Shown here: positions 1-64,000 of the stretch, one piece after another | Layout of the letters: each line of letters starts with the position of its first letter | Numbering within the stretch: the stretch's first letter is position 1 | DNA from: Candidatus Helarchaeota ASGARD archaeon Hel_GB_B | Lineage (GTDB): Archaea > Asgardarchaeota > Lokiarchaeia > Helarchaeales > HEL-GB-B | Length of the DNA stretch: 64,000 bases | Assembly (NCBI GenBank): GCA_005191425.1 | Contig: SUPR01000003.1 | Span: 1 to 64,000, forward strand | Direction of reading: 5' to 3' | Notes under the pieces: model-generated | The model's input: the letters and a program-made list of their open reading frames with translations, nothing else | Databases searched by the model: none | What the model was told of the DNA's origin: nothing | Made by a program: the position numbers and the translations under genes

Positions 1-906
1 TTTCTTTACTGCAGATACCGGTATAATAGGAAATTTGTCCCTCCATTTTTGAGATAGAATCTCATAATTATTTTGCGACGCTATTATATCTCCTCTAGTT
101 GCAACAATAATTACATCTTTAAATACTCTATCAACTTTTATTGCATCTTCAATTATTTCATTTAAAACGGAAATCGACTCTATTGATTCATTAATAACAA
201 CTCTGGCATTATGTATTCCATAAGATTGCAATAATTTTACTATGTCCTTCCTTTCATTGTCAATCCGCGTTCCCTTATTAATTATAACTATTCCTCCCAT
301 TCCAGTTTTTTCGATTTTTATGTCCTTTTTATTATAGATAAATTTTATGTTCACTTCATTCATTTCTTTAATTAGAGTCCGCATCTGATAATCTGGATCT
401 CTCGATAAGTCTATAATGAATAGTATTAAATCACAGTTTCTAACAGTATTAAATTGTTCGCGGTTTTCACTACTCCCCTCATAGAAAGCAGGCAACTCAA
501 TTAATTGAATCTTAATGTCCTCAAATTTTATCATTGCTATCTCGGGTCTGCTTGTAGTAAATCCATAGGTATCTACCTTCGCTATTTCTGATGATGATAA
601 CGCATTAAATAATTGACTTTTACCAGAATTTGTAAATCCTACCATAACAACTTGTCCTGCTCCTTCTTTCTTAATATTATATTCTGATCCACCACCACTA
701 CTTTTACCTATCTCTTTTTTTCTATCTCTCTCGGCTTTTAATTTTACTAATTTTTTTTTCAAATTATGAAGTAATTTTTCAGTTCCCTTGTGTTTAGGAA
801 CTGCACTAATGTATTTCTGAAGTGTATTGATTTTCTCATCCAATGTCGTGGCAGATTCATATTTTTCTTTTGCTTCCAATGCCTCTGGAGATAAATTGAT
901 CGGCAA
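1..906 (-). CDS. DRG/OBG-type GTPase (partial, 3' end off the window)
   Basis: Not in ORF track because it runs off the left edge. Reverse-strand translation from TTG at 906: (M)PINLSPEALEAKEKYESATTLDEKINTLQKYISAVPKHKGTEKLLHNLKKKLVKLKAERDRKKE...GAGQVVMVGFTNSGKSQLFNALSSSEIAKVDTYGFTTSRPEIAMIKFEDIKIQLIELPAFYEG; P-loop GFTNSGKS plus DRG-like N-terminal helical region. Confidence 0.88.
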   Translation of the reverse strand, partial: MPINLSPEALEAKEKYESATTLDEKINTLQKYISAVPKHKGTEKLLHNLKKKLVKLKAERDRKKEIGKSSGGGSEYNIKKEGAGQVVMVGFTNSGKSQLFNALSSSEIAKVDTYGFTTSRPEIAMIKFEDIKIQLIELPAFYEGSSENREQFNTVRNCDLILFIIDLSRDPDYQMRTLIKEMNEVNIKFIYNKKDIKIEKTGMGGIVIINKGTRIDNERKDIVKLLQSYGIHNARVVINESIESISVLNEIIEDAIKVDRVFKDVIIVATRGDIIASQNNYEILSQKWRDKFPIIPVSAVKK

Positions 907-986
907 TTTTTTCCCTATTTTCAATTTATTAATATTTGTAATTTATATTCAAAAGATATTTTAATTAAAGATTTATTCATAATCTT

Positions 987-2981
987 ATGTATCAAAAGCA
1001 CAAATTATTAACTTTATTTTATATATCAATTTTATTCTTGTCCTCTTTTGAATTCACTACACATCCAATTAATTTTAGTATATTATTTTCTTCAAAACCC
1101 AATAATTGGATTAATAACAACAATTTAATCCTAGTAAAATCTCAAGATTTTAACATAAATAGTGTTTCTAACAAAATTTCAGACGATTTGTTATCAATAA
1201 TAGAAAAATCACCAGAATCTCAAGTAAAGATAATTGTATATCTAAACAATGATAAGTTAAACAAAGAAATAAATATTTTTAATGTAAATGATAATACCTC
1301 TTCATTAGAAAAATACCGATCTTCTCTTTATAATCTCCAACTCCATGAAAATACTCCATTAATTGACCATGTATCCGATGAAATTATAAAATTAGGTGGC
1401 GAAATATTAGGGAGCTCAGTAATATTAAATGCAATATCTGTAAAAATTAAGGCAAAAAATATCGTCCTTGTCAGTAAATTACCTCATGTTATTAAAATTG
1501 AAAAAAATTTTCAAATAAAAACCCGTTTAAATTATAGTGTTCCTTCAATCACAAATTATACTGGCTCTGACCCGTCATTTCGATGGAATTATAATTTATA
1601 TAACGGTTCTGGGATCATAGTTGGTGTAATTGATACTGGAATTTATAAAAGTCATCCGGCATTAGCTGGAAAAGTTATCCAAGAAAAAGATTTTACTGGT
1701 GGGTCGAACCCTAACGATTTGGATGGGCATGGCACTCATGTCGCAGGAATAATCGCAAGCAGTAATTCCCTTTATAGAGGTGTCGCTCCTGGTGTAAATC
1801 TTATAAACATAAAATCTTTAAATACTGCAGGTGTAGGCAATTCTTTTCAAGTTATTCAAGGAGTTGAATGGGCTTTAATTGAAAATAATTTTAGTATTGA
1901 TATTCTTACAATGAGTGCTGGTGCTACTGTTGAAGCTAATGGGACAAATGGTTTTTCATGTTTTGTAGATTATATTGTTAAATATTATAAGGTAATTTGG
2001 GTTAATGCAGCTGGAAATAATGGCCCTTCCTCCAAAAGTCTGGATGTTCCCGCCGATGCTTATAATTGTATATCTGTAGGTAATATTGATGATGGAAATA
2101 ATATAGATAGAAGTTCTGATACCATTGCTTCCTCCAGCAGTCGTGGACCTACATGGGATATTCCCAGAATTAAACCAGATATTGTCGCACCCGGACAAAA
2201 TATAATTTCTTGTAATAATGGTATTGGTTTCGTATCAAAAAGCGGTACAAGTATGGCTACTCCACATGTGGCTGGCGCAGCTGCTCTCCTCTGGCAATAT
2301 TATAAAAAAAATTCAATTCCAGGAATTTCTGAAAACAATTATCCTATGTTAATTAAAGCAATATTATTACACACCGCTGAAGATAAAGGGACTCCTGGCC
2401 CTGATTATAGTTATGGTTATGGTTATTTGGACATTGTTGCTGCAAATAAATTTAGCAAATATGGGCATGCTCTGATTGATTCATTTAACTCATTTGGCTC
2501 CTCAGTTTATAAATATAAATTTGTAATAACGAAGAATTCTAAATTCAATATTAGTTTATTATGGTATAAGGACGCTACATATGACCTTACACACCATTTA
2601 TACACAGGTTGGCAAAATAATGCGATTACTAATTTGAATTTGTTTATAGAAAATGCTAACTTTCAAACAATAGCATCATCAGCTAGTTTATACGATAATT
2701 TTGAAAATTTAAAGGTGAATTTAACACCTGGTACCTATTATATTAAAGTTAATGTTGTAAACAGATATCTATGGTCAAGTCCAGAACAATTTATTTTAAT
2801 ATCATCAGCTCCTCTTGAAAAAATATTTTGGTTAGATACATATACCATTTTATTCATTGTATTAATCGTTGGTTCTGTTAGTGCACTTGTAATTTTAGTA
2901 ATTTATTATTTTAAATCAGGTAGTAATAAAACTCCCGATGAAATTGTGGACTTTGGATATTCAGAGGAAACAGGAATTTAG
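987..2981 (+). CDS. Subtilisin-like (S8) serine protease with N-terminal signal and C-terminal transmembrane anchor
   Basis: Catalytic motifs GVIDTGI, GHGTHVAGI, GTSMATPHVAGAAAL; hydrophobic C-terminal segment TILFIVLIVGSVSALVILVIYYF. Confidence 0.95.
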   Translation: MYQKHKLLTLFYISILFLSSFEFTTHPINFSILFSSKPNNWINNNNLILVKSQDFNINSVSNKISDDLLSIIEKSPESQVKIIVYLNNDKLNKEINIFNVNDNTSSLEKYRSSLYNLQLHENTPLIDHVSDEIIKLGGEILGSSVILNAISVKIKAKNIVLVSKLPHVIKIEKNFQIKTRLNYSVPSITNYTGSDPSFRWNYNLYNGSGIIVGVIDTGIYKSHPALAGKVIQEKDFTGGSNPNDLDGHGTHVAGIIASSNSLYRGVAPGVNLINIKSLNTAGVGNSFQVIQGVEWALIENNFSIDILTMSAGATVEANGTNGFSCFVDYIVKYYKVIWVNAAGNNGPSSKSLDVPADAYNCISVGNIDDGNNIDRSSDTIASSSSRGPTWDIPRIKPDIVAPGQNIISCNNGIGFVSKSGTSMATPHVAGAAALLWQYYKKNSIPGISENNYPMLIKAILLHTAEDKGTPGPDYSYGYGYLDIVAANKFSKYGHALIDSFNSFGSSVYKYKFVITKNSKFNISLLWYKDATYDLTHHLYTGWQNNAITNLNLFIENANFQTIASSASLYDNFENLKVNLTPGTYYIKVNVVNRYLWSSPEQFILISSAPLEKIFWLDTYTILFIVLIVGSVSALVILVIYYFKSGSNKTPDEIVDFGYSEETGI

Positions 2982-3580
2982 ATTAATACTTCTTGATTTT
3001 TTTTAATTTCGATCAGCATTATTTTTTCAAAAAAATATTTTTCTTCTTTAAGAATCTTAAATTCCATTGATTTATTTTTAATGGTCTCAAAAATTTCTTT
3101 TGGACGGGATAATGATGAAATTATTATTAAAATTCGACTTTTTAAATGGACATAATTATCGACCATTTCAAGAAATTCTAAAATGATTTCATTTCCTTTT
3201 TCTCCTCCACTCCAAGATTTTGCAAGTAAGTCGCTTTTATCACATGTCCCTGGTAGATATGGTGGGTTGAAAATAATAACATCAAAACAATATGGAATAA
3301 GTGGGTTTAGCAAATTCCCGACCAAAAAATTAATTCGATTTTCGACCTTATTTAATCTGGAATTTTTTAATGCACATTTAATTGCTATAGGCGAAATATC
3401 TATACTAATTACATGTGCCCCTCTCGCCGCAGCTATAATCGATAATAATCCACACCCTGTCCCTACCTCTAAAACAAAATCCCCCTTGTTTATCTCCAAA
3501 TTTTCCGCAAATAAAAAACTGTCATCACATGGCTCATAAACTTGATCTAAAATTTCGAATTTAAGTCCTAAATATTCCAA
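2978..3580 (-). CDS. HemK/PrmC-like (N6AMT1-type) protein methyltransferase
   Basis: VLEVGTGCGLLSI SAM motif and FNPPYLP (NPPY) motif; ~200 aa archaeal/eukaryotic HemK2 size. Confidence 0.9.
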   Translation of the reverse strand: MEYLGLKFEILDQVYEPCDDSFLFAENLEINKGDFVLEVGTGCGLLSIIAAARGAHVISIDISPIAIKCALKNSRLNKVENRINFLVGNLLNPLIPYCFDVIIFNPPYLPGTCDKSDLLAKSWSGGEKGNEIILEFLEMVDNYVHLKSRILIIISSLSRPKEIFETIKNKSMEFKILKEEKYFFEKIMLIEIKKNQEVLI

Positions 3581-4428
3581 TATTCTTTCAACTCAGTATT
3601 ATATTCATTTAAATAATCAAATATCTCCTTAATTTTTGAATTATCAAGATTTCGTACTCTTAATTCCCTATATGGCAATTTTTCAATAAAATTATCTATA
3701 AATTTCCGATCAAGTTTCATTCTTTTTAGTCTATTCTTCATGACCTTTTGTACTAATTGATTTTTATGGTTGAATAATTTATTTACTAAATAAAAATATC
3801 GATCTTCATTTTCAACATGGATCACTGGCGTTTTAGGCATAATTTTTAACAGAATAGAGTCTACCTGGGGAATTGGATAAAAATTTTTCCTTGATATATT
3901 CATAATATATTTTATATTAGTATTATAATTAACTCTGACTGTTAACCTACTATAATTTGCAGAATTCGGCTTGGCAAATAATCTCTGCCCAAATTCTAAC
4001 TGAAAAGTTATTACACAGTCCTTGTATTGGCTTCGTATAATTTTAAGTAATAAAGGTGAGGAAATATTATATGGCGGATTTGATATTATTTTTTTATTTT
4101 TAAAAATTGAATCTTCTAGTTTTAGAACATTTTCATTTACTATTTCTACATTATTATATTCAATTAATTCTTTTCTTAATATTTTTACAAGTTCTTTATC
4201 TATTTCAATCGCAGTTACATGTTTTACTTTCTCAGCTAAAATTCTCGTTAAATTTCCAATACCTGCTCCAATTTCAATTACTCTGTCATTACTTACTAAA
4301 TTTCCTGCCTCTACTTCTTTTAATAATATATCCTTATTTATTAAGAAATGCTGGGATTTTAATTTTGATAATTTAATTCCATTACTTTTCAAGATCGACC
4401 TTATTTGAGAATACATGTTATTTATCAA
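3568..4428 (-). CDS. ksgA: Ribosomal RNA small subunit adenine dimethyltransferase KsgA/RsmA/Dim1
   Basis: SQHFLINKDIL, VIEIGAGIGNLTRIL, ISNPPYNISSPLLL motifs; overlaps the hemK-like gene. Confidence 0.95.
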   Translation of the reverse strand: MINNMYSQIRSILKSNGIKLSKLKSQHFLINKDILLKEVEAGNLVSNDRVIEIGAGIGNLTRILAEKVKHVTAIEIDKELVKILRKELIEYNNVEIVNENVLKLEDSIFKNKKIISNPPYNISSPLLLKIIRSQYKDCVITFQLEFGQRLFAKPNSANYSRLTVRVNYNTNIKYIMNISRKNFYPIPQVDSILLKIMPKTPVIHVENEDRYFYLVNKLFNHKNQLVQKVMKNRLKRMKLDRKFIDNFIEKLPYRELRVRNLDNSKIKEIFDYLNEYNTELKEYWNI

Positions 4429-4477
4429 TTTGATTATTAATTTTTAAATAAATAAATCATCTTATCATTAATAAAAT

Positions 4478-5161
4478 CTATTCAAAATAATCTGTAATTT
4501 TTTTAATAGTTTTTCTCTCTTCTTTTTTAAAAATGTTGAATTCATGGTCTAGATTTAAAATTTTCTGCATTTTTAATGGCATAAGATTTTTTGCAAATTT
4601 TACATTCCTTTTTTCTTGGATATATTGTGAATTATAGTAATATTTCCAGTCATTTTTACTGAATTTTCCAAGATTAATTCTTTTAGATGTATTTTTTTTA
4701 ATAAATTTTAAAAAAGTATCAAATTCTTTCTCATTTAAGATGTAAAATTTCTTTTTAAACCGTCTATAATTTATTTTAATATCTGTTTTTTTGGTCCCTA
4801 AATAAATTTGAAATTTATTTTTTAGGCAGATAAAAAATTCCGGAAATCTATTGCAGAAAAAACCTAAAAGTAAGTCATAGATATCATGTTCCGAATTTAT
4901 TGTGGACATAAGTATCATTTCAGGGAATAATTCAAAATGTGCCCACCCTTTAACTCTATGAAATTCAGTTGCGACCTCTCCAGCCATTTTATAAAGGTTT
5001 TTAGCTTCTAAGGAAACTTTATTTATAAATAAATCCGGATTTTTAACGTAATTAGTCATAATTTTTTCAATTAAATTTGAATTTTTCGCATTTTTATGGC
5101 GTTTTGCCCAAAAAATTAGATTATTAATATCATTTCTAAATAGTTTTAAATTGTAACTCAA
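4478..5161 (-). CDS. DUF4130-type 'probable DNA metabolism' protein (partner of radical SAM protein)
   Basis: Motif EVATEFHRVKGWAHFELFPE...HDIYDLLLGFFCNRFPEFFICLKNKFQ resembles the DUF4130/TIGR03915 pattern; directly downstream of the radical SAM gene. Confidence 0.7.
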   Translation of the reverse strand: MSYNLKLFRNDINNLIFWAKRHKNAKNSNLIEKIMTNYVKNPDLFINKVSLEAKNLYKMAGEVATEFHRVKGWAHFELFPEMILMSTINSEHDIYDLLLGFFCNRFPEFFICLKNKFQIYLGTKKTDIKINYRRFKKKFYILNEKEFDTFLKFIKKNTSKRINLGKFSKNDWKYYYNSQYIQEKRNVKFAKNLMPLKMQKILNLDHEFNIFKKEERKTIKKITDYFE

Positions 5162-5187
5162 TTTTTTTGACCCGACATTTAATGTTC

Positions 5188-6399
5188 CTAATATTTAATA
5201 TTTGTAACATATTTTTGAGAAAAATACTCATCAAGAGATGATTGACGCTTACCATTTACTAGGATAAATGGCTTGGCACGCTTGATTATAACTCCCATAT
5301 TTTTTAATTGAACAAATGAAGTAATTTTGTTTTTTCCATCTTTTATAAATCTATAAATTCTTTTAGCGGATAATGGTCCAATCCCTGGTACCTTCAATAG
5401 ATCTTCTAAATTAGCCTCATTAACTTCAAGTGGAAATAAATCTGAATGAAATTTCTGTGCCGAATAAATTTTCGGGTCTTTATCAAGTGGTATATTGTGT
5501 TTTTCATCAAAATACAATTCGTTAAATTTAAATTTATAGATTCTTAACAACCAATCACATTGATACAATCTATGTTCTCTAATTGATGGTGTTGCATTAT
5601 AATTCTCCAAAGGTGTTCCTTTTATGGGCATAAATGCCGAATAATATCCTCTGTTTAAATTTAATTTTTGATAACACCAATTATTCATTTTCAAAATTTC
5701 AAAATCAGATTCATTTGCTGCACCTACTACATATTGAGTTGTAAATCCAGAAGGTATATATTTTCTATCTCTATTTTCATAAGTTCTTTTATTTTTTAAC
5801 CCTTTAATCCATGATAATCTTGTAAGTATATCTGTCTTATATTCTTTTGTTGAACTTAGATCGCTAAATCTTGATCTATTTGGTGCCTCTAAATTTATGC
5901 TTATCCTATCGGCTATCAAGGCTGCTTCTTTAATTAACGAATAAGATGTTCCAGGTAATATTTTCAAATGAATATATCCCCTAAAATTGTATTTTTCTCT
6001 TAAAATATGCACTGTTTCCAGCATTCTCATCATTGATTTTTCGACATCTCCACAGACAGCAGATGATAAAAACAATCCTTCCACATAATTTCTTATATAA
6101 TAATTCAAAAATAATTTTGATAGTTCCTCTGGCTCAAATGATATTTTAGCCTTCTGATACGCGTGGCTCATATTTGTAGAATTTAAACAATACTTACAAT
6201 CATGTATACATTTGTTTGTATACAAAACTTTTAATAAGCAAACGCGCCTTCCATCTGGTAATACTGAATGACATAATCCAGAAGGAAGTACATTCCCTAT
6301 TCTATTCTTTTGCTTAGTTTTTCGATAAGAATAACTTGATTGACAAATATCATATTTAGCTGCAGCACCTAATACCGTTAACTTCTGATTAGCATCCAA
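5188..6399 (-). CDS. Putative DNA modification/repair radical SAM protein (TIGR03916-like) with C-terminal helix-hairpin-helix
   Basis: CxxxCxxC cluster KCIHDCKYCLN; SAVCGDVEKSMMRMLETV; LLKVPGIGPLSAKRIYRF HhH. Confidence 0.85.
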   Translation of the reverse strand: MDANQKLTVLGAAAKYDICQSSYSYRKTKQKNRIGNVLPSGLCHSVLPDGRRVCLLKVLYTNKCIHDCKYCLNSTNMSHAYQKAKISFEPEELSKLFLNYYIRNYVEGLFLSSAVCGDVEKSMMRMLETVHILREKYNFRGYIHLKILPGTSYSLIKEAALIADRISINLEAPNRSRFSDLSSTKEYKTDILTRLSWIKGLKNKRTYENRDRKYIPSGFTTQYVVGAANESDFEILKMNNWCYQKLNLNRGYYSAFMPIKGTPLENYNATPSIREHRLYQCDWLLRIYKFKFNELYFDEKHNIPLDKDPKIYSAQKFHSDLFPLEVNEANLEDLLKVPGIGPLSAKRIYRFIKDGKNKITSFVQLKNMGVIIKRAKPFILVNGKRQSSLDEYFSQKYVTNIKY

Positions 6400-6552
6400 A
6401 ATTATTACCTAAAAAGTTTAGATAAAATTATTTAATAGTAAACTAACTTTAATCGTTTTTGTTTTTTTGTCGATATTTTAATTTTTTTTATTAATTGTTT
6501 CATTTATCTAATTAGTCGTACATAGAGTTCATCGAAAATAAAAAATTTTAAT

Positions 6553-7680
6553 CTACTCAGAAACTTTTTCTATTATAAAAAATGGAAAAATTGGGGCTAA
6601 TAATTCAGTAGCTTTCTCAAATACCATTAAATCTCTAACATCATTTTTAATTTCTTTCTGAAATTTTAACTCAAAATTCTTTAAAAATAAAATTAATGCT
6701 TTATCTAAAAAATAAGTAACTTTATCAGTTATTAATAGTGCTACAGTTTTTTCTCCTGTTTCCATTAGGATACTAAGCCTCTTGCTTGAAATTTCACTTA
6801 TTGCTGTTTCTTCTTTAAAAATTTCTTTAAACACATTATTTATGGCTGATATCATCCCTGACAATAAAACCTCTTCTACGTTAATTTTTTTACGAGTCTT
6901 AAACCGAACTGAATATAAAGGAGTACCTGATTTTTCAAGTACCATTAGCAAATAATTATCATTCGGTAATCTATAAAGATAATTTATATTACTTAAGTAA
7001 GTAATTACAAACATAATTATTCCAATGAATGGGAATATATTTGCATAATTTGATAAATCATTTATTAAATCAGGTTTTGGGATCGATATTGTAAATACAT
7101 TTAAAATAAAGTACATATCGTTTAATAAAGAAATTATAAACCCAAAACTAACAAAAACTAATGCTACAAATAATATTATTGGCATTTTTTCTTTTGTATA
7201 AATATATGTCTTTATATAAATAACTGAACCCATTCCTAAATATACAAATAAAGCTGGCGTCCAATATCCAATATCCGCAAGAACCCAAGCAATATCTGCA
7301 TTGAGTGAATTAACCCGGCAATAAAATACTTGCCATAATCCAATTGTTTGTATTATTAAAAAGCCCGTCATAATCGAAAGTCTTATAGAATTAAGTTTTT
7401 TTGATATTAATTGCTCAAAAAAGATATAAAAGAAAAAGAAATGAAGTCCATACAAATTTAAATGTAATGATTGGAAAAAATTACTAATATTTGTATAACT
7501 TGAGAAAAATAATTCATTAATAATCGCTACCAATCCAGCTAAAAATCCAAATGTCAAACTTATCAAAAATGACCACGCTGTTTTGTGATATCTTATCATT
7601 TGAATTGTAAATAATATCACTAATATTCCAAATGCTATTGTTATAAGCAAGATTGTCCATTCAGTAATTCCTAAAGCCAT
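6553..7680 (-). CDS. Multi-pass (about 7 TM) membrane protein with C-terminal soluble longin/roadblock-like domain
   Basis: About 7 hydrophobic segments, then MVLEKSGTPLYSVRFKTRKKINVEEVLLSGMISAINNVFKEIFKE...LLITDKVTYFLDKALILFLKNFELKF, a beta-alpha-beta small-domain pattern. Confidence 0.65.
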   Translation of the reverse strand: MALGITEWTILLITIAFGILVILFTIQMIRYHKTAWSFLISLTFGFLAGLVAIINELFFSSYTNISNFFQSLHLNLYGLHFFFFYIFFEQLISKKLNSIRLSIMTGFLIIQTIGLWQVFYCRVNSLNADIAWVLADIGYWTPALFVYLGMGSVIYIKTYIYTKEKMPIILFVALVFVSFGFIISLLNDMYFILNVFTISIPKPDLINDLSNYANIFPFIGIIMFVITYLSNINYLYRLPNDNYLLMVLEKSGTPLYSVRFKTRKKINVEEVLLSGMISAINNVFKEIFKEETAISEISSKRLSILMETGEKTVALLITDKVTYFLDKALILFLKNFELKFQKEIKNDVRDLMVFEKATELLAPIFPFFIIEKVSE

Positions 7681-7770
7681 CTGAATATACCTATAATATT
7701 GTTTATTTTTTATTGTAATGTAATAAATTAATTATAAAAATTTAATCGGCTGATTTTTGAGAAAATAATT

Positions 7771-8442
7771 TTAAAAGTAAAAATTTTCTGCTCTCAATTT
7801 TTTAATAATTTTCAAAACTTCATCATTATTTAAATCTCGCCAATGTTTATATGCATCAGCAACGGCAAAATATGAAACATCCCTAATATTTGGGCAAATT
7901 ACTTTTGCATAATCTGATAACAATTCAACACTTGATTTTGGTGCAGTTGGGACTGCAATAACTACTTCTGAAGGATTATAATTTATAACTGATTTAACTC
8001 CAGCAAGCATTGTATAACCACTTGCAAGTCCATCATCTACCATTACCACAATTTTATCTTTAACTTTTTTTCTGAAGTCTGTATAATCAATCCCATAGTA
8101 TTTAATGCGGTCATATATATCTGCTTTTGTTTTTACAATTATTTGTTCTATCTGAAATCGTGTTAGATGTAAATAATTTAACAATTTATCATTGAAAATT
8201 ACCATCCCATCCATTGTTACCGCGCCAAACCCTGCTTCAGGATTATATGGTATCTGTAATTTTCTTACAACCAATAAAGTCATCTTTCCTCCAAGTTCTT
8301 CAACAATTTCTGCAGCCACCGGAACGCCACCATTAGGTATTGCAATTACTCTAATATCTTTTTCTTTATAATTTTTTAATAAATCGACAAGCTTTTTTCC
8401 TGCATCATATCTATCGTCATACATATATTTTCCGTCCATCAA
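7771..8442 (-). CDS. Phosphoribosyltransferase family protein
   Basis: PRPP-binding motif KIVVMVDDGLASGYTMLAGVKSV; PNGGVPVAAEI. Confidence 0.88.
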   Translation of the reverse strand: MMDGKYMYDDRYDAGKKLVDLLKNYKEKDIRVIAIPNGGVPVAAEIVEELGGKMTLLVVRKLQIPYNPEAGFGAVTMDGMVIFNDKLLNYLHLTRFQIEQIIVKTKADIYDRIKYYGIDYTDFRKKVKDKIVVMVDDGLASGYTMLAGVKSVINYNPSEVVIAVPTAPKSSVELLSDYAKVICPNIRDVSYFAVADAYKHWRDLNNDEVLKIIKKLRAENFYF

Positions 8443-8447
8443 ATTTT

Positions 8448-10445
8448 TTAACCATACATGTCCAAATAATGATATTGAATTCTCTTATCTATTTCCTTTT
8501 TCAATTCTTTAAATTCATTTGATTTTATATTTTCAAACTTTAATAATTCTTTTACTATAGATGCAATTTCATTTTGCTCTTCAATATTAACTTTAGGAAT
8601 TGGTAAATCTATTAAATAACTTTTATTAACTCGTGTAAATAATTTTTTATAATTTCCATAAATTAATTGATAATATTTATTAAAAATTTCTGAATTTAAT
8701 ACGGCTAATAAAAAATAAATATTATAATTAGTATTTGATGTTAATTGTAATATCTGTACCGAATCAAGGCAATAATAATTCTCCTTAAAGTCCAGTGCAG
8801 CAATTATTTTTTTAGAAATTCTTTTTATAAGGATCTTAGGTGTTCTATAATTACTTTTATTTTTGTAAATTCTTAAATTATCTGGCTCGAAAACAATATA
8901 TTTTTCTGGAAATCTTTTATTTTTATAATCTATTTTATAACTCAAAATATTATCTATTGAAACAACTTTTACTAAATTTGGATTTTTATTCAAATTAGGG
9001 TTCCTTTTTATATCTTCTTTTGAAATAATCTTGGAATTTGACTTACCAATTTCAATTCCTCTTGAAATTTTAGATATTTTTTTTAATTTAATTAATTCAT
9101 TTTTTTTCAATTTATTAAGAATGACCTTAATTTCATCCCAATCATTTGGTCTAATATTAATTGCAAAATTGTAGTTTGGAAATTCCATAAAATTATTTTG
9201 TCTAATTCTATGTGAAACTCGAAAAACACCTTTTTTTAACTCCTTAGAAGAAACAAATATGATTTTTATATTATTTGTTATTCTTTCAACTTCATTTTGT
9301 GTCTTTTTCAATATTAAAATTACATTTGAGACCCCTCCATCTTTAAAGATACTTCCATTTATTTTTACAATTTGGTCAATACAACAATTGTCCAAAATAA
9401 ATTTTCTAATTAATTTTGATGTCATCCCTGTTAATATAATATCTGGAACAATAAAACCCAAATAACCCCCTTCTTTTAAATTTAAAATTCCATGTTCTAT
9501 AAACAAATTAAAAATATTAACTTGCTTTTCATTAAAGGAAAAATAATTGCTATATTCTTTAAGGACATTTTTTGAAATATATGTCCTATGCGATCGTTTT
9601 AATCGATGCTGTTTCGAATTTCTTAAATTCTTGGCTATAATATAATAAGGTGGATTACCAATAACAACATCATATTTTTCCAGATTCTGAAAAATTAGAG
9701 CATCCTTGTTAAACAAATTTAGACTAAACTCATCATTATTTTTTATATTATAAATAAAATTCAACAAAAATATCTGGAGAGCTACAGGATTAATATCAAT
9801 TCCTGTTAAATAAATATTTTTATGGTCTTTAACTGTTTTTTCATTATTTTTTATTTTTAATAAATAATTTATAGTATTTAAAAGAAATTTACCTATACCA
9901 CAAGAATTATCTAAAATTTTTAATTCATTATTTAACTTTAATATTGGAATTTGACTTAAAATATAATTACATATAAATTCTGGAGTTGAAAATAGTCCAT
10001 AAATTTTTCTTTTATCTTGAAGTACAAAATTTTCATAGTAAAAGTCGATCACTTTTAAATATTCTTTAGTGAATTTATTGTTTTTTTTCTCAAATATTTC
10101 TCTCTCAAATATCTCAGACCAATTTAAACGATCCTTTAAAGATAATAAAATACTAAAATTGGGCAAAATAGAAGAGTTATACATATTTTTTAAATTTTTT
10201 AATGGGGGATTAGTTATTTCAATAAATAATTTATTTATTAGATAATCATTAATATAAAAAATTATTAAATTATCTAAAAAAAAGTTGGTATTATCCTCGT
10301 TTGAAATGTAATTACTAATATTTAGTTTCCATAAATTATTATTCTTTTTTAATTCTTCAATATCTATTCTTTTAAGGATTTTTTCTTTAAATTTCTTTAA
10401 TAATTCCAAAATTTCGTTATTATCTAAATTTTTTTTATAAATCAT
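8448..10445 (-). CDS. N6-adenine DNA methyltransferase, Eco57I/TaqI-like with C-terminal specificity region
   Basis: KILDNSCGIGKFLLNTI motif I; VVIGNPPYYI motif IV; C-terminal TaqI-type target-recognition-like region. Confidence 0.85.
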   Translation of the reverse strand: MIYKKNLDNNEILELLKKFKEKILKRIDIEELKKNNNLWKLNISNYISNEDNTNFFLDNLIIFYINDYLINKLFIEITNPPLKNLKNMYNSSILPNFSILLSLKDRLNWSEIFEREIFEKKNNKFTKEYLKVIDFYYENFVLQDKRKIYGLFSTPEFICNYILSQIPILKLNNELKILDNSCGIGKFLLNTINYLLKIKNNEKTVKDHKNIYLTGIDINPVALQIFLLNFIYNIKNNDEFSLNLFNKDALIFQNLEKYDVVIGNPPYYIIAKNLRNSKQHRLKRSHRTYISKNVLKEYSNYFSFNEKQVNIFNLFIEHGILNLKEGGYLGFIVPDIILTGMTSKLIRKFILDNCCIDQIVKINGSIFKDGGVSNVILILKKTQNEVERITNNIKIIFVSSKELKKGVFRVSHRIRQNNFMEFPNYNFAINIRPNDWDEIKVILNKLKKNELIKLKKISKISRGIEIGKSNSKIISKEDIKRNPNLNKNPNLVKVVSIDNILSYKIDYKNKRFPEKYIVFEPDNLRIYKNKSNYRTPKILIKRISKKIIAALDFKENYYCLDSVQILQLTSNTNYNIYFLLAVLNSEIFNKYYQLIYGNYKKLFTRVNKSYLIDLPIPKVNIEEQNEIASIVKELLKFENIKSNEFKELKKEIDKRIQYHYLDMYG

Positions 10446-10922
10446 TAGTGTTTTTTATGATTAATCAAATATTTTAGAATTTTCCTTTTTACTTTAGAAA
10501 AAAAAAAGAAATGATTCGTTAAGATAAAAAGAATATATTAATTGATATCAAATAAAATTATTGAAATTCAATTTAAAACCTAAAAACATTTATAAATTAT
10601 TTAAATGATTTTATATCTTCAAGTTAATCTTTTAATTGGACAAAAATAAAAAAATATTAAATCAATTTTTTACATATTAATTTTTATAATTCAATCAAAT
10701 TTCATATATTAGAATCTATCAAATCAAACATATTAAAGAGGATTTCAATTTTCGAAAATATATTTGAAGAATCAATATATTATTTAATTCTTACCTTCTA
10801 AAGATAGAAAAGATTGGTCAATTTTATTGTCAAACTGGACAAAATCAAAGATAAGATATTTCAAATGGTTTATATAATAGAAATTTATAATTATAATTTT
10901 AAATTCTCAGATAATATTTAAG

Positions 10923-11207
10923 GTGGATTATATCAAACAAAGTAAATTATTTCCTGAAGAAGAGAAAAAAAGGCAGAAAAAAATTGATTCTGAAAAAAGA
11001 CGTTTAAATGCAATTGAGAGAAAAAAGGATTTTGAAAAGGATTTAAAAATACATAAACTCAAGGAGCTAAAACCTAAAAAAGAATATTACACATGTCCAA
11101 AATGTGGGTTAATAATGCACTGGAAAGTGGCATGGGGAAGAAGAGATGGATGCCCAAGATGTAATATTAAATTTAAAAAAGAAGATATTTTTGAACTTTC
11201 AGAATAA
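10923..11207 (+). CDS. Small zinc-ribbon protein of unknown function (GTG start)
   Basis: Charged N-terminal helix followed by YYTCPKCGLIMHWKVAWGRRDGCPRCN (CxxC...CxxC). Confidence 0.6.
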   Translation: MDYIKQSKLFPEEEKKRQKKIDSEKRRLNAIERKKDFEKDLKIHKLKELKPKKEYYTCPKCGLIMHWKVAWGRRDGCPRCNIKFKKEDIFELSE

Positions 11208-11218
11208 GATTGATTAGT

Positions 11219-11653
11219 TCATAAGCTATTTTTATAAATCATAATTTCGTCAAGAATTTTTTTAAAACATTCAGCAATAGGGATATAAAGAATACCCGGG
11301 CTTCCCTCTGGGGCAATATAAATAATTAATATGAGGTCGTCAAGGATTGCAACAATTGATCCTTCATTATATATGTTTGTAGCAATTAATTTATCATCAG
11401 TTGACTGCAAAACCGTATATTTAATTCCTTGTAAAAAGATTTCTTGAGAATTTTTTTGCCAATCAATTATAAAATTTCTAATTTCTGAGATTATGTTCCA
11501 ATTACTTGATTGATATAGACAATCCAATGTGAATCTATCAAATACTGCTGCCGCTACTATTTCAGGTTCATCTTTATATAAATCTTCTAAATGTTCTTTT
11601 ATAATATAATTAATACTCTGCTTATAATTAAGATTATTATCAATTGAGGACAT
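11219..11653 (-). CDS. Roadblock/LC7-like domain protein
   Basis: ISEIRNFIIDWQKNSQEIFLQGIKYTVLQSTDDKLIATNIYNEGSIVAILDDLILIIYIAPEG aligns with the C-terminus of the 20828-22357 protein. Confidence 0.65.
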   Translation of the reverse strand: MSSIDNNLNYKQSINYIIKEHLEDLYKDEPEIVAAAVFDRFTLDCLYQSSNWNIISEIRNFIIDWQKNSQEIFLQGIKYTVLQSTDDKLIATNIYNEGSIVAILDDLILIIYIAPEGSPGILYIPIAECFKKILDEIMIYKNSL

Positions 11654-11955
11654 CTTTAAAAAATATTGGACAATTCTAAATTTAAAGGTTTGTTTTACTT
11701 ACTCAATAATCATTTTAGATCAATTGATTTACTACTTAACTATCAATTAAAAATAAAATTATAATTGAAAATTGGTTTGAAAAATGATTTTAAGGATGTA
11801 TTTGAAAATAAATATCGATTAAAACGCTAAATTAGACAACTTAAACGATTCTACTCAGAATTTTTGTATTTCTTTAATTGATAAAGTTATTTATTGAAAA
11901 TAGTTAAAAATAGGTAATATTCAAAAAAATGTGCCATAATTTTTTGTTTTTAAAT

Positions 11956-13080
11956 TTATTCAATACCATTTTTAATTGTATTAACAGGTATGTCAATATT
12001 ATTTGATCTAAGAGATTTGACCATTGCTAATGCTATTTGTAATATTTCTCGTGCGTCTTTTCCGTTTAATATGGGAGTACAGTCTTCTTTAATGCATTTA
12101 ATAAAATGGTTTGTCGAATTAATAAAGCTATATTTCCAATTGGTTTCCATTTTATTTTCGCAATGCCAATCACCATTTTCATCAATCCAATAAACCCCCG
12201 GCTCACCTGGCCCACCACAAGTAGCCCCTACAAACATATTTCCAGTACATCCATTTATAAAAATTATTCCTTTTTCACCTTGGACTTCTACATATTCATC
12301 ACATCCATAATAATCTGATTTTATGGGTAGTTTCGTACCCATCGAACTATTCCATGTGCCATATTTTGTTTTTGATACCTTATAAATTACAACTGCTGGA
12401 GTATCTATTTTTATTAAATTATAAATTCTAAAACCTCCCTTCCAAGCTTGAACACTCCTTATTTTGTGCGGTGAAAAAAACATATGAATTATACTATGTT
12501 TATGATATCCATCATCAAATAAAGTAGGTAATTTATAATTATGTTTTTCTTGAATTCTCCATTGCCAAGTTAAAAGAGGGACTTTCCACATTGATAGTGG
12601 ATTTTGAGCCATCCACATCCGATAATTTACTGTCATAGCATCACCAATTACTCCTTTTTTAATCAAGTCCATTGCAAACATATATGGTGGATGAAACCTA
12701 AAGTTCTCAAAAACTTTAAACTTTACTCCGTTTTTTCTAGCCGCCTTTATCATATTGTCCATTTGATTAAGTGTCAACGTAGGCGGCTTTTGGACGCTGA
12801 CATGTTTTCCAGCTTCACATGCTTCTATTACCATTTTTTCATGTAATGCATGTGGTGTCAAAATCTCAACTAAATCAATGTTTTCGTCTTTTAATGCATC
12901 GGTATAATCGGTATATATTACCTTAGCGCCCCATTTATCTGCCCGCCTTTTTGCTCTTTTATATTTTAAGTCACATACCGCATAAACTTCAGCATCGTCA
13001 TTTTGTAAATATCCCAAGGCATTTAAATCTGAAATTCTACCTGTCCCAACTATCAATACTTTAATTTTTTTTTGCGTCAT
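11956..13080 (-). CDS. Gfo/Idh/MocA family oxidoreductase
   Basis: Rossmann start KVLIVGTGRISDLNALGYLQNDDAEVYAVCD; EACEAGKHVSVQKPPTLTLNQMD. Confidence 0.93.
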   Translation of the reverse strand: MTQKKIKVLIVGTGRISDLNALGYLQNDDAEVYAVCDLKYKRAKRRADKWGAKVIYTDYTDALKDENIDLVEILTPHALHEKMVIEACEAGKHVSVQKPPTLTLNQMDNMIKAARKNGVKFKVFENFRFHPPYMFAMDLIKKGVIGDAMTVNYRMWMAQNPLSMWKVPLLTWQWRIQEKHNYKLPTLFDDGYHKHSIIHMFFSPHKIRSVQAWKGGFRIYNLIKIDTPAVVIYKVSKTKYGTWNSSMGTKLPIKSDYYGCDEYVEVQGEKGIIFINGCTGNMFVGATCGGPGEPGVYWIDENGDWHCENKMETNWKYSFINSTNHFIKCIKEDCTPILNGKDAREILQIALAMVKSLRSNNIDIPVNTIKNGIE

Positions 13081-13394
13081 AGATCTTCACTTAATTATGA
13101 ATTCAAAATAAAATTTTTTAATATTAAATGCGCAATTTCATGAATTTTGCTTTTATATCCTTTATATGATATATTTAATTCATCCTTTTATTAAATTTTT
13201 AACCTTTATATCTAATTTTTAAATTAATTATGATTGAAATACTGCAAAAACATTTGTTATTTATCAAAAATCACAATCTTTCAGTTCATAAATATTATTG
13301 TAATTCAAAAATACTTGATAAATATATTTGGCGGTCGTACTTTTTAATTGACATAACTATTTTTATAATACTTATCCTACATATTTTTATTGAT

Positions 13395-14183
13395 ATGCAA
13401 CATTTTATTTATGGTCCATTTTTATCAAGAAGGTTAGGTCTATCTCTTGGAATTGATTTACTTGCTCAAAATAAATATAAAGTATGTACATTCGATTGTA
13501 TCTATTGTGAAATTGGTCGGACAAATCCAAAAGGGTATTCTTCAGTAAATAAAAGAATTTCAATAGCCAAATTTCACAAAACAATTAAAGAAAAATTAAC
13601 ACGGATATTAAAAATTGAGCAAAATTTAGACTCAATTACCATTGGATATAATGGTGAACCGACCTTAATTTCAGATTTAGCAGAAATAATTGATTTGATT
13701 AAACATGTTCGAGATTGTTTAGGAATTAAAACTCCAATCTCGATATTTACAAATTCTTCAACAATATTAGACGACCAAATATGTAATAAATTGGCAAAAA
13801 CGGATAAAATAATTGCGAAATTGGACGTAGCAACTCAAAGAGATTTTATACTTATAAATAATCCACATTTCTCAGTACCTCACATCTCAAAAATTATAGC
13901 TGGACTAAAAAATTATAAGGATAAATATCCTACCAACAAATTAATAATTCAGACAATGTTGATCGATGGTACTATAAATAATTTAAATGATGAAAATTTG
14001 AAGAATTTGTCTAAAGCATATGATTTAATCTGCCCCGATTTAGTTCAATTATATTCAGTTGCTCGTCCACCTCCAAGTCCGTCCATAAAGAAGGTCAAAA
14101 TAAATAAAATTGTTCAGATAAAAAATAAAATTAACAATTTTTCTCAAAAAGAAAAAAAAATTAATATTAAAATTTTTCAATAA
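13395..14183 (+). CDS. Radical SAM protein (COG0731-like); ORF track extends 5' to 13230 but conserved start is MQHFIYGPF
   Basis: FLSRRLGLSLGIDLL...CTFDCIYCEIGRT CxxxCxxC motif; TIGYNGEPTLISDL. Confidence 0.87.
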   Translation: MQHFIYGPFLSRRLGLSLGIDLLAQNKYKVCTFDCIYCEIGRTNPKGYSSVNKRISIAKFHKTIKEKLTRILKIEQNLDSITIGYNGEPTLISDLAEIIDLIKHVRDCLGIKTPISIFTNSSTILDDQICNKLAKTDKIIAKLDVATQRDFILINNPHFSVPHISKIIAGLKNYKDKYPTNKLIIQTMLIDGTINNLNDENLKNLSKAYDLICPDLVQLYSVARPPPSPSIKKVKINKIVQIKNKINNFSQKEKKINIKIFQ

Positions 14184-14349
14184 AATAAGAAATATTGAGG
14201 TGAACATTAAAAAAACATATTTCTTAAATTTACCCAGAAATATAATTGAAAAAATTTTTTATTTATTATATTTTTTACATTAATAATATTGAAATTTAAA
14301 TAATCGGTGTATTTGTTATTCAATTAAATTTATATTTAATAAATTTTGG

Positions 14350-16467
14350 GTGATAATAATCAATAAGAAATTAAATTTTTCTATAGTCTTTCATTTTCAT
14401 CAGCCAGTTGACAATTTTGATCACGTTATTCAATTTGCTTATGAAAATTCGTATTTACCGTTACTTAACACAATTTTCGACCATCCTAAAATTAAATGTG
14501 GGCTTCATTTTAGTGGCGGATTATTGGAGTGGTTAATGAGAAAACATCCTGAATATATTGATTTAATAAAAGATTTAGGTAAAAGAAATCAAATAGAAAT
14601 CCTTTCAGGTGGTTTTTATGAGCCAATTTTTGCAGTAATACCAGACGAAGACAAATTAGCTCAAATAAATAAGTTAAAGGATTTTATAAAAACTAATTTT
14701 AACCTTGAATCTTATGGATTTTGGCTTGCAGAGAGAGTTTGGGAGCCACATTTACCAAGAATTCTTGAATTAGCTAAATTAAAATATATTTTAATCGACG
14801 ATTTTCATATTAAGGCAAATGGGCTATCTGAAATAGATACTTTTTATCCATATATAACTGAAGAACAAGGATCTAAAATTACAGTCGTTCCAATTAATGA
14901 ACCATTGAGGTATCTTACCCCATGGAAAAAAGCTGAGGTTACAATAGAATACCTTTCTAAATACCAAACTGATAAAGGCGACCGATTAATTACTTTGATT
15001 GATGACGCGGAAAAAATGGGCGTTTGGCCAGCTGGTGATAGGACAACTTATGATATTTGTTTTGGAACTGGCTATGATGGAACACCTTGGCTACCCAAAT
15101 TTTTTGAATTACTAGAAGATTCAGATTGGCTTAATATAATTACAATTAATGAATATTTACAGAAATATAAACCTCGTGGATTAATTTATATGCCTACTGC
15201 TTCTTATGATAAAATGTCATATTGGGTATTACCTACTCATGCTAGAAAAAGGTTGGAAAATTTAATACAAAAGGCAAAAAATAATGAAATCCCATATTCT
15301 AAAGACATTTTAGAGTTTGTTAAAGGTGGTTTCTGGAGAGGATTTCTAATAAAATATTATGAATCAAACGCAATGCATAAGAAAATGTTATATATCCGGG
15401 ATAAATTAAAGCTTGTTGAAAGTTTATATGGACTAGACTATAAAGGAGAAAAAATTGAAGCTATAAAAAATGCGTGGGATCATATATATAGAGCACAATG
15501 TAACGACTGCTATTGGCATGGACAATTTGGCGGAATATATTTTGGCTTTATGCGGCAAGCTGTTTATCACCACTTGATCAAAGCTGAAAAAATTGTAGAA
15601 AATATAATGTTTAGTTATAAAAATCCAATTACACCAAGTATCAGGGAATATGATATCAATTTTTGCGGTCGAAATGAAATTTTAATGGAAACAAATATGC
15701 TTAACGTCTATATTGATTGTTTTCACGGGGGTAGCATTTTTGAAATTGATGAAAAAGAGACCCAACAAAATATTTTGAACGTCCTTCAACGTAGAAGAGA
15801 AGCTTATCATGACGAAAATGTTCAATTACCATTTGATAGATGGAGAAAATATGCATTTATGGATCATTTTACTAGCGATTCCTTGACTCAAGAACTTATT
15901 ATTAATGATGCCTATAATGAATTAGGTAATTTTGTCGACTCTCAATATGAGCACTCAATTAAACAAGATAATGATAAAATTATCGCATTTTTATGGAAAT
16001 CTGGCGAAATTAAATTAAATGACTATGTTTTTAAAATAAAAATCTCAAAAAGTATTGAGGTTCTGGAGAAAAATCATGAAATTCTCGTTAAATACAAAAT
16101 TCAAAATTTAAGTGAAAAAGACCTGGAAATTAACTATCTAACTGAAATTCCATTTTATTTAAGTGGAGATCTTTCACAAACTAATATTAATATTCCTGGC
16201 AATGATTTTCCGGCTGATTTAAACCAACAATTTAATACAAATGAAATAAGAATAAGTTCAAAAGATTTAAAATTGAGTTTTGATATAAAAATAAGTGAAG
16301 AATGTTTATTTTTTGGTTATCCACTCATTTCCTTTATAAGTACAGATGGTACAAAAAATCCATCATATCAAGGGACATGTATGACACTTGTTAAAAAATT
16401 AAATATAGATGCCGGGGCTGAAAAAAACTTTAATATCTTATTAAATGTATATAAAAATGGGCAATAA
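14350..16467 (+). CDS. GH57 glycoside hydrolase (alpha-amylase / 4-alpha-glucanotransferase) with C-terminal DUF1926-like domain
   Basis: FHFHQPVDNFDHV; GFWLAERVWEPHLPRIL; YDKMSYWVLP; WHGQFGGIYFGFMRQAVYHHLI (GH57 signatures). Confidence 0.93.
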   Translation: MIIINKKLNFSIVFHFHQPVDNFDHVIQFAYENSYLPLLNTIFDHPKIKCGLHFSGGLLEWLMRKHPEYIDLIKDLGKRNQIEILSGGFYEPIFAVIPDEDKLAQINKLKDFIKTNFNLESYGFWLAERVWEPHLPRILELAKLKYILIDDFHIKANGLSEIDTFYPYITEEQGSKITVVPINEPLRYLTPWKKAEVTIEYLSKYQTDKGDRLITLIDDAEKMGVWPAGDRTTYDICFGTGYDGTPWLPKFFELLEDSDWLNIITINEYLQKYKPRGLIYMPTASYDKMSYWVLPTHARKRLENLIQKAKNNEIPYSKDILEFVKGGFWRGFLIKYYESNAMHKKMLYIRDKLKLVESLYGLDYKGEKIEAIKNAWDHIYRAQCNDCYWHGQFGGIYFGFMRQAVYHHLIKAEKIVENIMFSYKNPITPSIREYDINFCGRNEILMETNMLNVYIDCFHGGSIFEIDEKETQQNILNVLQRRREAYHDENVQLPFDRWRKYAFMDHFTSDSLTQELIINDAYNELGNFVDSQYEHSIKQDNDKIIAFLWKSGEIKLNDYVFKIKISKSIEVLEKNHEILVKYKIQNLSEKDLEINYLTEIPFYLSGDLSQTNINIPGNDFPADLNQQFNTNEIRISSKDLKLSFDIKISEECLFFGYPLISFISTDGTKNPSYQGTCMTLVKKLNIDAGAEKNFNILLNVYKNGQ

Positions 16468-16480
16468 ATAGTGTATATAT

Positions 16481-17632
16481 ATGAAAAAATATACTGCAAT
16501 AATTTTAGCAGGAGGTATAGGCTCTAGACTAAGACCCCTAACAACACTTAAACCCAAACCATTAATTCCCGTCGTCAATAAGCCCATGATTCATTATGCT
16601 ATAGACTTACTACGATATAATGGAATAGATGATATTATTATTGTGGTTAGATATTTAGGAGATCAAATTATTGATTACGTAAAATCCAAGGATTGGGGTA
16701 ATGTGCGAATACAAATCCCAGATGTAGAACCTCTTGATACAGCAGATGCAGTAAGAAAAGTTTCTGATTATATTGAAGGCGAAAATATTATTGTCTCGAT
16801 GGCAGATATAATTACAAATATAAACCTTAAAGATAACATACGTTTTTTTGAGGAAAAAAATGCTTTTGCTACTATAAGTATGACCTCTACTAACCAACCT
16901 CAGAGATTCGGAGTTATCTTACTTGATAAAAACCAAAAAATATATATGTTCCTCGAAAAGCCAGGATATAAAGAATTAGTAATTTCTAGTATTATGGACT
17001 CTCATAAAGGTTCGGTTTTCCTCTATACTAATTTGATAAATACCGGACTTTATATTTTTAAAAATGAGATTTTGGACATCCTTAAAAAAGTCGACTTGAT
17101 GGATTTTGGAAAAAATGTATTTCCTTATTTACTAGAACGAGAATATAACTTATATGGATATATTAAGAAATATTATTGGATGGACGCAGGAAATCCAACA
17201 ACTTATAAATGGACTAATTGGGACCTAATGAGAAAATGGGCATGGCCTATATTACCTCCTGGAAATGAAATTATGGAAAATATTTGGATAGGCAAGGGCT
17301 GTCAAATTGACAATGATGTTAATATTGAAAAAGAATTAATCACAATAGGAAATAATGTAAAAATTGAGAAAGATGTTGTTTTAAAAGAGCGTGTAGTCAT
17401 TGGCGATAATTCTACAATTAAATCTGGCTCTATATTCCAAGATACTATAATTTGGGATAATACAATAATCGGAAAAAATTGTATTTCTGAAGACTGCATC
17501 ATCTGTAATGATGTTTTAATTGGAGACAATATTAAACTATATAATTGTATTATAGGAGCTCACTCAGAAATACCTGATAATTATAATATAAATAAAAATG
17601 TTGTAATTGAACCCAATTCTAAATTATCTTAA
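16481..17632 (+). CDS. Sugar-phosphate nucleotidyltransferase with left-handed beta-helix
   Basis: AIILAGGIGSRLRPLTTLKPKPLIPVVNKPMI; C-terminal hexapeptide repeats. Confidence 0.93.
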   Translation: MKKYTAIILAGGIGSRLRPLTTLKPKPLIPVVNKPMIHYAIDLLRYNGIDDIIIVVRYLGDQIIDYVKSKDWGNVRIQIPDVEPLDTADAVRKVSDYIEGENIIVSMADIITNINLKDNIRFFEEKNAFATISMTSTNQPQRFGVILLDKNQKIYMFLEKPGYKELVISSIMDSHKGSVFLYTNLINTGLYIFKNEILDILKKVDLMDFGKNVFPYLLEREYNLYGYIKKYYWMDAGNPTTYKWTNWDLMRKWAWPILPPGNEIMENIWIGKGCQIDNDVNIEKELITIGNNVKIEKDVVLKERVVIGDNSTIKSGSIFQDTIIWDNTIIGKNCISEDCIICNDVLIGDNIKLYNCIIGAHSEIPDNYNINKNVVIEPNSKLS

Positions 17633-17650
17633 TAAATAGTTAATTTATGG

Positions 17651-19018
17651 TTAAACTTTTAATACCGATTCTACTAAATCAAAAATTTCTGAGGCATTTG
17701 CCTTATCTGTCAATTCTGCGCTAAGTCGCAGTCTATCAAAATATACTAATGGTGTTATTGTAATAAACCCTATCTCTTTTCCAAAAAAGACCTTTGATCC
17801 AAATAACATATCAATAATTTTTTCTGCCTTTCCTTTTAGTTTTTCTAAATATTTAGGATAATTGTAAAAAACATCTTGATCTACCACCAGATCTTTTTGT
17901 ATTTTTATAGATTGACTACATTGAGAAATTAATGAACTCAATTTTTCTCCCGACCTTGCAATCAATTCGCATAATTTTAAAGCAACTAAAATGGTATCTG
18001 TAAACGGAGCGTAAATTGGAAATCTTACTTTCCCCCCATCTGAGATACCTAAATTAGCCATTTTTAATCTGATATTATTACTTATATGTCCAGGGATATT
18101 CTCAACTCTAATTAATTTTATATTATATTCATTTGCTATCTCATCTAATATTCTCGTGGTAGTCTGTGAAGTTATTACTATTGGATTTTTTATGTCTTTA
18201 TTTATTAAATCAGTGAAAAATAATGTTATTAATAAATCTGAATCAATAACTGCACCACTTTCATCAAAAAAGATAGCTCTTGAAGCATCAGCATCAAAAG
18301 CAACTCCAAAATCAGCGTCAGCAGAACCTATAATTCGCGACATTTTTCGAATGGAATTTATATTTGGAAGAATACGGGTGTTCTTATACGGTACAAAAGT
18401 ATTTATAGCAATAACATCGATATCTAGACTACTAAATAATGGTGGTGCTGTAATTCCTATAGGACCATTGGCACAATCCATAACTAACCTTATATTCCCT
18501 TTCGATATTAATTTACTATCAATAAATTGTCTCATAGATTTGTGATAAATAGAATGAATCTCTCCTGAAGTCGATATTTGACCAACTTCATGGGGGTGAA
18601 CTCGAATAATTTTCTTTTTATTGATAATATCGAAAATTTGCGTAAAGAAATCTTGTCCATATTCGATTCCATGTGAATTATAAAATTTAATTGAGGTCTT
18701 TCCCTCATATAAATGACCTGCAGTAAACATTACTCCTCCGCTAGCCCCAAATCGTCTAATTGTAAATCTTAATACATTTGTCGATGCAGAATGAATATCT
18801 AAGACATTAACTCCCGCCGACATCAGTCCTGAAACAAATGCTCTTTTTAGCATCCTACTATCTGCCCTATAATCTCTAGCTAAGACAATTACTCCTTTAT
18901 TTTTTAAAAATGTTCCATATGAAACTCCTAATGTTGCTGATAATTCTGGAATAATATCTATATTAGCTCCAGCTACAATTCTATTATTAATCATATATTT
19001 TTCTTTTTTATATTCCAT
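17651..19018 (-). CDS. Phosphoglucomutase/phosphomannomutase family
   Basis: Metal-binding loop FGVAFDADASRAIFFDESG; ASGGVMFTAGHLYE active-site region (note TAGH rather than TASHNP); C-terminal PGM domain. Confidence 0.87.
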   Translation of the reverse strand: MEYKKEKYMINNRIVAGANIDIIPELSATLGVSYGTFLKNKGVIVLARDYRADSRMLKRAFVSGLMSAGVNVLDIHSASTNVLRFTIRRFGASGGVMFTAGHLYEGKTSIKFYNSHGIEYGQDFFTQIFDIINKKKIIRVHPHEVGQISTSGEIHSIYHKSMRQFIDSKLISKGNIRLVMDCANGPIGITAPPLFSSLDIDVIAINTFVPYKNTRILPNINSIRKMSRIIGSADADFGVAFDADASRAIFFDESGAVIDSDLLITLFFTDLINKDIKNPIVITSQTTTRILDEIANEYNIKLIRVENIPGHISNNIRLKMANLGISDGGKVRFPIYAPFTDTILVALKLCELIARSGEKLSSLISQCSQSIKIQKDLVVDQDVFYNYPKYLEKLKGKAEKIIDMLFGSKVFFGKEIGFITITPLVYFDRLRLSAELTDKANASEIFDLVESVLKV

Positions 19019-19072
19019 TTATACATCCACGGGCAATGAATTTTTATACATATTTATATTAAATTTCGTGAA

Positions 19073-20503
19073 TTATAATTTTGTGATCAATTTATAGTAT
19101 AATTTTTCGTATTTTTTGGCTGAATTTTTAAACGAGAAATCGGTTTGCATACCTTCTCTTATTATTTTTTTCCACAAATTTTTATTTTTATATATTTTAA
19201 GCGCTCTTATAATTGTCTTTAAAAGGTCTATTGCAGTATAATCTTGGAATACGAATCCATTTCCATTTATTTCTTCATCAATATCTTTAACGCTATCTGC
19301 TAACCCCCCTACTTTTCTAACAATTGGTATAGTACCATATCGTAAACTAATCATCTGATTTAATCCACATGGTTCATAAAATGATGGCATTAAAAATATA
19401 TCCGAACCCGCTTCAATTTGATGTGCCTTCTTAATATTAAATTCAATGTTTGCGCTTATAATATCTGGATAATCTTTACTTGCCTTAAGTAAAATTTCCT
19501 CATATTCCTTTGATCCTTCTCCTAATATTACTAATTGTAAATCAAACTCGGGTAATACATCAATAATTTTCACTATGAGGTCTAGCCCTTTTTGAGATAC
19601 TAATCTTGAAATAATACTTATCAATGGTAAATCCTTTTTTGGAAGTCCATTTATATCTTGCAATTTTAATTTATTATAATATTTATTTTCGATACTATTT
19701 ATTCCATAATTTCTCCAAATATATGGATCAGTCATCGGATTCCATATATCATAATCTATTCCATTTAGAATACCGTACAAATCTGCTTTTCTCTCTCTTA
19801 AAACTCCGTCCAACCCAAATCCAAATTCTGGTTTTTGAATTTCTAAAGAATATGTTTTGCTTACTGTATTCAGTAAATCAGAAAATACAATTCCCCCTTT
19901 TAATAAATTAATTTTATCGTAAAATTCTAAATATTTATAATGAAAATATTTTTTATCTAAACCTAAATTAGCGTATTTAGATTTGTCAAAAATACCCTGA
20001 TATCCAAGATTATGTATTGTAAATAATATACGTGAACTTCTGAAGAATACATCCTTTTTATATATAGTTTTCAAATAAACAGGTATTAATGCACTCTGCC
20101 AATCGTTGCAATGAATAATTTTTGGCTTATATTTTAAATATTTTAATAATTCTAATACTGTTAAAGAAAAAAAAGCAAATCGTTCAAGATTATCTTGATA
20201 ATCGTTATAAATTTGATCTCTATTGTAGAATTTATCATTACCAATTAAATAAACGTCAATATCTGTCCCGGGTAATTTCGTCCAAAAAATTTTTGCGTTT
20301 AAATTAAAAATTGGGACATGTAGTTTCTCCTTAACAACCTTTAAATTAAATTTCTCATTATTGATCTGTTTATATTTTGGTAAAAAAATCTTAATATTAT
20401 GTCCTAAACCATAAATCGCTTTTGGAAGCGCCTCAGATACATCTGCAAGTCCCCCAGTTTTTATAAATGGAAAAACTTCTGATGAAACAAATGCTATTTT
20501 CAT
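19073..20503 (-). CDS. glgA: Glycogen/starch synthase GT5
   Basis: FVSSEVFPFIKTGGLADVSEALPKAI (KTGGL), HCNDWQSAL, MPSFYEPCGLNQMISLRYGTIPIVRKVGGLADSV. Confidence 0.96.
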   Translation of the reverse strand: MKIAFVSSEVFPFIKTGGLADVSEALPKAIYGLGHNIKIFLPKYKQINNEKFNLKVVKEKLHVPIFNLNAKIFWTKLPGTDIDVYLIGNDKFYNRDQIYNDYQDNLERFAFFSLTVLELLKYLKYKPKIIHCNDWQSALIPVYLKTIYKKDVFFRSSRILFTIHNLGYQGIFDKSKYANLGLDKKYFHYKYLEFYDKINLLKGGIVFSDLLNTVSKTYSLEIQKPEFGFGLDGVLRERKADLYGILNGIDYDIWNPMTDPYIWRNYGINSIENKYYNKLKLQDINGLPKKDLPLISIISRLVSQKGLDLIVKIIDVLPEFDLQLVILGEGSKEYEEILLKASKDYPDIISANIEFNIKKAHQIEAGSDIFLMPSFYEPCGLNQMISLRYGTIPIVRKVGGLADSVKDIDEEINGNGFVFQDYTAIDLLKTIIRALKIYKNKNLWKKIIREGMQTDFSFKNSAKKYEKLYYKLITKL

Positions 20504-20827
20504 TTCAAGTTCCTATTTCTTATAATATTTCTATTCAATACATAAATCTATTTATTATCCAATTCTCTTATTAATATTAATTCCTTTTTTTAACAAAATT
20601 TCCAGAATTTACATAAAAATATTTTATTAATTATTTTAATTAATTTATTCTATAATTTTATCAACTTTGTTATAACCCATATAATATTTAAATCTTAAAA
20701 ACAAAATTAAATTTAATAATTAAATTCAAAAAAATGCTGAAATTTGTTTTAAGTAAATTAATATTTCATACTTAACTCAATCATAAAGAGTGATCTTTAG
20801 GATAAATAAAATAAAAGAGGTAAAAGT

Positions 20828-22357
20828 ATGGTAACAAGATTTATACCTAAATTAATTCAAAATGTCTCTCTTACGTTAGGTATATCTGATGACGAATATG
20901 AAGTCTTAAAAAATTGTAGCAATGGGGAAAATACTATTTCTGATATTGTGGCATTAACTAATTTTGATTGGAATTTAGTAGTTGAAATTCTAAAAAAATA
21001 CGAAAAAAAAGGATGGATAAAAATAGAATATGAAGGTGATACTCCCGAATTTCAACCTTTAAGTATTAAAAAATTTCCAGAAACTGCAGTTCGACTTGGT
21101 ATGATCAGTAAGAAAAAATATGATATAAACCTTTTATGTGATGGGACTCGGACTGTTAAAGAAATTTCTGACGAAGTAAATATCGATTATGAAAAAGTAA
21201 TAGACATTTTAGAAGATATGAAAAAAAATAAAATCGTAGAAATTTATCCTAAAATTCCTCTAAAAGAGATTACACATGAGATAAAGAAAGAAACTGAGAA
21301 AAAAATTATCCAACCTGTATGTATTAAGAATATTTCATTTTTTAGTAATTTACCAGACGATATTAAAAATATTTTACAAAATTGTGATGGTCAAAAAACT
21401 ATTGAAGATATTTATTTAGCAACAAAATTGCCTATTAGTAAAGTTCTAAAGACTATTATTGAATATGAAGAAAAAGGTTGGATTACTCTTAAACTCGATC
21501 AATATATGAAATTAGTAGAATTAAAAAATAAAATTAAAAATGTTCAAGATGATAATCAAATAAAGAAAGAATATGAAAATATTTTTGGTAAATTGAAAGA
21601 GGGAATTGAAGAGGAAAAAGCAGTAGCTCCCGAAGAATTTTTGGATAAATTTGGTGGGAAGGATATGATACGCGTTAGGATCAAATCAGAATTACCTAAA
21701 CTTCCTACTCCCGTCATTAATATTATTCTAGATAAGATCTTCCAATTACCAAATCCTAAAGATCGAGATCTCTTATTAAATAAAATATTAGCCAGTGAAA
21801 ATGCTTATAAATTCAAATTTGGCTCAACTTCTCAAGTCCAAATTCACCAAGATCAAATTACTGTTCCACCAATTCCCCAAGAACCTTTAAAACAAGACAT
21901 CCCCCAAGAAATACCTGAAATTCCTACTGAACCAATCCCATTAGAAGAACAAGCCCCTACTGATGATAGATTGACTATGGTACTTAATATTATTAATGAA
22001 CTAAGTCAACGAATTCTAAATTCAATAATTTCCTTGATTGATGTGGAAGGTAATGGTACCATTCTTTATCAAACTCATGACTGGGATTTTCAGAGTGATA
22101 TTGCAAAATTTATTCTTGATTGGCAATCATCATCACCATCAATTCAACTAAGCGGTATAAAATATGCTACAATTAAAGTGAAACCAAATGACCTCTTTAT
22201 AGCTACTAATGTCCAAGGCTATGGTCATATACTTGCCCAATATTTAAACCCCCTTACAATTTTATTAATAAAAATGCCCCGAGAACAAGACCCCCTTGAT
22301 GTTGAAGATCAATTGCCTGAATTTATAGCAAAAATCAACAGCATTTTTTCTAATTGA
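20828..22357 (+). CDS. Protein with repeated winged-helix domains and C-terminal roadblock/LC7-like domain
   Basis: Three similar segments (EVLKNCSNGENTISDIVALTNFDWNLVVEILKKYEKKGWI; NLLCDGTRTVKEISDEVNIDYEKVIDILEDMKKNKIV; NILQNCDGQKTIEDIYLATKLPISKVLKTIIEYEEKGWI), then Pro/Gln linker and roadblock-like C-terminus. Confidence 0.75.
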   Translation: MVTRFIPKLIQNVSLTLGISDDEYEVLKNCSNGENTISDIVALTNFDWNLVVEILKKYEKKGWIKIEYEGDTPEFQPLSIKKFPETAVRLGMISKKKYDINLLCDGTRTVKEISDEVNIDYEKVIDILEDMKKNKIVEIYPKIPLKEITHEIKKETEKKIIQPVCIKNISFFSNLPDDIKNILQNCDGQKTIEDIYLATKLPISKVLKTIIEYEEKGWITLKLDQYMKLVELKNKIKNVQDDNQIKKEYENIFGKLKEGIEEEKAVAPEEFLDKFGGKDMIRVRIKSELPKLPTPVINIILDKIFQLPNPKDRDLLLNKILASENAYKFKFGSTSQVQIHQDQITVPPIPQEPLKQDIPQEIPEIPTEPIPLEEQAPTDDRLTMVLNIINELSQRILNSIISLIDVEGNGTILYQTHDWDFQSDIAKFILDWQSSSPSIQLSGIKYATIKVKPNDLFIATNVQGYGHILAQYLNPLTILLIKMPREQDPLDVEDQLPEFIAKINSIFSN

Positions 22358-22379
22358 TCTACATTCATATTTTAATAAA

Positions 22380-22757
22380 TTATTTCAAACGTCTCTGTTT
22401 GATTTTAAATTTCTTTTTATATCTCGTTGTTTTAAATAATAAATTTTTTGGTTTTAAAGGTAATATATCACCATATTCGTCTACTAATTTCTTAATAAAT
22501 CTTGAAGTCTCTGAATTGGCAATCAAATTCGGGTACATAAACATTTCCATTAATCTCTTTTTGATATCACTATCAAAAACTCCAAAATTATTAAGCGGGA
22601 TCTCATATGACTGAGTAACCCAATGTTCGTCTTTCTTCAATAACCCTTTGACCCTTATAATCCCCTCTTTAATTTCATTTCTTTTTGTAGTAGTAATTTT
22701 ATTCATATCATGTATTTGTATAACTACATATCTTTTTTCCTTATTTTTTTTAGGCAT
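22380..22757 (-). CDS. Hypothetical protein
   Basis: ORF with basic termini, promoter-like spacing from neighbours; opposite ORF 22354-22614 is lower complexity. Confidence 0.5.
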   Translation of the reverse strand: MPKKNKEKRYVVIQIHDMNKITTTKRNEIKEGIIRVKGLLKKDEHWVTQSYEIPLNNFGVFDSDIKKRLMEMFMYPNLIANSETSRFIKKLVDEYGDILPLKPKNLLFKTTRYKKKFKIKQRRLK

Positions 22758-22996
22758 TTATATCATCATATAATTTATTTTCAACTTTTTAAATCTTTAT
22801 TTTTCATTTTTATTATGTTAAACATGAGTTTTCTATATTTCTTTACATTTGGAGAAAACAAATTTATGTAATAAAACCTTTTTATTTACACTCAAAAAGT
22901 CAGTAAATATTCTAATATTAGACAAAAAATTGAAATCTTATTTACAAGTGATAAAATGTTTAAAATTAATAATAAAAAAGAGAATAATTTTAATTA

Positions 22997-23830
22997 TTAT
23001 TTTAACAAATGCTGATTTTTTGCTTTAAGTGCATAGATTGCTCCCTTCTGTTTTGAAGCTGGCCGCTGGGCTAGGTCTCCTTGAAATTTTAAAAACGGCC
23101 CTTTAATTTTATTTCCTTCACTAATTTCTACTTCAGGTACTTCTTCTAAATATTTAAAACTAGGCAAAATTTCCTCAACTTTACCAAGTGCTACTATTGT
23201 TCCTCCTGCCATTTCAGCGCCTGCTCTCGGGCCCACATCTCCCCTCACAATAATAACACCACGATGTTGATGAACGCCAAGAAATATGTCTGCGTTTCCA
23301 TTTATTTCTATAATCGCACTTTTTCCTTTTAACCATGCCCCTGTTTCTTTACCCACATTTCCTTCTACTATAATTTTTCCACCCATCATACCGCTCCATT
23401 CTCCCCTATAACTACTTCCTAAGTAATGTCCTGCTGACCCTTTAATTATAAACTCTCCTTTTTTCATATCTGTTGCACTAAAATCTCCTACATCTCCTTC
23501 AACAACTACTTTGCCCCCATTTAATTTATCTGCAGTATGAAACCCTGCTGACCCTTTAATCAACAACTCTCCAGCAGTCATTTCTGACCCGATGTATTTT
23601 ACATTCTTTACATCGCCATTTATCACTATTTTCAAATCTGATGCATTTTCTGCAGTAGAACCTGAAATATCAAAATATGTTCCCAACTTTTCTTCTTTAT
23701 TACCTCGATAAACAGGTAAGCCCTTAATTTCCTCTAAACTTTTTCCAGCAAATGAGTCGCAACTAATATTTTCAGCTTCTAGAGGTATGCGGACGGGCAA
23801 ATTTTTGGGTGTTAATTTAATTTCTGCCAT
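22997..23830 (-). CDS. fwdC: Formylmethanofuran dehydrogenase subunit C-like (GXGXG beta-helix) protein
   Basis: MAEIKLTPKNLPVRIPLEAENISCDSFAGKSLEEIKGLPVYRGNKEEKLGTYFDISG; repeated G-rich beta-helix turns (GDVGDFSATDMKKGEFIIKGSAGHYLGSSYRGEWSGMMGGKIIVEGNVG). Confidence 0.85.
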   Translation of the reverse strand: MAEIKLTPKNLPVRIPLEAENISCDSFAGKSLEEIKGLPVYRGNKEEKLGTYFDISGSTAENASDLKIVINGDVKNVKYIGSEMTAGELLIKGSAGFHTADKLNGGKVVVEGDVGDFSATDMKKGEFIIKGSAGHYLGSSYRGEWSGMMGGKIIVEGNVGKETGAWLKGKSAIIEINGNADIFLGVHQHRGVIIVRGDVGPRAGAEMAGGTIVALGKVEEILPSFKYLEEVPEVEISEGNKIKGPFLKFQGDLAQRPASKQKGAIYALKAKNQHLLK

Positions 23831-24196
23831 TTTTTACCGCCATTCATTTTTTGAGCAATTAACTTTAAATTTTATAGAAAATCATTATTTAAAATTTATT
23901 TAACAAATATCCGTTTTTATATTCTAGATTAAAATTAAAAATTTATCTATATATTTATAGCAAATAAACTGGATCTATAAAGTATTTTTTAAAATTAATA
24001 TCTATTTCATAAGAAAAATCAAAAATCTTACATATATAAATATTTTTTTAAATTTCTATTAATTCTCATACCTTCTCAATTCATAGATTAACACATTTTT
24101 TTGTCAAAGAATTGAATTATATTTAATCAGAAAGAGTTATATTTTATAAAATGGGGTAGATTAAATAATTCTCTATAAATTTTGGTGATCTATTAA

Positions 24197-25018
24197 TTGC
24201 CTAGAATATTACATTTATTAAAATTAAAAGATTATGTAACAGTGTTAGGAAGCTTTTTTGCATTTGTTTCAATAATATTGTCATTAATAGGTTTTTCAAC
24301 GAGAAATAATTATTGGATATTACTATCTTGTCTTTTTATTTTCTTTTCAATTTGTACAGACACTCTAGACGGGCTTATTGCTCGGAAAATGAAGCAAGAA
24401 AATGATATTGGCGTTCAAATTGATTCATTAAGTGATTGTGTCTCATTTGTTATTGCTCCAGCAGTAATGATTTATAGTGCTTTTGGCGGAGGTTGGCTTT
24501 TAATTGCATGTGGAATTCTGGTCGTCTGCGGTGTTCTAAGACTTGCTTGGTTTAATATTGAAGATACAACTGAAGGATATATCGGATTAGTTACTCCTAT
24601 GAGCGCCAGTACTCTTATATTATATTTTCTAATAATTTACTTTTATGAAAAAATTATTTCTACGGGAAATGTTGCTATTAATTCATTTTATTTAAGTTTT
24701 CAAATTTGGGAAAATTATTTAAAAAATGCAATAACTGTTAGTATTGTAGTGATAATCTTGGGTATTTTAAATCTTGCAGATTTCTTGAGATATACTAAAA
24801 AAGTACGTAAAAAGCGAGGTCTATGGCAATATTATATAATTGGAGCTACAATCTCAATAATATCTATAATAATAATTCTTGAAATTTCTGCATTCTTCCC
24901 AAATTTATGGACAATTGGCTTTGTTATTGCCCATGCTTGGTCTGTTGTCGCATTTTGGTGTTGCATTGGTTATATTATTTGGGGTGTTATTACATGGCAT
25001 AAATTAAAAGGTGATTAA
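24197..25018 (+). CDS. pssA: CDP-alcohol phosphatidyltransferase, likely archaetidyl/phosphatidylserine synthase
   Basis: CDP-OH-P motif DTLDGLIARKMKQENDIGVQIDSLSD; followed by psd. Confidence 0.85.
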   Translation: MPRILHLLKLKDYVTVLGSFFAFVSIILSLIGFSTRNNYWILLSCLFIFFSICTDTLDGLIARKMKQENDIGVQIDSLSDCVSFVIAPAVMIYSAFGGGWLLIACGILVVCGVLRLAWFNIEDTTEGYIGLVTPMSASTLILYFLIIYFYEKIISTGNVAINSFYLSFQIWENYLKNAITVSIVVIILGILNLADFLRYTKKVRKKRGLWQYYIIGATISIISIIIILEISAFFPNLWTIGFVIAHAWSVVAFWCCIGYIIWGVITWHKLKGD

Positions 25019-25021
25019 AAT

Positions 25022-25681
25022 TTGTTTGCTAAAGAAGGTTTTTATATTGTTATTCCCTCTTTTATTGTGAATACATTCGTAATTATTTTGTTCAATTATC
25101 TATTCAATAATTGGTTTCCGCTTTTTGGCTGGTTTTTCTCACCTCTCTTTATTTTAACTGCTTTTTTTACTTTCTTTTTCAGAAATCCGCCTAGAACTCC
25201 TGAAGGCGATGGTATTTTAGCTCCAACTGATGGGACTATTATGTCAATCAAATCTGAAGGCAATAAATTGGAAATGTTTATCGAACTAGCTGCTTCTGAC
25301 GTTCATACCCAAAGAGCTCCTTCTGACGGAAAAATTTTATCTGTTGAACGTATCAAAGGATCTCACCACCCCATTTATTTTATTAATAAAGGCGAAATTA
25401 ATTCTGAATATATTGTCCCGGCAAACAAAAATGCAAGGATCAATATTGAAATGATTGATTCCGATGGCTTACCAATGAAAATAATATTAATAGCTGGTAT
25501 TTTTGCTAGGCGTTGCAAAGCTTATGTTAAACCAGGAGTTGAAGTTAAAAGAGGGCAAAATATTGGTATTATTATGTTTGGAAGCCTCCTCAAATTTGAA
25601 TTGGTAGGTAAATTTAAAATCATTAAAAAAGTCGGAGACCATGTTAAAGCAGGTAAACATGTTATTTTAAAAAAGGTCTAA
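25022..25681 (+). CDS. psd: Phosphatidylserine decarboxylase-related (archaetidylserine decarboxylase-like)
   Basis: FFRNPPRTPEGDGILAPTDG; DVHTQRAPSDGKI; IIMFGSLLKFEL (GS cleavage motif context). Confidence 0.9.
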   Translation: MFAKEGFYIVIPSFIVNTFVIILFNYLFNNWFPLFGWFFSPLFILTAFFTFFFRNPPRTPEGDGILAPTDGTIMSIKSEGNKLEMFIELAASDVHTQRAPSDGKILSVERIKGSHHPIYFINKGEINSEYIVPANKNARINIEMIDSDGLPMKIILIAGIFARRCKAYVKPGVEVKRGQNIGIIMFGSLLKFELVGKFKIIKKVGDHVKAGKHVILKKV

Positions 25682-25736
25682 CATTTTTTATTGATTTTTT
25701 TAATATATAATTTATATTTAATAAATATTCTTCCTT

Positions 25737-26618
25737 TTAGATATTTTGCTCCTTTATTTTTAATATTAAATGTTTTACAATCTTTTCTGCTATATTTATA
25801 CCTAAAGTTGACTCAGCTCCAGCGAAACCAAAAGTAGAATTCCACTCTAATAAATATAAATCTCCACTATTTGATGGCAATAAATCTATACCTACTAAAT
25901 CCAAACTTGTAATTTTATTTAATTTTATAATTATCTTATCAATAATCTTATCATATTTCCAGATATTCGGGTCCATTTCGCTTATTTCTTCAAATCGCTT
26001 TCCAACTCCCCCTGAATGAATATTATGTCTAAAATCGTTTGGGTTATATCTAACATATTTTGCTATTATATCATCTCCTACAATAATTGTCCTGATGTCG
26101 TACCCTTGATTTTCTATATATTCCTGCAGATATAACACTTGAAATTTATTATAAATTTCTTCTAGATGCTCCTCATTAGATATTTTAATAATATTTTTTC
26201 CTAGCCCACCAATAATAGGTTTAAAAAGGATGCTACCTTTTTTATCCAAAAATTTCTTTCCTTCTTTTATATTTTTAGTAATAATCGTATCTGGCATTTT
26301 AATGTCATTAGCCAAATATTCCCTCCACAACAAATACATACTAACCTTGTCTTCTCGATAAATGCCACTTAAAGATGGACTTAACATTACTCCCTTTCTA
26401 TCTAATTCTTCCAGTATTGAAAGCACATAAACTATACTCAGTTTCTCCATCATACCTCTCGAATATCGTAGTAAACAGAATTTTGGAATCTTCTCTAATG
26501 GTAGTACCAATTCATCCCAATTATACTGGACAAACTTTATTCCACGCTTAGTAAATTCATCAATTAATCTTCTTGATTCATATGAATTTTTCGCGCCAAT
26601 CATCCAATATTCTCCCAA
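25737..26618 (-). CDS. RimK-like ATP-grasp ligase
   Basis: GSILFKPIIGGLGKNIIKI; YLQEYIENQGYDIRTIIVGDDIIAKYVR; GIDLLPS...LLEWNSTFGFAG. Confidence 0.88.
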   Translation of the reverse strand: MGEYWMIGAKNSYESRRLIDEFTKRGIKFVQYNWDELVLPLEKIPKFCLLRYSRGMMEKLSIVYVLSILEELDRKGVMLSPSLSGIYREDKVSMYLLWREYLANDIKMPDTIITKNIKEGKKFLDKKGSILFKPIIGGLGKNIIKISNEEHLEEIYNKFQVLYLQEYIENQGYDIRTIIVGDDIIAKYVRYNPNDFRHNIHSGGVGKRFEEISEMDPNIWKYDKIIDKIIIKLNKITSLDLVGIDLLPSNSGDLYLLEWNSTFGFAGAESTLGINIAEKIVKHLILKIKEQNI

Positions 26619-27041
26619 TTAAAGGTACACCTCATAATTTTACTATTTCTATCTCTAATTCTTTTTATTTTTTAGACCCCAATTTTCTTTTTTCATTGTA
26701 TTTAACTTTTTTAATTTGTTATTTTCTAGTCATGAATTAATTGGTTAAATATACCGAATTTCTCATCATTTATACTATAAAAGATTTTTCTCAATATAAT
26801 TTTTATATCTTTTTATTATTTCTATAATTTATTTAAAATTAGAAAGAATTTTGGGAATGTAAATAAACAGATATCGGAATTATTCATTAAAAAAAAGCTA
26901 AAAAATAAATAACTATTTTCATATATGCCATAAAAAATCGAGTATAAAAATTATTCATATTTTCTATTTCTTAACCCCAAATAAACCTTGAATAAGAAAA
27001 AAAGCCTTGAATTTTTGTTTTTATAAAAAAAATAAAAAGGT

Positions 27042-28178
27042 CTAGAAGCACCTGTGGACTACGGGTGGACCAATTTCATTGTATTCCTTTCGAGTAACCC
27101 ACATCTTCTGAAATGTCTTTAATGAGGCTAAAATTGAGCCACCTATCCAAACGGAATACATTCTTTCAGGAGGTGCTATAATTTTCACTTCTACATTGTC
27201 TGGTATCATCTCTGATATCTCTTTTGTCAATCTCTCTTTTAGTCCTTGATACATTGAGCTACCTCCTGATAATATGATATTACCATATAAATCTCTTCGT
27301 AAGTCTATATCACATTTCGATACTGCTTGGACAATTACTTCATCAAGGGGCGGAGTTTCTTTTCCCACAGCCCCTGGGTTAAAGAATACCTCTGGTGCTA
27401 AAAATCTCTCAACACCTATAATTAAAGTGGACCCATCTGGGAGTAAATACGATTTTTCCATTCCGCTTACTTTTTCTGCATATCGCAATTCTTTTTCTGG
27501 GTCAAGTGCTACATAACATAATTTCTCTTTTATATCTCTAACAATTTCTTTTTCTGCTGATGTTGTTAATGAATATCCTCTCTGTCGTAATAGCCTCATT
27601 AAGTATTCAGTAATATCCCTTCCTGCTAGGTCTAACCTTGAAATAGCATGTGTCAGAGCAAACCCTTCATAAATTGGTACAATATGTGTAACTCCTGTTC
27701 CTGAGTCGCAAACAAGTCCGGTAGTACGTCCTGAAGCATATAATGAGAGAACTGCTTGCATTGAAACATAAAGTGCTGGAACTCCAAATGTTTCAAACAT
27801 AATTTCACACATTTTCTCTCTATTAGGTCTTGGGTTTAGTGGTGGTTCTGTTAAAAGTATAGGATGCTCAGCAGGGTCAACTCGTAAATCTGTATAAAAT
27901 GTATAATGCCAAATCTTCTCCATAGCACCCCAATCTTCCACTATTCCGTGTCCAATTGGATATGATAGCCTTAAAACACCTCTTAGTTGTAAAGCTTCCT
28001 CTCCAATGTAATATTCCCTAGTATAATGTTCTACATCTGACATTATTGAAGTAAATTTTGGATAGCCAATTAGAGTTGGGAAAACTGATCTGGGTTGGTC
28101 TTCACCTGCATAGCCATTTTTTGTGATTCCTGTCCCATTATCTATTACAATTGGTTTTTGAAATACTCCTTCTTCCAT
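27042..28178 (-). CDS. Actin-family protein (Lokiactin)
   Basis: [154 protein letters not shown]-terminus. Confidence 0.98.
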
Positions 28179-28218
28179 AAATTATTCACATCCATTATAT
28201 ATACAAAATTTATTGTTC

Positions 28219-28303
28219 CAAAGCCGTCCAAAACTAAATAAAATAAAGGAATTATTGCCGAAACACCGACAAAGCCCAACTACTAATTTTGTACCGGCTT
28301 TGT
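28219..28303 (-). promoter_or_regulatory. Putative structured leader with alternative hairpins upstream of the actin gene
   Basis: On the minus strand, ACAAAGCC (28303-28296) can pair with GGCTTTGT (28276-28269), or overlapping CAAAGCCG (28302-28295) with CGGCTTTG (28226-28219); mutually exclusive 8-bp helices about 40-125 nt upstream of the ATG. Confidence 0.4.
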
Positions 28304-29197
28304 AAACAATATTCATATTTATATAAACCAATATTTTACTAAATTTATTAAGATCGTGAAATCTATTTCAATATTTGTAATATATCTTTTATTAAATAAA
28401 GATTTTTGAAAATCCTTATTTTAATCGGTTTTATATTAACATTCGAAGAAAAGTAATTTAAACATTTATATTTCTTTATGAACTATAAAGGTGATAATTT
28501 AATAATTTCACTCTAATTTTCAAATGATAATGAAATAAATTATGAATAATAAGAAGTATTTTTTTATATTGACAAATAATATTCAATTAATCGATTTAAC
28601 AATATTCATATACATAATTAAAAACTCCAAACAAATTTTATAGTAAACTTTATAATTGAATCTCCTCAATATATTGTTAATTTTAAAACTTTATCACAAT
28701 AAATTATGAATGATATAAAATTAAATCAATACAATAATTGGTCTAACTATACCTTTTTAAAACGCAATAATTCTTTAATAACCGATTTATTTGTACTAAA
28801 TTTTTAAATTAATTTTAAATATTGAAAAATTGTCGTAGGGAGTAAAGAAATTGAAAAAAATGTTGTATTTTACAATATAGACAATTAGTTTACTACAATA
28901 TATTTGAAATTGGAAAAAATATTTTAATTTAGAACAGTAGGTTATCATTAAAAAGCGATAGTTCCTTATAATTTATTTATTTATTCTAAATTTTTAAAAT
29001 ATTTTCTTTAAATGTTTAAGAATTTTTTAGAGGTTTAAGATATTTATAGAAGTTTTTCTATTAAATTAATTTATTTATCAAATTTTTTTAGAAGGTCATT
29101 GAAAAATGGACACAAACTAAAAATTTTCCGAAAAGAAAAAAAGTTTAAATAATCAATATATTTTAAAATAAATTAAATTGAAAATAACGAAATGTAG

Positions 29198-31774
29198 ATG
29201 AAAATAATGACTGAGCGGAGTAAAAAATTTATCTTAACATTTGACGAGATTGGGATTGAGGATGTGCCACTAGTTGGAGGTAAAAACGCATCTTTAGGCG
29301 AAATGATCAGAAAAGTCAAAGTACCAGTACCACCCGGTTTTGCAATAACTGCATATGCTTATAGATATTTTATTGAGAAATCTAATTTAAAAAAATTAAT
29401 AGAAGATACACTTAAAGACCTTGATACTCATAATATGAAGCAGCTTGCTGAAGTAGGGGAAAAAATTCGTAATGCTATTAGGTCTGCTGAATTACCAAAA
29501 GAATTAAAAGATGAAATCAATAAAGCCTACAAACAATTAAGTATAGATCTAAATATAAAGGAAGATATTGATTGTGCTGTTAGGAGTTCTGCAACTGCTG
29601 AAGATTTGCCTGACGCTTCTTTTGCTGGACAACAAGATACCTTTTTGCATGTAAAAGGAATCGATAATATTCTTGAGAAAACGGTAGAATGTTTTGCAAG
29701 CCTTTTTACCAACAGAGCCATTTCGTATCGAGTCGACAAAGGATTTGATCATTTTAGTATAGCATTATCTGTAGGAGTCCAAATGATGGCACGGTCTGAT
29801 CTGGCTTGTTCAGGGGTCGCTTTTAGTATTGATACTGATTCAGGATTTCCAAATGTTGTTTATATTACTGGATCATATGGATTAGGGGAATATGTAGTAC
29901 AGGGTAAGGTAATTCCTGATCAATATTATGTTTTTAAACCTACTAAAACTATAATAAGTAAACAATTGGGAGAAAAACATGTTAAATTAATTTATTTTAA
30001 AGATGGAGTCAAGGAAATGAAGACTCCCGAGGAGGATCGCCAGAAATTTGTGTTGTCTGATGAGCAAATTTTAGAGTTAGCTGAATATGTAATACGTATT
30101 GAAGATCATTATAAAAAACCAATGGATATTGAATGGGGTTTGGACGGGCTATCGAATAAAATATTTATTCTTCAAGCTCGGCCAGAAACAGTTCATTCCC
30201 AGAGAAAAAATTTCATTGAACTTTATAAATTACAAGAACATGGTAAAATTTTAGTTACAGGAGAAGCAGTTGGCTCTAAAATAGGCGAAGGAGCAGTAAA
30301 CATAATTCCATCAGTTAAAGATATTGGAAAGTTCAAAAAAGGACAAGTTCTTGTAACTGAAATGACCAATCCTGATTTTGAACCAATTATGAAAATTGCC
30401 GCTGGAATAGTCACGGATCGTGGTGGAAGGACCTGTCATGCTGCGATAGTATCAAGAGAACTAGGTATTCCATGTGTTATCGGCACAGAAAATGCAACTG
30501 AAATTTTAAAAGCTGGTCAGAATATAACAGTTGATTGTAGTGAAGGTCGCGGAATTGTTTATGAAGGGCTATTAAAATTCGAATTATCAAAAGTTGAACT
30601 CGATAAAATTCCAGAAACAAAAACTCAAATAATGATGAATGTTGGTATTCCAGAAAAAGCTTTTATTTTAGGTCAATTACCCCATAAAGGTGTTGGACTA
30701 GCAAGACTTGAATTTATAATAAATTCACATATACAAATTCACCCCACATTCCTTTTAAAATATTCTAATATAAAAGATTGGGTAACTGGTAAATCCAAAA
30801 ACTTAGATCTAGATAAAGAATTTGCTGATGTGATACGGTCTGATGAAGAATTAAAGGAAATGAAAAAATATTATGAAGATCTATTACCAACAGTCAAAAA
30901 ATTAACGAGAGGTTATGAGGACAAATCAAAATATTTTATAGATATTCTAGCTCAAGGAATTGGAAAAATCGCTGCTGCATTTCACCCTTACCCTGTCATC
31001 GTCAGATTATCTGACTTCAAAACTAATGAATATGCTAATTTAATTGGTGGGAAATATTTTGAGCCTGAAGAAAATAACCCCATGATCGGGTGGCGAGGAG
31101 CTTCCAGATATTATAGTGAAAAATATAGAGAATCGTTCAGGTTAGAATGCTTGGCACTTAAAAAAGTTAGAGATGAAATGAAACTTACCAATGTAAAAGT
31201 GATGATCCCATTCTGTAGAACACCAGAAGAAGGCGAAAAAGTTATAAATATCATGAAAGATTTCGGACTTGTTCAAGGTGAAAACGGACTTGAAGTTTAT
31301 GTAATGTGTGAAATTCCCAGTAATGTAATTTTAGCTGATGTATACTCTAAAATCTTCGATGGTTTCTCAATTGGTAGCAATGATTTAACACAATTAACTT
31401 TAGGACTGGACCGAGATAGTGAACTAGTACAATCATTATTTAATGAGCGCCATGAAGCAGTTAAAAAGATGTTGAAAATGGTAATTGAAATAGCAAACAA
31501 AAATAATAAAAAGATCGGTATATGTGGACAAGGCCCAAGCGATTTTCCAAGTTTAGCTGCATTTCTTGTGGAATGTGGGATCAATTCAATGTCTTTAAAT
31601 TCGGATGTAGTTGTTCAGACTATTGGTCTAGTAAAAATTCTTGAGCATGCCATGTCTGAAGGTAAAACTTTTTCAGACCTAACTCCTGACTACATAAAAT
31701 CCGTCCCCAATGTAGATAAAAATTTAAAACAATTAGCAATCGCAATGATTGAAAATGAAAATAAAAACTCGTAA
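29198..31774 (+). CDS. ppsA: Phosphoenolpyruvate synthase (pyruvate, water dikinase)
   Basis: VPLVGGKNASLGEMI; DRGGRTCHAAIVSRELGIPCVIG; MIPFCRTPEEGEKV; IGSNDLTQLTLGLDRDSE; GICGQGPSDFPSLAAFLVECGINSMSLNSD. Confidence 0.97.
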   Translation: MKIMTERSKKFILTFDEIGIEDVPLVGGKNASLGEMIRKVKVPVPPGFAITAYAYRYFIEKSNLKKLIEDTLKDLDTHNMKQLAEVGEKIRNAIRSAELPKELKDEINKAYKQLSIDLNIKEDIDCAVRSSATAEDLPDASFAGQQDTFLHVKGIDNILEKTVECFASLFTNRAISYRVDKGFDHFSIALSVGVQMMARSDLACSGVAFSIDTDSGFPNVVYITGSYGLGEYVVQGKVIPDQYYVFKPTKTIISKQLGEKHVKLIYFKDGVKEMKTPEEDRQKFVLSDEQILELAEYVIRIEDHYKKPMDIEWGLDGLSNKIFILQARPETVHSQRKNFIELYKLQEHGKILVTGEAVGSKIGEGAVNIIPSVKDIGKFKKGQVLVTEMTNPDFEPIMKIAAGIVTDRGGRTCHAAIVSRELGIPCVIGTENATEILKAGQNITVDCSEGRGIVYEGLLKFELSKVELDKIPETKTQIMMNVGIPEKAFILGQLPHKGVGLARLEFIINSHIQIHPTFLLKYSNIKDWVTGKSKNLDLDKEFADVIRSDEELKEMKKYYEDLLPTVKKLTRGYEDKSKYFIDILAQGIGKIAAAFHPYPVIVRLSDFKTNEYANLIGGKYFEPEENNPMIGWRGASRYYSEKYRESFRLECLALKKVRDEMKLTNVKVMIPFCRTPEEGEKVINIMKDFGLVQGENGLEVYVMCEIPSNVILADVYSKIFDGFSIGSNDLTQLTLGLDRDSELVQSLFNERHEAVKKMLKMVIEIANKNNKKIGICGQGPSDFPSLAAFLVECGINSMSLNSDVVVQTIGLVKILEHAMSEGKTFSDLTPDYIKSVPNVDKNLKQLAIAMIENENKNS

Positions 31775-32140
31775 TTAACTTTCCATTTTATTTAATTTTT
31801 TTTCTTCGTTAGTTAGGTCAATCAAGACATTTCTTACTATTTTTCTCCATTTAAGCACCTGGGGAATAATTGACTTAACATTATTGAATTCTATCTTTTT
31901 ATCTTGTTCTATCCTCGTTAATCTATTTAACCAGACATTCATCTGTAAAAGAACTGGTACCAATTCATTTACCTTCTTTTTACTTAAAAATTGTATCAAA
32001 CGTTCTCGTGAATCTGCTAGAGCAAAATATATTGTCCTGACACTTTTGGTCAAAATTATTTTATTTAGAGCATCGTCTAATGGATTTAATAATTGAATTA
32101 CATGTAATATAAATTCATCTTTATCTTCATTTTCGCCCAT
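31775..32140 (-). CDS. Hypothetical helical protein
   Basis: Complete ORF convergent with ppsA; no motif recognised. Confidence 0.5.
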   Translation of the reverse strand: MGENEDKDEFILHVIQLLNPLDDALNKIILTKSVRTIYFALADSRERLIQFLSKKKVNELVPVLLQMNVWLNRLTRIEQDKKIEFNNVKSIIPQVLKWRKIVRNVLIDLTNEEKKLNKMES

Positions 32141-32428
32141 AATGAGCCGTCCTTTATCATCAATGTTTTAAAGTAGATAGTCGTAAGTTTTTTATGTAAA
32201 TTATCAATTATTTTCAAAACCTTATAGTATATACTTAAACTTTTTTTACTTATTTATTATATTAGTTTCTATTATCAACATTCCATCTTTTAAAATATTT
32301 AATGGTTTTTTTATTAAAATGCATAAAATTTTTAAAATGTTATCGATATCTGAAATTATTACTCAAACAAAAAACATATTTATTTATAAAAATAATTCCA
32401 ACATCCACTTAAAAAAGGTGCTTAAAAA

Positions 32429-32992
32429 ATGCCAAGAAGACCATGGAAATGTTATAGAGAATTGTCTAAAAAGGCATATGTCTTAAAACAGAAAAAAACT
32501 AAAAAAATGCGAAGAATGTATGTTAGAGGTGTCCCTGACCCTAAAATAAGAATTTTTACCATGGGTAAAAGAGACCCAGAATTCGATTACGTCGTCAAAT
32601 TAACAATTACTGAATTAGGCAATATTAACAACCTCTCATTAGAAGCTGCCAGAATAGCAGCTAACCGGTACATGCGAAAAATGGTCGGCACTTCAAATTA
32701 TTATCTAAAAATTTTGTTATACCCGTTCCACGTAATCCGAGAACACAAGATGATGGCATTTGCAGGTGCTGACCGTCTTCAAGATGGTATGCGAAAAGCA
32801 TTTGGTAAAGCCTGTGGGACAGCAGTTAGAATTAACCGCAAAAATAAAGATATTATGCTTATTAGAGTTAAAAAACAGAACATAAATTTTGCTAAAGAAG
32901 CACTAAGACGGGCAAAAATGAAATATCCCTTAAAAAGTGTCATCTCAGTTCTATCTTACCAAGAATATAAAGATCAAGGCGGAGTATTTTAA
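32429..32992 (+). CDS. rpl10e: 50S ribosomal protein L10e (uL16 family)
   Basis: MPRRPWKCYRELSKKAYVLKQKKTKKMRRMYVRGVPDPKIRIFTMGKRDPEFDYVV; FAGADRLQDGMRKAFGKACGTAVR. Confidence 0.95.
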   Translation: MPRRPWKCYRELSKKAYVLKQKKTKKMRRMYVRGVPDPKIRIFTMGKRDPEFDYVVKLTITELGNINNLSLEAARIAANRYMRKMVGTSNYYLKILLYPFHVIREHKMMAFAGADRLQDGMRKAFGKACGTAVRINRKNKDIMLIRVKKQNINFAKEALRRAKMKYPLKSVISVLSYQEYKDQGGVF

Positions 32993-33138
32993 TAAACAAA
33001 TTTTTAATTATTCCTGTTATCATCTAATTTTGTTTATCATCATTATCATATACTCTTTATTTTAAAAATAACTTTTAATAATTGTTTTAAGATTTATAAT
33101 TGTTATAATTTTTTAAAAATTTTAATTGTGGTTATATA

Positions 33139-33723
33139 ATGGAAAAATTCTTAAATAAATATGCAGGTTATTTGGTCAATGGGGAAGGTATTAACTATCT
33201 AATAAATAACAAATGCGATTGTTGCCCTGATAATAACAGATATCTAGAAATTAATCCATTTAACAAAGATAATATCTCGTCTGTGAGTCTAGACATATGT
33301 ATTGGACGGTATTTATGGGAATTTATAGATAAAAAAATCACGCATTTCGACAATGCGAATGATGATATTAAAGAATTTTTGGACAAATATACCAGACGTT
33401 ATGACTTGGTTAAGGATTTGGGTGGAAAATTGGTAATCCATAAAGACCAATTTTTTTTATTGGAGATTTTTGAAGCCATCAAATTTAATAGACATGTAAG
33501 TGGCCAAATTTTGGGAAAATCTTCTATTGCTAGACTAGGTCTGATCATTCAAACAGCAAGTATAATAAATCCAATGCAAAAACAAAAATTAATTTTAGAA
33601 ATCAAAAATATCTCGCCAATAACTCTAACTTTTAATTATAAAGACCCTATTGCTCAGATTCAATTTTACTATTTTCCAACTCCAATAGAAAAACATTATC
33701 AAAAATATGGTAGGTTTAAATAA
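33139..33723 (+). CDS. dcd: dCTP deaminase / dUTPase-family protein
   Basis: SVSLDICIGRYLWEF; HVSGQILGKSSIARLGLIIQTASIINP; DPIAQIQFYYFPTP. Confidence 0.82.
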   Translation: MEKFLNKYAGYLVNGEGINYLINNKCDCCPDNNRYLEINPFNKDNISSVSLDICIGRYLWEFIDKKITHFDNANDDIKEFLDKYTRRYDLVKDLGGKLVIHKDQFFLLEIFEAIKFNRHVSGQILGKSSIARLGLIIQTASIINPMQKQKLILEIKNISPITLTFNYKDPIAQIQFYYFPTPIEKHYQKYGRFK

Positions 33724-33944
33724 TCTTCTAATCTAATCATGCACTTTTTATTTATCAAGAACTTTTTCAATTTAGATAAAAATTTGGGAATTTTTGACTA
33801 TTTGATTAGTAGATTAAATAAAATTACTATCATTTAGTTTCAAATTTACGTCTAGTATTAAAAGAATTATTTTTAAAATGGATAGAAATATAAAAAATCT
33901 ATTAAATTTAGTTAAAAATATATGTTTTTATAATTTTTTGAATT

Positions 33945-35111
33945 TTAAAAAGAAACAGGTCTACACCGTGCTGTCCACGAACTATTAAGTAAACTTGCGA
34001 AAAAGTCAATTTGATTTTCAGACTGTACTATTAACCCAGATACGCTCTTATTACTTCCAATTGGCGCAAACATTAAAATCTCCAAATCTTTATTGATAGC
34101 CCATAGGTCTTTTTCTGGATATAATTTAATCTCGATATTGTTCATAGAATTATATTTATTGAATAATTCTACGTGTTTTGAATTAGTTCGGTCAATGAAA
34201 GTCGCTAATTTAATGCGAATAGTACTTTTTAAGTTTTCTAAATTTAACTCTTCAATAAAATCAATGGTAGGAATAAAAATCATACCAGTCGATTTCAAAT
34301 CTTCAATCAGTCTTTTAATCCCTTCTATAGCACTAGCTTCTGTAAGTATTATATTTCCGCTATTTCCAGCAGGTATTACTTCCGCTTTTTCTCCTTCATA
34401 TTGTTGTAGTCTTTTTTCAAGTTCTGCAATTTTTATCTCTTTAATTTTAAGTTCTGTTTTTAAATTAACATCACCGTCAGCCAATTTTTCTTCTAAATCC
34501 CTAATAATCTTATCTTTTTCAAAGATTATTTTTTCTAATTCCTTAATTTTTTCTTTAAGTTCATCTAAAGCTGATCTTGAAATTAAATCTGAAGTTTGGG
34601 ACTTAACTTTACCTAATTCTATTTCTAAATCTCTAATTTTATTTGTCAATTCCTTGATTTTTTCTTCTCGCTCATTAATTATACTTTCAAATTTCTTCTC
34701 TTTTTCCGAAATCTCGTTTTTCATATCATAGATTTTATTTTTCAATAAAGAAGTCTGATTTTCCCATTCAGTATTAATTCTTAAAAGTTGCTCATTTTTA
34801 TCATTAATTTCCTGATTTGCAGATGTTAACTCTTTTTGTTGCGATATAATTGATACTTGTTGATCCCTTATGACACTATCTTGTTCAGTAATTGTAGATT
34901 GCTGCTCAGCAATTGTACTCTGTTGTTGCGTAATTATTTTTTGCTTTTCCTCATTTAATGCCTGTTCCTTCTTTAGAAGTTCCTCTAAATTCTGGACAGA
35001 ACTTTTTAAAGATGTGATAATTTCTTTTTGATCCTTTAATAATTTTTCCTGAATTAAAACTCTCTGTTTTATAGGTAAATTTTCAGTTGGGTCTGCCATT
35101 TTGAACACCAT
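33945..35111 (-). CDS. Long coiled-coil protein with C-terminal globular (sensor-like) domain
   Basis: Continuous heptad-rich region incl. QQQSTIAEQQSTITEQDSVIRDQQVSIISQQ; globular tail IEGIKRLIEDLKSTGMIFIPTIDFIEELNLENLKSTIRIKLATFIDRTNSKHVELFNKYNSMNNIEIKLYPEKDLWAINKDLEILMFAPIGS. Confidence 0.75.
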   Translation of the reverse strand: MVFKMADPTENLPIKQRVLIQEKLLKDQKEIITSLKSSVQNLEELLKKEQALNEEKQKIITQQQSTIAEQQSTITEQDSVIRDQQVSIISQQKELTSANQEINDKNEQLLRINTEWENQTSLLKNKIYDMKNEISEKEKKFESIINEREEKIKELTNKIRDLEIELGKVKSQTSDLISRSALDELKEKIKELEKIIFEKDKIIRDLEEKLADGDVNLKTELKIKEIKIAELEKRLQQYEGEKAEVIPAGNSGNIILTEASAIEGIKRLIEDLKSTGMIFIPTIDFIEELNLENLKSTIRIKLATFIDRTNSKHVELFNKYNSMNNIEIKLYPEKDLWAINKDLEILMFAPIGSNKSVSGLIVQSENQIDFFASLLNSSWTARCRPVSF

Positions 35112-36518
35112 TTAATAATTATCCTATCTACTATATTAGTTTTCCAATATTAATAACAAAATAGATTTTAATTGAAATTTTTTAAAACTATTTACTATTG
35201 ATAATTAATATTTTAATACTTAAATTAATGAATTTTAAAAGTTGTTTTGAAACTATTATAAAATTATTATCTGTATTTTTCTATAAATTTTCTATGTTCT
35301 TTTTAATGATTTTTTATATTATATACTTTATTTTGTTATCAATAATTGATTTTTTTAATAATAAATAATAGTCATTAATTTGAAACCAACAATTTAAAGA
35401 ATAATACCACTTTAAAAATTAATGTTTTAAATTTTATTTTGGAAATTATCATTCATATTATAAATAATAAGGTAAAATAATTGTTGTATTTTACTAATAT
35501 TAAACTAAAAGTAATATTTTTTATTCCAAATACTATAACCCATCATTCTTCAATTGTAAATTATTATTTTCCAAAAATCTTTTCATTTCGTTAATTGTCT
35601 ATCGATTAAAATTCTTAATATAATAATTTACCTTGAATTTTGAATTAACGTGCGTTTTTTATATGTTCAAATTTATTTAATATTTTATATTCTTAAATGT
35701 ATTAAATAGCGCCTCTTTATTTTATTTCTAAAGTTTTTAACCATTAATTTAATAAAATTTTTCAAGATATTGTTCATACTACTATTTTTTTACTTTATTT
35801 AAATAGTATATTTATCCAACTATGAATTTTTTTGTTTAGTTTTTTAATAAATTTGAAAAATTGGAAGTTAAATTCTGATTGATAAGTAATTTTTGTTTTA
35901 AAAATCTGTTAATTAAATTTTTTTTATTCCGTACTAATGTCAAATTTTTAAAAAATTCTAATTATATTGCTTTCAAACTTTTTTCCAGCATATTATCATT
36001 TAGTTTAATAAATTTCATATTAAAATTTTAAGGATTTAATAAAAAATATTAATTTTTATTGTTGATAACATTATTCCCCTTTTAAATTTAATCAGGAAAG
36101 TCTAATTAAAACTTTTTAATTAACTTGATTTCTCATGAAAATTTTAAATAATCTACTCAATTACAAGAGATTTGGATAAATATGAAAAAAATATGTTATA
36201 TAATTGTATTTCAGATAAATTATTGTTAATAAAAAATAATAACCATTTTATGATGATATTAAAGATTTTATAATATTAATAATTTACCTTTACATGTCAA
36301 ATATAAATGGTATTAATATTTCATAAATTGAGATCTTTTAAAACAATCAAGCAATATGTTTGAAAAGGTATTATTTATATACATTAATGGATAAAGAATC
36401 TTAAAAAAATTCAATGAAAAAAATAAAAAATAATGTTTAAATTTAAAAACTAATGAATTGAATTTAAAATATTATTAAAAAGCTAAAATTAGAACAAAAA
36501 ACCATCGGTGAGACTATT

Positions 36519-36863
36519 ATGGTAGATATAGATTTCTTAGAAGAAAAAATTGGTAAAAAATTAAAAGGGAAACCAACATTAGTTGACATTTGGGCGCAGT
36601 GGTGTGGTCCATGTCTGTATTTATCTCCATATATCGACGAAATACACAAAAAATATGAAGATAAATTGAATATCGTTAGAGTTAATACAGAAGAGGGACC
36701 TGGTCGCGAAATTTTTATGCATTACGCACAACCACTCGGAGTGAACGGTATTCCATTCATATTGTTTTTTGATAAAGATGGCAATTTGAAAGAACACGTC
36801 CTAGGTGCATATATTGAAAAAATTCAAGAAACAGCTGATAAAATAGTAAGTGCTTCAGGTTAA
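36519..36863 (+). CDS. Thioredoxin-family protein
   Basis: LVDIWAQWCGPCLYLSPYIDEIHKKYEDKLNIVRVNTEE (WCGPC); GIPFILFF. Confidence 0.93.
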   Translation: MVDIDFLEEKIGKKLKGKPTLVDIWAQWCGPCLYLSPYIDEIHKKYEDKLNIVRVNTEEGPGREIFMHYAQPLGVNGIPFILFFDKDGNLKEHVLGAYIEKIQETADKIVSASG

Positions 36864-36932
36864 AAACAATAGAAAAGATATAGATATAATACCTTCTAAT
36901 TTTCAAATTTAAATAATAAATTTTAAATCATT

Positions 36933-38390
36933 TTATTCTTCAATTTTTTTTCCGAGTTGTTCTCTATATTTTTTATACCAATAAAGGTGCGATAATGCTC
37001 TTGCAGCTGAAGCTACATCATGAAATGCTGGAATATGCTTTTTAATAAATCTAAGTCTGTCCCAAATACGTTCTTCTTCAAATGTTGTTGGTGGGAATGC
37101 GACTAAAATTGGTTTTTTAAACTGAGATTCTTTTCTTAATTTTCTTATTTCTCCCAGAATTGTTTTATAAAAAACTTCATGAAAATCTTCGATCCCAAAT
37201 CTGTTTGTCATATAAATATATTGAATTGCAACTTCGATAATAATTGAATCAATATTTTCATCTTCTCCTAATGTGGACAGTGCCGATCTTAGTGATCTTA
37301 AGTCGAAATAAGAGCCAGCCAAATCTAATGGATTTGTAATATTAATACCAACAGATTGAACTGTTTGTTTAAGTTTTTCAATAGATTTGGTAGAAAGCTT
37401 GGGTATATTCAGACCAAATTTAGCACAAGCATCTGTATTTATAACCGAACTTCCACCGCTTACTGCCATTAGTCCCACATTATTTCCTCGCGGATATCGG
37501 CAATAATGAAAAATGAGTAAAGATTCTACAAGTTCGTCAAAACTGTAAACTGGTATTGCTCCTGATTGGTGTATCATCGAATCCCAAATTTTAATAGAAG
37601 TTGAAATTGCCCCTGTATGTGATTGGGCTGCCTTTGCACCACTCTCTGTTAACCCTCCTTTCAATATAATTACAGGTTTAACTGGAGTTGTTTTCCTTAT
37701 AGCTTCAAAAAATTCATGTCCATTACGTGGCCCTTCAATATACATTCCAATATATTTTGTTTTTTTGTCCATTCTGAAATAATTTATAAAATCTGCTGCT
37801 GTCAGATCAACGGCATTTCCAAAACTTACCATTTTAGAAAAATACAATCTAAAAGTAGAACATCGTAGTCCTAAAGAAATGGCATTTCCACCACTCTGCG
37901 ATATAAATCCTACATCTCCACTATTACTAGGAAAATCAGGTCTAAATGAAATTCCACTTTCAGGGCAATAAAAACCAAGACAATTAGGCCCTACTATTCT
38001 TGTTTTTGTGCCTTTTATTAGTTCTTTAAGTTCATTCTCTAATCTAATTCCTTCGGCGGTACCTGTTTCAGAAAATCCTGATGAAAAAATTATACAGACA
38101 TTTACTTCTTTATCTATGCACTGTTCAACTGTTTTCAATACCAATTTTCTGGGAACAGCAATAATCGCATTATCAATTTTGTCTGGTACATCTAAAATTG
38201 AAGGAAAAAACTTGATACCCAATGCGGACTTATATTTTGGATTAATAGGAAAAATTTTACCCATATAATTTATTGATATCATATTTCTAATCCAAAAGAA
38301 TCCTGAACGACTTGTTTCTCCTATAATTGCTACCGAATCTGGATGAAAATACTTATTTATTGTTTCATATAATTTTTTGTCGTCATTCAT
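36933..38390 (-). CDS. Acyl-CoA synthetase (NDP-forming) alpha subunit / CoA-binding domain protein
   Basis: FHPDSVAIIGETSR; RIVGPNCLGFYCPE; VGFISQSGGNAISLG; KGGLTESGAKAAQSHTGAISTS. Confidence 0.9.
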   Translation of the reverse strand: MNDDKKLYETINKYFHPDSVAIIGETSRSGFFWIRNMISINYMGKIFPINPKYKSALGIKFFPSILDVPDKIDNAIIAVPRKLVLKTVEQCIDKEVNVCIIFSSGFSETGTAEGIRLENELKELIKGTKTRIVGPNCLGFYCPESGISFRPDFPSNSGDVGFISQSGGNAISLGLRCSTFRLYFSKMVSFGNAVDLTAADFINYFRMDKKTKYIGMYIEGPRNGHEFFEAIRKTTPVKPVIILKGGLTESGAKAAQSHTGAISTSIKIWDSMIHQSGAIPVYSFDELVESLLIFHYCRYPRGNNVGLMAVSGGSSVINTDACAKFGLNIPKLSTKSIEKLKQTVQSVGINITNPLDLAGSYFDLRSLRSALSTLGEDENIDSIIIEVAIQYIYMTNRFGIEDFHEVFYKTILGEIRKLRKESQFKKPILVAFPPTTFEEERIWDRLRFIKKHIPAFHDVASAARALSHLYWYKKYREQLGKKIEE

Positions 38391-38506
38391 TTAGGTTCAC
38401 ATTTGAATAACTTTAAAATATAATTTTTAAAAGATATTATAAAGATTTTTAAATAAACTTCGGGATATCCTAACTTCTAAGATTTATATTTTTTTTAAAT
38501 AATAAT

Positions 38507-39163
38507 TTATTTTTCATGAGGTGGTCTAATAAAAATATAATATTTATCAGTATTTTTTAGTTCTATTAGAACTCGTTTCATAATCATAATATCTGGCTCT
38601 CCTATTTTTGAAACTCTTTCAGTTAAATCCTTGAAATTTTTAAATTTCGCTTTTTTGCGTTCATTAATAATATCCCACATTAATTTTTTACCAATACCTG
38701 GAAGTAGTTCTAATTGGTGTTTTCTAGTGGTGATAGGGCGTGAATTATTAAAAAAATTCACAAACTGTTCTTCATTATCTCTAATTATATTTAAAATAGT
38801 ATCTTCTAGTTCAAATTTAGCGTTAGCAGTTAATTCATCATATGAAATCCTTCCTTTAATATGGTCTATAATGTCTCTTTGTCCAGAACCAATATATAAT
38901 TTATCTCGTATTTTAATTTGGGATTTATATGACTTTCTTGGGACTAATTCTAGCAATGTAAAATAATTAATGCCGATAGACTGAATTATCGGTTCTGTTT
39001 TAAAAGATTTAGCACGAGATTCAGCATGACCGCGAGGTAAATAATCCAGTACAATGACATAATCTTCAAATTTTTTCATAGGTTGCTGTCGAAGTTGTTT
39101 ATTACCAATATATGTTTTATTATTCTTCTTGTGATTAAAATTATCTAAATTCTTACCCATCAT
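38507..39163 (-). CDS. DUF655 family protein (HhH-containing)
   Basis: KFEDYVIVLDYLPRGHAESRAKSF; LLPGIGKKLMWDIINERKKAKFKNFKDLTERV; adjacent to rpoF/L21e as in many archaea. Confidence 0.92.
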   Translation of the reverse strand: MMGKNLDNFNHKKNNKTYIGNKQLRQQPMKKFEDYVIVLDYLPRGHAESRAKSFKTEPIIQSIGINYFTLLELVPRKSYKSQIKIRDKLYIGSGQRDIIDHIKGRISYDELTANAKFELEDTILNIIRDNEEQFVNFFNNSRPITTRKHQLELLPGIGKKLMWDIINERKKAKFKNFKDLTERVSKIGEPDIMIMKRVLIELKNTDKYYIFIRPPHEK

Positions 39164-39502
39164 CTCACCACTTGTTCATTTTAATCTAAAAAATTAGTTA
39201 TCTGTTCATCTTTTTTTTTGTAATTTTATCCTTTTCCCCTATATACATTTGTAGACCTATTTATCACTAAATCTATTAATTCATTTATATTTTCATTTAT
39301 GTTTTTTATTAATTTATTTAAAAATTTGATATTCATTGTGCATCAATTAATATTTTACACCAAATGATATAAAAATTTTTTATTAATAAAAAAATTATAA
39401 AAATAAATTTAACGAAGAACTATAATATTATTACTTTTTAAAAACTAGTGTATTAATTTAAGACCTATTTAGAGTTTTGTATTGACGCAAAAAATAAGTC
39501 TT

Positions 39503-39874
39503 TTATTCGTTCTCAATTTTTTCTTTATAAATTTGTATTAAATTTAGTAATTCCTCTTTTTGTTCATCTGAGAGTTTTATGGGGTCTTTTTTTAGAAATA
39601 TTTCTAATTCATCCACTAAACTGGGAAGGTATCTTAAATTAACAATTTGTGTCGCTGTATTAATTGACAGACCGAATCGTTGAACAATTTCATTTCTAAA
39701 TTTCAATGCATCTTCAAGTGATAATTTGCAAAATTCATTTACATAGTTATATGTCATTTTTTGAAGGTATGATAATTCTTCTGGATTATTTTTTGAACGA
39801 TTTTTTAATATTTCCTTTACTTCAGCTAAAGTTAATATCTCCTCACTAATAATTTTTTTACGAAAATTAATCAC
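39503..39874 (-). CDS. rpoF: DNA-directed RNA polymerase subunit F (Rpb4)
   Basis: LTLAEVKEIL...ELSYLQKMTYNYVNEFCKLS...INTATQIVNLRYLPSLVDELEIFL; synteny with L21e. Confidence 0.88.
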   Translation of the reverse strand: MINFRKKIISEEILTLAEVKEILKNRSKNNPEELSYLQKMTYNYVNEFCKLSLEDALKFRNEIVQRFGLSINTATQIVNLRYLPSLVDELEIFLKKDPIKLSDEQKEELLNLIQIYKEKIENE

Positions 39875-39911
39875 GACCTTTTTTTTAATTAAATTAGGAA
39901 TATTTTAAATC

Positions 39912-40226
39912 TTACAATTTTTGCAAGCGGAAATGTTCGGGCCGAATAATCAATGTTTTTACCCTGTTTCCATCTTTGACATTAATAACGTAAGCTCGAC
40001 CTCGTTGCCCGACTATAGTACCTGTTCTACCGTGGAATCTATAAAATGGTTGACCTTTATGTTGGCTTGGGTCAATAATTATATCTACTTTAGTACCAGG
40101 TGTATATTTATCGCGTAGTAATAAATACCGTAAACTTCGCACTTGGCCTTTTTGACGTACTTTTTTCTTATGAATTGTCCTAGTGTGTCTTGCTTTAAAT
40201 CCGTTTGATTTTTTCATGTAGACCAC
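39912..40226 (-). CDS. rpl21e: 50S ribosomal protein L21e
   Basis: SNGFKARHTRTIHKKKVRQKG; VDIIIDPSQHKGQPFYRFHGRTGTIVGQRGRAYVI. Confidence 0.96.
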   Translation of the reverse strand: MVYMKKSNGFKARHTRTIHKKKVRQKGQVRSLRYLLLRDKYTPGTKVDIIIDPSQHKGQPFYRFHGRTGTIVGQRGRAYVINVKDGNRVKTLIIRPEHFRLQKL

Positions 40227-40364
40227 ACAATACCGAATTTATTTTTAATATTAAAGGATTATTTTTAAATCTTTTTTCATTATGAATTTTTTTATAAAAC
40301 ATTAATTCATTTTAAATTAATCCAAAATAAATCAATTGAAACTAAACTATTTATTCAAAAAAGA

Positions 40365-41738
40365 CTAGTCTATACTGATCGTATCAACAATTATAACATC
40401 TAATTCTAAGACATTACATTCAATATTCCCTAAACTCTCACTAACACTTGGGCGGGTTCTTCCATTGTCTCCAGAAATTAACTCTTTGATATAAGTACCT
40501 CCTTGAGATGTAATAATTGCAATAAACCCATAATCTGTAATTTCATCAATTTTAAATGAGTAAATTCTTTTTTTCCGAATTTTATTAACGCGTCTATGTA
40601 AAACTCGAAGTGGAGTCCTCTGTTCAATGATCACATTGGAAAATTTTTTTTCTAATTCATAAATTTGCTCGGGGTCTACTTTAGATTTAATTTCAATTTT
40701 AGCTCTATATGTTTTATTAACTAATTGAGAATTAGCTTTGATTTTTCTGACTCTATATTTATCAGAAAATTCTAAGTCTTTAATTATAATTTTATTTTCG
40801 GCGTATTCATTGACAACTTTTTCTACTTTTTTAAGGTCTATGAAACGTTTTTTAGGGGCTCTAATTTCTATAACAAATGGTCTACCTGTTCCTAGCATTA
40901 AAGCGTCAATATCTTCTCTACCTGCACCATGAAACTTAGCATCTGTGCCCTCACATATTTCAATTACTTTTTTTGTAATTAATTCTTCTATTGAAGTTTC
41001 ATATTTATAGCCTTTATAATTACATTCTTCACAACCTAGACCGTTACAATTTTTACAAATCCAATGTGTCTGTGGAATTCCTCGTATTAACTTTAAATAT
41101 CTTCCATATATAAATAATGGATTGATATTTAGTTCTATTTCGTCTTTAATAGTATTAACTACAGCTACTACTTCCGGATTATTAAATTCAACGAATTTTC
41201 CTTTTAAACCTTTTAAAACAATTTTTCCTACTTCTCTATTAAATTCTCCTTTAATAGTTTCTCCCCATTTTAATTGATATTTTGCTCTTAGCCTATCTTC
41301 ATTTTCGATTATTTCAGAGTTAAATTTACTACCAACTAAAAAATTATTAAATTGAACGGTTTCTAATTTTTCCTTAACCTTATCTGCATAATATGGGATC
41401 TTATTCATTATTCCTTTACAGATAGTACACCCCTTTTTAATTTCAATATTTATCCCAAATTTCTCAAGGGTTGTAACCGCGGGCTGAAACATTCCATTTT
41501 CTGCAATTTTCTTTATAATATCTATATTTTCATCTTGATCGCCTATATTATTTAGAATTTTACTATGCGTTTCCATTAAAAGATAAGATTTTAGTGATAG
41601 CCCTCTATCATAATTTGTAATCTTTCCACCTGTAATTAAAAGCGCAAATTGTCTACCAAGACAATTATTACATATAATGTTTTCTTGTAAAATCTTTTTA
41701 ACTGTTTCTATAATCATTAGGTGCACCAAATTATCCAA
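40365..41738 (-). CDS. pus10: tRNA pseudouridine synthase Pus10
   Basis: CNNCLGRQFALL; WICKNCNGLGCEECNYKGYKY; FHGAGREDIDALMLGTGRPFVIEIRAPKKR; RTPLRVLHRRVNKIRKKRIY; GGTYIKELISGDNGRTRPSVSE. Confidence 0.95.
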   Translation of the reverse strand: MDNLVHLMIIETVKKILQENIICNNCLGRQFALLITGGKITNYDRGLSLKSYLLMETHSKILNNIGDQDENIDIIKKIAENGMFQPAVTTLEKFGINIEIKKGCTICKGIMNKIPYYADKVKEKLETVQFNNFLVGSKFNSEIIENEDRLRAKYQLKWGETIKGEFNREVGKIVLKGLKGKFVEFNNPEVVAVVNTIKDEIELNINPLFIYGRYLKLIRGIPQTHWICKNCNGLGCEECNYKGYKYETSIEELITKKVIEICEGTDAKFHGAGREDIDALMLGTGRPFVIEIRAPKKRFIDLKKVEKVVNEYAENKIIIKDLEFSDKYRVRKIKANSQLVNKTYRAKIEIKSKVDPEQIYELEKKFSNVIIEQRTPLRVLHRRVNKIRKKRIYSFKIDEITDYGFIAIITSQGGTYIKELISGDNGRTRPSVSESLGNIECNVLELDVIIVDTISID

Positions 41739-42054
41739 ATTTCGAAAATCCTTTTTGAAATTTATTTTTTACTATAACCTTTTAATTTTTTTTTATAAAT
41801 TTTATTATATTATTTTTGTTTAGAATCCAAAATTTATAAAACTAGGGAACTTTTATCTACATTGATTATTTTTCCAAAATCTATTTTTCATATTAGGAAT
41901 AGTTTATAATTTTTATAACATATTGAATTATTGTAAATTTTATTATTGAAAAAATAAGATAATAAAAATCTTTAAAAATATTGATTATTTTAAAAATGAT
42001 TAATACATAAATCAATCAATTTAATTTTTTAAAATTTATTTTTGTGAGATTAAA

Positions 42055-42627
42055 GTGATTAAAGAACTTATTAAAAATGTTAAAAATTTACTAAAAGAAC
42101 GTGGATTTGAGAATATTAAATCTGAAGAATCTTCAGATAAAGGCAAAATAATAATTAGGGCCGAATATAATCCATCTAAAAGCAGTAAACCAGAAAGTGT
42201 AATGGTCTATGTTTGGGACCCCGAAGAATCTGTCGGAGTTCAAGATGCAAGGGAAATCGTTAAAATATTTAAAAACACAAAAATAAAAAGACGATTTCTT
42301 GTTGGAGGTTCAAAATTCACTAGGATGGCTAGGATGCACTTAGAAGAAAATAAAGTGGAATATATTCCAACTGAATTAGTAATGTTAAATGTGTTAGAAC
42401 ATGAATTGGTCCCAAAACACAGAATTTTAGATAAAGAAGAGGCTGAAAAGTTATTATCAAAGCTAAAAATAGACAAATCTCAATTACCAAGTATTCTAGT
42501 TAATGATCCTGTTGCAAAAATAATTGGTGCGCGTGAAGGCGATATTATAGAAATAATTAGAGAAAGTAAAACTGCTGGAACATCAATAGCTTACAGACAT
42601 GTGATAAGAAATATAGAAGGAATTTAG
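42055..42627 (+). CDS. rpoH: RNA polymerase subunit H/Rpb5 with long N-terminal (jaw-like) domain (GTG start)
   Basis: C-terminus LEHELVPKHRILDKEEAEKLLSKLKIDKSQLPSILVNDPVAKIIGAREGDIIEIIRESKTAGTSIAYRHVI is canonical RpoH; N-terminal ~110 aa resembles eukaryotic Rpb5. Confidence 0.94.
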   Translation: MIKELIKNVKNLLKERGFENIKSEESSDKGKIIIRAEYNPSKSSKPESVMVYVWDPEESVGVQDAREIVKIFKNTKIKRRFLVGGSKFTRMARMHLEENKVEYIPTELVMLNVLEHELVPKHRILDKEEAEKLLSKLKIDKSQLPSILVNDPVAKIIGAREGDIIEIIRESKTAGTSIAYRHVIRNIEGI

Positions 42628-42672
42628 ACCTGGATATAATAAAATAAAATTATTTTTAATTTATTTATATTT

Positions 42673-43554
42673 TTATTTAAATTCGTCTGCTATTAATGGC
42701 GCTACACTAACTTTAGAGCATTCATTGGGTATTGTATCTGTCCCTATAACTTCTTTGGCGCCAGTTTTGTAAAGTTTAAGTTTTGAATTACCAATAAGTA
42801 AAGTGTGAGTAGCACAAATATAAATATCTAAAGCACCTTGTGACTTTAAAATCTCGATTGCTTTGACCATAGTACCACCAGTAGAAATAATATCATCAAT
42901 TATTATTATATTTTTATTTTTTACATTTAAATCTTTTATTTTAGTCGTAACTTCACCGGTTGTCAAATCTCTAACTTTTTCTAAATATGAAAAATTACAA
43001 TTTAAAATATCTGCAATAATCTTAGCTCTTGGAGTCGCTGATTTATCAGGTGCGAGACAAAATACATTCTCAATCTTCATTTTTCTAAAGTAATCTCCAA
43101 ATAACTTCATAGCGCTTATACTTTTTGCATTTCCATCAAAAAAATCGAGAATAATTTCTGAATGTATGTCCAATGTTAACACCTTTTTTAGTAGATTTCC
43201 GCAGATACTTTTAATAACTGTTGCAATTACTTTTGCACTCAATGCTTCTCCTACTTTAAATCTCTTATCTTGTCTGCTATAGGCAAAATAAGGGATGACT
43301 ATAGAAATACTTTTAGGTTTTAACTCCTTTAAAGCATCTAAGATTAAAAATAGTTGAATAATACGCTGATTCTGGTCAGGAAAAGTTGTCTGAATGACTA
43401 ATACATCTTCATCTTTTACTTCGCCATCAATTTTTATATATTCTTCTCCGTCTGGAAATTTTTTAAAAAAAACATCAACAATTTTTGAATTTTTAATTAA
43501 ATTCGCCACTTTTACTCCAAGAATTTGAGATGCTGGTCCTGGTATTACAATCAT
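42673..43554 (-). CDS. prs: Ribose-phosphate pyrophosphokinase
   Basis: KKFPDGEEYIKI; IPYFAYSRQDKRFKVGEALSAKV; NIIIIDDIISTGGTMVKAIEIL. Confidence 0.96.
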   Translation of the reverse strand: MIVIPGPASQILGVKVANLIKNSKIVDVFFKKFPDGEEYIKIDGEVKDEDVLVIQTTFPDQNQRIIQLFLILDALKELKPKSISIVIPYFAYSRQDKRFKVGEALSAKVIATVIKSICGNLLKKVLTLDIHSEIILDFFDGNAKSISAMKLFGDYFRKMKIENVFCLAPDKSATPRAKIIADILNCNFSYLEKVRDLTTGEVTTKIKDLNVKNKNIIIIDDIISTGGTMVKAIEILKSQGALDIYICATHTLLIGNSKLKLYKTGAKEVIGTDTIPNECSKVSVAPLIADEFK

Positions 43555-43693
43555 TTTATCTCATACTCATATGTTTTTTTTAATATTACCCAATTCTATT
43601 GAACTAATAATCTTATTTATAAATTTAATATTTATATTTACTTTAAAATATTTCAATCTTGAATACAATCAATCAAAATTTGATGTTAACTTA

Positions 43694-44089
43694 TTATTTT
43701 ATTTTACCTAAAAATAACCGAGAAAGTTCTTTGAGAAAATTTTTTGCGCGATCTCTAATATTTTTCATTACTGTCTGATAAAATTCTTCTATCTGCTTAA
43801 AAAACAGATTTATGAGCTCTTCTATTTCCATTACCATTATTGCTTCAGGATCTCCATAGTATTTTGAGAAAATATCTTGGTCTTTAATTCCATATTGAAG
43901 CATAAAATCATATTTTCGCCTTTTATCTGGGTCCTTTAAAATACCATACGCGACATTAATTTGTTTAAACATTTCTTCTCCCGATGGATTTTTATCTGGA
44001 TGATATTTAAATGCAAGTTTTCTGTAAGCAATTTTAATTTCTTCAATAGTCGCATTTTTAGGGACACCAAGAATTTCATAAAGATCCAT
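43694..44089 (-). CDS. J-domain (DnaJ-like) protein
   Basis: [61 protein letters not shown] with HPD; no zinc-finger region. Confidence 0.95.
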
Positions 44090-44213
44090 AAAATCAATTC
44101 CGTTTAATTAATCATTTTGTAATTTTAGAAGTTTATCAATAAAAACATTTTTTTAACTATATTTGTTAAATTCAAAATGAATAATAAATATAATGTAACA
44201 TGAGGATTTGTAG

Positions 44214-44765
44214 ATGTCCGAGATTTTTTTTGCTAAATATTATAAGTTTTATCGGTATAGAAAAGAATTGAAGGAAATTGATTCTAAATTTACAGTACCT
44301 AATGGATTTAAAATTAAAGAACTGAATCCGAATGAAGATTATGAAAAATTTAAATCAGCATGGCTAAAAATTTATTCCAAAATTCTACCTGAACCTTATA
44401 TTAAATTCAAAAAAGAAGATCTTCTAAAATATCCAAAGACTTTTGTTCTCGAAAATTCAAATGATGAAATAGTCGGTTTTATTGTCTGTTATATAAAGGA
44501 AAAAGAAAAAATGGGTAAAATTCTTAGAATTGGAGTGCAAGAAAATTACAGAAAAAAAGGATTTGGTCTATTATTATATCACAAAGGTTGCGAGTACTTC
44601 CTTCAAAACAAAATTACTAATATTTATTTTGATGTTTATGAAGACGACCTTGGATTATCTAAGCTTGCAAAAAAGGCTGGCTTTGAAAAAGAAGAAGAAT
44701 TCTTTATAACAATCGATGACCCAGTTGAAAATTTTATAAATTTAAGTACCATAATGTCATTATAA
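44214..44765 (+). CDS. GNAT-family N-acetyltransferase
   Basis: IVGFIVCYIKEKEKMGKILRIGVQENYRKKGFGLLLYHKGCEYF acetyl-CoA binding motif. Confidence 0.88.
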   Translation: MSEIFFAKYYKFYRYRKELKEIDSKFTVPNGFKIKELNPNEDYEKFKSAWLKIYSKILPEPYIKFKKEDLLKYPKTFVLENSNDEIVGFIVCYIKEKEKMGKILRIGVQENYRKKGFGLLLYHKGCEYFLQNKITNIYFDVYEDDLGLSKLAKKAGFEKEEEFFITIDDPVENFINLSTIMSL

Positions 44766-44771
44766 AGGTCG

Positions 44772-45548
44772 ATGGATTTGAAAATAGTCTTCCATAAAAA
44801 ATTTTTTAATGTCTATACAAATGATCCAGCAGCAAAATCTGGAAGATTGGAACCAATTATAAAAGAATTAAAAAGGCACCCTTCTGAATATGAAATTATC
44901 GAGCCAAAACCTGCTACTAAGGAAGATATTCTTCGCGCTCATACATTAGGACATTACAATGACATTAAAACAACTGATAATATTCTTGACTATGCACTGC
45001 TCGCAGCTGGTGGTGCAATAGCCGCTGCTGAACTTGCTTATGAAAATTACCCTACATTTGCTGTAATTAGACCTCCTGGGCACCATGCTTCATCAGATAG
45101 TTGTTGGGGCTTTTGTTGGTTTAATAATATGTCTATTTCTCTCTTAAAATTACATTCAGAAAATAAAATCAAATCTGCTTTTATATTAGATTTTGATATG
45201 CATTTCGGAGATGGGAATGTCAATATTCTTAGAGAGAATAAGCATCTAATAAAAACTGAAATTCTCAATCCAATAAGTCAAACCGAACAAGATTATCTGG
45301 AAGAAATAAATAATGCCTTTAACAACGCTGGAAAATATGATATCCTAGCAGCATCTGCAGGATTTGATGAGTATATTAAAGATTGGGGCGGAAAATTAAG
45401 TACTAATGCATACAATCAAATTGGGAAGCTAATGAAAGATTTTGCAGAAGATAAATGTAATGGTAAAAGATTTGGGATATTAGAAGGTGGATATTATACA
45501 AAAGATCTTGGAATAAATGTTAATTCTTTTTGTCAAGGTTTTAAATGA
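44772..45548 (+). CDS. Histone deacetylase-family (class II/AcuC-like) zinc deacetylase
   Basis: VIRPPGHHASSDSCWGFCWFNNMSISLL; AFILDFDMHFGDGN; ASAGFDEY; LEGGYY. Confidence 0.93.
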   Translation: MDLKIVFHKKFFNVYTNDPAAKSGRLEPIIKELKRHPSEYEIIEPKPATKEDILRAHTLGHYNDIKTTDNILDYALLAAGGAIAAAELAYENYPTFAVIRPPGHHASSDSCWGFCWFNNMSISLLKLHSENKIKSAFILDFDMHFGDGNVNILRENKHLIKTEILNPISQTEQDYLEEINNAFNNAGKYDILAASAGFDEYIKDWGGKLSTNAYNQIGKLMKDFAEDKCNGKRFGILEGGYYTKDLGINVNSFCQGFK

Positions 45549-45733
45549 TAAAAAAAATCATTGAATATAAAATTACTTTTTTTTATTTTACTCAATTTTT
45601 CTAATAATTTTAAATTAAAAAATTAAATTCTAAAAAATATATAAATGTAAAATTTTAAAAATCAATTAAAATATAGATAAACAATGAATTTAACTAATAT
45701 GGTCAATATATATCGGATTGTGAAGGATTTAAA

Positions 45734-46432
45734 ATGGATTTTAATGATGAATATATCGAAATAATTAATGATTTTATTAAAAAATTAAATAATGATTATA
45801 ATAAAAAAAATCTTTCAAAATATAAGGAAGATTTTGAAGAATTAAAAAATATTATAGAAACTTACCCAGGAAAAATCTCTATTTTATATCCATATTTAAA
45901 TAATATTTTCCAATTTGCATATGCAAATTACCAAAATAATCCATCAGAATTTAATTCAAAGATTTTGAGTATATGTGGATCATATATTGGCGAAATATTT
46001 GAATTTTGGAAGGATTATAAATCAGCAATTCATGCTTATTCTTATAGTTTTTTTGTTGATGGCGAATTACAATCAATTTCTAAATTAATATCCGTTCAGA
46101 TATTCCAGTTAATATTAAATAATCGACAATTAGGAGACGAAATTTATCATATAATTTCTGAATTATCTAATGAATTAAAAAATTCAAAATTACATAAAAA
46201 CTGCTATATTAATGGAAATAAAATCACTAATGATGAAGCAATGGAGATAATAAATTTATACACAAAATTATCAAAATTTATATTAGAGCGAGCTAATTAT
46301 AATTTAACTAATGAAGACAAAAAGTTTTTTACTAATAGAATAAAGTTTTTTCAAAAAGAATTAATGCTAAAAGGGATAAAAATGTACAATATAATGAAAA
46401 ATATCGACAATTTATTAAATAAATTTGAATAA
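45734..46432 (+). CDS. Hypothetical helical protein
   Basis: Complete ORF, all-helical composition, colinear with flanking genes; no recognised family. Confidence 0.6.
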   Translation: MDFNDEYIEIINDFIKKLNNDYNKKNLSKYKEDFEELKNIIETYPGKISILYPYLNNIFQFAYANYQNNPSEFNSKILSICGSYIGEIFEFWKDYKSAIHAYSYSFFVDGELQSISKLISVQIFQLILNNRQLGDEIYHIISELSNELKNSKLHKNCYINGNKITNDEAMEIINLYTKLSKFILERANYNLTNEDKKFFTNRIKFFQKELMLKGIKMYNIMKNIDNLLNKFE

Positions 46433-46462
46433 CTTCTTTTTATTATTTGAATAAATATTTTA

Positions 46463-46771
46463 ATGAAAAAACTTAATTTATTATTAATTTTTATAATTAT
46501 AAAATATGAAATAAAAATGAATGTGAATAAAATGGCTAATAAAAATTCTGGGACCAAATATGTTGATATTTCAATTCCGGCACCATTAGCAGAGAAAATT
46601 AAAAAGCGAATGGAAGGTACTGGTTTTACTTCAATCTCAAGTTATGTGGTTTATATTTTAAGAGAAGTATTGTCCAGTATTGAAGCTGAAGAGCAAGAAA
46701 GGGAAGCTTTTAGTAAAGAAGAAGAGAAAAAAGTTAAAGAAAGATTACGAAATCTCGGATATATTGATTAA
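46463..46771 (+). CDS. Small ribbon-helix-helix-like regulator (likely start near 46517 or 46532)
   Basis: TKYVDISIPAPLAEKIKKRMEGTGFTSISSYVVYILREVLSSIE resembles RHH fold; directly upstream of sat. Confidence 0.65.
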   Translation: MKKLNLLLIFIIIKYEIKMNVNKMANKNSGTKYVDISIPAPLAEKIKKRMEGTGFTSISSYVVYILREVLSSIEAEEQEREAFSKEEEKKVKERLRNLGYID

Positions 46772-46792
46772 ATAAATAATAGAGGCTTTTTA

Positions 46793-47941
46793 ATGATCGC
46801 ACCTCATGGTGGAAGATTAATAAATCGAATTTTAGGTAAAAAAGTTTGTAAAGGATTAGAAACTCAAAAGGATGAATTTCCAAAACTCGTGTTAAATGAA
46901 GATAGAATAAAAGAAGTAAGAAACATTGCAAATGGTGTATTTAGTCCATTAGAAGGTTTTTTAACCCAAAATGATTTTTTATCAGTATTAGAATATGGTC
47001 GCTTATCTTCTGATGTTCCTTGGACAATTCCTATTGTTTTAGACATTGATATTGAGAAAAATGACAAATTTTCAGCCGGAGACGAGGTATTATTAATTGA
47101 CAAAGATGAAAAAATAATTGCTATTTTAGAATGCGAGGAATTATATCAATATGACAAAAAAAAGATGGCAGAAAGTGTGTTTGGAACTAACGATTTAGAC
47201 CACCCAGGAGTACGCCAAGTCTATTCCATGAACGATTATTTAATAGGTGGAAAGGTTTCAATGATAGAATGTACACCTACTGTTTTTCCGCAATTAAATT
47301 TAACACCAAAAGAAACACGCGTCCTTTTTAAGGCGAAGGGATGGAAGAAAGTTGTAGCATTTCAAACTAGAAATCCACCCCACATAGGGCATGAATATGT
47401 ACAAAAAACAGCATTAACATTTATGGACGGAATTTTTATTAATCCAGTGGTCGGAAACAAAAAGCCGGGCGATTTTAAGGACGAAATTATAATTGCATGC
47501 TATCAAGAACTAATTAAACAATATTATTTAAAAAATTCTGCGGTATTATCTATTTTTGAGACGCCTATGCGATATGCTGGACCAAAAGAGGCAATATATC
47601 ATGCAATTGCTCGAAAAAATTTTGGGTGCACTCATATAATTATTGGTAGAGATCATGCTGGAGTAGGCAATTATTATGGCTCTTATGACGCCCATAAAAT
47701 ATTTGATGAATACCCTGATCTAAAAATTGAGCCTCTTTTTTTCAGGTCATTTTTTAGGTGTACCAAATGTGGTACAGTTGTAAATGAAAAAATCTGTCCC
47801 CATGATGAGAAATTTCACATAAATTTTAGTGGTACCAAAATACGTAAAATGATCCAAAATAAAGTACTTATTCCAAATGACTTGATGAGACCTGAAATTG
47901 CAAAAATAATTTTAAATACAAAGAATCCCTTTGTTGAATAA
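46793..47941 (+). CDS. sat: Sulfate adenylyltransferase (ATP sulfurylase)
   Basis: GVFSPLEGFLTQNDF; VVAFQTRNPPHIGHEYVQKTAL; IIIGRDHAGVGNYYGSYDAH; FSGTKIRKM. Confidence 0.96.
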   Translation: MIAPHGGRLINRILGKKVCKGLETQKDEFPKLVLNEDRIKEVRNIANGVFSPLEGFLTQNDFLSVLEYGRLSSDVPWTIPIVLDIDIEKNDKFSAGDEVLLIDKDEKIIAILECEELYQYDKKKMAESVFGTNDLDHPGVRQVYSMNDYLIGGKVSMIECTPTVFPQLNLTPKETRVLFKAKGWKKVVAFQTRNPPHIGHEYVQKTALTFMDGIFINPVVGNKKPGDFKDEIIIACYQELIKQYYLKNSAVLSIFETPMRYAGPKEAIYHAIARKNFGCTHIIIGRDHAGVGNYYGSYDAHKIFDEYPDLKIEPLFFRSFFRCTKCGTVVNEKICPHDEKFHINFSGTKIRKMIQNKVLIPNDLMRPEIAKIILNTKNPFVE

Positions 47942-47959
47942 ATAATTGGAGAACAAATA

Positions 47960-49357
47960 ATGTCTAATAAACTTATTGTTATTGGTTTAGATTGTGCTGT
48001 CCCTGATTTAGTTTTCAATAAATTCATTAATGACCTACCAAATTTAAGATATTTAATTGACCATGGCATTTCAGCTCCTATGCGGTCGTCTGACCCACCA
48101 ATTACTATTCCTGCATGGTTGATTATGTGTACTGGTGTTGATGCAGGATTTCTTGGACTTTATGGTTTTAGACATCGTTTAAATAATTCATATACAGACA
48201 TCTGGATAGCTAATACTCAAAAGGTAAAAATGCAGAAGGTATGGGATATTTTAGGCGACTTCGGATTAAAAAGCTGTCTAATAGGTATTCCCCCATCTTA
48301 TCCAATTAAAAGAAATGAAGGATGGACAATTTCTTGTTTTATTACCCCCGATACAACAAAGCAATATACTCATCCAAAAGAGTTGAAACAAGAAATTGAA
48401 GCATTAGTCGGCGAATATATGTTCGACGTTGAATTCAGGACTGATTTAAAGGACAAATTGATAAAAGGCTTATTTGAAATGACTAAAAGGAGACATAAGG
48501 TGATCAAATATCTTTTAAAAGAAAAACCTTGGGACTTTTTCATGTTTGTGGAGATAGGACTTGATAGAGTTCAACACGCGTTTTGGAAATTTTTTGACGA
48601 AAAACACATTAGACATAAACCTGGTAAATATTCTAAAGTAATTCCGGACTATTATCGCCTGTTGGACAAACAAATAGGTGAAATTCTTGATTTAATAGAT
48701 GATGATACAAAAGTTTTAGTAGTATCCGACCATGGTGGAAAAGCAATGAGTGGGTGCTTCTGTATAAATGAATGGTTGATAAAAGAAGGCTACTTAGTAC
48801 TAAGAAATTACCCACAGAAAATGACCCGTCTCGAAGAATGTGATATTGATTGGAGTAAGACTAAAGCTTGGGGCTGGGGCGGATATTATGCAAGGATATT
48901 TTTCAACGTTAAAGGTAGAGAGCCACAAGGTATTATTGATCCGGAAAATCTAGAGCAAGAAAAAATGGAATTGATTGAAAAAATTATGCAGATAAAAGAC
49001 CCTAATGGTCGAATAATGAAAAATAAAGTCTACGAGCCTAAAGATTTATACAAAATAGTTAAGGGCGATCCTCCCGACCTAATGGTCTATTTTGATGATT
49101 TATATTGGCGTTCCGCTGGGACTATTGGTCATAATAAATTATTTTTAGAAGAAAATGATACTGGACCCGATGACTTAGTCCATGATTATTATGGAATTTT
49201 TATCCTATATGACCCCAAAATTAAGAAAAAAATACGTCTCGATAATGTTTCAATATTTGATATATCTCCTACAATCTTAAATATCTTTGATTTAGATGTC
49301 CCCGGATACATGAAGGGAAACATAATAGGTTATGGGAAAAATAATGGTCAAGTATAA
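47960..49357 (+). CDS. Alkaline phosphatase/nucleotide pyrophosphatase superfamily protein
   Basis: IVIGLDCAVPDLVF; ITIPAWLIMCTGVDAGFLGLYGFRHR; KVLVVSDHGGKAMSG. Confidence 0.88.
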   Translation: MSNKLIVIGLDCAVPDLVFNKFINDLPNLRYLIDHGISAPMRSSDPPITIPAWLIMCTGVDAGFLGLYGFRHRLNNSYTDIWIANTQKVKMQKVWDILGDFGLKSCLIGIPPSYPIKRNEGWTISCFITPDTTKQYTHPKELKQEIEALVGEYMFDVEFRTDLKDKLIKGLFEMTKRRHKVIKYLLKEKPWDFFMFVEIGLDRVQHAFWKFFDEKHIRHKPGKYSKVIPDYYRLLDKQIGEILDLIDDDTKVLVVSDHGGKAMSGCFCINEWLIKEGYLVLRNYPQKMTRLEECDIDWSKTKAWGWGGYYARIFFNVKGREPQGIIDPENLEQEKMELIEKIMQIKDPNGRIMKNKVYEPKDLYKIVKGDPPDLMVYFDDLYWRSAGTIGHNKLFLEENDTGPDDLVHDYYGIFILYDPKIKKKIRLDNVSIFDISPTILNIFDLDVPGYMKGNIIGYGKNNGQV

Positions 49358-49883
49358 AGGAGTTACCGTCTGGTTTACTGGACTATCTGGGTCTGGAAAG
49401 TCTACAATTGCGGACTCTTTAAAGGAAAAACTTAAATCTATGGGAATTAAAAGGGTTGAAAGAATTGACGGCGATGTTCTTAGAAAAACTTTATGCAAAG
49501 ATCTTGGCTTTACAAAAGAAGACCGCAATACGAACATTGAAAGAGTTATTTTTATTGCTAAATTATTGACTAGAAATGATGTTATTGTATTAACAAGCTT
49601 TATTTCTCCTTATAGAAAATTGAGAAATATTGGAAAAAAGGAAATCAAAAATTTCATCGAAGTTTACGTGAAGTGCCCTTTAGAAGAATGTATTAAACGC
49701 GACCCAAAAGGACTATATAAAAAGGCATTAAACAATGAGATCCAAAATTTTACTGGGATATCTGACCCCTATGAAGAACCAAAAAATCCAGACCTAATTT
49801 TATATACTGATAAAGAAACCGTTGATGAAAGCGTACAAAAAGTTCTCAACATAATCATAGAAAAAGGTTATATCGAAATTTAA
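49332..49883 (+). CDS. cysC: Adenylylsulfate kinase
   Basis: GVTVWFTGLSGSGKSTIADSL P-loop; RIDGDVLRKTLCKDLGFTKEDRNTNIERV; overlaps upstream gene. Confidence 0.96.
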   Translation: MGKIMVKYKGVTVWFTGLSGSGKSTIADSLKEKLKSMGIKRVERIDGDVLRKTLCKDLGFTKEDRNTNIERVIFIAKLLTRNDVIVLTSFISPYRKLRNIGKKEIKNFIEVYVKCPLEECIKRDPKGLYKKALNNEIQNFTGISDPYEEPKNPDLILYTDKETVDESVQKVLNIIIEKGYIEI

Positions 49884-49968
49884 TATAAAATTTATTCAAT
49901 AAAGCAAAAATAATTTATTTGAAGCTATGTAATTTGTAATATCTTTTATTATATTTTAAAAAATAAAT

Positions 49969-51489
49969 TTAAATTTTTATTCTTCTTATAGCTTGCGTGA
50001 TTTTCTTTTTTTCAGTTAAATCTTTAAGATTTCTTTCGGAAATCTCCTTTTCTTTAAGGTGCATTACTATCTTATTTCTAAAGATGCGATTTAATTTTGG
50101 ATATTCCTTAATTACATTAATTTTTTCTTCAGGGTCGTTTTCTAAATCATACAATTCTTCATTCATAGTTTCTTCGTTTATAATATATTTCCATTTAGAA
50201 GTTCGATATGAAATTATCCTTTTAATGGATGGGTCGTGCAAATTTGAAAATCTTGTAATACCTTCTTTATGAAATGTTTCACTAAATACTCCTTTATGGA
50301 TTGGGTCATCTTGAATTTCCTGGTCGTAATAAATTAAGTCAGCAAAACTTTTTCCAGTGAAACTTGGCTCCGGAGGTAATCCTAACAATTTTAATATTGT
50401 AGGTGCAAGATCTCTCATATCTATGATATTTTTAATATCTTTTTGCTTTATTTTTTTAAGCTTTTTTAATTCATTACTAATGAAAATTAATGGAACTCTT
50501 AGTATTTCGTCATGTAATTGTGCATTATGCCCATATGCTCCTCTTTCATAGAATTCTTCTCCATGGTCTGCAGTGATAACTGTAAGCGTATTTTTTAACC
50601 AATTTCTATTTTTTCGATTTAATTTCTTAAAAAATCTCCTGATTTTTGCATCCGCATATCTAATTTCCGCATCATACAAATTTAATAACTTATCTGTCAT
50701 TTTATATTCGCGTAATATTTCCATATATTCAGGGTGTTCTCGTATATATTTTATTTCTTTTAATGTTAATTTGTCTGCTTTTATCTTTTTAAGAAATCTT
50801 TTATAAGGAAAATACGGATCATGGGGTTCCATTAAGTGAACCCATAAAAAATATGGTTTTTTCTGTCTATTTTCTCCCATATTGTATTTTTTTAACCATA
50901 CAAATGCTTTATGGAGTAGTATTTTTGCGTTTTCATAGTATTCTTTTCTCCCAATAAATTTCGTATAAAACGCAACTTGAAAATAATATTGAAACTTTTT
51001 GGGAATTTTTATACTTTGGAAAAAATTCATGATATTATTTAATAATGACCCTTTCGTCATAAACTTGCTTAATAAACTATTTTTAATTGTGCTATCGCTA
51101 TTAGTTAACATGGCATCATAAAATATATCAAATCCTCTATCATATCCATAAAATCTTGATAATAATGGCGTAGAGTGAATAGCAACTGTTATATATCCAC
51201 GACTCTGTAGAACTTCTGCTAATGTCGTCTTATTCTCAGGTAATGGTGAATATCCCCCTTGATGGAATGGATAAGTCGAAGTAAATATAGAAGAAAATGA
51301 TGGTGGAGTACAAGGACCATTTGAAATAACTTGTCGGAAAAAGAAACCCTTCCTAGCTAGTTTATCAAGATATGGTGTAGTCTTTTTTTCATAACCCATA
51401 ATACTTAGGTGATCTAACCTTAAGGCATCAATTGTAATTAATAACAAATTCATTTTTCGTTTATTCATTTTTTTACCCTTATCTTTCAT
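49969..51489 (-). CDS. Sulfatase-family protein
   Basis: LLLITIDALRLDHLSIMGYEKKTTPYLDKLA; SNGPCTPPSFSSIFTS; VITADHGEEFYERGAYGHNAQLHDEILRVPLIF; ELYDLENDPEEKINV. Confidence 0.92.
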   Translation of the reverse strand: MKDKGKKMNKRKMNLLLITIDALRLDHLSIMGYEKKTTPYLDKLARKGFFFRQVISNGPCTPPSFSSIFTSTYPFHQGGYSPLPENKTTLAEVLQSRGYITVAIHSTPLLSRFYGYDRGFDIFYDAMLTNSDSTIKNSLLSKFMTKGSLLNNIMNFFQSIKIPKKFQYYFQVAFYTKFIGRKEYYENAKILLHKAFVWLKKYNMGENRQKKPYFLWVHLMEPHDPYFPYKRFLKKIKADKLTLKEIKYIREHPEYMEILREYKMTDKLLNLYDAEIRYADAKIRRFFKKLNRKNRNWLKNTLTVITADHGEEFYERGAYGHNAQLHDEILRVPLIFISNELKKLKKIKQKDIKNIIDMRDLAPTILKLLGLPPEPSFTGKSFADLIYYDQEIQDDPIHKGVFSETFHKEGITRFSNLHDPSIKRIISYRTSKWKYIINEETMNEELYDLENDPEEKINVIKEYPKLNRIFRNKIVMHLKEKEISERNLKDLTEKKKITQAIRRIKI

Positions 51490-51688
51490 TGTGGTTTTCT
51501 GTTTTTGGTTTAAATTATTTCAATGATTAATCAATCAAATATTATAATTTTATGTCTATATAGAGTAAGAAAAATAATAATTTACTTGAATTTAAAGTTT
51601 ACATATCTCTATAATTATTTTTTTTTTAAATTGCAAATCTGCTCCTATCAAACGCAAAAAATTCTAAATAATATTTACTTTTTTTTAT

Positions 51689-52546
51689 TCAAATAAAATT
51701 AACTGGGACTCTATTCAAATCAAACCCAAGCAATTCTGGATTTATTCCTAAAGCTAATCCTAATAATTGTGTATAATAAAGTACTGGGATTTCATATTTT
51801 TCATTATATTTTTGTTCAACCTTCATTTGCATCACGTCTAATTGAACCGCGCAAAAAGGACAAATTGTAATAAAGCAGTCTGCACCGGCTTCTTTTGCAC
51901 CAATAAATTTATTGCGGACCATTTTTAAACTCAAATCTTCATTAATTCCCAAAATAGGCCCACCACAACATTGATCTTTAAATCTCCATTCTATTGGTTT
52001 TGCTCCGGTTATTATTGTTAAATTCTCAAGTATCTTAGGATTTTCCGGGTCATCTAAATTTGCAACATCTGATGGCCGTATTGCATGACATCCATAATGT
52101 ATTGCAACTTTTAAATTGTCCAATGGATTAACTATTTTATTTTTTATAAAATCAATACCAAGATCTGTATATAAAACTTCTATAAAGTGTTTTACCTTAA
52201 TTGTACCATTATATATTAAATTGGTCTCACTCAATATTTCATTAATTTCATTTTTTAAATTTGATTTTGAGTCAAGAATATGTTTTGAATCTTTAAGGGT
52301 AGAAAAGCAACCATTACACAAAGTTACTAAGTCCATATCATCTTTTTCAGCAAGAGCTAAATTATATGCTCCTAATGACAGCCATGTTTTAATATCTACA
52401 GATTTTATATTTACTGTTCCACAACAAACTGCGTTTTGTAATTCTATAAGTTCTATATTTAATGCTTTAGCTACCTGTCTTGCCGAAGCATCATAATTAT
52501 TCATTCTTGCAGGTATTGTACACCCTGTATAGTATAAATATCGCAT
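51689..52546 (-). CDS. hdrB: Heterodisulfide reductase subunit B (CCG domains)
   Basis: YYTGCTIPARMNNYDASARQVAKALNIELIELQNAVCCG; VTLCNGCFSTLKDS; IHYGCHAIRPS; FKDQCCGGP. Confidence 0.95.
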   Translation of the reverse strand: MRYLYYTGCTIPARMNNYDASARQVAKALNIELIELQNAVCCGTVNIKSVDIKTWLSLGAYNLALAEKDDMDLVTLCNGCFSTLKDSKHILDSKSNLKNEINEILSETNLIYNGTIKVKHFIEVLYTDLGIDFIKNKIVNPLDNLKVAIHYGCHAIRPSDVANLDDPENPKILENLTIITGAKPIEWRFKDQCCGGPILGINEDLSLKMVRNKFIGAKEAGADCFITICPFCAVQLDVMQMKVEQKYNEKYEIPVLYYTQLLGLALGINPELLGFDLNRVPVNFI

Positions 52547-53092
52547 CTAATCTCCTTTATCATTAGATTTAAATAATTTCATTATTCCTATTTTATTAAA
52601 AATCTTCTTAATTGCATTTTTATCAAAAGGACTTACTTCTGGTAATCCTAAATCTTCTCTTTCTTCTTCTTGGAAATCAGTAACTTCAATAGCCCTTCCA
52701 TTTTCATAAATTGCTGCTGTGAATAACTTAATACTTTTCGGATATAATCCATGTGATGTAGCAATATTCTTTAAACCAAAAAAAATATCAGTAATTTTAA
52801 CATTCTGAGGGCATCGTTCTTGACAAATATAACATGTCAAACATAACCATATCGCATTACAATTAATTACTTTATTTATTAATGATAATGAAATCATCTG
52901 CATTATTTGATGTGGCATTAGATCAAAAGCATTAGAAATTGGACAAGAGGCAGTACATGTTGTACATTGAAAACAGTATTTTAAACTTTTAATATCAATA
53001 TCTGGTAATTTAAAAAGTTTCTCTTTAAATTCTAAATCTGTTGCGCCCAAATCAAATATTTCATTTGTTGTTATTTCAATATTTCTTACCAA
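52547..53092 (-). CDS. hdrC: Heterodisulfide reductase subunit C (2 x 4Fe-4S)
   Basis: SLKYCFQCTTCTASCPISNAFDLMPHQIMQMISL; NAIWLCLTCYICQERCPQNVKITDI. Confidence 0.94.
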   Translation of the reverse strand: MVRNIEITTNEIFDLGATDLEFKEKLFKLPDIDIKSLKYCFQCTTCTASCPISNAFDLMPHQIMQMISLSLINKVINCNAIWLCLTCYICQERCPQNVKITDIFFGLKNIATSHGLYPKSIKLFTAAIYENGRAIEVTDFQEEEREDLGLPEVSPFDKNAIKKIFNKIGIMKLFKSNDKGD

Positions 53093-53135
53093 TTTGATTC
53101 AAATCCCAAAAAATTTAGATTTATTTAGAACAAAA
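52830..53135. repeat. Copy A of degenerate direct repeat (intact hdrC 5' part plus upstream DNA)
   Basis: Shares long near-identical stretches with 54465-54758, e.g. gaaatcatctgcattatttgat[g]t/cggcattagatcaaaagcat and aaatatttcatttgttgttatttcaatatttctta. Confidence 0.8.
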
Positions 53136-53402
53136 ACAAATAAATTAATGAATATTTGCAATATATCTATTTTTAAAGATTTACTGAAACTCCTAATCTT
53201 TACTAAATTTTTCTCGGAAACCATTATCCCGTTAATATAATTAATATTTGTTTTTAGATATCAATAGGATTTACTATTAATCATTTAATAAATTTATTAT
53301 ATTTATTATTTCTAACACCTTTATTTATAAATAATAGATAAATATTCAAAATTTCGATTAATACATTTGTAATATATCTATTTCCTCTTATAATAAAAAA
53401 AA

Positions 53403-53792
53403 TCAATATTTTTCAATTTTTAAGTTTTTTATTCTATTAAAGTGTTTAATATTTTTAGTTACCAAATCTAAATTATTTGACAAACAAATACCTGCAATGA
53501 ATAAATCTCTTATATCAATTAATTTTCCAGATTTTTTTAGAGATGCCAGAATAATGCTGGATTCCGTGGCAGCTTTCTCATTAAAATTAAAAATTTCTAG
53601 ATTTGATAGTAATTTTTTTACTTCATTGACATTATTTTCTTTATTTACTGATATATTTGCACCATATAATAATTCAAAAATATTAATAGCCGTTGTAGAT
53701 AAAGGCTCGTGTTCCAGTTCTTTCAATTTTTTTAAAGCTTCAATTTTTCCTCTCAAAAAATCGATTAACAGGTTTGTATCAAGACATTTCAT
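53403..53792 (-). CDS. vapC: PIN-domain toxin (VapC-like)
   Basis: MKCLDTNLLIDFLRGK; TTAINIFELLYGA; LIDIRDLFIAGICLSNNLDLVTKNIKHFNRI. Confidence 0.93.
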   Translation of the reverse strand: MKCLDTNLLIDFLRGKIEALKKLKELEHEPLSTTAINIFELLYGANISVNKENNVNEVKKLLSNLEIFNFNEKAATESSIILASLKKSGKLIDIRDLFIAGICLSNNLDLVTKNIKHFNRIKNLKIEKY

Positions 53793-53823
53793 TAATATCC
53801 CATATTAAAATTCATAAATACAA

Positions 53824-54063
53824 TTAAACATTTATTTTCCAACTATCCCATAAATTTTTAAGATCTTTTTCTATTTCAAGGTATTCGTCATCATTCATTT
53901 GAAATTTACCAAAACTTTCCATTATACGACCAAATCTTTTAGTTAATCTAAGAATAACATCTGAAAAGCTTTCATTTTTTAGTTTTTCTTTTAACAAAGC
54001 ATTGTATGCCTCTTCAGAAATAGTTATTGTTTTAGAACCCATATGTATATATTTAAATAACAT
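53824..54063 (-). CDS. vapB: VapB-type antitoxin (likely start ~54042)
   Basis: MGSKTITISEEAYNALLKEKLKNESFSDVILRLTKRFG, paired with the PIN gene. Confidence 0.87.
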   Translation of the reverse strand: MLFKYIHMGSKTITISEEAYNALLKEKLKNESFSDVILRLTKRFGRIMESFGKFQMNDDEYLEIEKDLKNLWDSWKINV

Positions 54064-54464
54064 TTATTTATAAAATTTTTTCTGTTTAAATGTATGTTTA
54101 TGGATTGTTAAATGTTGTAGATAAACGAATACAACATAATTATTGTTAATAAGAGACTAAAAAGCAGCTTCAACAAATTTTAATTGATTTTCCATGGTAA
54201 TTATCCAATATTTGAATAAGCTTATAAATTATAGATATATTTATCCAATCATTTTATTTAATTTCAATGTATTTACTTAATTAAATGAATAAAAAATGAA
54301 TTTTAAGTTATATTTTCCTTTTTGAGATAATTGAACATAGTAATCAAAAACATTTTAAGAGCAATAAAGAGTTTAGACAAGGAAATTCTGTTATCAAAAA
54401 ATATATGGGCAAATGAAAAAATATGTTATTCAAGAAAATTAGTTTTTTTTAATCTTTAACACGA

Positions 54465-54758
54465 CAAGGATCATGAACCTTCATATTAAATTACAATTAA
54501 TAAACTTTATTTATTACTAATAGCGAAATCATCTGCATTATTTGATGCGGCATTAGATCAAAAGCATGAGAAAATGGAAAAAATATAGTATATATAGTGT
54601 ATTGAAAACAGTATTTTTTACTTTTAATATTAATACTTAGCAATTCAAAAGTTCATCTTTAAATTTTAAATCTATTGTGCCCGAATAAATATTTCATTTG
54701 TTGTTATTTCAGTATTTCTTATCAATTTGATTTAGCTCCCAAGAAATTCAAATTTATT
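54465..54758 (-). pseudogene. Truncated, frameshifted 5' copy of hdrC (copy B of direct repeat)
   Basis: Clear nucleotide similarity to 52830-53135 but with indels/stops and lost cysteine codons; runs into the 3' end of the 54732-56975 gene. Confidence 0.78.
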
Positions 54759-56975
54759 TAGATACTCACTAACAATTTCTGGTAAATCCCAAACTTTTTT
54801 AAATTCAATTGCACCATTTGGGCATCGTTCTACGCATTTTTGGCAAGCAATACACTTTATTGGTGTTATATTAATAGTACCAAGTCCCAAAAAATTTTCA
54901 GGCAATTTTATTGGCTTGCTAGGTATTTTTAAAGCTATATTTTTTATTATATTAATAATCATTTTCTTGTTTATCGGTAATTCATCAAGTTCTTCTTTAG
55001 ATAATTTAAAAATCTCTTGAATATCCCACTCATTTACCAAGTTTAATGCTGATTCTGGGCAAACTTCTTCACAGCTTTTACATGCTATACATTTCTTAAT
55101 ATCCCAATATATTTTTCCAAAACCGACTATATATTGTTCATAATCAAATTCAGTTTCATATTTTATTTTTGGAATTTTTATTGGAATAAGATTTTCAATA
55201 TTGATATCAATTTCTTTTTTACCTAAATTTCTAGATATTGAATCAAAAGTTCTTAAAAGTCTGTGATAATCTTTAAGAATATTATTTAAATCTGTCCTAA
55301 TAACTTTATTTGAATTATATTTGATATTACTTAAATTAGTTAATTCTTCGTCTATTTTCAATAAAGTTTCAAAAACAATTTGAAAATTTTCCCCGTTAAT
55401 TTCGCTTATTTTCAACAAAAAGTCTAAATCATTTAAAATTACATATATATTATCAAATAATGTATCCAAAAATTTTTCTGCTTGGCTTAAAACATGTGGG
55501 ACATCATATATGAAATAATCTTTTTTTTCGTCAACAATATCTATTTGTTTATCATTTAACATAGTAAGAAGTAGCTCAATTATTTCTTTTTGCTCAATTT
55601 TTGTGATATTGGATAGATCAAAAGGTGTCATAGGGCCATAATTTTTTAAAGATACAATTATTAGAGCTTTATTGAATTCTGTTAATAAGTTTTGATCCAA
55701 AAAATTAGCCAAATTAAAATTATCTTCTGTATTTTCTGTCTGTAAGAATTGACCTTTTTCAAAAACCAATGGGATTTTTTTCATATTAAATAATTCAATT
55801 CCAGCTAAAACCCTCAAATTAAGTCTATTGACTTGTCCTTGCTTTTCAAATTCAATAATCTTATCATTAAATAATTGAATTTCATCATTTATTAATTTTA
55901 AATATTTTAAAATATTTTCTTCATTCATTATTTCCGAATTTTTTGAAATAATGTTTTTAATTTTATCTATTTTTATAAAAAAGTAATTTACTACTTGAAA
56001 TTCTCTTAATTTATTAAAATTCTTGCTTAAATCAATTATATTTTTTAGTATTTTACTTACAGGGGGTATATCACAAATTAATTTGTAGTTAATTGTATTA
56101 TCTTTTATAATAACATCCAATAATCTTCTATCCATTAATAAAAAAATAGCTTTTATTATTATATCACTTGATAAATTACTGATTTTAATCAAATCATCAA
56201 AATCAAATTCTATTTGGCTATTTAAAAGGAAGATAATTAATGATGCGACTAATTCTACCAGTAATGTATTTTGAATATACTTTACTGTTTCTGCTTCATT
56301 TATTTTTTTTGTTGTAAAAGCTTTTTTAATTTGTATAAACGAGAATGTCAATTTTTTATTTTTTAAAATTCCAATTAATTTATCATTTACATATTTAAAA
56401 AAAGAATTTATGACCTGTTCTTCAGGTATTAATTTTAGATTATTAAAATAAATAAATAAATTGCGTAATTCATCCATTGATCCAATATGTTGTAATTCTT
56501 TTAAATTTGGATTCGGTATTATCTTATTTATTATATTTTCTATATTATCTAAGTAATTATTAATCTTATTAAAAGTATTATTGATTAATTTTTCATCATA
56601 ACTCTTTTTTATTCTATATAGTTGTTCCTTTTTATCTCGAACTTTCAAATTTTGAATATCTTTAATTTTTTTAATATCAATTGATATTTCTTCAAATATA
56701 TTTAATAGATGTTTTTTTAAATTAAAATCTCTGACGTTATAAAGGATATTGTTAGAGTTAAGAAAAGATATTAAATCATTTTTTATGATGTTTTTTACTT
56801 TTTTTATTGAACCCTTAAATTCATTAAATTTACTAATAATTTCGTTAAATTCCTTCTTAATACCTGTATTTACATTAAAAGTTCTCTTTTTTATTGTTAA
56901 TAATTTTAATATTTGTTCTAAAAACTCCAATCTTTTTGATGGTATCTGAATATTTTCGATCAATAACCTACTCAC
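54732..56975 (-). CDS. Large helical/winged-helix-like protein with C-terminal 2 x [4Fe-4S] ferredoxin domain
   Basis: C-terminus DIKKCIACKSCEEVCPESALNL...PIKCIACQKCVERCPNGAIEF; two internal similar wHTH-like segments around residues ~225-300 and ~435-505. Confidence 0.8.
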   Translation of the reverse strand: MSRLLIENIQIPSKRLEFLEQILKLLTIKKRTFNVNTGIKKEFNEIISKFNEFKGSIKKVKNIIKNDLISFLNSNNILYNVRDFNLKKHLLNIFEEISIDIKKIKDIQNLKVRDKKEQLYRIKKSYDEKLINNTFNKINNYLDNIENIINKIIPNPNLKELQHIGSMDELRNLFIYFNNLKLIPEEQVINSFFKYVNDKLIGILKNKKLTFSFIQIKKAFTTKKINEAETVKYIQNTLLVELVASLIIFLLNSQIEFDFDDLIKISNLSSDIIIKAIFLLMDRRLLDVIIKDNTINYKLICDIPPVSKILKNIIDLSKNFNKLREFQVVNYFFIKIDKIKNIISKNSEIMNEENILKYLKLINDEIQLFNDKIIEFEKQGQVNRLNLRVLAGIELFNMKKIPLVFEKGQFLQTENTEDNFNLANFLDQNLLTEFNKALIIVSLKNYGPMTPFDLSNITKIEQKEIIELLLTMLNDKQIDIVDEKKDYFIYDVPHVLSQAEKFLDTLFDNIYVILNDLDFLLKISEINGENFQIVFETLLKIDEELTNLSNIKYNSNKVIRTDLNNILKDYHRLLRTFDSISRNLGKKEIDINIENLIPIKIPKIKYETEFDYEQYIVGFGKIYWDIKKCIACKSCEEVCPESALNLVNEWDIQEIFKLSKEELDELPINKKMIINIIKNIALKIPSKPIKLPENFLGLGTINITPIKCIACQKCVERCPNGAIEFKKVWDLPEIVSEYLNKFEFLGS

Positions 56976-59088
56976 TTTTTAATTTAAATTTTGGTAATTT
57001 ATCGAATTCATTTATTCTTTTTACAAAATCTTTAATTTTCAAGTATAATTTATTATTATCAGCTGCAAATGAAGTAAAGAATTCTATTCTATTTTTTTCC
57101 CAACCAATTGCCTCTAATATTTCCTTAGCAGCTTCTATTTGCATTTTTGCTTTAGAATTTCCATCAATATAATGGCATTTACCTTCATCACAAGCAATTA
57201 AAAAAACGCCATTAGCTCCTTCGTTAAAACATTTAAGAATATCTAATAATGACAATCTGCCACCACATGGTAAACGAATTAACCTGATATTATCTGAATA
57301 GCTTTTTCTTAATAATCCAAGCATATCTACCGAGGCATATGCACATTCATTACATACAAATCCTAGAATAATTGGTTTTTCAAATGTATGGGAATCTTTT
57401 AAAATAGATTCTATTTGAGCAAAAATCTCTTTGGGAGAATAATTATTTAATTTTGCTGCTCCAGTTGGGCAAACTGCATTACAAACTCCACATCCACGAC
57501 AAGAATATGGATCAATTAAAGCAAGGTATCTTACATCAGTTGAAGTTTCATTTTCCTTTTGTACCATATATGGGACTGAAAACGGGCATATCCTAACGCA
57601 TAGTTCACAGCCATTGCATAGTTCAGGATCTACAATCGTAAAATTCTGAGTATTAAAGATTTCAGGGAATTCAAATAATTTAATTATTTCCATCGACACT
57701 GAGTTTGCTTCTTTTAATGTTTCATCAATTAATTTAGGGCCCAAAACTGTTCCGCACGCAAAAATTCCATTTCGTGAAGTTTCAATATTATTTTGTTTTG
57801 GATATTTTCCTTGAATAAATCCTTTATTCCATGTTTTAATATTGATTTGATTTAATAACTTTATATTCTCCTTATTAGGGATAATTGCTGTGGATAAAAC
57901 AATTAAATCTGGATGAATTATTAAGACTTTTTGTAATAATGAGTCGTAAATTGTTACTGACAACTTATTCTGTATTTTTTCAATTTTTCCCAATTCTCCT
58001 CTTATAAAATTTATTCCTAAAGACCTGGCTTTTTGATAATCATATTCTGCTTTCCAAGGTGTCCTAATATCTATGTAAAGAATTGTAATTTCAAATTTTG
58101 GGAAATTGTTAAGAATTTCAATAGAATAATTAATAGCTGTTATACAACAATATTTACTACAATAATCATAATACTTTTTATTTCTTGAACCAACACATTG
58201 GACTATTAAAATTCGCTTTTTTAACTTGTTATCGCTAAATATTTTCATTAAATCTTTATCAGCATTATTTATATTATGATTTTTTAAAAAATTAAAAAAT
58301 TCTCCTAACTCAGATAAGGTAATTACATTTTTTTCTTCATCATATTTGTAAAAATCATTTAATTTTGGCCGAAAAATATCATGGCCCGTGGCTAATACTA
58401 GAACGGACGCATTTAATGTTTTTTCATTTAATTTATTATCGTGTTCTACGATTTTAACGGTATAATTCCCCAAATTTCCTATTATCCATTCAACATTCCA
58501 ATTAGTTAATATTCTAATTTTTTGAAAGTTTAATGATTTTACAATTTTTTCTATGAAATCTTTTCCTGATGTATTATATGGATGAATAAATGGTAATTTA
58601 TTGATAAATCCACCCAAGTAATTTTCTTTTTCTATAATTGTTATTTCATAACCAAGATCTTGTAAATTTTTTGCTATCTGTAATCCTGCTATTCCCCCCC
58701 CAATAATAACTAACTTCTTTTCTAATTCTTTGACCTCATTTGTTTTATATTCTTTAGTAAATAATTTATCAATGTGCGATTTTATTAATATTGTAGCCTT
58801 GTAAGTAGCTTTATTAGATTCATGAACCCAAGCACATTGTTCGCGTATATTTGCGACTTCAAATAAGATATTTTGTAGATTATATTTTTTTAACTCAAGC
58901 TTAAGTTTCATTTCTATTATCTGTGGTGTACAACCTCCAAATACAATACCTTTAATATTTTTTGTTTCCAAGATTTTAATTAGTTTTTGAAATCCTTCAG
59001 TTGAGCATAAATGGTCAAAAATATAGATGGAAGAGAGGGGAAATTCTTTTTTTAAATCAGATTCTATTAATTTAAAATTTAATTCCAT
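56968..59088 (-). CDS. HdrA-like FAD/FeS subunit fused to C-terminal MvhD/FlpD domain
   Basis: LVIIGGGIAGLQIAKNLQDLGYEITIIEK; FTIVDPELCNGCELCVRICPF...DPYSCRGCGVCNAVCPTGA; FVCNECAYASVDMLGLLRKSYSDNIRLIRLPCGGRLSLLDILKCFNEGANGVFLIACDEGKCHY. N-terminus probably extends upstream of 59088. Confidence 0.92.
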   Translation of the reverse strand: MELNFKLIESDLKKEFPLSSIYIFDHLCSTEGFQKLIKILETKNIKGIVFGGCTPQIIEMKLKLELKKYNLQNILFEVANIREQCAWVHESNKATYKATILIKSHIDKLFTKEYKTNEVKELEKKLVIIGGGIAGLQIAKNLQDLGYEITIIEKENYLGGFINKLPFIHPYNTSGKDFIEKIVKSLNFQKIRILTNWNVEWIIGNLGNYTVKIVEHDNKLNEKTLNASVLVLATGHDIFRPKLNDFYKYDEEKNVITLSELGEFFNFLKNHNINNADKDLMKIFSDNKLKKRILIVQCVGSRNKKYYDYCSKYCCITAINYSIEILNNFPKFEITILYIDIRTPWKAEYDYQKARSLGINFIRGELGKIEKIQNKLSVTIYDSLLQKVLIIHPDLIVLSTAIIPNKENIKLLNQINIKTWNKGFIQGKYPKQNNIETSRNGIFACGTVLGPKLIDETLKEANSVSMEIIKLFEFPEIFNTQNFTIVDPELCNGCELCVRICPFSVPYMVQKENETSTDVRYLALIDPYSCRGCGVCNAVCPTGAAKLNNYSPKEIFAQIESILKDSHTFEKPIILGFVCNECAYASVDMLGLLRKSYSDNIRLIRLPCGGRLSLLDILKCFNEGANGVFLIACDEGKCHYIDGNSKAKMQIEAAKEILEAIGWEKNRIEFFTSFAADNNKLYLKIKDFVKRINEFDKLPKFKLKSE

Positions 59089-59131
59089 TGTATTTCCGCA
59101 AGTACAAAGGCAAATTAAAACTTGATCTTGG

Positions 59132-60478
59132 TTAAGAAATATTATCCCTCCTAAAATTGTTAATTTCTTTAAAAATTTTTAGTGCAATACTTTTTGAAGA
59201 TGTTATTGTATCAACAATATCCATTGGACTTATAACAGACCCACAAGCATAAATTCCTTCTATATTGGTGGTAATTTGATCTTCTTTTACATTAATAAAA
59301 CCTTCAGAAGTTAATTCTAAATTTAATTTTCTGGATAATTCTATACTATCCTTAGACATAATAATTGCTGTACTTAATACTAATAAATCAGCTTGAATAA
59401 TAAGTACCGCATTCAATAGAGCATCATATATTTTTAAAGTTAATTTATTATCATTTTCTTTATTTTCTGATTGTTTAATATCTATTAATCTTCCCTTGAT
59501 AAATTTCACATCATTTTCTCGAGCTTGGGTATAATATTTTTCTAAAAACCCCATTGTCCTAATATCTATGTAAACGATATAAACTTCAGGGGGTGGGTCA
59601 TAATTTTCTTTTAGTATTTTTGCATTTTTGATAGCATATTCACAACAAAGTACACTACAATATCTATTATATTTTTCATCTCTAGACCCTACACATTGCA
59701 CTATAACTATTGATTTAACTTCTTTTTGATTTGATGGACGTATTAATTTTCCTTGAGTTGGTCCGTTTGGGTCTATCATTAATACTAATTGATATTGTGT
59801 TATTACATCTTTATATATTCCATATTTGTAGTCGTTCATTAATTTTGGGATATATTCATCAAAACCTGTTGCTAATATTATATCTGCACATGAAATATTT
59901 ATATGGATGTCTTTTTCGTTTAGATTAATTGCATTGACCGGACATGATTTTTCACATAAATTACACCCAAATTTGCATTTATCTTGATTAATAATAAAAT
60001 AGTTAGATATACATTGTGGATAATGGCTTGATATAATCGGAAGATCTGGATTTCCTTTAAAAACCTCATTTAAATCGTTAATTTTTGGGCACACTACTAA
60101 ACATTTTCCACAATTAATACAATCTTGGTTAACATATGTAGCGTGTTTTATTAATTTAATTTTAAAATTTCCTTTTTTACCAGAGCAAGATTCAAGTTCT
60201 GTATTATTAAGTAGAACAATATTTGGATGAAAATTTATCCCAGATCGATAAAAGCATTTTCTTATGCCATCCTTATATTTGGTGGAAAGGAGACAAAAAA
60301 AACAATCATCTGTGGGAAATGCTTTATAGAGGTGGCCGGCATGCCCTCCAAAAAAGGGTTTTTTCTCAATTAAGTATATTTTAAAACCCAAATCTGCCAA
60401 TTGTATTGCCATATTTAGGCCAGCAATACCGCCACCAAAAATACTTATCGTTTTTTCTGTTTCCAAATTTTTACTCAT
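59132..60478 (-). CDS. HdrA-like FAD/FeS protein
   Basis: ISIFGGGIAGLNMAIQLADLGFKIYLIEKKPFFGGHAG; DCINCGKCLVVCPK; CKFGCNLCEKSCPVNAINL; VQCVGSRDEKYNRYCSVLCCEYAIKNA. Confidence 0.92.
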   Translation of the reverse strand: MSKNLETEKTISIFGGGIAGLNMAIQLADLGFKIYLIEKKPFFGGHAGHLYKAFPTDDCFFCLLSTKYKDGIRKCFYRSGINFHPNIVLLNNTELESCSGKKGNFKIKLIKHATYVNQDCINCGKCLVVCPKINDLNEVFKGNPDLPIISSHYPQCISNYFIINQDKCKFGCNLCEKSCPVNAINLNEKDIHINISCADIILATGFDEYIPKLMNDYKYGIYKDVITQYQLVLMIDPNGPTQGKLIRPSNQKEVKSIVIVQCVGSRDEKYNRYCSVLCCEYAIKNAKILKENYDPPPEVYIVYIDIRTMGFLEKYYTQARENDVKFIKGRLIDIKQSENKENDNKLTLKIYDALLNAVLIIQADLLVLSTAIIMSKDSIELSRKLNLELTSEGFINVKEDQITTNIEGIYACGSVISPMDIVDTITSSKSIALKIFKEINNFRRDNIS

Positions 60479-60776
60479 CTTTTACATACCAATGATGTTT
60501 TAATCGTAATTTATATATTTCAAATTCCAAATTTGTTAATTCATTTTGTAGGGCTTTTATTTCAATATTAAATTTCTCTTGGGATATTTCTCCAATTTGC
60601 TTTTGGACGACCAAATTCTTTAATTCTAATTGTTTTAATTTTATTGATTTTTTAATCTCTTCAAATTTATCTCTATTTTCTGAGATTATTTGTTTCCATT
60701 TATTACTAGATTTGTTTGTCTTATCTAATTGGTCGATAATTTCCATTAATTTTTTTCTTTTTTCTTCATCAATCAC
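60471..60776 (-). CDS. Small coiled-coil protein within Hdr cluster
   Basis: Overlaps downstream hdrA-like start (60478); heptad-rich sequence EEIKKSIKLKQLELKNLVVQKQIGEISQEKFNIEIKALQNELTNLEFEIYKL. Confidence 0.65.
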   Translation of the reverse strand: MIDEEKRKKLMEIIDQLDKTNKSSNKWKQIISENRDKFEEIKKSIKLKQLELKNLVVQKQIGEISQEKFNIEIKALQNELTNLEFEIYKLRLKHHWYVKDE

Positions 60777-60811
60777 TTTTCAAACAACTTTATATTATTT
60801 CTACACACTAT

Positions 60812-60880
60812 AATCGATCCCTGTGCAAGGGTGTCCTATTCAGAGCAGCTCTTTAAGTCTGAACAGTCATTCTATCGATT
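60812..60880 (-). promoter_or_regulatory. Putative SECIS element (eukaryote-like AUGA...GA core)
   Basis: Minus strand AAUCGAU ... AUGA CUGUUCAGA [CUUAAAGAGCUGC] UCUGAAUAG GA ... CCCU UGCAC AGGG AUCGAUU: 9-bp helix between AUGA and GA, AA in apical loop, basal 7-bp helix. Confidence 0.6.
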
Positions 60881-61285
60881 TTTGCTTTTTTAATGGGTTA
60901 AGTCCCATTTTTTCCACATCTGCTGCGACTTTTTCAATGATATCTTTCAGTTTGTCAGCTTCGGCAGCTGATACAAAATGCATTTGTACCCGGTCTTCAT
61001 TAATTCCAATGTCTTTCAATAATTCTCTAACAAATTTAACTCGTCTGGCGCATGCTAAATTCCCTACTTTATATTCGCAATCTCCGGGATGTCAACCAAC
61101 GCTAATCACTGCATCTGCGCCATCTACTAGTCCCCGTAAGATGTGATTGACATCTACTCGACCTGTACATGGTAACCTAAGAATTCTTACTATCGGATTA
61201 TATTGTAGCTTAAGAGTCCCTGCTAAATCTGCAGCAGAATAGGAACACCTCATACATGCAAACATTAATACGACAGGTTGTTGCT
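60867..61285 (-). CDS. Selenoprotein MvhD/VhuD (F420-non-reducing hydrogenase iron-sulfur/delta subunit) with in-frame UGA (Sec) at 61092-61094; start uncertain (ATT 61285, ATG 61307 or ATG 61265)
   Basis: Not in ORF track because of UGA. Translation: (M)KEQQPVVLMFACMRCSYSAADLAGTLKLQYNPIVRILRLPCTGRVDVNHILRGLVDGADAVISVG-U-HPGDCEYKVGNLACARRVKFVRELLKDIGINEDRVQMHFVSAAEADKLKDIIEKVAADVEKMGLNPLKKQKSIE*. Confidence 0.9.
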
Positions 61286-61307
61286 CTTTAATTTTACATC
61301 ACTCCAT

Positions 61308-64000
61308 TTAATTATTTTCTTTTAAAATTGCATCTATTTGATTTAATATTTGGACATCTTTCCACCATCTTAAATCTCGAGCTCCAATTGGACAAGATGC
61401 TACACAGATCCCACATCCTTTACATTTCATTTCATCTGTTGTTGAAATCATTTTAAAAGGGCTAATATCTTTAATTGATATTGCATCATATGGACATACA
61501 ACTTCACATAGACCACATCCAACGCATTTTTCTATATCAACATCAGCTCTGATCATCTCAATTTCGATTCCTTTATGTTTAATTGCTGAAATACTTGCTG
61601 CCCCACGGGCAAGTGCAATGGTATCTGAAATATCTTTTGGAAAGGTAGACGCAGTATAAATTCCTGGAACTTTTGTCTCAACAGGTTTAAATTTTAAGTG
61701 AAGTTCTTCGATAAACCCATCTTCCGATCTAGTGATACCAAGTATTTTGCATAAATTTTCTATATCATCTGGTGCTTCTTGTCCAACAGCTAAAATCACA
61801 TAATCTATTTTTAATTCTAATTCTTTTTTTAATAATGTATCAAATATTTTTACTATAATCTTATCAGAATCTATTGCTTTGCTAACTTTTGGTGGAAAAT
61901 TCGGTTCCCACCTTATATAATTGACTCCCATTAATTGAGATGTGATATAATTTTCTTCCATATATCTACCAAATGCCCTAATAGATTCTTTATAAAGTAC
62001 ATAAATCTCAGATTTTGATAATTCTTCCTTTAATATTATTGAATTAATAATTGAAAAATTACAACAAACTCTTGAGCAATATTCATTACCTGGTTCGTTT
62101 TTTGTAGCTCTAGAACCAACGCATTGAATAAATACAAAACTATCATTTTCAGAAAAAAAATTATTTTTCAATTTTTCCTGAAATTCAAGAGAGGTCATGA
62201 CATTTTTTATCAGACCATATCCATAATATCCTTTGGGCGGAGTCCATTCTTTTGTCCCAACCATGACTAAAATTGTGCCAACTTTAACCTTTAATATACG
62301 ATTTTCTTTTTTTAACTTTATACTAACTTCAAAATTTCCTATAAATCCATTCAGATCTACAATTTCGGTTGATGTAAATATCTTAATATTATTAAAATTA
62401 TTAATTTGTTCCAATAATTTAAGTAATAAATTACGAGCTAACTCCTTTTTAGGAAATGTCTTATATAATTTATTTAACCTTCCTCCAATAATTTCCTCTT
62501 TTTCTATAATGATTACATTAAATCGTTTCTTTGCAAGGTCTAAAGCTGCGGACAAACCAGCCACTCCTCCTCCTATAATTAAAATTGTAGGTATCAGGCT
62601 GATATTTTTCAGTGGAACTTTATCTAAATATCTTGCCCGCGCAATTTCTCCTCTTACCATTTCAATTGCTTTTTTAGTGGCAATTTCGGGATAATCATGA
62701 TGGACCATTGAAATATGTTCTCTAATGTTAATTGGCCCCGTAAAATAAAATCTAGACAGACCAACATCCTCCACGCATTCTCTAAATGTAGTTTCGTGGG
62801 TCAACGGTGAACATGAAGCGACAACAACTCTATTTAAATTGTATTTTTTAATGCTATCCTTAATTAATTGTTGACCTGGATTGGAACACATGAATAAATA
62901 GTCTGTAGTAAATACAACATTTGGTAAATTACTAACTGCGTCAGCTACTTTTTTTGAATTAACTACATCCGAAATTACTCCTCCACAATGGCACACAAAA
63001 ACACCAATTCTAATTTGATCTTCATCCACATCATAAACTTTTTTCTTTTTTATTTTTATTTCAGGTAATTTCAATAAAGAGGTCACCGCTGAAGCAGCTG
63101 CTTTTGCTTCAGCTATACAATCTGCACCATCACGCGGACCATGAGCAATTCCAATTACAAAAATTCCTGGTATATTTGTTAAGATACTCTCTAAATTTAC
63201 ATCCTTTTCTTTGATAAATCCATCAATTGGATCGATTTCGATTCCCAATCTATTAATTAATTTAAGAGTACTTTCTGGCAAGACAAATGCGCAATTTAGT
63301 ACAACTAATTCAATATCATTAAGCTCAACTACATTATCTGTAAGTGTATCATTTAGTTTTAAGATCAAATTTTTTGTTATTGGGTCTTCTTGTATCTCAG
63401 AAACTCGTCCTCTAATAAATGTAATTTTATATTGTTCTTTTGCAATGTTATAATAATGCTCAAATAGTTTCCCTGCAACTCTTATATCTATATAACAAAT
63501 ATAAATTTCAGCGTCTGGTTCATGGAGCCTCATATTTCTTGCGTTTTTAATTGAAAACATACAACATACTTTATTACAATAATTATGGTTAATTTGAGAA
63601 TCTCTTGCTCCAACGCAATTGATCATTACAATTTTTTTAGGTCTCTTACCATCGCTAGGTCTAATAATTTTAGCAGATACTGGCCCAGTTGGGTGTGTTA
63701 ACCGTTCAAATGTTAACGAAGTTATAACATTCTTGAATTTACCATATCCATATTCTTCTTTAACAGTTGGGTCGAATTCTTCTGCGCCAGTAGCTATTAT
63801 TATCGCCCCTGCATAAAGTACAAAATCTTGGGGTTCCATATCATGGTCAATAGCATTAACTGGGCATGTTTGAACGCACATGTGACAATTAATACAATAA
63901 TTTTTATTTATTGTAGTAACTAATGGGATTTGTTGTGGGAAATCTAAATAAATTGCATGAGTTTTACAAAGTTTGAAATTATATTCTGAATCGATAAATA
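61308..64000 (-). CDS. hdrA: HdrA-HdrA tandem fusion (partial, 5' end off the window)
   Basis: Open to right edge (…FIDSEYNFKLCKTHAIYLDFPQQIPLVTTINKNYCINCHMCVQTCPVNAID…); contains the C-terminal half of one HdrA, then IRIGVFVCHCGGVISDVV…VVASCSPLTHETTFREC…ILIIGGGVAGLSAALDLAKKRFNVIIIEK of a second HdrA and terminal ferredoxins CVGCGLCEVVCPYDAI/CKGCGICVASCPIGARDL. Confidence 0.93.
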   Translation of the reverse strand, partial: FIDSEYNFKLCKTHAIYLDFPQQIPLVTTINKNYCINCHMCVQTCPVNAIDHDMEPQDFVLYAGAIIIATGAEEFDPTVKEEYGYGKFKNVITSLTFERLTHPTGPVSAKIIRPSDGKRPKKIVMINCVGARDSQINHNYCNKVCCMFSIKNARNMRLHEPDAEIYICYIDIRVAGKLFEHYYNIAKEQYKITFIRGRVSEIQEDPITKNLILKLNDTLTDNVVELNDIELVVLNCAFVLPESTLKLINRLGIEIDPIDGFIKEKDVNLESILTNIPGIFVIGIAHGPRDGADCIAEAKAAASAVTSLLKLPEIKIKKKKVYDVDEDQIRIGVFVCHCGGVISDVVNSKKVADAVSNLPNVVFTTDYLFMCSNPGQQLIKDSIKKYNLNRVVVASCSPLTHETTFRECVEDVGLSRFYFTGPINIREHISMVHHDYPEIATKKAIEMVRGEIARARYLDKVPLKNISLIPTILIIGGGVAGLSAALDLAKKRFNVIIIEKEEIIGGRLNKLYKTFPKKELARNLLLKLLEQINNFNNIKIFTSTEIVDLNGFIGNFEVSIKLKKENRILKVKVGTILVMVGTKEWTPPKGYYGYGLIKNVMTSLEFQEKLKNNFFSENDSFVFIQCVGSRATKNEPGNEYCSRVCCNFSIINSIILKEELSKSEIYVLYKESIRAFGRYMEENYITSQLMGVNYIRWEPNFPPKVSKAIDSDKIIVKIFDTLLKKELELKIDYVILAVGQEAPDDIENLCKILGITRSEDGFIEELHLKFKPVETKVPGIYTASTFPKDISDTIALARGAASISAIKHKGIEIEMIRADVDIEKCVGCGLCEVVCPYDAISIKDISPFKMISTTDEMKCKGCGICVASCPIGARDLRWWKDVQILNQIDAILKENN

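Follow-up and report, generated by a model that had tools for sequence, protein, structure and literature searches.

A two-domain Rpo5 from a Helarchaeote with an N-terminal domain related to the eukaryotic Rpb5 jaw

The window, i.e. the whole 64-kb stretch of DNA that was analysed, carries on its forward strand a gene for the RNA polymerase subunit Rpo5 (RpoH) in which a complete N-terminal domain (N-domain) precedes the assembly domain (C-domain). The features of the gene are as follows.

42055..42627, + strand: rpo5 (rpoH), two-domain RNA polymerase subunit Rpo5/Rpb5, 190 aa, GTG start (PF01191, AF2/Foldseek)
42055..42387, + strand: N-terminal jaw domain, residues 1-111, homologue of the eukaryotic Rpb5 jaw with an inactivated PD-(D/E)xK (Mrr-like) fold
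42100..42108, + strand: RG(Y/F) signature, R16-G17-F18 (yeast R26-G27-Y28; motif alignment)
42232..42240, + strand: VGV loop, residues 60-62 (yeast V88-G89-V90; alignment, PMC6690254)
42319..42330, + strand: TxxA motif, T89-R-M-A92, equivalent of yeast/human TPSA (alignment, PMC6690254)
42388..42420, + strand: domain junction NVLEHELVPKH, residues 112-122, at the same position as in eukaryotic Rpb5
42388..42627, + strand: assembly domain at the C-terminus, RNA_pol_Rpb5_C (residues 112-183), followed by a short tail (PF01191)

Upstream of the GTG at 42055, the frame has no further ATG, GTG or TTG start before the preceding in-frame stop is reached. Residues 112-183 of the product match PF01191 at 107.4 bits (cut-off 23.5, E 3.1e-31), which places it in the Rpo5/RpoH/Rpb5 family, and the ∼110 extra N-terminal residues described in the first-pass annotation prove to be the 111 residues ahead of this match. 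When the whole genome (3.54 Mb, 94% complete) was searched with PF01191, this gene was the single match; it is therefore the organism's own rpoH, with no extra copy, and a second, short rpoH beside rpoB is ruled out. Nor is the extension chance readthrough, because homologous domains occur in 135 of 232 Asgard genomes. The nearest homologues are 33-44% identical over the N-domain or the whole protein, and those close relatives that have names are Helarchaeota (loci L110 and L111) which, according to kinship codes, belong to the same order as the host genome.

The gene is flanked by pus10, rpl21e, rpo4/rpoF and a DUF655 gene on one side and by genes for PRPP synthetase and a DnaJ-domain protein on the other; a histone-deacetylase-family gene (PF00850, E 1e-35) lies ∼2 kb downstream, at 44772-45548 on the + strand. 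The RpoB motif RHGxKG was sought across the 64-kb window and did not occur, which bears out the earlier remark that the gene lies away from rpoB. This setting is normal for the long form: short archaeal rpoH is usually beside rpoB (PMC10833476) whereas the long form is not, an rpoB-like ORF being found near rpo5 in 0 of 18 long-form loci versus 23 of 26 short-form loci (loci of at least 8 kb, crude motif test). Judging from these loci, jaw-bearing rpo5 appears to have left the rpoB operon in Asgard archaea and Bathyarchaeota alike. The neighbour genes of Asgard and Bathyarchaeal long-form loci were also compared, shared ones being a possible sign of vertical descent, and none was convincing.

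In Pfam, the N-domain matches Mrr_cat (PF04471) at 26.6 bits (cut-off 21). The Rpb5_N model (PF03871, cut-off 27 bits) left the window protein unmatched, reached 23.5 bits with the top relative scanned singly, and gave sub-threshold chance matches only across 61 relatives; its cut-off is a detection threshold derived from eukaryotic sequences, not a defining structural feature. The Mrr_cat match is compatible with jaw identity because the N-domain of eukaryotic Rpb5 itself has a catalytically dead restriction-enzyme-like fold (PMC551604, PMC1185551, both citing Todone 2000). We searched the whole PDB with a profile of 54 aligned archaeal N-domains, from which the C-domain was excluded. The top 13 matches were all eukaryotic Rpb5 (best E 7.1e-9), the first non-Rpb5 match having an E of 0.055, and a profile built from six archaeal N-domains had the same outcome, with Rpb5 at 2.5e-9. 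As controls, a profile of four Mrr-type nuclease domains retrieved AF1548 from the PDB, with Rpb5 absent, and a profile of six standalone Mrr-like Asgard proteins retrieved nothing relevant. A single N-domain sequence searched against the PDB with phmmer gave no useful match, so the link to Rpb5 needs a profile. Alignment of Asgard to eukaryotic N-domains with hhalign gave probabilities of 96.9-98.0 and scores of 60-77, compared with at most 13.5 for column-shuffled and reversed controls; starting from the eukaryotic jaw, the scores were 76.7 (98%) for the Asgard N-domain, 44.1 for the Bathyarchaeal one, 31.6 for the standalone proteins and 18.8 for Mrr. Profile homology to the eukaryotic jaw was therefore found both in the PDB search and with hhalign, and computation shows that the N-domain is specifically related to the eukaryotic Rpb5 jaw and has a catalytically dead restriction-endonuclease-like fold.

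The AlphaFold2 (AF2) model of the N-domain (pLDDT 87.5) has the order alpha-beta-beta-beta-alpha-beta-alpha-beta-alpha. The alpha-beta-beta-beta-alpha-beta core order and the PF04471 match together assign the domain to the Mrr/PD-(D/E)xK group by fold and by family profile. With the N-domain alone, the Foldseek E for MspJI (4e-5) was slightly better than that for Rpb5 (5e-4), and Rpb5 had the best TMq (0.76; nucleases 0.44-0.62). The full-length model (pLDDT 90.4) matched Rpb5 chains end to end (∼205 columns, E 1e-14, TMq 0.77-0.79) but short archaeal RpoH over the C-domain only (TM 0.36), and the predicted domain arrangement is therefore that of Rpb5; the top 34 matches of this search were all cellular or viral Rpb5-type subunits, matched at full length. 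On the AF2 models, residues 1-111 are predicted to have the fold of a jaw and to sit with respect to the assembly domain as a jaw does, which disposes of the possibility, raised at the outset, that they form an unrelated fold. The proposed colinearity with the eukaryotic jaw is upheld by the N-only PDB profile, by hhalign with its controls and by this fold comparison, with one correction to the first-pass annotation: the N-domain has a restriction-endonuclease fold of the Mrr type in an inactivated form, and the eukaryotic jaw is known to belong to this fold class too (PMC551604).

The Arg of the RG(Y/F) signature is present in 57 of 59 Rpo5/Rpb5 N-domains (eukaryotes 5/5, Asgard 28/30, Bathyarchaeota 24/24) versus 1 of 10 Mrr relatives. 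A VG(V/I) loop is common to archaeal and eukaryotic N-domains, and yeast P86, which adjoins it, is a proposed DNA contact (PMC6690254). The Thr of the T..A motif was found in 30/30 Asgard, 21/24 Bathyarchaeal and 5/5 eukaryotic sequences versus 2/10 Mrr relatives, and the equivalents of yeast R26, T117 and A120 are kept across eukaryotes, Asgard archaea and Bathyarchaeota. The window protein has both the Thr and the Ala of the loop (T89, A92), the P and S of TPSA being variable; proline 118 is usually another residue in archaea, and the yeast P118T substitution leaves growth unaffected (PMC6690254). Conservation in the archaeal N-domain is highest in the TxxA stretch, and for yeast TPSA (117-120) a contact with the DNA in front of the transcription fork has been reported (PMC6690254); archaeal conservation thus peaks in the region with which Pol II touches DNA. 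None of the 54 aligned archaeal N-domains has either the catalytic Gln/Glu or the Lys of Mrr, which eukaryotes lack too, and the motif Asp is retained in 12 of the 54. The window N-domain has K, V and V at the positions of the D, Q and K of active Mrr, i.e. it lacks the catalytic residues.

A profile search (E<=1e-5) found the N-domain in 135 of 232 Asgard genomes, a count that includes a few standalone proteins among the weakest matches; in nearly all of the Asgard matches listed it lies directly upstream of Rpb5_C. It occurs in essentially every Asgard family, and in nearly all genomes of most of them, except Lokiarchaeales (families f4 and f5, labelled from the class that they share with Helarchaeales) and a few small families; the families tied to names through loci are Helarchaeales, Jordarchaeia, Sifarchaeia/Borrarchaeum and Thorarchaeia only, while Heimdallarchaeia are placed among f11-f18 by elimination. 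A split jaw gene in Lokiarchaeales was rejected: Mrr_cat had no match in the three Lokiarchaeales genomes searched, and for this reason the jaw looks lost in this group rather than split off. The Rpo5 of one genome (G164, locus L068, family f6) scarcely differs from the f20 protein, whereas other f6 members have the short form; it was left out as evidence because it is probably bin contamination. Among Thermoproteota, 73 of 400 genomes matched the N-domain profile. The strong matches (∼57 genomes, E<=1e-18) were frames of 180-232 aa with the Rpo5 layout, and the remainder were weak, standalone or large Mrr-like proteins; the named long-form genomes outside Asgard are all Bathyarchaeotes (including 'miscellaneous Crenarchaeota group-1'). 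In 397 genomes of a euryarchaeal phylum there were weak matches only, mostly large Mrr-type frames. Archaeal RpoH structures that have been solved are 77-84 aa long. The long form is peculiar neither to this genome nor to Asgard archaea, being found across most Asgard families and in Bathyarchaeota.

The long form itself varies. Several Asgard genomes have at least two N-domain copies within one frame in the profile search, and the Rpo5 of families f13 and f14 (L091, L092, L094, L096, L098, L099, L102, L107) is ∼440-500 aa long, with apparently three tandem N-domain copies before the assembly domain. In Thorarchaeota (f28, L120 and others) full-length rpo5 occurs twice, the two genes being tandem neighbours in many cases, and in the Helarchaeote G003 (L023, L051) two such genes lie ∼104 kb apart; these pairs could possibly encode polymerase variants with different jaws. 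Family f12 (L084, L086, L087, L093, L095) has an Rpo5 with a long, repetitive Lys/Ala/Pro-rich C-terminal tail resembling that of histone H1, and families f21, f23 and f24 (L097, L100, L101, L103, L105, L106) have an assembly-domain insertion of ∼20 residues (e.g. EELIKKYGKKFGE...) preceding the final strand. Five Thermoproteota genomes that already carry a long Rpo5 have a second N-domain paralogue in frames of 180-200 aa (G542:C34, G308:C21, G396:C35, G570:C2, G301:C29; E 1e-13 to 1e-18). Standalone Asgard proteins of ∼110-145 aa (L225, L233, L234, L245, L248, L249) carry an inactive Mrr-like domain with a V..W.R.VGV motif and are relatives of the Rpo5 N-domain by hhalign (98%).

The evidence is best read as common ancestry of the archaeal N-domain and the eukaryotic jaw. 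This reading rests on profile, motif and architecture and not on phylogeny, because trees of such short domains settle nothing: the unrooted maximum-likelihood tree of the N-domain (111 columns) puts the long eukaryotic branch weakly beside Mrr (support 37/78), the C-domain tree including short forms has too few columns (76) to resolve history, and AU tests on both trees rejected none of the tested groupings. A tree built on one such short domain can neither exclude independent fusion, in which archaea and eukaryotes placed different Mrr/PD-(D/E)xK domains in front of Rpo5/Rpb5 and arrived at a look-alike jaw by convergence, nor fix the direction. Such fusions could have drawn on the many Mrr-like domains of these archaea, and are compatible with the N-domain tree, which does not require one clade, and with the several Asgard families whose scores with eukaryotic jaws are no better than with Mrr (the archaeal family closest to eukaryotes is f12, at 55.8, the next being at 37.9; it has GVKTI in common with them). 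However, eukaryotic jaws score 76.7 with archaeal Rpo5 N-domains against 18.8 with Mrr and 31.6 with the standalone proteins, and R26, the T..A loop, the loss of the catalytic pair and the position of the junction would all need to have converged, so that we regard independent fusion as improbable.

Taken as a whole, the explanation that we consider very likely is that the gene encodes a two-domain Rpo5 with a DNA-holding jaw, and that this nuclease-derived domain was recruited before eukaryotes, inherited by them, and lost in Lokiarchaeales and a few other groups. By binding Rpo1C in the way known from other archaea, the C-domain would bring the N-domain into the position of a lower jaw where the cleft ends downstream; the Sulfolobus polymerase is open at this place, with Rpo13 occupying part of the space (PMC2675907). 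From its position and motif, and by analogy with Pol II, we infer that the N-domain would contact downstream duplex DNA, the TxxA and VGV loops touching it ∼15-20 bp downstream of the active site as TPSA does, and the jaw may help to hold downstream DNA during opening and elongation. The N-domain could instead be a nuclease or a docking site for an archaeal-specific factor, given its nuclease fold (PF04471), the motif Asp kept in 12 of 54 sequences and the binding of protein factors by the eukaryotic Rpb5 N-domain as well (PMC13257274). This we consider very improbable, as the catalytic Gln/Glu-x-Lys pair is missing from every one of the 54 archaeal Rpo5 N-domains, conservation at the surface falls on the DNA-contact loop and not on the former active site, and the arrangement with the C-domain is predicted to equal that of Rpb5.

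Under the jaw interpretation, a nuclease-family DNA-binding domain would have been recruited to Rpo5 and have lost its catalytic site before eukaryotes arose, perhaps in the ancestor of Asgard archaea or of Asgard archaea and Bathyarchaeota; eukaryotes would then have inherited the jaw, and Lokiarchaeales and a few other groups would have lost it. Transfer in the other direction, with archaea taking a jaw-bearing Rpb5 from a eukaryote and then spreading it, would account for the identical architecture but is extremely improbable: wide distribution (most Asgard families, in nearly every genome, and Bathyarchaeota) and deep divergence (archaeal N-domains are far more diverse, with ∼20% identity to eukaryotic ones) argue against a recent transfer, the C-domains do not group with eukaryotes in a weakly resolved tree, and archaeal long forms are not nested inside eukaryotic diversity in either the N- or the C-domain tree. 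The jaw domain therefore probably existed before eukaryotes, since it is found in most Asgard groups and in Bathyarchaeota. The first-pass suggestion to this effect stands as the best reading, with vertical ancestry, although not as proven.

Between 2009 and 2018, archaeal Rpo5 was stated to lack the jaw and the jaw was called eukaryote-specific (PMC2675907, PMC3906176, PMC6690254). We found no report of a jaw-bearing archaeal Rpo5 in the open-access literature (subscription journals and most preprints lay outside the scope of this search), and the available part of a 2026 survey of archaeal RNAP small subunits (PMC13257274) does not discuss one; priority is not certain. Should the jaw prove archaeal, then part of the Pol I/II/III core, with its grip on downstream DNA, is older than eukaryotes, and the jaw's descent from a nuclease domain can be traced in lineages alive today. 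Its occurrence in Bathyarchaeota is also relevant to the sequence of gains and losses at the TACK/Asgard/eukaryote junction, and the existence of lineages that have no jaw, one copy or three makes its role in promoter opening testable.

Among known systems, eukaryotic Rpb5 (RPABC1, yeast 1dzf) resembles the long Rpo5 in domain order, junction, fold and arrangement, and has in common with it the inactive PD-(D/E)xK jaw and the RGY, VG(V/I) and T..A motifs. It differs in sequence (∼17-25% identity to the archaeal N-domain) and in the greater length of the insert that separates the RGY motif from the second strand, while the long Rpo5 usually lacks the TPSA proline and the window protein falls below the Rpb5_N cut-off. 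Short archaeal RpoH/Rpo5 (Sulfolobus, Thermococcus, Pyrococcus; 77-84 aa) shares the C-domain, with 51-57% identity in the fold alignment, but unlike the long form has no N-terminal domain at all. Mrr-type restriction endonucleases (PF04471), AF1548 and MspJI share the fold and a significant profile match with the N-domain; however, the Mrr-type nucleases are without the RGY Arg and are not fused to Rpb5_C, whereas the window N-domain is without the catalytic D and QxK.
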